From NCBI GenBank assembly GCA_014654115.1, contig JACWDO010000010.1, forward strand, positions 1 to 36,127: 36,127 nucleotides of DNA. Reading direction: 5' to 3'. How positions within the stretch are numbered: position 1 is the first letter of the stretch; the number at the start of each line of letters is the position of its first letter. Below the pieces are notes generated by a model. It ran no database searches. It saw only the letters and a list, made by a program, of their open reading frames with translations, and had not been told where the DNA came from. Shown one piece after another: positions 1 through 36,127 of the stretch. A program made the position numbers and the translations under genes. The DNA comes from Pelagibacterales bacterium SAG-MED17. Lineage in GTDB: Bacteria; Pseudomonadota; Alphaproteobacteria; Pelagibacterales; Pelagibacteraceae.

Positions 1-1
1 A

Positions 2-793
2 AATAATCCAGTTTTAGAATTTGCATACCAAGGTCCAAAATTAAAATATTTAGGAGATGATATTGTTTTCAATATTACTGGAGATGTTAATTTTAAAATT
101 ATAAGGAAGAATAAAACTTTAAATTTGAATTGTTATGAAAATATTGTTTTAGAAAATAATGATTGCTTAGATATAATATCTACTAACCGATCAGTGTATG
201 GATATTTGTCTATAGGTGGCAAATTTAAAGTAGATTATTATTTAAATAGTTGTTCAACAAATACTAAAGCTAAAATTGGCGCAAATAGCGGAAATAAACT
301 TGAGAAAGGACAAATAATTCAATTAGAAAACATAAAAAAAACCCTTCCAAAAAATAAAATAGAATACTTAAATTCTAAAATTGAAAATATTAGAATAATA
401 AAGGGGCCACATTTCGATTATTTTTCAAAGGATGCAAAAGATTTATTTTTTAATAATGAATTTAATGTAACTAAATTAAGTGACCGTATGGGAACAAGAC
501 TTAAGGGACCAAAAATTAGCAATATTAAAAACACAAATATTAAGTCTGAAGGCTTAGTAAAAGGTGTAATACAGATTACATCAGATGGTGATCCAATAAT
601 AATGCTATCAGATCATGGTACTATAGGAGGCTATCCTAAGATTGGAGTCGTAATAAGTGCTGATTATGACAAACTTGTACAAATACCACCTGGATCAAAA
701 ATTAAGTTTAAGGAAATTAATTTAAAAGATGCGGAAACTACTTTTAAGTTGTATGAGATGGAAACTCAGAATTTGATTTCCAATATTAAATGA
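2..793 (+). CDS. pxpC: 5-oxoprolinase subunit C (biotin-dependent carboxyltransferase family), 5' end off window
   Basis: PxpC works with PxpA and PxpB to hydrolyse 5-oxoproline (pyroglutamate) to glutamate using ATP in the cytoplasm. The frame is open from base 2, upstream of the first ATG at 125, and the early residues (NPVLEF, ITGDV) match the N-terminal part of the family, so the start is outside the window. Family landmarks seen include YGYLSIGG, NSCSTNTKAKIG, IRIIKGPHFDYF, SDRMGTRLKG, a GVIQ...DGDPI segment and GGYPKIG near the C-terminus. Roughly 260 of the usual 300 or so residues are present. Its stop overlaps the start of the next gene (ATGA), so it is co-translated with the EamA transporter. 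pxpB and pxpA would be expected upstream. Confidence 0.88.
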   Translation, partial: NNPVLEFAYQGPKLKYLGDDIVFNITGDVNFKIIRKNKTLNLNCYENIVLENNDCLDIISTNRSVYGYLSIGGKFKVDYYLNSCSTNTKAKIGANSGNKLEKGQIIQLENIKKTLPKNKIEYLNSKIENIRIIKGPHFDYFSKDAKDLFFNNEFNVTKLSDRMGTRLKGPKISNIKNTNIKSEGLVKGVIQITSDGDPIIMLSDHGTIGGYPKIGVVISADYDKLVQIPPGSKIKFKEINLKDAETTFKLYEMETQNLISNIK

Positions 794-1668
794 ATTTTAT
801 TTCGAAACTACCAGGACCATTGTTAATATTTTTTGGTGCATTTTGTCTTAGTTTTGGTGGATTGATTGTAAAGTCTTTTGAGGGATCAACTTTATGGCAA
901 ATTTTATTTTGGAGACAGGTTTTTTTTGTAGCTGTTGTAACTATTTTTTTAATTGTGAATTACAAAAAAGATGTAATTAATAAAATTTATATATCGGGTA
1001 TCCCTGGCTTAATTGGTGGAATTATTTTAGGTATCGGTTTTAGTAGCTATGTTTTTGCTATGTACAATACCACAGTTGCTAATACAAATTTTATAATACA
1101 AACACAAACAATTTTCTTAGCTATATTTGGATATTTCTTTTTAAAAGAAAAAATTTCTAAAATTACTTTAATATCTATTATTTTGGCAATTTCAGGATTA
1201 ATTCTAATGCTTGGAAATACTATTTCAATTGGACAGATGTCTGGAAATCTTGTTGCTTTTGTTATGCCTATTACTTTTGCAACTTTGATTTTAATTGTTA
1301 GAAAATATCCACATGTGGATATGGTGCCTTTACAATTAGTAGCAGGCATAGTTGCAATGATAATAGGTTTTTTAGCTTCATCAAAAATATCTATATCTTT
1401 ACATGATATATTTTTGGCATTTTTATCTGGTACATTTCAAATAGGACTCGGTTTTATTCTTATAACAATTGGTGCACGAAAAACTTTATCAGCAATGGTT
1501 GGCATTATAATGCTTACAGAGGCAATCCTTGGCCCTCTTTGGGCTTGGTTATTTGTAAATGAAAACCCTTCATTTTACGTACTAGTAGGGGGTGGTATTA
1601 TAATTTTTGCAGTATTTCTACAATTTGTCTCAACTTTTACAAAAGAAAATAAATATAATCCCCGATAA
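790..1668 (+). CDS. EamA/DMT-family transporter
   Basis: A 292-residue, very hydrophobic protein with about ten predicted membrane segments in two repeated halves, as usual for EamA (drug/metabolite transporter) proteins. The half-repeat signature around residues 95-125 (NTNFI, then IFGYFFLKEKIS) and the late GPLWAWLFVNENPS segment are typical. The substrate cannot be read from sequence; relatives export amino acids, amines or nucleotide-derived compounds. The start overlaps the pxpC stop and its own stop shares a base with the next ATG, so it sits in one transcript with pxpC and the lipid-modification genes. Transport of a pyroglutamate- or glutamate-related compound is possible from the neighbour but unproven. 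Confidence 0.85.
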   Translation: MNFISKLPGPLLIFFGAFCLSFGGLIVKSFEGSTLWQILFWRQVFFVAVVTIFLIVNYKKDVINKIYISGIPGLIGGIILGIGFSSYVFAMYNTTVANTNFIIQTQTIFLAIFGYFFLKEKISKITLISIILAISGLILMLGNTISIGQMSGNLVAFVMPITFATLILIVRKYPHVDMVPLQLVAGIVAMIIGFLASSKISISLHDIFLAFLSGTFQIGLGFILITIGARKTLSAMVGIIMLTEAILGPLWAWLFVNENPSFYVLVGGGIIIFAVFLQFVSTFTKENKYNPR

Positions 1669-2906
1669 TGAAATTAGCTATTATAGGATCTGGTATATCA
1701 GGTCTAAGTGCAGCATATTATTTATCAAAAAAACATAAAGTAGATTTATTTGAGAAAGAAAATCATTTTGGAGGCCATTCCCATACCATAGATGTTAAAT
1801 TAGAAGATACCTTTGTTCCTGTTGATATAGGTTTTATTGTATTCAATAAAAATACTTATCCAAATTTAATAAATTTTTTTGAAGAGAATGATATTGCTAT
1901 CGAAAAAAGCAATATGTCATTCTCAGTATCAGTGAGGGACTCAAATATAGAATATTGTGGAAAAGGTTTTTCAGGAATTTTTAGCAATAAATCAAACTTA
2001 TTAAATTTAAAATTTTTGAAAATGTTTTTTACTATAATCAGTTTTTATAAACAAAGTGAAAACCAAGACCCAGTTAACGATAATATTACTTTAGGTAGTT
2101 ATTTAGATAATTTAAAATTATCAGAATATTTTATCAAATTCCATATTATCCCCATGGTATCAGCTATATGGTCAATGCCTCCCTACGAGGCAAAACAAAT
2201 GCCGTTGAAATTCTTTTTTAAATTTTTCCAAAATCATGGGTTATTTAAATTAAAGGAACGACCACAATGGTTTACAGTTTCTAAAAGAAGTAGAACTTAT
2301 GTCGATAGAATTCTTAGTAAAATCAGTGGTGAATATTTTAAAAATTATAATATCAATAAAATTAAAAGAATTGGAACAGGAGTTCAAGTTTATTACGGTG
2401 ATAAGAATGAATATTTTACTTACGATAAAGTCGTATTAGCTACACATGCTGACCAAGCTCTTTCTATGATTGAAAACCCTGAAGAAATAGAAAATAAAAT
2501 TTTAAGTAAATTTAAATATAAAACTAATGAGGCAATAGTACATCAGGATAAAAACTATATGCCAAAAAATAAAAATGCTTGGTGTTCATGGAACTCTTCT
2601 ATTGAATCTGAGAATAGCGAAAAAAATTCAATTACATATTGGTTAAATTTATTACAAAATTTAAATACAAGTAAAAATATTTTTCTGACATTAAACCCCT
2701 ACTTAGAGATACCTGAAGATAAAATAATCCGTAAAGTTAAATTCACACACCCTTACTTTGACCAAAATGCAATTAATGGCCAAAAAGATATACACTTAAT
2801 TCAAAATAAAAATAATATTTTATTTTGTGGCAGTTATTTTGGATATGGATTTCATGAAGATGGTATAAAATCATCAATAGATATGATTAAGTATATTAAT
2901 GCTTAA
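1668..2906 (+). CDS. FAD-dependent amine-oxidase-like oxidoreductase of the Cfa/photolyase cluster
   Basis: 412 residues with an N-terminal dinucleotide-binding fold (IIGSGISGLSAA from about residue 4, then FEKENHFGGHSHT), the signature of COG2907-type NAD(P)/FAD oxidoreductases. A C-terminal FCGSYFGYGFHEDGI block near residue 390 closes the FAD site. Relatives nearly always sit beside DUF1365 and a Cfa-like methyltransferase, as here, and are thought to oxidise or desaturate phospholipid acyl chains. One such relative group takes part in furan fatty acid formation in purple bacteria, but I cannot tell from sequence whether this is that enzyme. It overlaps DUF1365 by 8 bases, so the two are translationally coupled. 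Confidence 0.85.
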   Translation: MKLAIIGSGISGLSAAYYLSKKHKVDLFEKENHFGGHSHTIDVKLEDTFVPVDIGFIVFNKNTYPNLINFFEENDIAIEKSNMSFSVSVRDSNIEYCGKGFSGIFSNKSNLLNLKFLKMFFTIISFYKQSENQDPVNDNITLGSYLDNLKLSEYFIKFHIIPMVSAIWSMPPYEAKQMPLKFFFKFFQNHGLFKLKERPQWFTVSKRSRTYVDRILSKISGEYFKNYNINKIKRIGTGVQVYYGDKNEYFTYDKVVLATHADQALSMIENPEEIENKILSKFKYKTNEAIVHQDKNYMPKNKNAWCSWNSSIESENSEKNSITYWLNLLQNLNTSKNIFLTLNPYLEIPEDKIIRKVKFTHPYFDQNAINGQKDIHLIQNKNNILFCGSYFGYGFHEDGIKSSIDMIKYINA

Positions 2907-3672
2907 AAACTCGAAGATATACGAAGGAAAAGTAATACACAGGAGATTTAAACCCAAAAATCACTACTTTAAATATAGAGTTTTTTCCTTGTTGATAGAT
3001 TTAGACGATTTAAATGAAATTGACGATAAAATTAAATTATTCTCATATAACAAATTCAATATCATTAGTTTTTTTGACAAAGATCATGGAGATCGAGATG
3101 GAACATCATTAAAAAAATGGGTAAAAAAAAAATTAGAAAATATTGGTATTAATAATAAAGAAATTAAAATCAAATTATTCTGTTATCCAAGAATTTTAGG
3201 ATATGTCTTTAATCCCTTAAGTGTTTTTTTTATATATGATAAATTTGATAAGATAATTTCTATATTTTATGAGGTTAAAAACACATTTGGCGAGCAACAT
3301 ACATATATTTTTAAAGTTGAAGACAATGAAACGTTAAGAAATAGTTGTCAAAAAAAATTCCACGTATCACCCTTCATAGAAATGGAGTGTAATTATAAAT
3401 TTAGAGTAAATAAACCTGCTGATAAAATATCAGTAATAATTGATCAGTCAGATAAAGATGGCAAACTTTTATTTGCGTCTCAAGATGGAACTGTAAAAGA
3501 ATTAAGTAATAAAAATTTACTGATTTCCTACGTTTTGCACCCTTTAATGACATTTAAAGTTATTGTCGCAATCCACTATGAGGCATTTAAATTGTGGTTA
3601 AAAGGAATAAAGTTCATTAAAAAAAAAATAAATATTAAGAATAATAGCTCGGTAGAAAAAAGTGAATTTTAA
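2899..3672 (+). CDS. DUF1365 family protein
   Basis: 257 residues matching DUF1365: an opening IYEGKVIHRRFKPKNHYFKY motif, DHGDRDG near residue 68, RILGYVFNPLSVFF near 98 and FHVSPF around 153. The family has no established biochemical activity but is almost always found between the FAD oxidoreductase and the Cfa-like methyltransferase, implying a role in the same acyl-chain modification. The basic C-terminal tail with one hydrophobic stretch suggests peripheral membrane attachment. It overlaps genes on both sides (8 and 11 bases), giving a tightly coupled three-gene core. Confidence 0.85.
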   Translation: MLKNSKIYEGKVIHRRFKPKNHYFKYRVFSLLIDLDDLNEIDDKIKLFSYNKFNIISFFDKDHGDRDGTSLKKWVKKKLENIGINNKEIKIKLFCYPRILGYVFNPLSVFFIYDKFDKIISIFYEVKNTFGEQHTYIFKVEDNETLRNSCQKKFHVSPFIEMECNYKFRVNKPADKISVIIDQSDKDGKLLFASQDGTVKELSNKNLLISYVLHPLMTFKVIVAIHYEAFKLWLKGIKFIKKKINIKNNSSVEKSEF

Positions 3673-4834
3673 TAAATTATCAGACAAAATTGTCTTTAAC
3701 TCACTAAAATTTATTAAACATGGAAATTTAAAAATTACAAACCATGATGGAAAAGAATATACTTTTGGAAATAGTAGTGAAAAATTATATGCTGATTTAA
3801 AAATAATTAAGCCTGGATTTACCTTCAAAATAATCAAAAATGGAAGTGTAGGCCTTGCCGAAGCTTATATGGAGAATTATTTTGAGACAAATAATTTAAC
3901 TAGTCTTATAGAACTTGCTGCAAAAAATATTAAAATAGTACATAAGTTCTCAGGTTCTTTTGACCTTGCAGTATTTAACAAAATCAAAAGTTTTTTTATA
4001 AAAAATAATAAATCTAGAAGTAAAGAAAATATTAGAAGGCATTATGATTTAGGAAATGAATTTTTCTCATTATGGCTTGATAAAACCTTAACTTATTCAA
4101 GTGCAATTTTTGATGATAGTAATGATTTAGAAAAAGCTCAGTTAAATAAATATAAAAAACTTTCAAGTCTTGTTAAGCCCAAAACTGGAGACAAGATGCT
4201 TGAAATTGGGTGTGGCTGGGGAGGTTTTGCAGAATATATTGGTAAAAATTATGATGTAAAGCTGGATTGTATAACCATTTCTAAAAAGCAGTATGAATAT
4301 TCAAAAGATAGAATTCACAAGAAGGGCCTGAACGAGAAAATTAATATACAAATGTTAGATTTTAGAGATGTTAAAAATAACTATAATTCAATAGCTTCGA
4401 TAGAAATGATAGAAGCTGTTGGGCAAAGTTATTTAAAAAACTATTTTACCACCATTAAAGAGAACTTAGTTGATGGTGGAACTGCAGCTATACAATCAAT
4501 TACTATAGATGATGGTATTTATGATAGATATAAAAGTAAGACTGATTTTATCCAAAAATATATTTTTCCTGGTGGTTTTTTACCCAGTAAAAATGAGTTA
4601 GTAAATCTTGCAAACCAATCTGGCCTTAAATTTGAGAAATGTAATTCTTATGGAGACCATTACTCAAATACACTGAATATCTGGAGAGAAGAATTCTTTA
4701 AAAAATGGGATCAAATTTCATCTCAAGGCTTTGATAATACTTTTAAGAGAATGTGGAATTTTTATTTATCTTACTGTGAAGCAGGATTTAAATCTAAAAA
4801 TATAGACTTGATTCAATTTGCTCTTCAAAAATAA
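3662..4834 (+). CDS. Cyclopropane-fatty-acid-synthase-like SAM methyltransferase
   Basis: 390 residues, GTG start inside the end of DUF1365. The C-terminal two thirds are a Cfa-type methyltransferase: RRHYDLGNEFF at 126-136, LTYSSAIF at 143-150, the SAM loop LEIGCGWGGF at 180-189, EMIEAVG at 248-254, YIFPGGFLPS at 300-309 and a terminal YCEAGF. These enzymes add a SAM-derived methylene or methyl group to double bonds of membrane phospholipid acyl chains. The residue in the position I align with the E. coli Cfa active-site His (His266) is Gln278 in a GTAAIQSITI context, which fits the cluster-associated methyltransferases better than true cyclopropane synthases. The product could therefore be a methyl-branched acyl chain; this needs an alignment or lipid analysis. 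Confidence 0.85.
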   Translation: MNFNKLSDKIVFNSLKFIKHGNLKITNHDGKEYTFGNSSEKLYADLKIIKPGFTFKIIKNGSVGLAEAYMENYFETNNLTSLIELAAKNIKIVHKFSGSFDLAVFNKIKSFFIKNNKSRSKENIRRHYDLGNEFFSLWLDKTLTYSSAIFDDSNDLEKAQLNKYKKLSSLVKPKTGDKMLEIGCGWGGFAEYIGKNYDVKLDCITISKKQYEYSKDRIHKKGLNEKINIQMLDFRDVKNNYNSIASIEMIEAVGQSYLKNYFTTIKENLVDGGTAAIQSITIDDGIYDRYKSKTDFIQKYIFPGGFLPSKNELVNLANQSGLKFEKCNSYGDHYSNTLNIWREEFFKKWDQISSQGFDNTFKRMWNFYLSYCEAGFKSKNIDLIQFALQK

Positions 4835-4842
4835 ATAACCAT

Positions 4843-5379
4843 ATGAAAATAAAATATTTTTTATTGATAATAATCACAGTATTGATTACAAGTTGTTCAT
4901 CAAACCAAGCGATGAAACCAGAAGATTTTAAAAACCAAAAACCAAGATTAATAATAGAAGAGTATTTATCTGGAAATGTAAAAGCATGGGGAATTTTACA
5001 AAATAGATCAGGTAAAGTGACAAGACAATTTTCTGCAGATTTAAATGGAAAGTGGGATGGCAAACAATTAATACTTGATGAGAAGTTTGTTTGGAACGAT
5101 GGAGAAATACAAAATAGACAATGGACAATTAATAAAATTGATGAACATAATTATGACGGTACTGCTGGAGATGTAGTTGGAACAGCAAAAGGTTTCTCAT
5201 ATGGTCCTGCATTTAAATTTGAATACGTTCTTCTAGTTCCAGTTAAGGGAAAAGAAATGAAAATAACTTTTGATGATTGGATTTTCATGCAAGATGAGAG
5301 AGTAGCAATTAATAGAGCAAAAATGACAAAGTTCGGTATTAAAGTTGCAGAATTAACTGTAATGTTTGTTAAAGATTAA
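4843..5379 (+). CDS. DUF3833 family lipoprotein
   Basis: 178 residues with a lipoprotein signal peptide: a hydrophobic stretch ending in the lipobox ITSC, with Cys18 as the lipidated residue, followed by SSNQ (no Asp at +2, so outer-membrane sorting is plausible). The mature part carries DUF3833 landmarks LIIEEYLSGNVKAWGI, KWDGKQLILDE, and DDWIFMQDERVAINRAKMTKFG. The family has a lipocalin-like look and travels with Cfa-type clusters, so it may bind or move modified lipids; this is inference. It begins 8 bases after the methyltransferase stop and is the last gene of the plus-strand run. Confidence 0.85.
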   Translation: MKIKYFLLIIITVLITSCSSNQAMKPEDFKNQKPRLIIEEYLSGNVKAWGILQNRSGKVTRQFSADLNGKWDGKQLILDEKFVWNDGEIQNRQWTINKIDEHNYDGTAGDVVGTAKGFSYGPAFKFEYVLLVPVKGKEMKITFDDWIFMQDERVAINRAKMTKFGIKVAELTVMFVKD

Positions 5380-5381
5380 AT

Positions 5382-6140
5382 TTATTTTTTTTGAAGCTTC
5401 GTCATTTTTCTTATCAAATATAAGTAGATCCCATTTGGCAAAATCTTAAAAAATTTTAATATTAAAAATAAGCTTCTAGGAAAAGCTATTTCAAATGAAT
5501 TTTTATTTATTAAGCCATCATAAATCTGTTCAGCCGCATATTGTGTAGTTTTTAAAAATGGCATTTTAAATGTGTTTTTATCCGTTAATCTTGTTTTGAT
5601 AAACCCAGGACTGACCAGACAAACGCGAACATCATATCTTTCAAAATCAAGATATAAACTTTCTGCTAAATTTATTAGAGCAGCTTTTGCCGGGCCATAG
5701 GCAGTTGAATTTGGCAATCCTCTGTATCCTGCAGTAGAAGATACAATAGATATTACTCCTTGCCTTTTTTCTTTGTAATATTTTTCAACAGCTTTAATAC
5801 AATTTACGGTTCCAATATAATTTACATTTGTAACATCAATTATATTCTGAAGATCAAAATCCTTCTCTTTTTCAGGCTCATAAATTGCAGTAGAAAAAAA
5901 ACAAATATCAACCTTATTGTATTTCTCCACAATAGTTTTAAAAACTGAATTACATTCTTCATAATCAACGATATCTAATTTCAAATAATCAATATTTTCA
6001 TTATTATCTGAAATATCTTTTAAAACTTCTTCACGTCTTGATGATATGATTACCTGCCATCCTTTATTTGCAAACTTTAATGCAACTGCTTTTCCTATTC
6101 CACTGCTTCCGCCAGTTATCCAAATTACTTTTTTCATCAA
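5382..6140 (-). CDS. Short-chain dehydrogenase/reductase
   Basis: 252 residues, classical SDR. The cofactor loop TGGSSGIG is at 9-16, and the catalytic set is intact: Ser135, Tyr148 and Lys152 (S-x12-Y-x3-K), followed by the PG motif in LVSPGFIKT. The Arg-rich SSRREE after the second strand suggests NADP preference. The C-terminus is hydrophobic and basic, which could anchor it to the membrane. It converges with the DUF3833 gene, two bases apart. An SDR is a frequent member of Cfa/photolyase clusters, so a lipid-derived carbonyl is a reasonable guess for its substrate, but specificity is not readable. Confidence 0.85.
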   Translation of the reverse strand: MMKKVIWITGGSSGIGKAVALKFANKGWQVIISSRREEVLKDISDNNENIDYLKLDIVDYEECNSVFKTIVEKYNKVDICFFSTAIYEPEKEKDFDLQNIIDVTNVNYIGTVNCIKAVEKYYKEKRQGVISIVSSTAGYRGLPNSTAYGPAKAALINLAESLYLDFERYDVRVCLVSPGFIKTRLTDKNTFKMPFLKTTQYAAEQIYDGLINKNSFEIAFPRSLFLILKFFKILPNGIYLYLIRKMTKLQKK

Positions 6141-6168
6141 TTTTTCATTGTTTTATTACATAAATACC

Positions 6169-6183
6169 TGTCGACATGCGACA
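6169..6183. promoter_or_regulatory. Short inverted repeat in divergent promoter region
   Basis: TGTCG-ACATG-CGACA lies in the 85-base divergent gap between the SDR and the small membrane protein gene. It is a perfect 5-base dyad with a 5-base loop and stands out as GC-rich in an AT-rich gap. It could be an operator for both genes. It is short, so chance is not excluded. Confidence 0.3.
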
Positions 6184-6225
6184 AGAATTGAATAGTATTA
6201 ATTATATTGGGAACTATATCAAGCT

Positions 6226-6468
6226 ATGTTCAAAATTATAATCATATATGAGCTAATTTTCGTCGCGTTTTGGAATATTTTATATTATTCAAATTCAGGA
6301 GTAGAGAATTGGTTCCAAGAGAAAATTTTAACAGCTATCTTTGTATTCTTATCAACAATGGCGTTAGGGTTAACTTTAATGTACGTAATTTATTACAGCT
6401 TAAAGATAACTGGATTATCTAAAATTTTAAAATCATTGAAAGATCCTAGGAAAAATAAAACACAATAA
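6226..6468 (+). CDS. Small two-helix membrane protein, unknown function
   Basis: 80 residues with two predicted membrane helices (about 3-20 and 35-60) and a basic C-terminal tail (KILKSLKDPRKNK). No family is recognised. It is transcribed away from the SDR and its stop codon abuts, tail to tail, the stop of the DUF2256 gene on the other strand. Position inside the lipid/photolyase cluster hints at a membrane role. Coding status rests on length, hydrophobic pattern and tight packing only. Confidence 0.5.
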   Translation: MFKIIIIYELIFVAFWNILYYSNSGVENWFQEKILTAIFVFLSTMALGLTLMYVIYYSLKITGLSKILKSLKDPRKNKTQ

Positions 6469-6597
6469 TTAATTGTTCGAAGAGCACCTTTTTGAACAGT
6501 ACTTAACTTTATCCCAATTTAACTTCCATTTTTTTCTCCAGGAAAAGGGTTTACTACAAACTTTACATATTTTAGTTGGTAAATTTTGCTTCTTCAT
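6469..6597 (-). CDS. DUF2256 zinc-ribbon-like mini protein
   Basis: A 42-residue gene. Translation gives a protein with Cys11-x2-Cys14 and Cys34-x3-Cys38 around the block PFSWRKKWKLNWDKVKYCSK, the hallmark of DUF2256, with the usual NLPTKIC opening. The four cysteines probably bind zinc. Members of this family are commonly encoded beside or fused to cryptochrome/photolyase proteins, and here the start overlaps the stop of the DCC gene (ATGA), placing it as the third gene of the photolyase operon. Function is unknown. A hydrophobic reading frame on the opposite strand (6473-6667) is a shadow of this gene. Confidence 0.88.
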   Translation of the reverse strand: MKKQNLPTKICKVCSKPFSWRKKWKLNWDKVKYCSKRCSSNN

Positions 6598-6944
6598 TTT
6601 AATTGCTTCCTATTTTTTAAGAATAAAAAAAATGCAGCAATTTCATATAAATAATGAAATATTATAAAAAAAGGTTTTATTGAAAAAATTTTTGATAAAA
6701 ATTTGTATTTTGGTATTTTTGACCAAATAATAATGAATGCTTTGGCGCCACCTATTACCTCACCATCACTTATTACATGCAATCTTCTTAATAATTCTTT
6801 TTGAGATTTAGATGTCATTTTAATAGCTTCTTCATTATTAGTTATGTCTACCCACTCTAAATCACTATTAGAAATTTTTTTATAATGATTAATTTCCATT
6901 CTGCAAATATTACATGAATCGTTAAAATAAACTCTAATTGACAT
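6594..6944 (-). CDS. DCC-family thiol-disulfide oxidoreductase (DUF393)
   Basis: 116 residues. The N-terminal VYFNDSCNICRME motif carries the Asp9-x-Cys11-x2-Cys14 signature that names the DCC family, a thioredoxin-like fold. A second family element, the GGAKAFI segment near residue 65, and a hydrophobic C-terminal part (YLYEIAAFFLFL) are also present. It overlaps the photolyase gene by 11 bases and the DUF2256 gene by 4, so the three are one translation-coupled operon. DCC proteins recur in photolyase and Cfa neighbourhoods, suggesting redox support for light or oxidative-stress defence; the partner is unknown. Confidence 0.85.
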   Translation of the reverse strand: MSIRVYFNDSCNICRMEINHYKKISNSDLEWVDITNNEEAIKMTSKSQKELLRRLHVISDGEVIGGAKAFIIIWSKIPKYKFLSKIFSIKPFFIIFHYLYEIAAFFLFLKNRKQLK

Positions 6945-8427
6945 AAGTGTTTCTTTTAATAAATTTATCAGCTTCTGATAATATTAATTTTTTTCTATCT
7001 TTCATTTTATCAAAAATTCGTACCATCATAGATAATCTTGGATTTTTTAGAAAAAATTGCCTATTCCTATTAATAAAGCGCCAGTATAGACCATCCATAA
7101 TTTGACACCAATCACCTTTCTTAAAATCCATCATTTTCATAAAGTAACTTGATCCACATATATATGGTTTAGTGGCAAAAATTCCACCATCACTAAACAA
7201 TCCCATGCCATAAACATTTGGAACCATAACCCAATCGGAAGAATCCACAAACATCTCCATAAACCATTTGTAGACTAATTTAGGTTCAATCTCACATAAG
7301 TTCATAATATTAGATAATATCATTAATCTTTCTATATGATGAGACCAACCAAATTTGTCAGCATTTTGAATTGCATGATCTAAAGGATTTAAGCCAGTTG
7401 AACCACTATAAAATGAGTCTTTCATTTTTCTGTTATGTTTAAAAAAATTATTAGTTTCCATTTCCCTACTATAATTTTGATAAATACCACGCATAAACTC
7501 ACGCCACCCAATTAGTTGCCTAATATATCCTTCTAGAGAGTTTAATCTAACACCCTTAACGTTATGATATCTTATTATTTTATGGATTATTATATCAGGT
7601 GTTAATAAACCCAAATTTATATATGGACTAAGTGCACTATGAAATAATATATTATTATTTTGATCTACAGCATCCTCGTAATCTCCAAATAGATTTAATT
7701 TATCTTTTATAAAAAAGTCTAATAATTTCAAAATTTCTTTATATTCAGTGGCAAACCAAAAATTTTTTGTATCTCCAGGGTGCTTATCAAATAATTTTTG
7801 AATTATAGGTTTTAAATCTTTTGTGTGATTAGTTTCCTTTATGATAGGAAACTTTGGTATTGAGATATTTTTTGGTAATTTTTTTCTATTATCCTCGTCA
7901 AAACTCCATTTTCCTCCCTCAGGAGAACCATCTTTATTTAACAAAATATTTAGTCTTTCACGTTTTTCTTTATAATATCTTGCCATGAAAGGTTTTTTGG
8001 TTTTAGATAAATAATTTTTAAAGTCTTCTCGATTGTCCAAGAACATAGGAGATCGAATAATATTCCACTTTATGTTTTGCTTTTTCAAATAATTTTTTAT
8101 CTTAGTTTCAAAAAATTTATCTTCTATCTCAAAACTTGTTATTTCTTTTATTTTGTTTGCATTTAATACTTTCTCTAATTTTTTTGTATAGTCTTTTTTA
8201 AAATCAGAAGAATCAATTTTTGAATAATTTAACTTAAAATTGGTTTCCTTCAATTTGTCCGCATAAGATCTCATTGAAGATAAAAATAATAGAATTTTTA
8301 ATTTATGATGTCTTTCATATGTGCATAATTGGTAGTCTTCTGACATAAAAAAGAGGTGGTCTTTTTTGAAGCGGTCGAGGTTTTTTAATGGAAATAACTG
8401 ATTTCCAAGTATAAAAAATAATTTCAT
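6934..8427 (-). CDS. Cryptochrome/photolyase-related protein (bacterial PhrB/DPRP type)
   Basis: 497 residues, the length of the deoxyribodipyrimidine-photolyase-related (FeS-BCP) family, which repairs (6-4) DNA lesions in light using FAD. The N-terminal MKLFFILGNQLFP, the IGWREFMRGIYQ block, HHIERLMILSN, DWVMVPNVYGMGLFSDGG and GLYWRFI are family landmarks. Iron-sulfur members have four Cys ligands; in the corresponding C-terminal region I see only Cys378, Cys424 and Cys441, and the CxxC loop between KPYICG and LYW is shortened to DFKKGDWC. The cluster may be absent or reorganised. The start lies only 10 bases from the divergent SDR start, so promoter elements must overlap coding sequence. 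Confidence 0.88.
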   Translation of the reverse strand: MKLFFILGNQLFPLKNLDRFKKDHLFFMSEDYQLCTYERHHKLKILLFLSSMRSYADKLKETNFKLNYSKIDSSDFKKDYTKKLEKVLNANKIKEITSFEIEDKFFETKIKNYLKKQNIKWNIIRSPMFLDNREDFKNYLSKTKKPFMARYYKEKRERLNILLNKDGSPEGGKWSFDEDNRKKLPKNISIPKFPIIKETNHTKDLKPIIQKLFDKHPGDTKNFWFATEYKEILKLLDFFIKDKLNLFGDYEDAVDQNNNILFHSALSPYINLGLLTPDIIIHKIIRYHNVKGVRLNSLEGYIRQLIGWREFMRGIYQNYSREMETNNFFKHNRKMKDSFYSGSTGLNPLDHAIQNADKFGWSHHIERLMILSNIMNLCEIEPKLVYKWFMEMFVDSSDWVMVPNVYGMGLFSDGGIFATKPYICGSSYFMKMMDFKKGDWCQIMDGLYWRFINRNRQFFLKNPRLSMMVRIFDKMKDRKKLILSEADKFIKRNTYVN

Positions 8428-8437
8428 TAATTATTAT

Positions 8438-9148
8438 ATGTCAGAAAAATATCTAATTGTCGGTGCGACAGGTTCTATCGGATCTAATTTAGCTGAGCAG
8501 ATGTATTCTTCTGGTAGAGAAATTCATTTAGTTGGAAGAGATGAAAGCCAACTTAAAAATTTATCTGAAAAGCTGAATTCTCCATATACTGTTGCCGATG
8601 TATTAGACGAGGGATTTGTTGAAACCATAAAATCTGATATTTCAAGCATTAGAGGGATAGCATATTGTGTTGGATCTATAGATCTAAAACCTTTGAAGCT
8701 AGCAACAGAAAGTGATTTTAATAAATGTATGAAACTTAACTTTTATTCGGCAGTGGATTTAATTAAAGGATATCAAGATAACTTAAAGCAAAATAATGGT
8801 TCTATCGTTTTATTTTCAACAGTTGCAGCTCAAAGAGGTTTTACAAACCACTCAATAATAGCTTCAACCAAAGCAGCAATTGAGGGTTTAACAGTATCAT
8901 TAGCAGCAGAATTTGCTCCAAGCATAAGAGTTAATAGTGTTGCTCTAAGTTTAACTAATTCTAAGATAGCCCAACCAATGTTAAAAAATACAGCGATCGC
9001 TCAAGGAATAGCTAAAGCCCACCCACTTAAAAGACTAGGTGAGGGTAAAGATGGAGCAGCTTTAGCAAAATTTTTACTTACCGAGGAAAGTTCTTGGGTA
9101 ACGGGTCAAATAATTGCAGTTGATGGTGGAAGATCAAAACTTTCATAA
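8438..9148 (+). CDS. SDR-fold protein lacking the catalytic Tyr
   Basis: 236 residues with an SDR Rossmann fold: LIVGATGSIGSNLA at the N-terminus, the AYCVGS strand in place of NNAG, Ser127 in the LFSTVAA strand, Lys145, and the C-terminal SSWVTGQIIAVDGG that closes SDR proteins. The residue four before the Lys is Ile141 (NHSIIASTKAA), where the catalytic Tyr is expected. Related SDRs beside photolyase genes often share this change from what I recall, so it may be a binding or altered-chemistry subgroup rather than a defect. It is transcribed divergently from the photolyase and runs into the sugar dehydrogenase gene one base later. Confidence 0.82.
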   Translation: MSEKYLIVGATGSIGSNLAEQMYSSGREIHLVGRDESQLKNLSEKLNSPYTVADVLDEGFVETIKSDISSIRGIAYCVGSIDLKPLKLATESDFNKCMKLNFYSAVDLIKGYQDNLKQNNGSIVLFSTVAAQRGFTNHSIIASTKAAIEGLTVSLAAEFAPSIRVNSVALSLTNSKIAQPMLKNTAIAQGIAKAHPLKRLGEGKDGAALAKFLLTEESSWVTGQIIAVDGGRSKLS

Positions 9149-9149
9149 A

Positions 9150-10214
9150 GTGAAAAAAATAATATACGTTTTAATTCTTCTTTTAGTATTTGGCTCAAAA
9201 TCGTATTCACAAAACTTCAAATTAGAAAAATTAGTCAAACTAGACTCGCCTTGGGGGTCTTCTTTTATTAATGATAGAGAAATAATTGTTACAGAAAAAA
9301 GTGGAAAAATAAAAATTGTAAATATTTTATCTAAGGAAATTAAAGAGATTAGTCATCAACTTAATTTTGTTGTCCATGGCCAAGGTGGTTTATTAGATAT
9401 TATTCATAAAGACAATTATATTTGGATTTCATATACTGAAGATAGAGGTGGATATAAAACTAGTACTTCTATTGCAAGAGCAAAATTTAATAATAAACAA
9501 TTAAACTTTAAAAATATTTTTCAAGCAAATCCACCAATAGAATCTGGCTATCATTTTGGCTCAAGATTAGTGATAAAGGATAATTATATATTTGCTTCTG
9601 CTGGAGAGAGGGGGCAAGGTATGATTGCACAAGATGCTTCAAAGCATCCTGGTAGTATTATTAGAATTCACTTAGATGGGAGTATACCAGAAGATAATCC
9701 AAAGTTTGAAGGAATGGCAGATTGGTTACCAGAAATTTATCAAATAGGAATTAGAAATCCTCAAGGAATGACTCTCTCTGAATTTGATGGAAAAGTTTAT
9801 ATAAGCAATCATGGAGCAAAAGGAGGAGATTGGTTTGGAGAAGTTAAAAAGGGTGAAAATTATGGATGGAAAATTTTAGGATGGGGAGGAACAAATTACT
9901 CTGGAATTCCTATTGGCCCAAAATGGAAACCAGGATTTACAAAAGCTATTCAGTATTGGGTACCTTCTATAGCCACCAGTGCAATAACTATTTATAATGG
10001 TGATGAATTTAATGAATGGAATAGTCATGCATTAATTACTTCATTAAAAGATAAATCCTTAAGGAAACTGATATTTGATGATTTATCTAATGTAAAAGAA
10101 GAGGTAATTTTTAAAAATAAAATTGGCAGAATAAGAGATATTCAAGTTCATCCTACTAATGGAAAAATTTACTTTTTAAGTCAAGATGCTTTATGGTTAA
10201 TGCAAAAAAAATAG
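9150..10214 (+). CDS. PQQ-dependent soluble aldose dehydrogenase-like protein (YliI family)
   Basis: A six-bladed beta-propeller related to soluble glucose/aldose dehydrogenase (YliI/Asd), which oxidises sugars with PQQ in the periplasm. Landmarks are VTEKSGKI, GQGGLLDIIH, IWISYTE, YHFGSRLVI, PGSIIRIHLDGSIP, IYQIGIRNPQGM and KGENYGW. I place the start at the GTG one base after the SDR stop, giving 354 residues: it puts KK plus a hydrophobic core and a SKSYSQ cleavage region at the very N-terminus, a good signal peptide. An ATG at 9114 would overlap the SDR gene and spoil the signal peptide. No PQQ synthesis genes are in the window, so cofactor supply is uncertain. Confidence 0.84.
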   Translation: MKKIIYVLILLLVFGSKSYSQNFKLEKLVKLDSPWGSSFINDREIIVTEKSGKIKIVNILSKEIKEISHQLNFVVHGQGGLLDIIHKDNYIWISYTEDRGGYKTSTSIARAKFNNKQLNFKNIFQANPPIESGYHFGSRLVIKDNYIFASAGERGQGMIAQDASKHPGSIIRIHLDGSIPEDNPKFEGMADWLPEIYQIGIRNPQGMTLSEFDGKVYISNHGAKGGDWFGEVKKGENYGWKILGWGGTNYSGIPIGPKWKPGFTKAIQYWVPSIATSAITIYNGDEFNEWNSHALITSLKDKSLRKLIFDDLSNVKEEVIFKNKIGRIRDIQVHPTNGKIYFLSQDALWLMQKK

Positions 10215-10230
10215 TATACAATTAAACTTT

Positions 10231-11334
10231 ATGGATGATGTAGTTATAGTTGGTGGAGGTATTATAGGTGCTGCTACTGCTTATTTCTTATCCATGGAAG
10301 GTAGAAAAGTTAAGGTAATAGAAAGAGATCCTACATACAAGACTGCCTCATTTCCATTATCTTTAGGTGGATTTAGAAGACAATTTTTTCAAAAAGAAAA
10401 TATTCTTTTAGGAAAATTTGCTAGAGAATTTATATTTAAAATACCAGAATTGCTTAAAACAAAAAAAAATCCAAATCCAACAGCAAGTATGGTTCCAAAT
10501 GGATATCTTCTAATGTTTGGACCAGAACACGCAGAGGAACAATACAGAGCATTAGAAAATCATAAAGAATGTGATGCGGGCACTAAAAATATTAAAGGCT
10601 CAGAATTAAATAAAATTTTTCCATATATAAACAATGAAGGAATAGAGACAGCCACATATACAGACAATAAAAGTGAAGGGTGGATTGATCCTTTTATGTT
10701 TCATAGTGCATTAAAAAGTAAAGCGATTGAATTAGGAGCAGAATTTTTAAAAGGAGATATTAAAAACTTATCTGAAATAAATGCGAAAACAATTATTTCA
10801 GCAGCAGGATGTTGGACTAAAGAATTATTATCAGATATTCCAGTAGAGCCACAAAAGCACACTGTATTCAGAGTAAAATGTCCAAAACATTTTCCTGATA
10901 TGCCGCTAAGTGGAGACTTAACAACAGGTGTCTATTGGAGACCAGAGGGTAAAGAGTTCTTAGCAGGTTCACCTATATCTGTATTTGATGCGAAAGATTT
11001 AGAACCAGTATGGAATGATTTTGAAGAACTTGTTTGGCCTGCTTTGGCAAAAAGAGTACCAGCTTTTGAAGAACTTAAATTAACTGGTGGTTGGGCGGGA
11101 TTTTATGATTGTAATAAACTTGATAATAACGCAGTGGTGGGCAAACATCCAAAATATGATAATGTTTATTTAGCTTCTGGTTTTACGGGAAGAGGCTTGA
11201 TGCAAGCACCAGGAATTGGAAGAGCTTTAACCGAATTGATAACAACAGGCAGCTATCAGTCAATAGATATAAGCGTTTTTGATGTAGAGAGGGTCTTGAA
11301 AAGTAACGCAAGACCTGAACCTTATGTATTATAA
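10231..11334 (+). CDS. FAD-dependent oxidoreductase (DAO/FOXRED1-like)
   Basis: 367 residues with an N-terminal FAD-binding motif (VVIVGGGIIGAATAYFL), a SLGGFRRQFF segment around residue 45, and a C-terminal FAD-contact block VYLASGFTGRGLMQAPGIG near 315-335. This is the D-amino-acid oxidase superfamily, and the pattern fits sarcosine-oxidase or FOXRED1-like members that oxidise secondary or D-amino acids. The exact substrate is not readable. It follows the sugar dehydrogenase by 16 bases on the same strand and converges with a small minus-strand gene, overlapping its end by a few bases. Confidence 0.82.
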   Translation: MDDVVIVGGGIIGAATAYFLSMEGRKVKVIERDPTYKTASFPLSLGGFRRQFFQKENILLGKFAREFIFKIPELLKTKKNPNPTASMVPNGYLLMFGPEHAEEQYRALENHKECDAGTKNIKGSELNKIFPYINNEGIETATYTDNKSEGWIDPFMFHSALKSKAIELGAEFLKGDIKNLSEINAKTIISAAGCWTKELLSDIPVEPQKHTVFRVKCPKHFPDMPLSGDLTTGVYWRPEGKEFLAGSPISVFDAKDLEPVWNDFEELVWPALAKRVPAFEELKLTGGWAGFYDCNKLDNNAVVGKHPKYDNVYLASGFTGRGLMQAPGIGRALTELITTGSYQSIDISVFDVERVLKSNARPEPYVL

Positions 11335-11508
11335 TTTTCTAATATACACACCTAATATTCCGTTAAATATGGATACACTTAAAATCAATAATTGTCCTTT
11401 AAATGAATAAAATTCAAAGGATGGATAAAAACTTATACCAATTGAAAAAAAAAGATAAGTTAAAACAAAAGGTCGATAAAATTTTTTTATAAAATTTAAA
11501 ATTTTCAC
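11329..11508 (-). CDS. Small hydrophobic protein, 59 residues, unknown
   Basis: A 59-codon frame starting with GTG directly after the stop of the EamA gene (no gap), ending three bases inside the convergent oxidoreductase gene. The translation begins with a basic amphipathic stretch (KILNFIKKFYRP) followed by two hydrophobic segments, about 13-28 and 39-55, and ends in RKL. No family is recognised. Tight packing against the transporter gene and the full use of the 174-base gap support it being a real small membrane protein. Confidence 0.5.
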   Translation of the reverse strand: MKILNFIKKFYRPFVLTYLFFSIGISFYPSFEFYSFKGQLLILSVSIFNGILGVYIRKL

Positions 11509-12357
11509 TTACTTTCTAGTAGCAATATAAACACCAATCGTTGCAAGTATAAACCCTGTTATATCAACATTGGATAATTTTTCTCCTAAAAATAGATAAG
11601 CCATAACAGCTGTTGTAGGTGGAACAAGAAAAAATAATGTTGAAGTTTTACTTACTGAACCTGCTTTAATTAAAAACATTAATATCGTAAATGCTCCAAA
11701 GGATACTAGTATAATCTGATGTGTCATTCCTAATATAAATCCTGTGGAAAAATTTATGTAAGGAGACTCAAATATTGATATTAAAATTAAATTAAAAAAG
11801 CAGCCTCCAAAAGCTTGAAATCCATTATTAACTGATAAAGGTACATTGCCACTTAGTTTTTTTTGCCACAAGGTTCCTGTAGTGATTGCCGCAAGAGCAA
11901 TAAAACAAGTTACTAATCCATCTTTTGGAAATTCATCTCCAAAATCTACTCCAAGCACTAGTAAAGAGCCTACAAATCCAAAAACAATACCAACCCATTG
12001 CCTCCATCCTATTATTTCCTTATAAATTGGTCCTGATAATAAGTTAGTTAATATTGGTTGAAGAGTAACAATTAATGCTACAACACTTGCTGGAACTCCA
12101 ACATGAAAAGCGTACCAACAACCACCAAGATATAATCCATGAAACAATACACCTGTAGTTATGCTTTCAAGTATATATCTTACTTTTGTAAAAATTATCT
12201 CTTTTTTGATTAGCGCGAATAAGAAAAAACCTATAGTTACAATTCCAAATCTAAAGGCAAGTGCTGCAAAAGGTGATGCATTCTGAACTATAATATCACC
12301 TGAGATGAATGCAGATGACCATAACAGTATAAATAACAAAGGAAATGTTTTAATCAT
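11509..12357 (-). CDS. EamA/DMT-family transporter
   Basis: 282 residues, ten predicted membrane helices in two homologous halves. The LLWSSAFISGDIIVQN opening, ASPFAALAFRF and the second-half VPPTTAVMAYLFLGEKLS signature are typical of EamA exporters of the RhaT/YdcZ-like group. It lies 35 bases downstream of the MDR-type oxidoreductase and is probably the third gene of an msrA operon. Substrate unknown. It is the second of three EamA paralogues in this window, each in a different operon, and they are clearly different in sequence. Confidence 0.85.
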   Translation of the reverse strand: MIKTFPLLFILLWSSAFISGDIIVQNASPFAALAFRFGIVTIGFFLFALIKKEIIFTKVRYILESITTGVLFHGLYLGGCWYAFHVGVPASVVALIVTLQPILTNLLSGPIYKEIIGWRQWVGIVFGFVGSLLVLGVDFGDEFPKDGLVTCFIALAAITTGTLWQKKLSGNVPLSVNNGFQAFGGCFFNLILISIFESPYINFSTGFILGMTHQIILVSFGAFTILMFLIKAGSVSKTSTLFFLVPPTTAVMAYLFLGEKLSNVDITGFILATIGVYIATRK

Positions 12358-12392
12358 TTGTTGAATATTTTGTTAGTCACAAATTCTTTAAA

Positions 12393-13400
12393 CTAAATTT
12401 TGACAAGCATTTTGCCAATATTTTTACCATTTAATAAATCAATAAATGATTTTGGAGCATTCTCTATTCCTTCGTAGATGGTTTCTTTAAATTTGATTTT
12501 GCCATCCGCCAACCATTTTGACATTTCAGTTTCAAATGGCTCTCTTTCATTATCATGATCAAATATAAGAAATCCTTTAATAGTTAGTCTTTTTACCAAA
12601 ACATAAGCCATGTTTTTTAATCCAGAACCAGGATTTGTTGCATTCATCTGTGAAATTCTTCCACAAATCACTATACGACCATATGTTTTCATTTGAAAAA
12701 TAGCAGATTCTAAAAAGTCTCCACCTACATTATCAAAATAAAGATCAAAACCATCAGGACAAATTTCCTTGAAATGTAATACAAGGTTTTCTACTTTCTT
12801 ATAATTAAAAGCATGATCAACTTTTAATTCATTTTTTAACCAATCAACTTTTTCATCAGACCCTGTGCTCGCAATAACTTTACAACCAAGATTTTTTGCA
12901 ATTTGACAAACTGTAGATCCAACACTACCTCCAGCAGAAGAGACCAATATAGTTTGCCCTGATTTTAATTCACCATGTTTGAAAAGACCAATGTAAGCTG
13001 TATGTCCTGTCATTCCAAGTGGACCCAAGTATGACTGTATAGGCATATTAATTGGTTTTAGTTTTTTAAGTTGATCAGAACTACAAATAAATTTATCTCT
13101 CATCCCAAGACTGCTAAATACTAAATCTCCAACACTAAAACCTTTATCGTTTGAGAGATCTACTTTACCAATTGCATAACCTTCCATTTCTTCACCAATT
13201 TTAAAAGGCGGTTTATAATTTTTTCTTTCAGTCATTCTTGCACGCATGTATGGATCAACTGATATCCATGAATTTGATACTAAAATATTTTTTTCGTCAT
13301 TAATCGAGATTTCTTTCGATTTTATTTCAAAATCTGTTTCTTTGGGTAAGCCTGTTGGAATATAATTTTTTAAAGATACGTATTTACTAAGCACAGACAT
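12393..13400 (-). CDS. Zinc-free NADP-dependent medium-chain reductase (CurA/LTB4DH type)
   Basis: 335 residues of the medium-chain dehydrogenase/reductase family that lacks zinc ligands. YMRARMTE near residue 50, the LGPLGMTGHTAYIGL segment, the cofactor loop SSAGGSVGSTVCQIAK and VIASTGSDEKVDWL are the signature of prostaglandin-reductase-like and curcumin-reductase-like enzymes that reduce the C=C bond of alpha,beta-unsaturated carbonyls with NADPH. A role in clearing lipid-peroxidation enals would fit with msrA one base upstream in the same operon, but this is inference. Confidence 0.85.
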   Translation of the reverse strand: MSVLSKYVSLKNYIPTGLPKETDFEIKSKEISINDEKNILVSNSWISVDPYMRARMTERKNYKPPFKIGEEMEGYAIGKVDLSNDKGFSVGDLVFSSLGMRDKFICSSDQLKKLKPINMPIQSYLGPLGMTGHTAYIGLFKHGELKSGQTILVSSAGGSVGSTVCQIAKNLGCKVIASTGSDEKVDWLKNELKVDHAFNYKKVENLVLHFKEICPDGFDLYFDNVGGDFLESAIFQMKTYGRIVICGRISQMNATNPGSGLKNMAYVLVKRLTIKGFLIFDHDNEREPFETEMSKWLADGKIKFKETIYEGIENAPKSFIDLLNGKNIGKMLVKI

Positions 13401-13401
13401 T

Positions 13402-13980
13402 TTAAGACCCCCAAATATTATTTAATATTGCTTCTCGTCTACATCCTTTTTTATATCTTAAGTAATTAAGAAAATTTATTTGGTAATAATCTTGATGAAC
13501 AGCCTCTGCCACATAAAATTTGTCAAATTTTCTTACATAAGTTACTACTTTTTTTTTAAATTTCTCCTCTATTTCCTTAATGCTATTTTCTATTAAATTT
13601 TTTTGCTTTTCATTTTGATAAAATGCTACTGATCTATAACTATATCCCTTGTCACAAAATTGTCCTACAGCATCAAACGGATCAATGTTTACCCAGAATT
13701 CCTCTAAAAGCTTTTCATAGCTAACTACTTCCGGAATATAGATGACCTCTATAACCTCAAAATGGCCTGTGTTTCCATATGTTACCTCTTTATATGTCGG
13801 ATTTTTTGAAGTGCCACCTGAATATCCAGAAATAACTTTTGAAACACCAAGAATATTTTCAAATGACTCCTCCATACACCAAAAACATCCTCCAGCAAAA
13901 TAAGCTCTTTCAAAATTTGGTGAGTTGGCAAAGCCAGTTGAGGAAATAAGAAAGAAAATTATTGATAAGAATTTTTTCAT
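13402..13980 (-). CDS. msrA: Peptide methionine-S-sulfoxide reductase, exported
   Basis: 192 residues. The catalytic GGCFWC motif follows shortly after the signal peptide, with FENILGVSKVISGYSGG and the AVHQDYYQ region also conserved. The reaction is reduction of the S-epimer of methionine sulfoxide in proteins. A clear Sec signal peptide (KKF then a hydrophobic core ending near FANS) places it in the periplasm, unlike the cytosolic E. coli form. The GQFCDKGYSYRS segment carries an additional Cys that may act in resolving the disulfide. It is first in an operon with the zinc-free reductase one base downstream. Confidence 0.92.
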   Translation of the reverse strand: MKKFLSIIFFLISSTGFANSPNFERAYFAGGCFWCMEESFENILGVSKVISGYSGGTSKNPTYKEVTYGNTGHFEVIEVIYIPEVVSYEKLLEEFWVNIDPFDAVGQFCDKGYSYRSVAFYQNEKQKNLIENSIKEIEEKFKKKVVTYVRKFDKFYVAEAVHQDYYQINFLNYLRYKKGCRREAILNNIWGS

Positions 13981-14037
13981 TAAAGGTAGCTATCTAGATT
14001 AATAATAGCTTACCTTTAATGTTTTATATTTAAAACT

Positions 14038-15237
14038 CTATTTTTTTTGATATTTTGCCGCTTCTTCAGAACCGCCAGTAGCGCTTCCTTTACTATAAGA
14101 GTGAGCACCCATCCCAGCTAATTGCCCATCTTTGACAATTAAATATTGATCTCTCATTTCAGTACCATCAAAAAAACACTCAAGTATTTCTCTAACGCCG
14201 TCTGCATATCTAGCTTGAGCAGATAGTGAAGTTCCAGAAGTATGAGGTGTCATTCCATGGTTTGGCATTGTTCTCCACACGTGATCGTTTGGAGCAGGTT
14301 GAGGAAACCATACGTCTCCTGCATATCCACTTAATTGACCACTTTCTAAAGCTCTAGCAATTGCATCTCTATTACAAATTTTACCTCTTGCTGTATTTAC
14401 AATGTATGCACCTTTTTTCATTTTACCTATCATTTCATCATCAAATAAATTTTCTGTTTCAGGATGAAGAGGACAGTTGATTGTAACAACGTCACAAACT
14501 TTAACCATAGACTCTACAGTTTCATGAAAAGTAAGATTTAATTCTTTTTCAACTGACTCAGGTAGTCTATGTCTGTCAAAATAATGAAGATGGACATCAA
14601 ATGGTTTCATTTTTCTTAAAGCATCTAAACCAATTCTTCCAGCTGCAACGGTTCCAATGTGCATTCCTTCAACATCGTAAGATCTTTGAACTGCATCAGC
14701 AATATTCCATCCACCTTCATTAACAATTCGGTGTTGGTTATGATAATCTCTTACCATTGAAACAATCATCATTACAATGTGTTCAGCAACTGATCTTGAA
14801 TTACAAAAAGTTACTTCTACAACATCAATTTTGTGATCCATTGCTGCCTGTAAATCTACGTGGTCTGAACCAATTCCAGCAGTGATCGCAATTTTTAAAT
14901 TTTTTGCTTTTTCAATTTTTTCTTTTGTTAAGTAATATGGAAAGAATGGTTGAGATATAACTATATCAGCATCCACGATATGTTTATCAGCCTCACATCC
15001 ATCTCCATCTTTACTATTTGTTACAACTAATTCATGACCATTACTCTCTAAAAATTTTCTTAATCCTAACTCACCCGATACACATCCTAATAATTCTCCT
15101 GGGGTAAAATCTCTACCTTTTGGACTTGGCAAAGTCATTCCATCTGGATATTTTTCTAGTTTTGGAAGATCTGACAATGGGTAGCTTTTAGGCATCCCAC
15201 CTTTTGGATCATCATATAATACGCAAAGTACTTTCAT
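14038..15237 (-). CDS. fdh: NAD-dependent formate dehydrogenase
   Basis: 399 residues, in register with the Pseudomonas sp. 101 enzyme along its whole length. Catalytic residues fall at the same numbers: Asn146 (CNSRSVAEH), Arg284 (NTARGK), Asp308 and His332 (TPHTSG). The coenzyme loop GTVAAGRIG is at 195-203 and Asp221 in YFDRHR marks NAD rather than NADP use. It oxidises formate to CO2 in the cytoplasm without metals, yielding NADH. A strong AGGAG ribosome site sits 7 bases before the ATG, unusual among the weakly signalled genes here. It is transcribed alone, about 100 bases from the next gene. In oligotrophic marine bacteria it fits one-carbon oxidation for energy. Confidence 0.95.
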   Translation of the reverse strand: MKVLCVLYDDPKGGMPKSYPLSDLPKLEKYPDGMTLPSPKGRDFTPGELLGCVSGELGLRKFLESNGHELVVTNSKDGDGCEADKHIVDADIVISQPFFPYYLTKEKIEKAKNLKIAITAGIGSDHVDLQAAMDHKIDVVEVTFCNSRSVAEHIVMMIVSMVRDYHNQHRIVNEGGWNIADAVQRSYDVEGMHIGTVAAGRIGLDALRKMKPFDVHLHYFDRHRLPESVEKELNLTFHETVESMVKVCDVVTINCPLHPETENLFDDEMIGKMKKGAYIVNTARGKICNRDAIARALESGQLSGYAGDVWFPQPAPNDHVWRTMPNHGMTPHTSGTSLSAQARYADGVREILECFFDGTEMRDQYLIVKDGQLAGMGAHSYSKGSATGGSEEAAKYQKK

Positions 15238-15336
15238 TTTTTCTCCTAATATTTATGTTTTAAAATCTCTCTATAGATATTTTCTGATGAAAGTGTAGCA
15301 TAAAATTAGAACATCAATCAAACTAATAGTAATAGA

Positions 15337-15798
15337 TTAGGGATATTCCTTTTTCGCAACAAATTTATTAAGAAGAATTCCAAAAGCTATTATAATCAAA
15401 CATCCAGTTAATATTGGAGAGAATAGGTAGTCAAATGATACTGATCCTAATATGACTATAATGGGATTTCCCCCAGCAGGAGGATGAGTTACATCAAGTA
15501 AAATCATAAGTCCAACTCCAAGTCCAACAGCTAAAGGTATCAATATATAAATTGGTAGGGGAATAAAATTGTAAAATAGAATTCCAATTAGTGAAGTTAT
15601 CAGATGACCAAATAATATATTTTTAGGTTTAGCAAACGGACTTTCTGGGTAACCATACAAAAGAACCATTGATGATCCAAATGATGCAACTAAGAAAAGC
15701 CCATAATTTGTTTTATAAGTTAATAAAGTTAGCACACCTATTGTTATGGTTGTAAAAATTAACGCGAGTACTGATTTATAAATTTTATCTTTATTCAT
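15337..15798 (-). CDS. HPP family integral membrane protein
   Basis: 153 residues with four predicted membrane segments and the family-defining HPPAGG at 105-110; an earlier PESPFAKPKN loop between helices is also typical. Members include a plant plastid nitrite transporter, while bacterial members are mostly uncharacterised, so small-anion transport is only a suggestion. The ATG follows directly after the stop of the NifU-like gene, giving a two-gene operon. Confidence 0.85.
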   Translation of the reverse strand: MNKDKIYKSVLALIFTTITIGVLTLLTYKTNYGLFLVASFGSSMVLLYGYPESPFAKPKNILFGHLITSLIGILFYNFIPLPIYILIPLAVGLGVGLMILLDVTHPPAGGNPIIVILGSVSFDYLFSPILTGCLIIIAFGILLNKFVAKKEYP

Positions 15799-16194
15799 TT
15801 ATTGAATTATTTTTTTTAAAGCTTTAATTGGTAGTGTTAAACATTCTTTCCTTGCATAATTTTTTTTATCAAAGATTTTTTTAAAATCTTTCCATTCCCC
15901 TGGAAATGAAATATTTTCTTTATCATTAAATTGATCTAATAATTTAAAAAATTTTTTTATTTTATCTTTATTTTTTTTCTTAAAATTTTTTGTAGCTAAA
16001 TTTGCAGATGCATTACAGTAAATACACGATTGGGATTGATAAGAAAAATCTTTAATCAAATTGTCTTTAATAATTAAAAAAATTTCAATTTCGTCTCCAC
16101 AAATTTGACTTTTATATTTTGTCGAATGTGTGCAGTTATCTATATGTTTATTATTTTTGGTGTCAGAAGCTATTTTTAAAATATTAATATCCAT
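15799..16194 (-). CDS. Divergent NifU/IscU-like iron-sulfur scaffold domain protein
   Basis: 131 residues resembling the IscU/SufU/NifU N-terminal fold. The metal-binding positions are kept: Cys32-Gly-Asp34 (ICGDEIEIF), Cys57 or Cys60 in SCIYCNASANLAT, and Cys118 in ARKECLTLP. The N-terminal half is unusually rich in Lys and Asn and the usual NPxCGD is changed to SQICGD. It could assemble or pass Fe-S clusters, but pairing with an HPP membrane protein rather than a cysteine desulfurase is not the usual setting, so a specialised role is likely. Divergently oriented to the next EamA gene across a 77-base AT-rich gap. Confidence 0.75.
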   Translation of the reverse strand: MDINILKIASDTKNNKHIDNCTHSTKYKSQICGDEIEIFLIIKDNLIKDFSYQSQSCIYCNASANLATKNFKKKNKDKIKKFFKLLDQFNDKENISFPGEWKDFKKIFDKKNYARKECLTLPIKALKKIIQ

Positions 16195-16271
16195 TAATTT
16201 AAGTATTTATTTGATTGTTATTATACAAATTTATATTTATATTTTTAACTTCTTAAATAAAAAAATAGCAC

Positions 16272-17177
16272 ATGCTAAACTTAAAAAATCCTAAAGTAGC
16301 CATTCCAATTGTATTAATAGCTGGTATTTTTTGGTCATTTGGACCCTATGTTGTCAGACACATTGATCAACCTCAAACAGTTCCGTGGCAGTATTTATTT
16401 ACAAGAGGAATAGTTATTTTTCTTTTGCTTAATATGTATTTATTCCTCGAGGAGGGAAAAGAGTTTTATAAAAATTATTTTAAAGTAGGTATATCAGGTC
16501 TAATTGGAGGAATTGGTCTTGGTACTGCAATGATTACATTTATATGGTCAATTACTAATACGACAGCTGCTATCACTTTACTCTGTCTTGCGGCTATGCC
16601 ATTTATAACAGCCTTATTGGGGTTTTTATTTTTAAAAGAAAAAATTTCATTAACAGTATGGATTGCAATTATAGTCGCAGCAGTAGGTATATGTATAATG
16701 GCTCTAGACAATTCTGGAAAAAATTCACTCCCGGGACTTGTATTTGGACTTATTTCTGCATTAGGTTTTTCTATTTTTTCTGTTTCGCTAAGGTGGAGAA
16801 AAGAAACACCAAAATTTACAACTGTTGCCTTTGCAGGATTGTTCTGTTTCTTATTTTCTTCTGTGATGCTTTTTATAAATGATGCTAATTTTTTATCTAC
16901 AGGGAAAAATGAAGCCTTATTTGCAACTCATGGAACTTTAGTATGTATGGGTTTGATTTTATATTCAATTGGATCAAAAAATATACCAGCAGCTGAACTA
17001 ACTTTGCTCTCACTGACTGAAGTAATAGGTGGAATATTTTGGGTGTGGTTACCATGGATGGGTATTAATGAAATTCCATCAACAAATACTATTATTGGTG
17101 GATTTTTTATCTTTATGTCAATTTTTTACTACAGCCTCATTATGCAGTCTAATAGAAGATTTATAGGTTTAAATTAA
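16272..17177 (+). CDS. EamA/DMT-family transporter of the amidinotransferase operon
   Basis: 301 residues, ten predicted membrane segments, two EamA halves. GIFWSFGPYVVRHID, the TAAITLLCLAAMPFITALLGFLFLKEKIS block (around residues 97-125) and the late SLTEVIGGIFWVWLPW segment are family features. It is followed after a single base by the amidinotransferase and then by threonine aldolase, so it probably moves a substrate or product of that pathway, such as guanidinoacetate, glycine, threonine or arginine; which one cannot be read. Confidence 0.85.
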   Translation: MLNLKNPKVAIPIVLIAGIFWSFGPYVVRHIDQPQTVPWQYLFTRGIVIFLLLNMYLFLEEGKEFYKNYFKVGISGLIGGIGLGTAMITFIWSITNTTAAITLLCLAAMPFITALLGFLFLKEKISLTVWIAIIVAAVGICIMALDNSGKNSLPGLVFGLISALGFSIFSVSLRWRKETPKFTTVAFAGLFCFLFSSVMLFINDANFLSTGKNEALFATHGTLVCMGLILYSIGSKNIPAAELTLLSLTEVIGGIFWVWLPWMGINEIPSTNTIIGGFFIFMSIFYYSLIMQSNRRFIGLN

Positions 17178-17178
17178 T

Positions 17179-18294
17179 ATGAGTGATGAAAAAATAATTG
17201 TAAATAGCTGGAACGAATGGGATCCATTAAAACATGTAATAGTAGGTAAAGCAGATGGCACATGTATACCCGCTCCTGAGCCAGCACTAGATGCCAAAGT
17301 TCCAGAGGATAGTGATATGAGAGGTAAGTTTGGCCCAAGAACCAAAGATACAGTGGATAAAGCAAATCAGCTTTTAGATGATTTTTCAAATATATTAATT
17401 AAAAAAGGGATTAAAGTTGATAGGCCAGATCCAATTGATTTCAATCAAAAAACATCTACACCTGATTGGCAGTCGGAGACGATGTTTGGTTGTATGCCTC
17501 CGAGAGATGTTTTGCTAACTGTTGGGAATGAAATTTTAGAGGCTACGATGAGTTATCGTTGTCGTTGGTTTGAATATCTATGTTACCGACCACTTTTGAA
17601 GCAATATTACAATTCAGACCCAAATATGAGACACGAGTCTGCTCCTAAACCTAGATTAACAGATGAAGATTATAGAGAAGACTATTTATCAGATAAAATA
17701 GGTATTCAAAAAAGATTAGAATGGACAGAAAATAAATACTTCGTAACCACAGAAGAGGAGCCATTATTTGATGCTGCTGATGTGCTAAGATTTGGCAAGG
17801 ATTTAGTAGTACAACATGGCTTTACAACAAATTTAAAGGGAATTGATTGGTTAAAAAGACATTATAAAGATCATAGAGTCCACGCTGTTAATTTTCCAGG
17901 CGACCCTTATCCAATTCATATAGATGCAACTTTTACTCCTATTAAAGAGGGTTTAATTATTAACAATCCACAAAGAAGACTTCCCAAAGAGCAAAGAAAA
18001 TTATTTGAAAATAATGGCTGGGAGATTATTGATAGTGCTCAACCTGCACATAACGAACCTCCACCTTTATGTTACTCTTCAACATGGCTATCAATGAATG
18101 TTTTAGTTTTAGATCCTAAAACTGTATGTGTAGAAAAAAGTGAAGTATACCAAGCAGAACAATTAGATAAATTAGGAATGGAGGTTGTTCCTGTTGAGCT
18201 AAGAGATGCTTATGCATTTGGAGGAGGATTACATTGTTGTACAGCAGATGTTTATCGAGAAGGTGAATTAAAAGATTATTTTCCTAAGCAATAA
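17179..18294 (+). CDS. Glycine amidinotransferase (AGAT-like)
   Basis: 371 residues of the guanidino-group transferase family. Residues matching the human enzyme's catalytic set are present: the FDAADV Asp region near 198-201, His247 in HIDATF, and the nucleophile Cys353 in GGGLHCCT. The reaction would transfer an amidino group from arginine to an amine, with glycine giving guanidinoacetate plus ornithine. The acceptor cannot be proved from sequence; related bacterial enzymes act in natural product pathways. The operon partner threonine aldolase makes glycine, which supports glycine as acceptor. Cytosolic, no signal peptide. Confidence 0.88.
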   Translation: MSDEKIIVNSWNEWDPLKHVIVGKADGTCIPAPEPALDAKVPEDSDMRGKFGPRTKDTVDKANQLLDDFSNILIKKGIKVDRPDPIDFNQKTSTPDWQSETMFGCMPPRDVLLTVGNEILEATMSYRCRWFEYLCYRPLLKQYYNSDPNMRHESAPKPRLTDEDYREDYLSDKIGIQKRLEWTENKYFVTTEEEPLFDAADVLRFGKDLVVQHGFTTNLKGIDWLKRHYKDHRVHAVNFPGDPYPIHIDATFTPIKEGLIINNPQRRLPKEQRKLFENNGWEIIDSAQPAHNEPPPLCYSSTWLSMNVLVLDPKTVCVEKSEVYQAEQLDKLGMEVVPVELRDAYAFGGGLHCCTADVYREGELKDYFPKQ

Positions 18295-18296
18295 TT

Positions 18297-19343
18297 GTGA
18301 CTCAAATAAAAACAAAAAGAGAAAGAATAAAATTTGCCTCAGACAATGTCACAGGAGCATGCCCAGAAGTTTTAGATGCAGTTCTTAAAGCTAATGATGA
18401 AGATAGAACTCCATATGGTAATGATGAGCTGTCGAAAAACTTACAAAACAAATTTTCAGAAATATTTGAAAAAGAAGTTATAGTATTTCCAACAGCCTCA
18501 GGAACAGCTGCAAATGCATTAGCTTTATCAACGATGACACCTTCCTTTGGAAATATCTATTGCCATAGACTTTCCCATATAAATGTGGATGAATGTGGAG
18601 CACCCGAATTTTATACGGGAGGGGCAAAGTTAATAAATCTTAATGGAAGTAATGGAAAAATTATAGCTGAGGATTTAGATAATAATATCAATGGCAAAGG
18701 TATCGTTCACCACACCCAACCTTCATCAGTCAGTATTACTCAACTATGTGAAACTGGCGTAGCTTATCAATTAGATGAAATTAAAAAGATATCTGCAATA
18801 GCCCATAAGCATAAATTAAAAATTCATATGGATGGAGCTAGATTTGCAAATGCATTAGTTTCATTAAACTGTACTCCAGCAGAAATGACTTGGAAATCTG
18901 GGATTGACGTACTGTCATTTGGAGCAACTAAAAACGGATGCCTAGCAGCAGAAGCCATTATTTTTTTTAATCAAGAGCTTGTTGGTAACTTGCCTTTTTT
19001 GATGAAAAGAGCAGGGCATTTACTGTCAAAGATGCGCTTTGTATCAGCTCAATTAGATGCTTATATTTCAAATGATGTTTGGTTAAAAAATGCAAAACAT
19101 GCAAATGCTATGGGAAAAAAATTAAGCCAAGGTTTACAGCAACACAAAAACGTTGAATTAGCTTACCCAACAGATGCAAATGAGGTTTTTGTCAAAATAC
19201 CAAAAAACATAATTGATCAATTTAATTCACATGGTTACAAAATCAATGATGATGAGTGGGAAGGTAAAGCCGTTAGATTAGTTGCTGCCTGGAATACCGA
19301 CCCAACTGATGTTGAAACATTTTTGAATATAATTAAATCTTAA
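18297..19343 (+). CDS. Low-specificity L-threonine aldolase
   Basis: 348 residues with a GTG start two bases after the amidinotransferase stop. A fold-type I PLP enzyme: FASDNVTGACPEVLDA opening, ASGTAANALAL at 68-77, HMDGARFANA with the PLP-contact Asp179, and the Schiff-base Lys212 in SFGATKNGC. It cleaves threonine or allo-threonine to glycine and acetaldehyde. In this operon it would supply glycine to the amidinotransferase. Its stop faces, one base away, the stop of the small minus-strand gene that anchors the cassette array, so this is the last core gene on the left side. Confidence 0.9.
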   Translation: MTQIKTKRERIKFASDNVTGACPEVLDAVLKANDEDRTPYGNDELSKNLQNKFSEIFEKEVIVFPTASGTAANALALSTMTPSFGNIYCHRLSHINVDECGAPEFYTGGAKLINLNGSNGKIIAEDLDNNINGKGIVHHTQPSSVSITQLCETGVAYQLDEIKKISAIAHKHKLKIHMDGARFANALVSLNCTPAEMTWKSGIDVLSFGATKNGCLAAEAIIFFNQELVGNLPFLMKRAGHLLSKMRFVSAQLDAYISNDVWLKNAKHANAMGKKLSQGLQQHKNVELAYPTDANEVFVKIPKNIIDQFNSHGYKINDDEWEGKAVRLVAAWNTDPTDVETFLNIIKS

Positions 19344-19344
19344 C

Positions 19345-19572
19345 CTAGCTGGGATTTTCTTTTAGGAAATTAATATAATTTACTATTTCATCAAATTTTT
19401 CATCCTCAATATCTTTGTAACTTGCTTTAAATTTACTTTTGACACAAATTGCAACATGAGCGTAAGGATTTCTCCCTTTAGGATGATTAGGGTGATCTGG
19501 AAGTTGACCATGCAAATAATCGCCAGCTTCCTGAATAATTTTCCAGAGTTTACTTGCGTTTTCTTTGTTCAC
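19345..19572 (-). CDS. Small conserved hypothetical protein; anchor gene of the cassette array
   Basis: 75 residues from a GTG start (78 if the ATG at 19581 is used). I prefer the GTG because the three partial copies elsewhere in the window align only from this codon on, and one has ATG there. The protein opens NKENASKLWKIIQEAGDYL, then a His/Pro-rich loop (HPNHPKGRNPYAHVAICVK) and an acidic helix ending FLKENPS. I do not recognise the function. An AAGGA ribosome site lies about ten bases upstream and a repeat module (19586-19622) forms its promoter region. Its first 20 codons recur at 23600, 27317 and 28281. Confidence 0.75.
   Translation of the reverse strand: MNKENASKLWKIIQEAGDYLHGQLPDHPNHPKGRNPYAHVAICVKSKFKASYKDIEDEKFDEIVNYINFLKENPS
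19514..19572 (-). repeat. 59-bp repeat, copy A (5' end of intact anchor gene)
   Basis: First of four copies of a 59-bp sequence coding for the first 20 residues of the anchor protein. This is the only copy continuous with the rest of the gene. It differs from copy C at three bases and from copy B at four, all at third codon positions. Confidence 0.9.
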
Positions 19573-19585
19573 AATATTCAAATCC

Positions 19586-19622
19586 TTGTTTTATCTCGAA
19601 ATGATCTAGTCTGTGATCTAGT
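19586..19622. repeat. 37-bp direct repeat, left flank of the GHKL operon island (attL-like)
   Basis: Matches 23387-23423 at 34 of 37 positions in direct orientation. It contains TTTATCTC and the internal pair GATCTAG-tctgt-GATCTAG. The two copies bracket 3.76 kb holding exactly the plus-strand operon, as expected for attL and attR of an inserted segment. On the minus strand it is also the promoter region of the anchor gene (GAGATAAA about 17 bases before the GTG). Confidence 0.75.
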
Positions 19623-19679
19623 ATCAATTCAAAATTAATAATATCAAGCATTATTTTCGCAATTTGAGGTTGAAATAGT

Positions 19680-19734
19680 ATAATATTACAAAATATATAT
19701 TGTAATATTACAAAAATGTGCTATGTAATATTAC
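19680..19734. promoter_or_regulatory. Three palindromic operator-like repeats before the GHKL operon
   Basis: GTAATATTAC, a perfect 10-base palindrome, occurs at 19702-19711 and 19725-19734, with a one-base variant at 19680-19689. Spacing is 22 and 23 bases, about two helical turns, so the sites face the same side of DNA. The third copy touches the ATG at 19735, leaving no room for a ribosome site, so a bound protein would block expression of a leaderless or near-leaderless transcript. A repressor encoded within the operon is likely. Confidence 0.65.
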
Positions 19735-19965
19735 ATGAAAGAAGACAGAAATACAAAATTCAAAAAATTAGCTAATGCCAGGGTTAATAAAGCAATTAAA
19801 CTTATTAAATTAATTGGGAATTTATCTAACAAAAGTCATTATAATTATTCACGAAAACAAGCAAAACAAATTACTGATGCTCTTCATCAAGAATTAAATT
19901 TAGTTAAAAATAAATTCAACAATCCGTCTGGTGGAAGAGAGTCAAAGGAGTTTGAGATTGACTAA
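19735..19965 (+). CDS. Small basic helical protein, first gene of the GHKL operon
   Basis: 76 residues, rich in Lys and Asn and probably all helical (KKLANARVNKAIKLIKLIGN, then a second helix to about residue 60). No family recognised. No ribosome site precedes the ATG; the last operator palindrome lies directly against it. By size, charge and place it could be the operon's DNA-binding regulator, as in many phage-defence and toxin-antitoxin operons, but no helix-turn-helix is evident. It overlaps the next gene by a few bases. Confidence 0.55.
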   Translation: MKEDRNTKFKKLANARVNKAIKLIKLIGNLSNKSHYNYSRKQAKQITDALHQELNLVKNKFNNPSGGRESKEFEID

Positions 19966-20572
19966 GCCTAGAGACTCAATTGCTCATAAGGAAAGACATT
20001 TAATATTACTTATGGCTTGTTACGTTTTGGGAGGTTCAAAGAACACAATACACACTGAGGATATAATGAACCAAGCTTTTTTATGGAATACAGATAAGTT
20101 TGGTTGGAGAAAAAAAAAATATAAAAATTATCCAAACACTCTTCCACTATCACAAGGTTTGTTCAGGGCTAGAACACTAGGATTTTTAAAAGGTACATAT
20201 GATCAACAATATTTGTCTAAAGACGGTTGGACTCTAACTGATAAAGGTTTGGAAAAAGCCGATTCTTTATCAAGCCTTGTAAATGTCAAAACATCTAAAA
20301 AAACTTTATCTCAATTTCAAAAAAAGATTCTTTCAGAATTTAGAAAACACGAAAATTTTCATTTAGAGGGTAAAGATTTTACAATCTATCATCTTGCAGA
20401 TATCTTAAATATTTCTGTAAATAATTCCCCTCTTATGAATAGCTCCCTCATAAAAATTTATAGATGGGCAAAAATTTCAGATGATAAAGACGTTTTACAG
20501 TTAATTGAAAAAAAAATTAAAAAGCAAAAAAGTTTTAAGAAATATTTAAAGGAGGCATTAACAGAAATATGA
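19958..20572 (+). CDS. Predicted winged-helix-like protein of the GHKL operon
   Basis: I place the start at TTG 19958, seven bases after an AAAGGAG ribosome site, giving 204 residues; a GTG at 19931 without a good site would add nine. The first 120 residues (LILLMACYVLGG, NQAFLWNTDKFGW, SQGLFRARTLGFL, then GWTLTDKGLEKADSL) read like a winged-helix module with the terminal wing common in small-molecule- or defence-associated regulators. The C-terminal part is Lys-rich and helical. The stop overlaps the ATG of the ATPase gene. Specific family not recognised; a specificity or adaptor subunit for the ATPase is a plausible guess. Confidence 0.65.
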   Translation: MTKPRDSIAHKERHLILLMACYVLGGSKNTIHTEDIMNQAFLWNTDKFGWRKKKYKNYPNTLPLSQGLFRARTLGFLKGTYDQQYLSKDGWTLTDKGLEKADSLSSLVNVKTSKKTLSQFQKKILSEFRKHENFHLEGKDFTIYHLADILNISVNNSPLMNSSLIKIYRWAKISDDKDVLQLIEKKIKKQKSFKKYLKEALTEI

Positions 20573-22860
20573 AAAAAACACGTATTCCAGAGTGGAAAGA
20601 TGTAGAAGGATCTAAGAGAATTTCTCAACAGACAATGTTGAAATCAATAACAAGTTTAACCCAGGCTCTGGTTGAATTGATCACAAATGTAGATGATGCA
20701 TACGAAAGATTTAATAGTCCAAATAAGAAATATAGGGGAAATTGTGCAGTATTTTATGATCGTGGTGGGGAAACAAGGCCTACAACTATAAAAGTTTCTG
20801 ATAGAGCTGCAGGAATGGATAGTGAAAAACTTTACTCAGTTTTAAAAAAACATGGAGACAAAGTAAAGAGTGAGGGAGCTAGTCGAGGTTTTTTTGCAAG
20901 AGGACTTTTAGATACCTCATCAATAGCAGATGTTTTTATTCAAACAGTTAAAAATAAAAAAATTACTACAGCACAAATCAAACACCAGACAATGCAATAT
21001 AAAATAATTGATAAAGATGTGGCCTTAAATCAAGTAAACAAAACATTAGCAAAAAATATAGATGGATTTGATTATTTTAAAAATAAAAAACTTAGGGATG
21101 GAACAGAAATAATTTTAAAGATACCTCCTAAAATAATAAATATACCTCAAGTAAAAAGTTTAGTTAATAATTTAAAAACACAGTATCAATTAAGAAATAT
21201 TCTATCTGATGACAAGAATACAGAATTTAAAAATACCCTAGACCTAACTTTATTTGATAAAAAAAAAGAAAAATACCCAATATCTTTTACTTCCCCTAAG
21301 GCAGAATTAGTTCAAGAAAAAATTATTAATTTAGAACCTAGGGAGGGAAAAAAAGTTAAAGCAGTATTTAAGTTATTTAAAACCAAAAACCCAATGGATG
21401 AATTATCACAAGAGTATCGACATTATGGTATATTGGTCCAGGGAATTAAAGCAATATACGAAAATTCATTTTTAGAAGAGTCCTTAGATAATGAGTCTAT
21501 TTTAAAATCTTACTACGGAGTTTTAAAATGTGATTATATAGATGAATTGGCTCATGAATGGGAGAACAAAAGAGCTAAGGATCAAAAATATTCATCTGAC
21601 AACAGAATTCCCATCCACGATCAAGAAAGAAGAAAAGGTCTGTCTAAAGATCATCCATTTATTAAAAATCATTTATTTAAAGAACCTATTAAAATTTTAA
21701 ATGAAATAGTAATAAAACATAGAAAAGAAGTTGGTAGCGATATAACTGATAAAGAAGATTTAGAGCAACAAAAGAAGAAATTTGATATTTTACATCAAGA
21801 ACTTAAAGATTACGAAAATTTAAACGGAAAAAAATTACCCTATGGAAAATGGTTAGTATTTCCAAAAGCATTAAAAATAAAAGAGGGAGAAACATCATCA
21901 TTCAGAGTTTATACAAATTTAAGTGAAATAGATATTAAAGATGAAGTTGAAATAAAATTTCCTGATAAATACAAAAATTTTGTGCTTCCTAAACAATTAA
22001 AATCTAAATTTAAAATAAACCCCCTAAGAGAAGAACAATGTTATGCAACATTTGAAATTGAGGGTTTAAAAGAATGTGATTATTTTGATATTAATATAAT
22101 GTATAAAAATAGTTTAAAAACTCAAATAAGAGTTAGCGTTTACTTAGAAAAAAATCGCGAATTTAAAAAACCATTAGAGTTTGAGAAAGACACATATTTT
22201 GTTAAAGAAAATGCAAATAAAAGAACGGTGGTTTATGCTCAATATCCAGACTTTATCGATGAAAAAGAAATTAAATTAGACATATCTAATTCAAATCAAA
22301 AAGCATTAGGTTGCCAATCAAAAGTAACCCTTAAATATGTTGAGGGAACGAATTTTTTAAAAGGTGAGATAAAAGTAAGAGGAATTAAGCTTCAAGACAG
22401 TTCTATTATTTCTGTAAGTCACGATCCGTACACAGCATCTGCAAACGTGCATATTAAAAAAGATAAAGACGAGCAAGGTACAGAATATAAACCAATTTAT
22501 GTAACCCATTTCTTAGGAAAAAACATAAGAGCTGCATGGAGTCCAAAAAAAGAAAATATTCTGGAAATAACAACTGATCATCCTCTAGTTCGCTACTATC
22601 TTGGTGCCAAAGAACCTATAAATGGTAAGTTTCCTAATTTCAAAACACCTCAGTGGAAAATGTTTTTTAATGAAATTTTGGCGCAAGCATTTGCAGAAAA
22701 AATGGTTTCAATGAATTGTGCACAAAAACCAGAGTCCTATGAAACCTTAGCAGCAATAAATAAATCAGATATTAAAGAAACGATGGCTGTAGCTAATAAA
22801 TATTATACAAATGAATTCAACAAATTTATGAGCTTACTCCATAGTGAGAAAGTAACCTAA
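20569..22860 (+). CDS. GHKL (Hsp90/MORC-like) ATPase, large
   Basis: 763 residues. The N-terminal domain has the GHKL nucleotide site: N-box Glu36...Asn40...Asp43 in ALVELITNVDDAYE, G1 box VSDRAAGMD (Asp78, Gly82), and the glycine-rich lid SRGFFARGLLD at 105-115. The order and spacing fit Hsp90, MORC and MutL-type ATPases. The remaining 550 residues hold predicted beta-rich and Lys/Glu-rich segments with no nuclease motif that I can see. Proteins of this design recur in bacterial conflict systems, often with restriction-like or winged-helix partners. The gene is translation-coupled to the preceding one. This is the probable effector or motor of the island; the target is unknown. Confidence 0.8.
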   Translation: MKKTRIPEWKDVEGSKRISQQTMLKSITSLTQALVELITNVDDAYERFNSPNKKYRGNCAVFYDRGGETRPTTIKVSDRAAGMDSEKLYSVLKKHGDKVKSEGASRGFFARGLLDTSSIADVFIQTVKNKKITTAQIKHQTMQYKIIDKDVALNQVNKTLAKNIDGFDYFKNKKLRDGTEIILKIPPKIINIPQVKSLVNNLKTQYQLRNILSDDKNTEFKNTLDLTLFDKKKEKYPISFTSPKAELVQEKIINLEPREGKKVKAVFKLFKTKNPMDELSQEYRHYGILVQGIKAIYENSFLEESLDNESILKSYYGVLKCDYIDELAHEWENKRAKDQKYSSDNRIPIHDQERRKGLSKDHPFIKNHLFKEPIKILNEIVIKHRKEVGSDITDKEDLEQQKKKFDILHQELKDYENLNGKKLPYGKWLVFPKALKIKEGETSSFRVYTNLSEIDIKDEVEIKFPDKYKNFVLPKQLKSKFKINPLREEQCYATFEIEGLKECDYFDINIMYKNSLKTQIRVSVYLEKNREFKKPLEFEKDTYFVKENANKRTVVYAQYPDFIDEKEIKLDISNSNQKALGCQSKVTLKYVEGTNFLKGEIKVRGIKLQDSSIISVSHDPYTASANVHIKKDKDEQGTEYKPIYVTHFLGKNIRAAWSPKKENILEITTDHPLVRYYLGAKEPINGKFPNFKTPQWKMFFNEILAQAFAEKMVSMNCAQKPESYETLAAINKSDIKETMAVANKYYTNEFNKFMSLLHSEKVT

Positions 22861-22880
22861 ATTATTTATTATTTGAATTT

Positions 22881-23207
22881 ATGAAAGAAAAATTTATCGA
22901 TTTTGTTGAAAAATTTTACAAATTTATTGAGACTAAAGATTTTGATCCAGAAAATATTGATGACAGAAAAATTGTTCAAAAAAGAATTGATATGATGATG
23001 AATTGTAAATTAATGAAGTACTGGATCAAACAAAATATCTTATTTGGAAAAGATGAAATATTTACTAATGAAGTTTTAATGTATTTAATTGATTGTGCTA
23101 CAGATTTTCATGACGAAAAAGAATTCCTAAAAAAAATTAAACCTAACTCTAATTTATGGATATTAAATCTTGATATTAGAGTTTCAAAAGTTGTAAAAAA
23201 AAATTAA
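22881..23207 (+). CDS. Hypothetical protein, GHKL operon
   Basis: 108 residues, acidic and helical, beginning KEKFIDFVEKFYKFIE and containing FDPENIDDRKIVQKRIDMMM and a short hydrophobic VLMYLIDCATDF segment. No family recognised. It follows the ATPase by 20 bases and its stop is directly followed by the next ATG, so it belongs to the same transcript. Possibly a small partner of the ATPase. Confidence 0.6.
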   Translation: MKEKFIDFVEKFYKFIETKDFDPENIDDRKIVQKRIDMMMNCKLMKYWIKQNILFGKDEIFTNEVLMYLIDCATDFHDEKEFLKKIKPNSNLWILNLDIRVSKVVKKN

Positions 23208-23390
23208 ATGAAATTTAAATTACAAACAATAAAAGATTTTTTCAAATTAAAAGAAAAGAAAGGCTTGAAACCAATTTTTTTTGAAAAAATAGGAGATAAA
23301 AATACTTCTACAGATGATTTAGTTAAAAATTTAATTATGCAACTGGAAGCAAACGGTTTTAAAATAAAGAACAAAAAAAAAGAGATTTGA
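23208..23390 (+). CDS. Hypothetical small basic protein, last gene of the GHKL operon
   Basis: 60 residues, Lys-rich (KFKLQTIKDFFKLKEKKG and a terminal NKKKEI). Not recognised. The ATG directly abuts the preceding stop. Its own TGA lies inside the right 37-bp direct repeat, so the coding sequence runs exactly to the island boundary, which may mean the end of the gene was set by integration. Confidence 0.5.
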   Translation: MKFKLQTIKDFFKLKEKKGLKPIFFEKIGDKNTSTDDLVKNLIMQLEANGFKIKNKKKEI

Positions 23391-23423
23391 TTTATCTCTA
23401 AATGATCTAGTCTATGATCTAGT
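23387..23423. repeat. 37-bp direct repeat, right flank of the GHKL operon island (attR-like)
   Basis: 34 of 37 bases identical to 19586-19622. It carries TTTATCTC followed by GATCTAG-tctat-GATCTAG. It overlaps the stop codon of the last operon gene and opens repeat unit B. Confidence 0.75.
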
Positions 23424-23490
23424 TTATTGTTTAAATTGATGAGTCTTTAAGCGATTTATTTTTAATGAAATTTAAATAGTCGGTATAACT

Positions 23491-23530
23491 AGTACGAGGT
23501 AGTGTGAGCTAGTGTGAAGTAGTGTGTACC
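23491..23530. repeat. 10-bp iterons of unit B
   Basis: Four head-to-tail blocks: AGTACGAGGT, AGTGTGAGCT, AGTGTGAAGT, AGTGTGTACC. The period is exactly one helical turn. The corresponding positions in units C, D and E also show 10-base periodicity but with different sequences. Confidence 0.7.
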
Positions 23531-23531
23531 T

Positions 23532-23600
23532 CTAACGCCGTAAATAATCGCCAGCTTCCTGTATCATTTTCCACAGTTTACTTGCGTTTTCTTTATTCAC
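23532..23600 (-). pseudogene. Truncated anchor-gene copy B (22 codons)
   Basis: GTG start then NKENASKLWKMIQEAGDYL, as in the intact gene, followed by RR and a stop. It carries the same promoter arrangement (GAGATAAA upstream) as the intact gene. It is either a stranded 5' end left by integration or a 22-residue peptide gene; copies C and D stop at the same codon. Confidence 0.65.
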
Positions 23601-23735
23601 ATTCCCCCAATTCTTGTTTTATCTCTTTTGTTTCTAGTTAGTTTCTAGTTATCCTATAAAATCCTACATTTTAATAAATGAAGATTTTACCATGAACTGG
23701 ACAATTTTTTTAAAACTTTAACATGAAAGTTTATG

Positions 23736-23755
23736 GTGGGGGCTAACGCCCCCAC
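23736..23755 (-). terminator. GC-rich hairpin downstream of the beta-propeller gene
   Basis: GTGGGGGC-TAAC-GCCCCCAC, an 8-bp perfect stem with a 4-base loop, begins 17 bases past the stop of the minus-strand gene. It is the most GC-rich stretch of its neighbourhood. No clean T-run follows on the minus strand, so it may be a weak or imported terminator or an mRNA 3' stabiliser. Confidence 0.5.
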
Positions 23756-23771
23756 AGGCTTAATTTAGTTA

Positions 23772-25022
23772 TTAATCTAAGCTATAAATTGTAACTGATT
23801 TTTCTTTATCAACTTCGTTAGCACTTATAAATAAGTTCCGTTGTGGAATAGCAACCAAACCTTCTGGTCCAATACCCGTTGGTAAAATAGCAACTAATTC
23901 TGGGTTTTTCAAATCGTTTGCTTTATAAACGCCGATAGCATTTGCTCTTTCAGCACCAACAAAGATATAACGTGTACCACCATATATTGCTACTTCAACT
24001 GACTCTGGTTCTACACCTTTTTTCTCTGCACGTTTTTCTGGCCAGTAACCTGCTGAAGCGAGTGCTCTTTCATATGACGAACCTGACTCGTATACCACTG
24101 AACCATTTTTATTGAAGATTGTCCATCCACGACTACCACCACGCTTTGCTTGACCTGGTGCTTCATGTTTATAGTCACCTTCATTTGCGGTTGCAAAATG
24201 ATCATTGCCAATCCATTTAACTGCATCTGGCTCTCTTCTAACATTTTCAATACTGTCAGCCATGTTTAGTTTACCATCTTTTTTATTATCGATACCTACA
24301 AGTGTTACTAATCCTGCATCAAATTCTGAAATTATTTTTCCATTTCGATCAATAACCGCCATCCAGTTATTCTCTTGCATAGTAACAACTATTTCACCTA
24401 AATTATTGATATCAACAAACTCAGGCTCTGGATCGTTAGGAGCAATAGTTGAAAAACCAACTAGGTCCGCTTTAGTAACACTGTTATCTGCTAAATTAAC
24501 AATTGCCACAAAACCCCCTGGAAGTTGTGGAATTTTTTCATCATTGATATCTTCGTTACGCTCATTTTCAATAGCTACTGCCACAAAAGTTCCATCTGGA
24601 CTAACTGCAACCGAGTCTGGTTGTCCGCCTAATTCAACTTTTGCAACTTCTTTCCCTGAGGCAAGATCAACAACTAATAAGTGACCACTTGGTTCTACAT
24701 AGTTTGGAGAAGTATTAATACCTACAAATGCTTGTCCATTTTTGATTGCAACACTAGTTGGTTCACCACCCAAATCCATTGAGCCTAATGGTTTCGGATT
24801 TGCTGGATCAGCAATATCAATCATGCCTAATGCGTTTGCAGGGCTATCGCTATATACCAGTTTCATGCCATCTGCTGTTGCCGCAATTATTTCTGCTGAT
24901 GTTTCTTCTGCACTAGGGTTATTTGCTGGTGTTCCAAATTTCCCAATTTCTTTAAAATCTGCATTTACTGTGCTAACAAATGCGGTCGAAGCCAGAAGGC
25001 CTGCTAAGATAAGTTTTATCAT
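23772..25022 (-). CDS. Secreted beta-propeller protein (choice-of-anchor I / esterase-like family)
   Basis: 416 residues with a Sec signal peptide (KLILAGLLASTAFVSTVNA). The mature part shows propeller-type repeats: GEPTSVAIKNGQAFVGI, GQPDSVAVSPDGTFVAVAI, EPDAVKWIGNDHFATANEGD, and GPEGLVAIPQRNLFISANE. This pattern matches surface or periplasmic proteins related to alkaline-phosphatase-like choice-of-anchor I and phytase-like esterases, many of which are longer, so this may be a compact version. Function not certain. The gene is visibly richer in G and C, with more Ala/Gly/Glu codons than its neighbours, and has a strong GC hairpin behind it: likely acquired from another lineage. A GAGATAAA module lies about 75 bases before the start. 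Confidence 0.7.
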   Translation of the reverse strand: MIKLILAGLLASTAFVSTVNADFKEIGKFGTPANNPSAEETSAEIIAATADGMKLVYSDSPANALGMIDIADPANPKPLGSMDLGGEPTSVAIKNGQAFVGINTSPNYVEPSGHLLVVDLASGKEVAKVELGGQPDSVAVSPDGTFVAVAIENERNEDINDEKIPQLPGGFVAIVNLADNSVTKADLVGFSTIAPNDPEPEFVDINNLGEIVVTMQENNWMAVIDRNGKIISEFDAGLVTLVGIDNKKDGKLNMADSIENVRREPDAVKWIGNDHFATANEGDYKHEAPGQAKRGGSRGWTIFNKNGSVVYESGSSYERALASAGYWPEKRAEKKGVEPESVEVAIYGGTRYIFVGAERANAIGVYKANDLKNPELVAILPTGIGPEGLVAIPQRNLFISANEVDKEKSVTIYSLD

Positions 25023-25100
25023 TATATATTCCTTTTTTGATTTTCTGAAAAGTTATCTAAATAAGATGAAAAATTTGTAACAGTTTAATTACAATTATAT

Positions 25101-25153
25101 TTTATCTCTCTATGTGCTGGTCTTGTGCTGGTTGTCCTATAATCTATAGGATA
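25101..25153 (-). promoter_or_regulatory. Repeat-module promoter before the beta-propeller gene
   Basis: Contains TTTATCTC (GAGATAAA on the minus strand), then the direct pair GTGCTGG-tctt-GTGCTGG at 25114-25131 and a TCCTATAATCTATAGGA dyad. The arrangement equals the promoter part of units A, B and D, but no 59-bp repeat is attached. It lies between the cytochrome c gene and the beta-propeller gene and may mark another cassette junction. Confidence 0.5.
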
Positions 25154-25158
25154 ATATT

Positions 25159-25581
25159 TCAATTAAGCTTTAGTTGATATTCGTAATTTTCTTCAGACCA
25201 AAAAGATTTGATATAAGCTAAAACACTATCAATTTCTTTGTCAGACAGTTTGTCGTCAAAACCAATCATCTTACCTTCGTAATTATTTACTAACCTTGCT
25301 AGTCCATATTTTATAATAGCATGAAGTGTTTTGTCATCATGATGCCAAGTGTGCCCAGTTCCATTTAAAGGTGGAGCTTTTCGATGTCCATCTTCATCCA
25401 CACCTTTCCAATCTTCAGCACCTGACAAATTTACCATATGACAAGAAGCACAATTATTTTGATAAGCTAATTTTCCTCTCTCTATCATTATTTTAGATTC
25501 TGTAGTAATTGGAAAATGATTATGAGCAATGCTACTTCCAGTTAATGATATCGAAAAAATTATTAAAAATATAAGTTTCAT
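25159..25581 (-). CDS. Periplasmic class I cytochrome c
   Basis: 140 residues with a signal peptide (KLIFLIIFSISLTGSSIA) and one haem-binding motif CASCH at 44-48. Met105 in EGKMIGFDDKLSD is the likely distal haem ligand, and DKEIDSVLAYIKSFW is the terminal helix typical of small c-type cytochromes. A His-rich TWHHDD stretch precedes it. It would carry electrons in the periplasm; the partner is unknown. Located in cargo 2 of the array between the YqaA-like gene and the beta-propeller gene. Confidence 0.85.
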   Translation of the reverse strand: MKLIFLIIFSISLTGSSIAHNHFPITTESKIMIERGKLAYQNNCASCHMVNLSGAEDWKGVDEDGHRKAPPLNGTGHTWHHDDKTLHAIIKYGLARLVNNYEGKMIGFDDKLSDKEIDSVLAYIKSFWSEENYEYQLKLN

Positions 25582-25643
25582 TTAGATTATTTATAAGACA
25601 CGTATTTAATTTTTCAACTGTACCAAAATGTACATGAACGATT

Positions 25644-26078
25644 TTAAAATAGGTTTAAAGACCAATTTGTCACTGCAATAACCACAAGATAACGTGCCAC
25701 TTTCCCTATAGCAACCAGGACTAAAAAATCTAAGAAACGAATTCGCATAGTACCCGCAACAAAAGTTAGTGGATCTCCAACTATAGGCAACCAAGCAAAC
25801 AATAAAGACCATTTACCATACTTCAAAAACCATTTGGAAGATCGCTTCATTTGCTTTTGATTAAATGGAAACCATTTTTTGGACTCAAATTTTCTAGAAT
25901 AAATTCCCAAAAACCAATTAAAAGATGAACCAAGTATGTTACCCAAGCTTGCTACAAGCAGTAATATGAAATTATTATAAGATTGAACAGCCATAAGTCC
26001 TGCAAGCGTAATCTCTGATGATAAGGGTAAAATAGTAGCTGCTAAAAAAGAAACGACAAAAAGAGTTATATAACTCAC
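25644..26078 (-). CDS. YqaA-like membrane protein (VTT/SNARE-associated family)
   Basis: 144 residues from a GTG start. Membrane segments, the LPLSSEITLAGLMA opening, GNILGSSFNWFLG and the GDPLTFVAGTMRI segment identify the YqaA branch of the VTT (DedA-like) family. These small membrane proteins are thought to move lipids or ions, with no firm assignment. The GTG overlaps the stop of a 27-codon signal-peptide-like frame (ATGTGA), so translation is probably coupled to it. Confidence 0.82.
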   Translation of the reverse strand: MSYITLFVVSFLAATILPLSSEITLAGLMAVQSYNNFILLLVASLGNILGSSFNWFLGIYSRKFESKKWFPFNQKQMKRSSKWFLKYGKWSLLFAWLPIVGDPLTFVAGTMRIRFLDFLVLVAIGKVARYLVVIAVTNWSLNLF

Positions 26079-26158
26079 ATTTCAAACTCAAGAAGGTTTG
26101 CATTAGCATTGCTACAAACTAACAAACTAAGAACTATTATCCCTAAAAGTTTTTTCAT
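26075..26158 (-). CDS. Orphan signal-peptide-like mini frame, 27 codons
   Basis: Translates to KKLLGIIVLSLLVCSNANAN after the initiator and then LLEFEM and a stop: a complete Sec signal peptide with almost no mature protein. Its start is 4 bases after the lyase-like gene and its stop overlaps the YqaA-like start. The DNA closely matches the first 45 bases of the neighbouring secreted protein gene at 27047. It could be a leader for translational coupling or the stub of a lost secreted protein. Confidence 0.45.
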   Translation of the reverse strand: MKKLLGIIVLSLLVCSNANANLLEFEM

Positions 26159-26162
26159 TTTG

Positions 26163-27047
26163 TTAATCAACTGGAATATTGTTTTTAATATCAACATCAC
26201 TGTAACTTTTGCCAAATCTTATCTCATCAAACAACATTACAGTTGTTGGAATTTTATTTTCCCATTTATATTTGAAAGGTTTTATTATATTTTTTTGACC
26301 ACTGGGTTGTGTCATTGTCTTCATATTTTTTGGTTTATTTTTATTTATATGAGTTAAGTAATCGCCCAATCTGAATTTATAAATACCGTATCGCATATTA
26401 ATTTGCTGCCTATTACTGCTCCATCCGTGACTTTTAGATTCTTTGATATGTTTGCTGTTTACAAATGGAATATAATGTGTGCACTCATCAATTTGCTTAC
26501 CATTCCACCACAGTTCAAAATATTTTTCACCTTTAATTCTTTCTCTGCTATAATTTGCTTTAATTATAAAATCGTTCCAAGTTCCTTTTACAAATTTACT
26601 TACTTCACACCTCTTGTAGTGACCTAATCTTAATTGAAAACCAGATCCTTGAGTTGAAACTATCCAAAGTGGCATATCAACACCCATCATTTTTGACTGG
26701 AACATTGACATCTTTGAAGCCACATAATCATATCCAAACTCATCAGGGATATATAAACTTAACGAATAATATACAGGATCTTTAAATTTTTTACTTGAAT
26801 AATGTAATTTTTTTAAATGTCTTTCTGTTCTATGAGCACCCCATTTACAATCTTGTTTTTTACATTCCCCATGTCTTATTTCAAACTTTTGAGCTGACTT
26901 ACCTGCACGAACATTATCAGTTATTATTTCAAAATGTTTTTTTATATCCATATGATGCCACTTTGTTTTTTTAACTGTAACTGGTTCTGCATAACCTAAA
27001 CTACAAACAAATAAACTTAGTATCACGATCTCTAAAAGTTTTTTCAT
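26163..27047 (-). CDS. Secreted polysaccharide-lyase-like protein (heparin lyase I fold)
   Basis: 294 residues. The signal peptide begins KKLLEIVILSLFVCSLGYAE. The mature part follows the PF14099 (heparin lyase I / alginate-lyase-like jelly roll) pattern: RHGECKKQDCKWGAHRTER, YYSLSLYIPDEF, GTWNDFIIKANYS, FELWWNGKQI, and INMRYGIYKFRLGDYL near the C-terminus. It may cleave an acidic polysaccharide in the periplasm or outside the cell; substrate unknown. In a genome this small, a polysaccharide lyase is an accessory trait, consistent with its position in the cassette array. A GAGATAAA module (27108-27143) lies about 60 bases before the ATG. Confidence 0.7.
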   Translation of the reverse strand: MKKLLEIVILSLFVCSLGYAEPVTVKKTKWHHMDIKKHFEIITDNVRAGKSAQKFEIRHGECKKQDCKWGAHRTERHLKKLHYSSKKFKDPVYYSLSLYIPDEFGYDYVASKMSMFQSKMMGVDMPLWIVSTQGSGFQLRLGHYKRCEVSKFVKGTWNDFIIKANYSRERIKGEKYFELWWNGKQIDECTHYIPFVNSKHIKESKSHGWSSNRQQINMRYGIYKFRLGDYLTHINKNKPKNMKTMTQPSGQKNIIKPFKYKWENKIPTTVMLFDEIRFGKSYSDVDIKNNIPVD

Positions 27048-27107
27048 AATCCAAGATTATCAAATCTCGAACCATGAGTCTATTTGCTTTAAAAAATAGC
27101 TATTTGA

Positions 27108-27362
27108 TTTATCTCAAATAACACTAGAATTCCGACTAGAATTTTTTCTAATTAGACTTATATTTTAAGAATTTATTCTATGTTAATTTTTGATTACTTA
27201 AATAAGTACTGTAGAATAATGCAGCTTAATGCAGGATAGGTTAAACTGCTAATCCCCCAAATAATCGCCAGCTTCCTGAATAATTTTCCAGAGTTTACTT
27301 GCATTCTCTTTATTCACACCTACTAAAATCTTAAATTAACCCTTAATTATCCTGTTATCCGA
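27108..27362. repeat. Array unit C (decayed composite repeat)
   Basis: Fills most of the gene-free stretch 27048-27391. It has TTTATCTC (27108), the direct pair ACTAGAATT-ccg-ACTAGAATT (27123-27143), 10-base iterons with a TAATGCAG core (about 27211-27240), the 59-bp anchor-gene start (27259-27317) and a diverged right part with TTATCC repeats (27347-27360). The AAATTGATGAG block is only faintly visible, so this unit is older or recombined. Confidence 0.65.
27249..27317 (-). pseudogene. Truncated anchor-gene copy C (22 codons)
   Basis: GTG start, NKENASKLWKIIQEAGDYL, then GD and a stop. All three differences from the intact gene within the shared 59 bases are synonymous. Same stop position as copies B and D. 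Confidence 0.65.
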
Positions 27363-27391
27363 TAAAAAATACTTTAAACCTAGAAGTTATT

Positions 27392-28033
27392 TTAATTCAA
27401 TAATTTTTTTTTAGCTTTTTCAAACTCTTCCTTAGACAATGCACCTGAGTCTAAAAGTTCTTTTAGCTCTTTCAATTTTTTAACTATATCTTTATCAGCT
27501 TCAGTCTCTTTTTTTGTTTTTGTTTCTTTTTTTTCAACCTCTTTTTGTGTGCTGTTTGATGAAGATGTCTTATTATCAAAAAATCCAAGCTCAGTTAATA
27601 AAGTTATAGTCTTTCCTGACCTTATATCTTTTCTTTTAAGCCTTCTCTTTTTTCTATTAGTTCCGTTATCCCAGACTATTCTATAGCCATTTGCAAATAA
27701 ATAGCATTCCTGTCCTGATTTTTTTTTACAATCTCCGACAGCCATACCTGCATAATGTTGATTATCTACTTGAGTCACTCTTAAAGGATGTTTTATAAAA
27801 GAGTAGAATGCCCCATCTACTGATATTGCCATGAGACCTGGCTTCCAAGCTTCTTTTTGTTTTTTAGCATAAACACCATTTTTACCTCCACTAAAAAAGT
27901 ATTCTATAACATTTGCAGTATGTTCAGTTACTTTTAAAGGGCCGGTACCTTTTTTGTAGCCAGTTGATACTCCTGCAAGTGAATTACCACACAAAAATAA
28001 ACATAGAAACATGATGCCCAAAAATCTCTTCAT
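27392..28033 (-). CDS. Secreted protein with C-terminal SHOCT domain
   Basis: 213 residues. The signal peptide KRFLGIMFLCLFLCGNSLAG resembles the other MKKLLG starts nearby. A middle region with two Cys (DCKKKSGQECYLFANGYRIVW) may form a disulfide. After a low-complexity Lys/Glu/Thr linker (about 150-180), the last 30 residues read as a SHOCT motif (KKLKELKELLDSGALSKEEF then KAKKKLL), a short helical oligomerisation or anchoring module. Function unknown. It is alone between units C and D, i.e. a one-gene cassette, and a repeat-module promoter (28074-28106) precedes it. Confidence 0.7.
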   Translation of the reverse strand: MKRFLGIMFLCLFLCGNSLAGVSTGYKKGTGPLKVTEHTANVIEYFFSGGKNGVYAKKQKEAWKPGLMAISVDGAFYSFIKHPLRVTQVDNQHYAGMAVGDCKKKSGQECYLFANGYRIVWDNGTNRKKRRLKRKDIRSGKTITLLTELGFFDNKTSSSNSTQKEVEKKETKTKKETEADKDIVKKLKELKELLDSGALSKEEFEKAKKKLLN

Positions 28034-28073
28034 GATAAAAAAGTATCAAAAAGTTATTAATTTTACTATTTAA

Positions 28074-28347
28074 TTTATTCTTTATTATCGAGTTATAAAT
28101 CGAGTTTTTAATTAAATTGATGAGTCTTTAAGCGATTTATTTTAAGCTAACTTTTTAGGTTCCGCATAAGTACATAAGAATTGTGTGGGTTAATTCGGAT
28201 TAATTTGAACCTCTAATCCCGTAAATAATCGCCAGCTTCCTGTATCATTTTCCACAGTTTACTTGCGTTTTCTTTATTCATACGACTTCAAACCTTGATT
28301 TATCTAAATCTGGTATAGTCTGCGGTATAGTATCCTATAAAATCCTA
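28074..28347. repeat. Array unit D (about 275 bp composite repeat)
   Basis: Occupies the gene-free stretch 28034-28334. Order: TTTATTC (28074) and the pair ATCGAGTT-ataa-ATCGAGTT (28087-28106); AAATTGATGAGTCTTTAAGC block (28114-28144), the same as in unit B; 10-base periodic stretch (about 28165-28210); the 59-bp anchor-gene start (28223-28281); TTTATCTA (28299) with the pair GGTATAG-tctgc-GGTATAG (28312-28330); and TATCCTATAAAATCCTA (28331-28347), identical to unit B. Confidence 0.75.
28213..28281 (-). pseudogene. Truncated anchor-gene copy D (22 codons)
   Basis: ATG start, NKENASKLWKMIQEAGDYL, then RD and a stop. Its 59-bp core differs from copy B only in the last base (ATG versus GTG start). 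A TCAAGG ribosome-like site and GATAAA lie upstream as in the intact gene. Confidence 0.65.
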
Positions 28348-28382
28348 TAACCTAGAATCAAAATCTCTAAATGTTTTTTCAT
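28335..28382 (-). pseudogene. Signal-peptide fragment cut by unit D
   Basis: Starts as an ATGA overlap with the monooxygenase-like stop and reads KKHLEILILG, then enters the TATCCTATAAAATCCTA end of unit D and stops. The DNA matches the starts of the secreted genes at 27047 and 28033, so a signal-peptide gene appears to have been truncated exactly at the repeat junction. Confidence 0.5.
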
Positions 28383-28771
28383 TCATTAAAAATTTTTTCT
28401 CTAACATATCCTACTTCAGTAGTTTTAAAATGCTTGAAGGGTACATTTGTATCTTCAATTGCTTTAATAGTCTCTTCTGTAATATTCCCGTAAACTTCTA
28501 TTTCAAATCTGTCAGCAATCTCTTGATGCTTTTCAACATAGGCTTGAACAGGGGGATTATTAAGGTGATGCACCATAGCTTCACTGTTTCGGTAGACTTC
28601 ACTCCATGTAAATTCTAAAGGATCTGTTGGATCTTGATCAAAAGTATGAATAAGCATATCTGGTTCTGACTCTTTAACGGCATCATCTGCTTCTTTTGCT
28701 ATCTTAAGATATTCTTCAACCTTACCTTCTTTAACACGTATTCTAGCTATTAAAATAAAAGGATTAGACAT
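28379..28771 (-). CDS. Antibiotic-biosynthesis-monooxygenase (ABM/YgiN-like) domain protein
   Basis: 130 residues with the ferredoxin-like ABM fold pattern: FILIARIRVKEGKVEEYLKI at the N-terminus, EPDMLIHTFDQDP, FTWSEVYRNSEAMVHHLN and a helix LADRFEIEVYGN-like region. Cofactor-free monooxygenases of this fold oxidise quinols or polyketide-like rings; many members are uncharacterised. At 130 residues it carries a C-terminal extension beyond the basic domain. It is the most downstream complete gene of cargo 4 and may act with the methyltransferase/dioxygenase operon, though it could have its own promoter. Confidence 0.75.
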   Translation of the reverse strand: MSNPFILIARIRVKEGKVEEYLKIAKEADDAVKESEPDMLIHTFDQDPTDPLEFTWSEVYRNSEAMVHHLNNPPVQAYVEKHQEIADRFEIEVYGNITEETIKAIEDTNVPFKHFKTTEVGYVREKIFNE

Positions 28772-28815
28772 TGACTAAAATTTATATACATATTTTTAAT
28801 TATTAATCAATAGTC

Positions 28816-28869
28816 TCAAAAGCTAGTACTAAAAAAACCAAGAACCACGATCCCTAAAAGTTTTTTCAC
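28816..28869 (-). pseudogene. Orphan signal-peptide stub, 17 codons
   Basis: GTG start directly after the stop of the 40-residue gene, reading KKLLGIVVLGFFSTSF and stop. The first 30 bases match those of 26158 and 27047. Probably the remains of a secreted-protein gene or a recombination seed. Confidence 0.45.
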
Positions 28870-28992
28870 TTAAAATCCGCCTCGCCAATTATTTTTAGAT
28901 TTGAAGTCTTTTTCTTCTTGTTTGGAGGTAGGTCTAAATAAATAAAAACCTACAACAACAATAACGAATATACCTAAAATAATTTCAATCAT
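28870..28992 (-). CDS. Small single-helix membrane protein, 40 residues
   Basis: An ATG frame 7 bases downstream of the ABC permease stop: one hydrophobic helix (IEIILGIFVIVVVGFYLF) followed by a charged tail (RPTSKQEEKDFKSKNNWRGG). The architecture, N-terminal anchor with soluble tail, is that of small accessory proteins of membrane complexes. Close spacing suggests co-transcription with the transporter. No family recognised. Confidence 0.5.
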   Translation of the reverse strand: MIEIILGIFVIVVVGFYLFRPTSKQEEKDFKSKNNWRGGF

Positions 28993-28999
28993 GCAAAGG

Positions 29000-29767
29000 C
29001 TAGGATTTAATTTTGTAACCTTTTTTGAGCAAAACAGATACGACTGTTACACAAATTATTAAAAAAAATACCATTGAGCTAATGCTGATCCAAATATTGA
29101 AATCAGAAACTCCATAGAACGCATATCTTAAACCATTAATTAAATATACTACCGGATTAAAATAAGTGACAGTTTGCCAGAACTCTGGCAACATATCTAA
29201 AGAATATAAACTTCCCCCCAAAAAAACCATAGGTGTAACCACTAATGTTGGAACAATTGACATTTGCTCAAAGTTAGAACTCATCAAGCCAATTAAAAAA
29301 CCAAATAAAGCAAAGGTAAAAGCCACTAGAACCAATAAAAAAATCATTAACAATGGATACATCACTTGAACTTCTACAAAAAAAGTAGCCGTAATAAAAA
29401 TTACTACACCTACTAATAAAGTTTTAGTCGCACCTGCTCCAACAAATGCAAGGACAATTTCAAATGTAGAAATTGGAGCTGCTAAAATTTCATACATGGT
29501 ACCGTTAAATTTTGGAAAAAAAATACCAAATGATGTGTTACTAATTGATTGGGTTAGCAACGTAAGCATTAATAAACCTGGAACAATAAAAGATCCATAA
29601 CTGATACCATCAATATTCTCCACATAACCTCCTATCACTGAACCAAAAACGATAAAGTATAAAGAGGTTGAAAGCACTGGTGAAAAAAGAGATTGCAACA
29701 AAGTTCTTTTAAAACGATCCATTTCATGCAGATACATGGCCCTAAATGCATAATAATTAAATTTCAT
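29000..29767 (-). CDS. ABC-2 type transporter permease
   Basis: 255 residues, six predicted membrane segments, of the ABC-2 family (DrrB/NodJ-like). The opening [36 protein letters not shown], and the [20 protein letters not shown] segment before the last helices are family landmarks. It overlaps the ATPase gene by 11 bases and would form the export channel with it. In cargo 4, downstream of two methyltransferases and a dioxygenase, export of a small product of that operon is the simplest reading; a housekeeping lipid or saccharide role cannot be excluded. Confidence 0.85.
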
Positions 29768-30692
29768 TATTCTCCTTTACTAAATTAACAAATATCTTCT
29801 CTAAAGTAGTTTGTTCAGTTTTTAAATCCTGTAGCTTTAAACCTGCATCTTTTAAATCTTTAAGTAAGTTAGTTATCCCAGTACTTTCTGAATTGACATC
29901 ATAAGTGTATTCTACTGTTTTGTTATCTTTACCTATTTCTAAATTATATTTACCTAAACTATCAGGAATTTCACTAATTTCACTTTGAAGATTTACACTT
30001 AACTTTTTCTGACCCATCTTTTTTAATAATTCTTTTGTTTCATCAATAACAATTATTTCCCCTTGATTAATAACTGCTACCCTATCTGCTATTGCTTCTG
30101 CTTCTTCAATATAATGGGTGGTTAGAATAATCGTTACTCCAGTTTTTCTTAAATCTTCAACTACTTTCCACATATCTCTTCTTAACTCAACATCAACTCC
30201 TGCTGTTGGTTCATCTAAAAATAATATTGAAGGTTCATGAGATAAAGCTTTTGCAATTAAAACTCTCCTCTTCATTCCACCAGATAATTGTCTTAATCTT
30301 AGGTCTTTTTTATCCCACATACTTAAATCTTTTAAAATTTTTTCTATATGTTTTGGGTTAGGTTTTTTCCCATTTAACCCTCTTGAATAAGAGACATTGT
30401 TAAAAACAGTTTCAAATAATTCTAATGTTAACTCTTGAGGGACTAATCCAATTTTTGAACGTGTCTCTCGATAATCTTCAATAATATCAAAATTTTCAAC
30501 AGTTACTTTTCCAGACGAAGGTGTAACAATACCACATATAATACTGATTAAAGTTGTCTTACCAGCACCATTTGGTCCTAGGAGAGCTATAATCTCTCCT
30601 TTTTTTATTTCTAAGTTAACTTTTTTTAAAGCTTCAAATCCGTTATCATAAACCTTTGAAAGATTGTTAATGGATATTTGATTAGCAGACAT
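29757..30692 (-). CDS. ABC exporter ATP-binding protein
   Basis: 311 residues. Walker [10 protein letters not shown] near 40, Q-loop VPQELTL, signature LSGGMKRR, Walker [13 protein letters not shown] and the switch His in TTHYIEEAE are all intact. The C-terminal extension after residue 220 is the DrrA/NodI-type domain that ends [11 protein letters not shown]. It energises the ABC-2 permease encoded next to it. A 40-base gap separates it from the EgtD-like gene upstream, short enough for one transcript. Confidence 0.88.
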
Positions 30693-30732
30693 GTAGTTGG
30701 GTATATAGAGACATTTTACTCAATTACAATAT

Positions 30733-31662
30733 CTAGCCTAATTTATTCAAATGAAGACAATGAACACTAAAAAGTTTTTTATCATCAACCCAAGTTTTCT
30801 TAATTCTCCATCCAGCTTCACTAGTTAAGTTTTTGAAGGATCTAATCGTGTATTTATGAGAATTCTCAGTGTGAATCTCTTCATTTTTTTTAATTAAATA
30901 TTTTGATCCATTGATTTTAATATTGTTGTTTTTTTTAGATTTTAATCTCATCTCAATTCTTTTTTTTGGTTTATTATAAATTGCTAAATGTTTGTAGGAA
31001 TTTAAGTTTATATCTCCACCCAATTCGGTGTTTATTCTTTGTAAAATGTTTTTGTTGAACTTTGCAGTTATGCCTTTTTTATCATCATAAGCAGAAATTA
31101 GAGTTGGGATATCTTTAACTAAGTCGACGCCAATGATAATTTTTTTTGCTTTAAATTTTGATTTAAGCATTTTTAAAAATTTGACAGCATCTTTTTTTTC
31201 AAAATTCCCAAGAGTTGATCCAGGAAAAAAAATAATTATATTTTCTGATGATTTAATCTTAAAAGGTAGTTTATTATTTTTTGAAAAGTCATATCCTTTT
31301 GGAGTAATAGCTAATTTTGGAAATTTTTTTTTAAAACCGTGTGATAACTTTGTTATATAATCTTCAGAAATATCTAAGGGTATATATTTTTTTGGCTTAT
31401 CTAAGCTGCTTAGGAAAATAGCTATTTTTTTGATGTCTCCAGCGCCAGGTTCAATTAAAACCGCACTTTTGCCTATTTCATTAGCAATTTCGGTTTTATT
31501 ATCTTTTAAAATTTTTCTTTCAGTTCGTGTTGGGTAATATTCTTCTAACCTAGTAATTTGTTCAAAAAGCTTTGATCCATAAAAGTCATAAAACCATTTA
31601 GAACTTAGCTTCTTATTTTTCTTACTTAATCCGAGACTTACTTCTTGTAAAAATGTTTTCAT
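30733..31662 (-). CDS. EgtD-like L-histidine N-alpha-methyltransferase
   Basis: 309 residues, PF10017 family. LFEQITRLEEYYPTRTE at 32-48 is the family signature; the SAM loop is EPGAGD at 71-76 with acidic Asp97. Residues I align with the histidine-binding set of mycobacterial EgtD (Tyr56, Asn166, Tyr206, Met252, Glu282, Ser284) are all kept as Tyr43, Asn153, Tyr192, Met238, Glu266 and Ser268. It should therefore make hercynine (N-alpha-trimethylhistidine) or a close analogue. No EgtB sulfur-insertion partner is in the window, so the product is probably not ergothioneine unless EgtB lies elsewhere. The ATG overlaps the preceding methyltransferase stop. Confidence 0.85.
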   Translation of the reverse strand: MKTFLQEVSLGLSKKNKKLSSKWFYDFYGSKLFEQITRLEEYYPTRTERKILKDNKTEIANEIGKSAVLIEPGAGDIKKIAIFLSSLDKPKKYIPLDISEDYITKLSHGFKKKFPKLAITPKGYDFSKNNKLPFKIKSSENIIIFFPGSTLGNFEKKDAVKFLKMLKSKFKAKKIIIGVDLVKDIPTLISAYDDKKGITAKFNKNILQRINTELGGDINLNSYKHLAIYNKPKKRIEMRLKSKKNNNIKINGSKYLIKKNEEIHTENSHKYTIRSFKNLTSEAGWRIKKTWVDDKKLFSVHCLHLNKLG

Positions 31663-32579
31663 TTTATATCTGGCATTACTAAAAGACGACTAATTGGCAT
31701 TGAAAATTGTCCTTTTCTTTCAGAATGACTGCTCCCATTTGATATTGCTAGTATGTTGGATAGACTTGCAATCATTGATTTTCTTTTATCTGGCTTTAAT
31801 ACAAATGCAGCATAAAAAAACCCTGCCGCAATTTCAGCTACTTGAGTAACAGGTCCTTCCATAGATACAACATTTGTTTCGATAGTCACTTTTGCTTCTG
31901 GAAAAGCCTTACGTGCAAGATTACTCAGGCTTTCAGATCCTCTTATCCTTGGATCACCTAAATCAATCTTTCCATAACTAGGCATTTCCTCTTGCACATA
32001 ACTATAAATTAAATCGTGTACTTCTTTGTAGCCTGGTGCTGAATTCATTGGCCCATCAACTAACGCTGCAAACTGACCCTTAGAGGTTAAAATTCTTCTA
32101 ACTTCATCTAAAACAGGAGCTATTGGGTCCATCAATGTTAAAGCCCAATGACACAACACTATATCGACAGAGTTATCATTGATTGCTGTCAAATTTTGTG
32201 CTTTTGATTCAATAAGATTAACTCCACTGTTTAAAAGAAGATTCTTAGCTAATCCTAGTTCTTCAGGACACATATCTATACCATTTAAATTTAAATTTTT
32301 ATTGCGATCAAATAAGATTTTTAATAATGGCCCTGATCCACATGCAAGATCTAATACATTTAAACTTTCATTATCAGGCACAAGTTCAGCTAGCCATTCA
32401 TAACTATTACGTCCAGTTTCGTCACGACAGGTAGTTGCACACGCTTCAGTAAATCCTGTATGTTCTTGATGGACAGTTCTTAAATGATCAACTAAAGCAT
32501 CACTATCAGGATGTAGATTGCGAGTAAGACTATCAGTCCAGTTAGAATTAAGTCCCATCTGACTATTTATCTCTTTCAT
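31659..32579 (-). CDS. Class I SAM-dependent methyltransferase
   Basis: 306 residues. The SAM motif LNVLDLACGSGPLLKIL is at about 73-89, the acidic residue follows in LNGIDMCPEE, and VDIVLCHWALTLMDP is motif II/III. An N-terminal extension (HTGFTEACATTCRDETGR) precedes the fold and contains two Cys. The substrate is not readable. It overlaps both the dioxygenase and EgtD-like genes by 4 bases, so the three are translated together and probably act on one molecule. Base composition is somewhat less AT-rich than in the EgtD-like gene beside it. Confidence 0.82.
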   Translation of the reverse strand: MKEINSQMGLNSNWTDSLTRNLHPDSDALVDHLRTVHQEHTGFTEACATTCRDETGRNSYEWLAELVPDNESLNVLDLACGSGPLLKILFDRNKNLNLNGIDMCPEELGLAKNLLLNSGVNLIESKAQNLTAINDNSVDIVLCHWALTLMDPIAPVLDEVRRILTSKGQFAALVDGPMNSAPGYKEVHDLIYSYVQEEMPSYGKIDLGDPRIRGSESLSNLARKAFPEAKVTIETNVVSMEGPVTQVAEIAAGFFYAAFVLKPDKRKSMIASLSNILAISNGSSHSERKGQFSMPISRLLVMPDIK

Positions 32580-33574
32580 GATTTATCTTTAACTGGCCAA
32601 CAAATTGGATTTAGTGAACTAGCAGCTACGTCCCCTGGTTTGACGTTTGGCATAAATTTTTGCCAGTCACCAGAGACCATTGTAGGTGAATTAACTACTC
32701 TCGCTCCGTCGCGGTAATAAGTGTTGGCTAGAGCCACCCGGCTACGATTAGTACGATTGCGTGAAGCGGTATGAAAATTTAAATTATGATGAAAGCTAAC
32801 TTCGCCTAGTTCAAATGGAGTTTCATTCACACTTACATTATTTTTTGAAAAAACGTCTGAGACACCACGGTCATATCCAGTGCCAGTCTTTTTAAAAGTA
32901 ACAGCGTTAACTAATTTGTGGACGTCGAGTGGATAAGCAAAAGAGAGTGGTCCCATCTCAAGAGGAATCGGCTGTGCTGGTGCCCAAGCAGTGAGTACGT
33001 CATTAGTATCCAGGGGAAAATGATGATCATCAAAGTGCCATGGGGTACGACCACAACCAGCTTGTTTAGCTAGTACATTGTCATGGTAAAGTCTTACAGC
33101 TGGTACTCCAAGAAGATCAGCTGAAATTTGCCCCAGGCGTGGTGATAATACGTAAGCACGAAGTAGTGCGTTGTCAGGCCAAATCATTTCAAGACTAAGG
33201 AAACGTTCATGTGCTCCATTATCTGGGTCAACCTTAAACTCTTCCTTTAATAGATTAATTAACTCAGCTCTAAGTTTTAGAACAGCTCCAGGTGAAAAAA
33301 CTCTTTTTAGTTTTATGAAACCATTTTTTTTAAAAAAGTCAATTTGATCGTTAGTTAACTGGTATGGCTTAGCTAATTCTGAGATAACTTCATCATCACT
33401 AGGTATTGCAATATCTGGTAAAGGATCAGCATTAATGATTTCATCCTCTTTTACGTCATTATCTGCAAGACTAACGTACCAGTCCCACCAGGCCTGATTA
33501 TCCTTATCCCATGGTTTACTAACATCTGCATCATCAGATATTTTAGAATTTAAATGGTTATCGGGATTATTCAT
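32576..33574 (-). CDS. Phytanoyl-CoA dioxygenase (PhyH) family Fe(II)/2-oxoglutarate oxygenase
   Basis: 332 residues. Iron ligands His180 and Asp182 (PWHFDDHHFP) and distal His268 (NFHTASRNRTNRSR) are present, with Arg279 placed to bind 2-oxoglutarate. A 70-residue acidic N-terminal extension precedes the PhyH fold. Such enzymes hydroxylate or halogenate small molecules. As first gene of an operon with a methyltransferase and an EgtD-like enzyme, a hydroxylated, multiply methylated amino acid (for example a histidine betaine) is the most likely product; this is inference. A GGGATAAA module of unit E lies about 65 bases before the ATG. Confidence 0.85.
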   Translation of the reverse strand: MNNPDNHLNSKISDDADVSKPWDKDNQAWWDWYVSLADNDVKEDEIINADPLPDIAIPSDDEVISELAKPYQLTNDQIDFFKKNGFIKLKRVFSPGAVLKLRAELINLLKEEFKVDPDNGAHERFLSLEMIWPDNALLRAYVLSPRLGQISADLLGVPAVRLYHDNVLAKQAGCGRTPWHFDDHHFPLDTNDVLTAWAPAQPIPLEMGPLSFAYPLDVHKLVNAVTFKKTGTGYDRGVSDVFSKNNVSVNETPFELGEVSFHHNLNFHTASRNRTNRSRVALANTYYRDGARVVNSPTMVSGDWQKFMPNVKPGDVAASSLNPICWPVKDKS

Positions 33575-33637
33575 TTGAAGTGTTCTTATAGTTTTATTTT
33601 GTATTAGAAAGAGCGCGTTTTGACATGGGTTATTTGA

Positions 33638-33760
33638 TTTATCCCAAAAAGTTCTAGCCTTTCTTAAATTGGTGAGACTTTAAGTGATTTATTTTTTTTT
33701 GAGAGTTAAATGCTCCATATTACTAGGGTAAATTAATTTAGATTAGTTTGTGTTAGGTTG
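33638..33760. repeat. Array unit E, right end of the array (no anchor-gene copy)
   Basis: TTTATCCC (33638), an imperfect GTTCTAG region, the AAATTGGTGAGACTTTAAGT variant of the conserved block (33666-33698), and 10-base periodic repeats with an ATTAGTTT core (33731-33760). It keeps the first half of the unit B/D order, but the 59-bp anchor start is missing. It separates cargo 4 from the core gene yajQ and so marks the right border. Confidence 0.65.
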
Positions 33761-33804
33761 TTCAGCTAAATCCAAAATTACCGACCTATAAACTTAAATT
33801 TGGA

Positions 33805-34290
33805 TTAATCTCTAAAGTTTATAAATTCAATTGGCAGTCCAATATCAATAGCTTCTATTGCAGATATTGCTTCTTGAAGATCATCTCTTTTTTTTCCTTG
33901 AGCTCTTAATTCTTCTCCTTGAATTTTAATTTGAATTTTAAGTTTTAGTTTTTTTACATCAGCAATAATCTTCTTGGCATTTTCTTGGCTAATACCTTCT
34001 GCTAATTCACTGACTTGCCTGATGGCTCCACCCGATGCACTTTCTGAGTTTTTAATAATTATTATTCTTGGGTCTACTTTTCTTCTTATAAGATGAACTT
34101 GTAATAATTCATTTACTTGTTTTAATTTTAATTCATCCGGCGCTAGGGTAGTGATTATTTTTTCTTTTCTTTCAATTGAAATATTTAGTCCTTTAAAATC
34201 ATATCTATTGGTAATTTCTCTTAAACAATTAGCAAGAGCATTATCAAATTCTTGATAATTAATTTTACTTATTACATCAAATGAGGGCAT
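33805..34290 (-). CDS. yajQ: YajQ family nucleotide-binding protein
   Basis: 161 residues, the usual YajQ length. MPSFDVISK opening, ALANCLREITNRYDFKG, SGGAIRQVSELAEGIS and KIQIKIQGEELRAQGKKRDDLQ are highly characteristic. YajQ proteins bind nucleotides or tRNA, and some bind cyclic di-GMP and act with transcription factors. A single-copy core gene; it stands alone and divergent from the dehydrogenase gene, separated by 125 bases, and marks the return to core genome to the right of the cassette array. Confidence 0.93.
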   Translation of the reverse strand: MPSFDVISKINYQEFDNALANCLREITNRYDFKGLNISIERKEKIITTLAPDELKLKQVNELLQVHLIRRKVDPRIIIIKNSESASGGAIRQVSELAEGISQENAKKIIADVKKLKLKIQIKIQGEELRAQGKKRDDLQEAISAIEAIDIGLPIEFINFRD

Positions 34291-34415
34291 AATTTTTTAA
34301 TATTCCTTACAATAATGTATTTTTGAATTAGAACAACCTTTGTTAAAGCTAATTTGTTTACCTTTTCTTTATTCATTATTATACTTTATAAAATTTTAGT
34401 ATATTTTAATTTTAA

Positions 34416-35441
34416 ATGCATAAAGGTAAAATTAAAATTCATATAAGAAATAATCACTGGAAAAAAGGATCTTTGCCTTGTGATTTAGAAGGTGAAAAAA
34501 ATAGTAGTGTTCCAAAAGGTTTATTTGAAAATTTCCTTAACAAACATCCTGAGATTAAAGATAAGGTTTCATATTTAGTGGATTGGGACGATGACAATTG
34601 GAAATCTTCAATGGAGGACGCAGATATTTTGCTTACATGGAATTTTCCAACAAATAATTTAAGTAAAATTGCACCAAATTTAAAATGGATACATATCGTA
34701 TCAGCAGGTGTTAATCATCTTTACCCATTTGATTGGGTTAAAAAAGATTTAGTTTTAACAAATAGTAGCGGTATACACTCGAAAAAGGCTGGTGAATTTG
34801 GATTAATGAGTATTTTGATGCTTCAAAATCATATGACAAGAATAATTACTAATCAAAAAAAAAAAAAGTTTGTAACTTTATTAAGCAATCCAATTGATTG
34901 TAAAAAAGTTGTTGTAATTGGAACTGGATCATTAGGGGGGTCTATGATCAAACATATCAGTTCATTAGGAGCAAAAGTAATTGGAGTTAATAGAAGGGGT
35001 AAGGAAGTTGAAGGATGTTCAAAAGTTATAACATTTGATAGGATTGATGAAGTCTTACCCGAGACTGATTTTCTTTATTTAGCAGTTCCAGAAACAAAAG
35101 AAACAAAAGGATTAATAAATAAGAAAAGATTAGATGTTCTTAAAACTACGTGTGGAATTGTTAACATTGGTCGCGAATCTGTGATGGATTACGAACATCT
35201 AAGAAAAAAATTAACAAAAAATGAAATTGCTGGAGCTATTTTAGATGTTTTTTCAGAAGAACCTATAAACAGAAATTCTAAATTTTGGAATACTCCAAAT
35301 CTGATAATTACACCTCACATATCTTCAGATAGCAAAGGAAATTATATCGAAATGGTTTTAGAAAAATTTTTTAAGAATTTAAAACTATTTATTGATAAAA
35401 AAGATTTGCTTAATCAAATAGATCCTAATTTAGGTTATTAG
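34416..35441 (+). CDS. D-2-hydroxyacid dehydrogenase (NAD(P)-dependent)
   Basis: 341 residues. The cofactor loop VVVIGTGSLGGSMIKHI is at about 166-182, followed by the basic VNRRGKE that suggests NADP. The catalytic Arg (NIGRESVMD), Glu (FSEEP) and His (TPHISSD) are all present. This fits the glyoxylate/hydroxypyruvate reductase-like subgroup. The N-terminal substrate domain is intact (WKSSMEDADILLTWNFP). The exact acid is not readable. Its stop faces the stop of the Gfo/Idh/MocA gene one base away. Confidence 0.87.
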   Translation: MHKGKIKIHIRNNHWKKGSLPCDLEGEKNSSVPKGLFENFLNKHPEIKDKVSYLVDWDDDNWKSSMEDADILLTWNFPTNNLSKIAPNLKWIHIVSAGVNHLYPFDWVKKDLVLTNSSGIHSKKAGEFGLMSILMLQNHMTRIITNQKKKKFVTLLSNPIDCKKVVVIGTGSLGGSMIKHISSLGAKVIGVNRRGKEVEGCSKVITFDRIDEVLPETDFLYLAVPETKETKGLINKKRLDVLKTTCGIVNIGRESVMDYEHLRKKLTKNEIAGAILDVFSEEPINRNSKFWNTPNLIITPHISSDSKGNYIEMVLEKFFKNLKLFIDKKDLLNQIDPNLGY

Positions 35442-35442
35442 T

Positions 35443-36127
35443 CTATTTTGGTAACCAAGAATTATATAAAGGATGATCAATGTTTATCGGAAGTTTGACA
35501 CTTTTATTTTGTCTTGATGAGCTGTAAACGGCTGTTACAAATTCTAATGATTTTCTAGCGTCTAATAAAGTCACTTCATCACTAATTTTTCCATCAAGTT
35601 TGTTAGCTACTTCATCAAACATTCCTGCGTACCAGGATTTAGGTTTTTCAACTTTTGATAATACTTCATCAATTTGACTTTGTGTAATAGGAGCTCTTGG
35701 CAAAAATACCCATTCATCATCAGCAGGATGATAAGGTTTGTCCGGAGATGCTGACGACTCAGCAGTTAGTCCATCAAAACAGAATTTCAGTCTACTGGTA
35801 TCATTTGCTGCACCAAGGGTGATAGAGCTAGAGACTAATGTCCCATCTTCCATTTCAATTGATAAAGATGCACAGTCTTCGACTTCAATATCGTTTACTC
35901 TTGTAGTTAATTTTGCAAATACATTTGAAACTGGTCCTAATATCATACTCACTAAATCATGAATATGTATAGCATGACTTAATATTGCTCCTCCTTGTTC
36001 ACCATCCCAAGTACCCCTCCAAGGTTTTGAATAATAATCTTTTCCTCTATTCCAATGAGTCTCCAATGAAGCAATTAAAGGTTTTCCAGCAAGTCCCGAC
36101 TTTATCAAAGCTTTAAATTTAGAAAAT
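35443..36127 (-). CDS. Gfo/Idh/MocA family oxidoreductase, N-terminal part off window
   Basis: The frame stays open to the right edge, beyond a TTG at 36108, so only the C-terminal domain (about 228 residues) is seen. GGAILSHAIHIHDLVSMILG holds the HxxD motif of the substrate site; the FSKFKALIKSGLAGKP lead-in is the usual link between the Rossmann and catalytic domains. These NAD(P)-linked enzymes oxidise or reduce sugars, inositols and derivatives. The Rossmann domain and the catalytic EKP Lys would be outside the window. Confidence 0.85.
   Translation of the reverse strand, partial: FSKFKALIKSGLAGKPLIASLETHWNRGKDYYSKPWRGTWDGEQGGAILSHAIHIHDLVSMILGPVSNVFAKLTTRVNDIEVEDCASLSIEMEDGTLVSSSITLGAANDTSRLKFCFDGLTAESSASPDKPYHPADDEWVFLPRAPITQSQIDEVLSKVEKPKSWYAGMFDEVANKLDGKISDEVTLLDARKSLEFVTAVYSSSRQNKSVKLPINIDHPLYNSWLPK

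Follow-up and report, generated by a model that had tools for sequence, protein, structure and literature searches.

Members of SAR11 are among the most abundant organisms of the ocean and have small, streamlined genomes. In integrons, small genes are carried as cassettes in same-strand arrays, which are bounded by repeated sites and have a terminal site; the core motifs of the attC sites are RYYYAAC and GTTRRRY. For type III effectors, Stavrinides, Ma and Guttman reportedly described terminal reassortment, with orphan N-termini, in 2006. According to two papers, a terminus carrying the secretion signal is recombined with unrelated cargo in this process (PMC5675462, PMC3726527), which one of them calls non-homologous (PMC3726527). 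For mosaic phage modules, another study has short conserved boundary sequences proposed to guide homologous recombination (PMC3029335). Tycheposons and other integrative islands are presented as tRNA-associated (PMC10872708), and a study on SAR11 hypervariable regions found these to lack attC sites and any clear signature of integrons (PMC2217521). A partial survey of the literature on SAR11, Pelagibacter and pelagiphage islands and signal peptides revealed no earlier report of a block like the one described below, and the string MKKLLGI did not occur in the paper texts searched.

We analyzed a 36,127-nucleotide stretch of DNA of Pelagibacterales bacterium SAG-MED17 (contig JACWDO010000010.1; hereafter, the window), which contains several copies of a short block coding for the start of a predicted signal peptide (the SP block). 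As in terminal reassortment, one secretion-signal terminus stands on non-homologous cargos and orphan termini are present; the differences are that the SAR11 signal appears Sec-like, that the host is a streamlined marine bacterium, that the shared DNA measures only about 40 bases, and that some SAR11 cassettes have an SP block at both ends. Like the boundary sequences of phages, the block is a short conserved sequence at module junctions, but it occurs in bacterial islands, lies within a coding region and heads 74 cargo families in our sample. The arrays of small same-strand genes between repeated sites resemble integron cassettes. However, within 45 bases of the ATG of the 245 copies, RYYYAAC occurred in none, GTTRRRY in 57 and both together in none, and no integron integrase was found in the genome to which the window belongs, at a completeness of 61%. 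The islands adjoin tRNA genes, as do tycheposons and other tRNA-associated islands; unlike in tycheposons, the segments between the window copies of a repeat, unit D, measure 1–4 kb, a small protein gene provides one of the targets with its 5' end, and no recombinase was recognized by Pfam in the examined part of the genome.

Signal-Peptide Starts in the Window

The initial annotation had described five near-identical signal-peptide starts, and all five were confirmed at their positions on the minus strand (Table 1). The starts at 26158 and 28869 have no mismatches to a 29-base degenerate pattern, that at 27047 has two and that at 28382 three, with 0 such matches expected by chance (100 shuffles). 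The copy at 28033 (MKRFLGIMFLCLFLCGNSLA) deviates from the family consensus at 7 of 29 bases and joins the other starts at 67–71% identity only. Since this match is far weaker, the window contains four near-identical starts and one diverged relative. With a loosened pattern, whose count does not include the diverged copy, five copies were found in 905 kb of the same genome: four in the window and one at contig 12:56527. As had been noted, three of the starts lack a protein (stubs of 17, 15 and 27 residues), and the stub at 26158 is indeed coupled to a VTT/YqaA-like gene, by an overlap at 26075–26078.

Table 1. Coordinates of the SP blocks and adjoining features in the window.
Feature	Position	Strand	Remarks
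Orphan SP block 1, GTG start, 17 codons	28816..28869	-	Abuts stop of 40-aa gene
40-aa gene upstream of joint	28870..28992	-	
ABM-domain gene between two SP blocks, without SP fusion	28379..28771	-	PF03992
Orphan SP block 2, 15 codons, ATGA overlap with ABM gene	28335..28382	-	
Unit D copy 1: NKEN gene 5' end and flank	28166..28302	-	Att-like direct repeat, island boundary
Predicted secreted SHOCT-domain gene with diverged SP block	27392..28033	-	PF09851
Unit D copy 2	27202..27338	-	
SP-lyase cassette, 889 bases	26159..27047	-	SP block at start, another directly behind
Polysaccharide-lyase-like gene within SP-lyase cassette	26163-27047	-	PF14099
Orphan SP block 3, 27 codons, overlaps VTT-domain gene by 4 bases	26075..26158	-	
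Membrane gene with VTT domain (YqaA-like), coupled to orphan SP block 3	25644..26078	-	PF09335
Unit D copy 3 with arms	23502..23624	-	
Complete NKEN gene, 75 aa; 5' end repeated as unit D	19345..19572	-	

Distribution and Conservation of the SP Block

According to our analysis, the SP block is a repeat of SAR11 (Pelagibacter). It measures about 40 bases, and its consensus, ATGAAAAAACTTTTAGGGATCGTGGTTCTGGGTTTGTTG, codes for MKKLLGIVVLGLL. Among the matches listed, at least 245 distinct sites were collected: 149 head predicted secreted proteins, 86 consist of a stub only (orphans, i.e., sites without a protein of at least 50 residues) and 10 are cut. The 149 cargos belong to 74 families behind one block (blastp, E ≤ 1e-4). 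By a loose pattern, 129 of their signals are SPase I-like, 17 are lipobox-like and 3 are neither; the SP-block sequences look like Sec signal peptides, not like a type III signal.

To judge from its codons, the block is conserved at the DNA level. A search of 81 genomes with synonymous codons left free gave 35 hits, in which rare codons recur: GGG, which makes up 6% of the Gly codons of the loci, in 33 of 35, ATC (8.5%) in 32 of 35 and CTG (2.1%) in 29 of 35. Identity is near background upstream of the ATG and falls off after about position +40.

Only a minority of the genomes contain the block: 29 of the 149 with a completeness of at least 90%, and 3 of 18 in another set. Between two and four copies were found in each of three single-contig genomes (G106, G110 and G233; 1.20–1.31 Mb, 99–100% estimated completeness). 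A further single-contig genome, G111 (1.46 Mb, 99–100% estimated completeness), has one copy within the stretch examined. A tie to one chromosomal locus was rejected: 10 of 29 loci match any of 13 window proteins, and the neighboring 40-aa gene is common only to L034, L041 and L057 of the 29, so the block is not locus-bound. A special insertion mechanism at stop codons was rejected as well; ordinary neighboring genes also lie close together (180 of 333 at distances of −5 to +4), and the 5' edge of the block therefore needs no such mechanism.

Homology Breakpoints and Ancestry at the Block

The initial annotation had proposed that secreted cargos may be swapped via the short homology that signal-peptide DNA offers. 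This proposal gained support from breakpoints and from a switch of ancestry inside the block. It also passed the refutation test set in the initial annotation, as related genomes do contain orphan copies (86 of 245 sites) and breakpoints do fall on the block. Homology between relatives ends at the SP block more often than expected by chance: in 154 non-redundant loci, 109 of the 414 internal alignment ends lie in an SP block on both sides, against an occupancy of 3.0%, and 7 of the 414 lie at ordinary ORF starts, against an occupancy of 4.4%.

Where two SP sites share upstream DNA, the downstream DNA is still homologous in 7 of 129 pairs, which are not independent of each other; at 877 ordinary ORF starts, homology was kept in 1256 of 1531 pairs. 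Because this control had mixed in core genes, a neighborhood control was added, comprising 305 ordinary starts at most 1.5 kb away from an SP block, with homology kept in 53 of 163 pairs (9 of 27 within 750 bases, 345 of 536 within 2500 bases). The contrast between SP blocks and ordinary starts shrinks with the latter control, and the low retention near the block indicates that the islands are mosaic anyway.

In permutation tests, the left half of the block tracked upstream ancestry (10 of 2000 permutations as low) and did not track the cargo (885 of 2000), whereas the right half tracked the cargo (0 of 2000) and, weakly, also the upstream DNA (85 of 2000). Sequence comparison thus shows exchange at the block, with crossovers inside it. 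After the cargo, homology fails to resume within 350 bases in 72 of the 91 testable same-upstream pairs, which means that the majority of exchanges were more complex than a two-sided swap; a simple two-sided cargo replacement between SP block and att was rejected, as only 10 of the 91 pairs resume within 60 bases after both stops.

Cassettes with an SP block at both ends form six families, the largest being found in 13 loci (11 once overlapping loci were merged), and such cassettes differ between relatives. The lyase cassette of the window aligns to L113 (83% over 902 nt), the alignment being bounded by SP blocks at both ends. L258 carries the same stub as orphan block 3, and its homology to the window (95%) begins exactly at base 26158; the lyase cassette (27047–26159) is missing at that joint. 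The leader before the L258 stub matches the DNA before the window's lyase gene for only 17 bases beyond the block, and its remainder fits better elsewhere. The joint behind the 40-aa gene likewise leads into different DNA in other genomes. In 30 loci, the stop of this gene is followed by an SP block in 5 (including the window), by arms without SP block in 4, and by a tRNA-Val/tRNA-Asp pair (ARAGORN) in 9, the remaining 12 having other DNA at this place; the match of L221 (96% over 1657 nt) stops at position +33 of orphan block 1.

Unit D and Island Integration

The initial annotation had described one SP stub as cut exactly at the end of unit D. In our analysis, unit D is separate from the exchange at the SP block and is assigned to island integration: integrated islands carry it as their att-like repeat. 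The stub at 28382 leads into an arm-like block, and unit D starts 80 bases past the stub start. A direct target repeat is present at both ends, and a relative, L218, has the empty site, in which window position 28221 is joined to 19610 with a 99-base overlap. Instead of a tRNA, a protein gene serves as the target; this NKEN gene had no match in Pfam, PADLOC or PHROG. A 557-aa PHROG integrase lies at the NKEN target in L196, with a relative in 1 of 151 genomes, and a tblastn search with it against the loci gave no match. The arm motif was rejected as a genus marker, being found in 8 of 61 genomes and too variable.

Proposed Exchange Mechanism and Alternative Explanations

Based on these comparisons, the SP block is probably a shared recombination joint of SAR11 genomic islands that is used to swap secreted-protein genes. 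Such genes would be carried as SP block plus cargo, and in many cases another SP block follows immediately after the stop codon. When two blocks recombine, upstream segments and cargos could be combined freely, and each event would restore both the secretion signal and the frame. An orphan would represent the terminal block of an array, or the remainder after cargo loss, and may take a new cargo, thereby serving as an acceptor site. We suppose that the exchange proceeds by homologous recombination of the general or annealing type, in which RecA or a phage-type annealase would act on short homology, and that the cargo is exported. If this is true, in-frame trade via a 40-base block would explain a large, fast-changing pool of secreted and surface proteins in a streamlined genome, and the block could be used as a DNA tag for counting this pool in metagenomes.

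Alternatively, a dedicated site-specific recombinase may recognize the SP block, so that the islands would be integron-like cassette islands with a recombination site doubling as signal-peptide coding sequence. The strict conservation of the DNA including rare codons, the conserved state of the orphans, and the SP-bounded cassettes and arrays, with every copy on the same strand in 60 of 63 multi-copy loci, are consistent with such an enzyme. We nevertheless regard it as unlikely: ancestry shifts gradually along the block and not at a single fixed base, the pair of integron core motifs is absent from all 245 copies, and no tyrosine recombinase (PF00589) was recognized in the window's own genome at 61% completeness. 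PF00589 matches were obtained in 8 of the 12 genomes searched and could be chromosomal Xer. Short-homology recombination fits the data better. For a true secretome cassette system, in which the block would be both export signal and dedicated recombination site and the orphans would be docking sites, the prospects are similarly poor.

The orphans could also suggest that duplication and loss of secreted genes in mosaic islands left the copies as mere scars or duplicates, with a start shared through descent and amino-acid constraint and with no role in exchange. Orphans make up 86 of the 245 sites, the island neighbors of the block are themselves mosaic, and conservation is slightly lower in orphans than in copies that head a gene (mean mismatches of 1.43 vs. 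1.10 and of 2.6 vs. 2.0, both sets having been found via similarity to the block). The latter values also mean that orphans are nearly as conserved as gene-heading copies, and the earlier suggestion of scars of lost secreted genes therefore gives a partial account only. Moreover, one DNA block heads all the cargo families, its rare codons are fixed, its two halves differ in ancestry, and breakpoints cluster on it and not at ordinary starts, which makes scars without any exchange decidedly improbable. Twenty of the 86 orphans run directly into island-end arms (loose motif), and 59 have neither the arm motif nor a recognized target close by; orphan block 2 of the window is of the recurrent form "SP + TATAGGATTTTATAGGAT arms."

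The conservation of the block could also stem from recent spread or from a role at the RNA level. If a translational or other RNA-level function, e.g., a post-transcriptional signal near the start codon, maintained the block, exchange would be a side effect. The block begins at the ATG and keeps its rare codons, and many copies are coupled to an upstream stop, although ordinary neighbors are tight too; the breakpoints are left unexplained by such a role alone, and we give this explanation very little weight. That single-cell amplification, or assembly at short repeats, produced the junctions artificially is scarcely credible, although many source records have single-cell-style isolate names (SAG, SCGC and AG-..., the last of which we take to be of this style), as copies are present in the four single-contig genomes of 1.20–1.46 Mb (99–100% estimated completeness) and one 872-base cassette was found again in 11 distinct loci.

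Relation to Phages and Defense Systems

An exact-pattern scan of IMG/VR gave one contig, which is island-like and carries an integrase. One cargo probe matched no phage record, and for a second probe no viral contig encoding a relative was found. Given this single island-like viral contig and the two cargo probes without relatives, a phage origin of the block was considered unlikely. A defense role was rejected, with no PADLOC match for eight proteins, of which the window contributed seven. When 73 representatives of the cargos were compared, matches were obtained to three PADLOC models with one member each (two RT-Protease_XI and one PDC-M35A). Matches to PHROGs comprised nine families, again with one cargo member each, and one of these families is named as a protease.

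Signal-peptide starts in the window and their distribution

The initial annotation had described five near-identical signal-peptide starts in the window, and our analysis confirmed a start at each of the five places (26158, 27047, 28033, 28382 and 28869), all on the minus strand. Near-identity holds for four of them, with none expected according to 100 dinucleotide shuffles of the window, whereas the start at 28033 belongs to the family but has diverged, departing from the consensus at 7 of 29 bases. The three stubs encode 17, 15 and 27 residues. With a loosened pattern, five copies of this signal-peptide (SP) block, a stretch of about 40 bases starting at ATG, were found in the genome itself (905 kb, genome 61% complete), four of them inside the window.

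Features of the window referred to in the text
Feature	Position	Strand	Remarks
Complete NKEN gene	19345-19572		75 aa; its 5' end is unit D
Cluster between two unit D copies	19931-23390	plus	763-aa protein and 213-aa neighbour
Unit D repeats	28166, 27202, 23502		Preceded by an arm-like block
VTT-domain gene	25644-26078	minus	
Lyase cassette	26159-27047	minus	
40-aa gene	28870-28992	minus	

As a DNA pattern, the block was present in 22 of 61 genomes, with 22/37 in the same genus and 0/24 in other genera. At least 119 stretches of GTDB contigs match the exact degenerate pattern, and among the matches listed (80 of at least 119) the titles are Pelagibacteraceae, Pelagibacter, Pelagibacterales or alphaproteobacterial. 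When synonymous codons were left free, matches were obtained in 29 of 197 genomes from the order; by a hand count from the table, these were 26/117 in the genus, 3/27 in the family's other genera and 0/53 in the other family. Within 81 genus genomes, this codon-free pattern gave 35 matches in 23 genomes and its reversed control gave none; by this measure the block is a minority feature even within the genus. Many block-bearing genomes have single-cell-style names, yet four genomes consisting of one contig each also carry copies (G106 and G110 two each, G233 four, and G111 one, in the stretch read).

Conservation of the block and exchange at its position

Rare codons prevail among the 35 matches: GGG in 33, ATC in 32 and CTG in 29, whose shares of the synonymous codons used across 683 ORFs from the compared loci are 6, 8.5 and 2.1%, respectively. 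The block is conserved as DNA. Across 232 aligned copies, identity is high until about +28 and decays past about +40, while the base directly 5' of the ATG is 56% alike and positions farther upstream are mostly lower; positions 1–29 of this profile are biased by the way the loci were found, a bias from which the upstream background, the later decay and the codon test are free.

At 230 sites with full flanks, upstream homology reached the block in 129 pairs and continued downstream in 7 of them, and in the reverse direction 11 of 144 pairs stayed homologous upstream, all pair counts being of non-independent pairs. At 877 ordinary ORF starts of the same loci, a control that includes core genes, homology was kept in 1256/1531 pairs and, on the other side, in 1258/1389. 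When this control was limited to ordinary starts no farther than 750, 1500 and 2500 bases from a block, these values were 9/27, 53/163 and 345/536, and 4/13, 43/76 and 373/436 on the other side. Since starts near the block lose homology too, the islands are mosaic in general, but the block still stands out against them. The 40-aa gene of the window has six different continuations downstream in seven loci, and behind a gene ending in YTNH lie six different cargos (block-headed ORFs of at least 50 residues). Among 414 internal alignment ends in 154 non-redundant loci, 109 lay within the block on both sides (occupancy 3.0%; 50/259 by distinct place) and 7 at ordinary ORF starts (occupancy 4.4%). 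After the cargo, homology was not resumed within 350 bases in 72 of 91 testable pairs.

Within groups that had the upstream region in common but not the cargo, similarity exceeded chance in the block's left half (equalled in 10 of 2000 permutations) and weakly in its right half (85/2000); within groups that had the cargo in common but not the upstream region, it exceeded chance in the right half (0/2000) but not in the left (885/2000). No fixed crossover base was seen in the ancestry profile of the block. Such a gradient of ancestry is the pattern that short-homology exchange would leave. The block appears to work in a similar way to terminal reassortment of effectors and to boundary-sequence mosaicism; it differs from the former in its signal, which looks Sec-type, and from the latter in being barely found in viral collections, and unlike in integrons, the integron motif pair was not found in it.

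Cassettes, cargos and orphans

Six cassette families align between pairs of loci, in each of which the block flanks the aligned stretch on either side. The largest (about 872 bases, encoding a 279-aa prolyl-oligopeptidase-family protein, PF00326) was found in 13 loci, or 11 once overlapping loci were merged; the lyase cassette of the window is one of the six, with its partner in locus L113. In locus L258, the island leader runs directly into the stub and VTT-domain gene, and the 889-base lyase cassette is absent from this place; the match with the window (95.2% over 1008 bases) sets in precisely with the A of the stub's start codon, at 26158. The left flank of L258 is less clean, as its leader matches window positions 23385-23539 at 85% and shares only the 17 bases before the block with those before the lyase gene. 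From the opposite side, locus L221 matches the window at 96% over 1657 bases, up to position +33 of the 28869 block. In locus L041, yajQ nearly adjoins the 40-aa gene; in the window they lie about 4.8 kb apart (28993-33804; an ABC transporter and other genes).

The 245 distinct sites comprise 149 cargos, 86 shorter ORFs (orphans) and 10 sites cut by a contig end. The cargos form 74 families, 55 of them singletons, and are predicted by a loose pattern to be SPase I-like (129), lipoprotein-like (17) or neither (3). A Pfam scan of 73 representatives matched 12 families, including polysaccharide lyase (3 members), prolyl oligopeptidase (2), trypsin-like, autotransporter and MORN families. On the 3' side, a further block follows 45 cargos at no more than 60 bases, a tRNA or att motif follows 49 at no more than 250 bases, 50 have neither, and 5 are near an end; among the orphans, 23 have an att motif or tRNA nearby, 57 lack one and the other 6 are near an end. 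For ordinary ORFs of the same loci, such proximity was found in 143/940. Of the 63 loci with more than one copy, 60 have all their copies on one strand.

The densest array seen, in locus L257 (G079, contig 26), has eleven copies in 10.7 kb towards tRNA-Thr, counted with up to 6 mismatches and including one copy without ATG. Near cargo ends of L052, L053 and L078, a tRNA-Thr(TGT) 3'-half motif precedes the intact tRNA copy, as expected for serial integration at that tRNA.

Unit D and island integration

In locus L218, window positions 28221 and 19610 are joined directly with an overlap of 99 bases, which makes it an empty site with respect to the 8.6 kb in between; unit D, an att-like direct repeat formed by the 5' end of the NKEN gene and its flank, thus marks island integration. 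With a loose motif, 20 of 86 orphans run into arms of the kind that precede unit D, beyond which lie a tRNA-Leu motif (8), the NKEN gene (7) or no recognised target (5), and neither arms nor target were found at 59 of 86. Some orphans are thus end pieces of an island.

The NKEN gene serves as an integration target. Its apparent 3' end, recognised by eye, lies in inverted orientation in a viral contig (L196:280-600), with an SP stub on one side and a 557-aa integrase on the other; this integrase is recognised by PHROGs and not by Pfam. The 763-aa protein of the plus-strand cluster has a weak GHKL-type ATPase match, below the Pfam cut-off, and PADLOC gave no match for the cluster proteins; in its sequence, the cluster looks like a cargo module.
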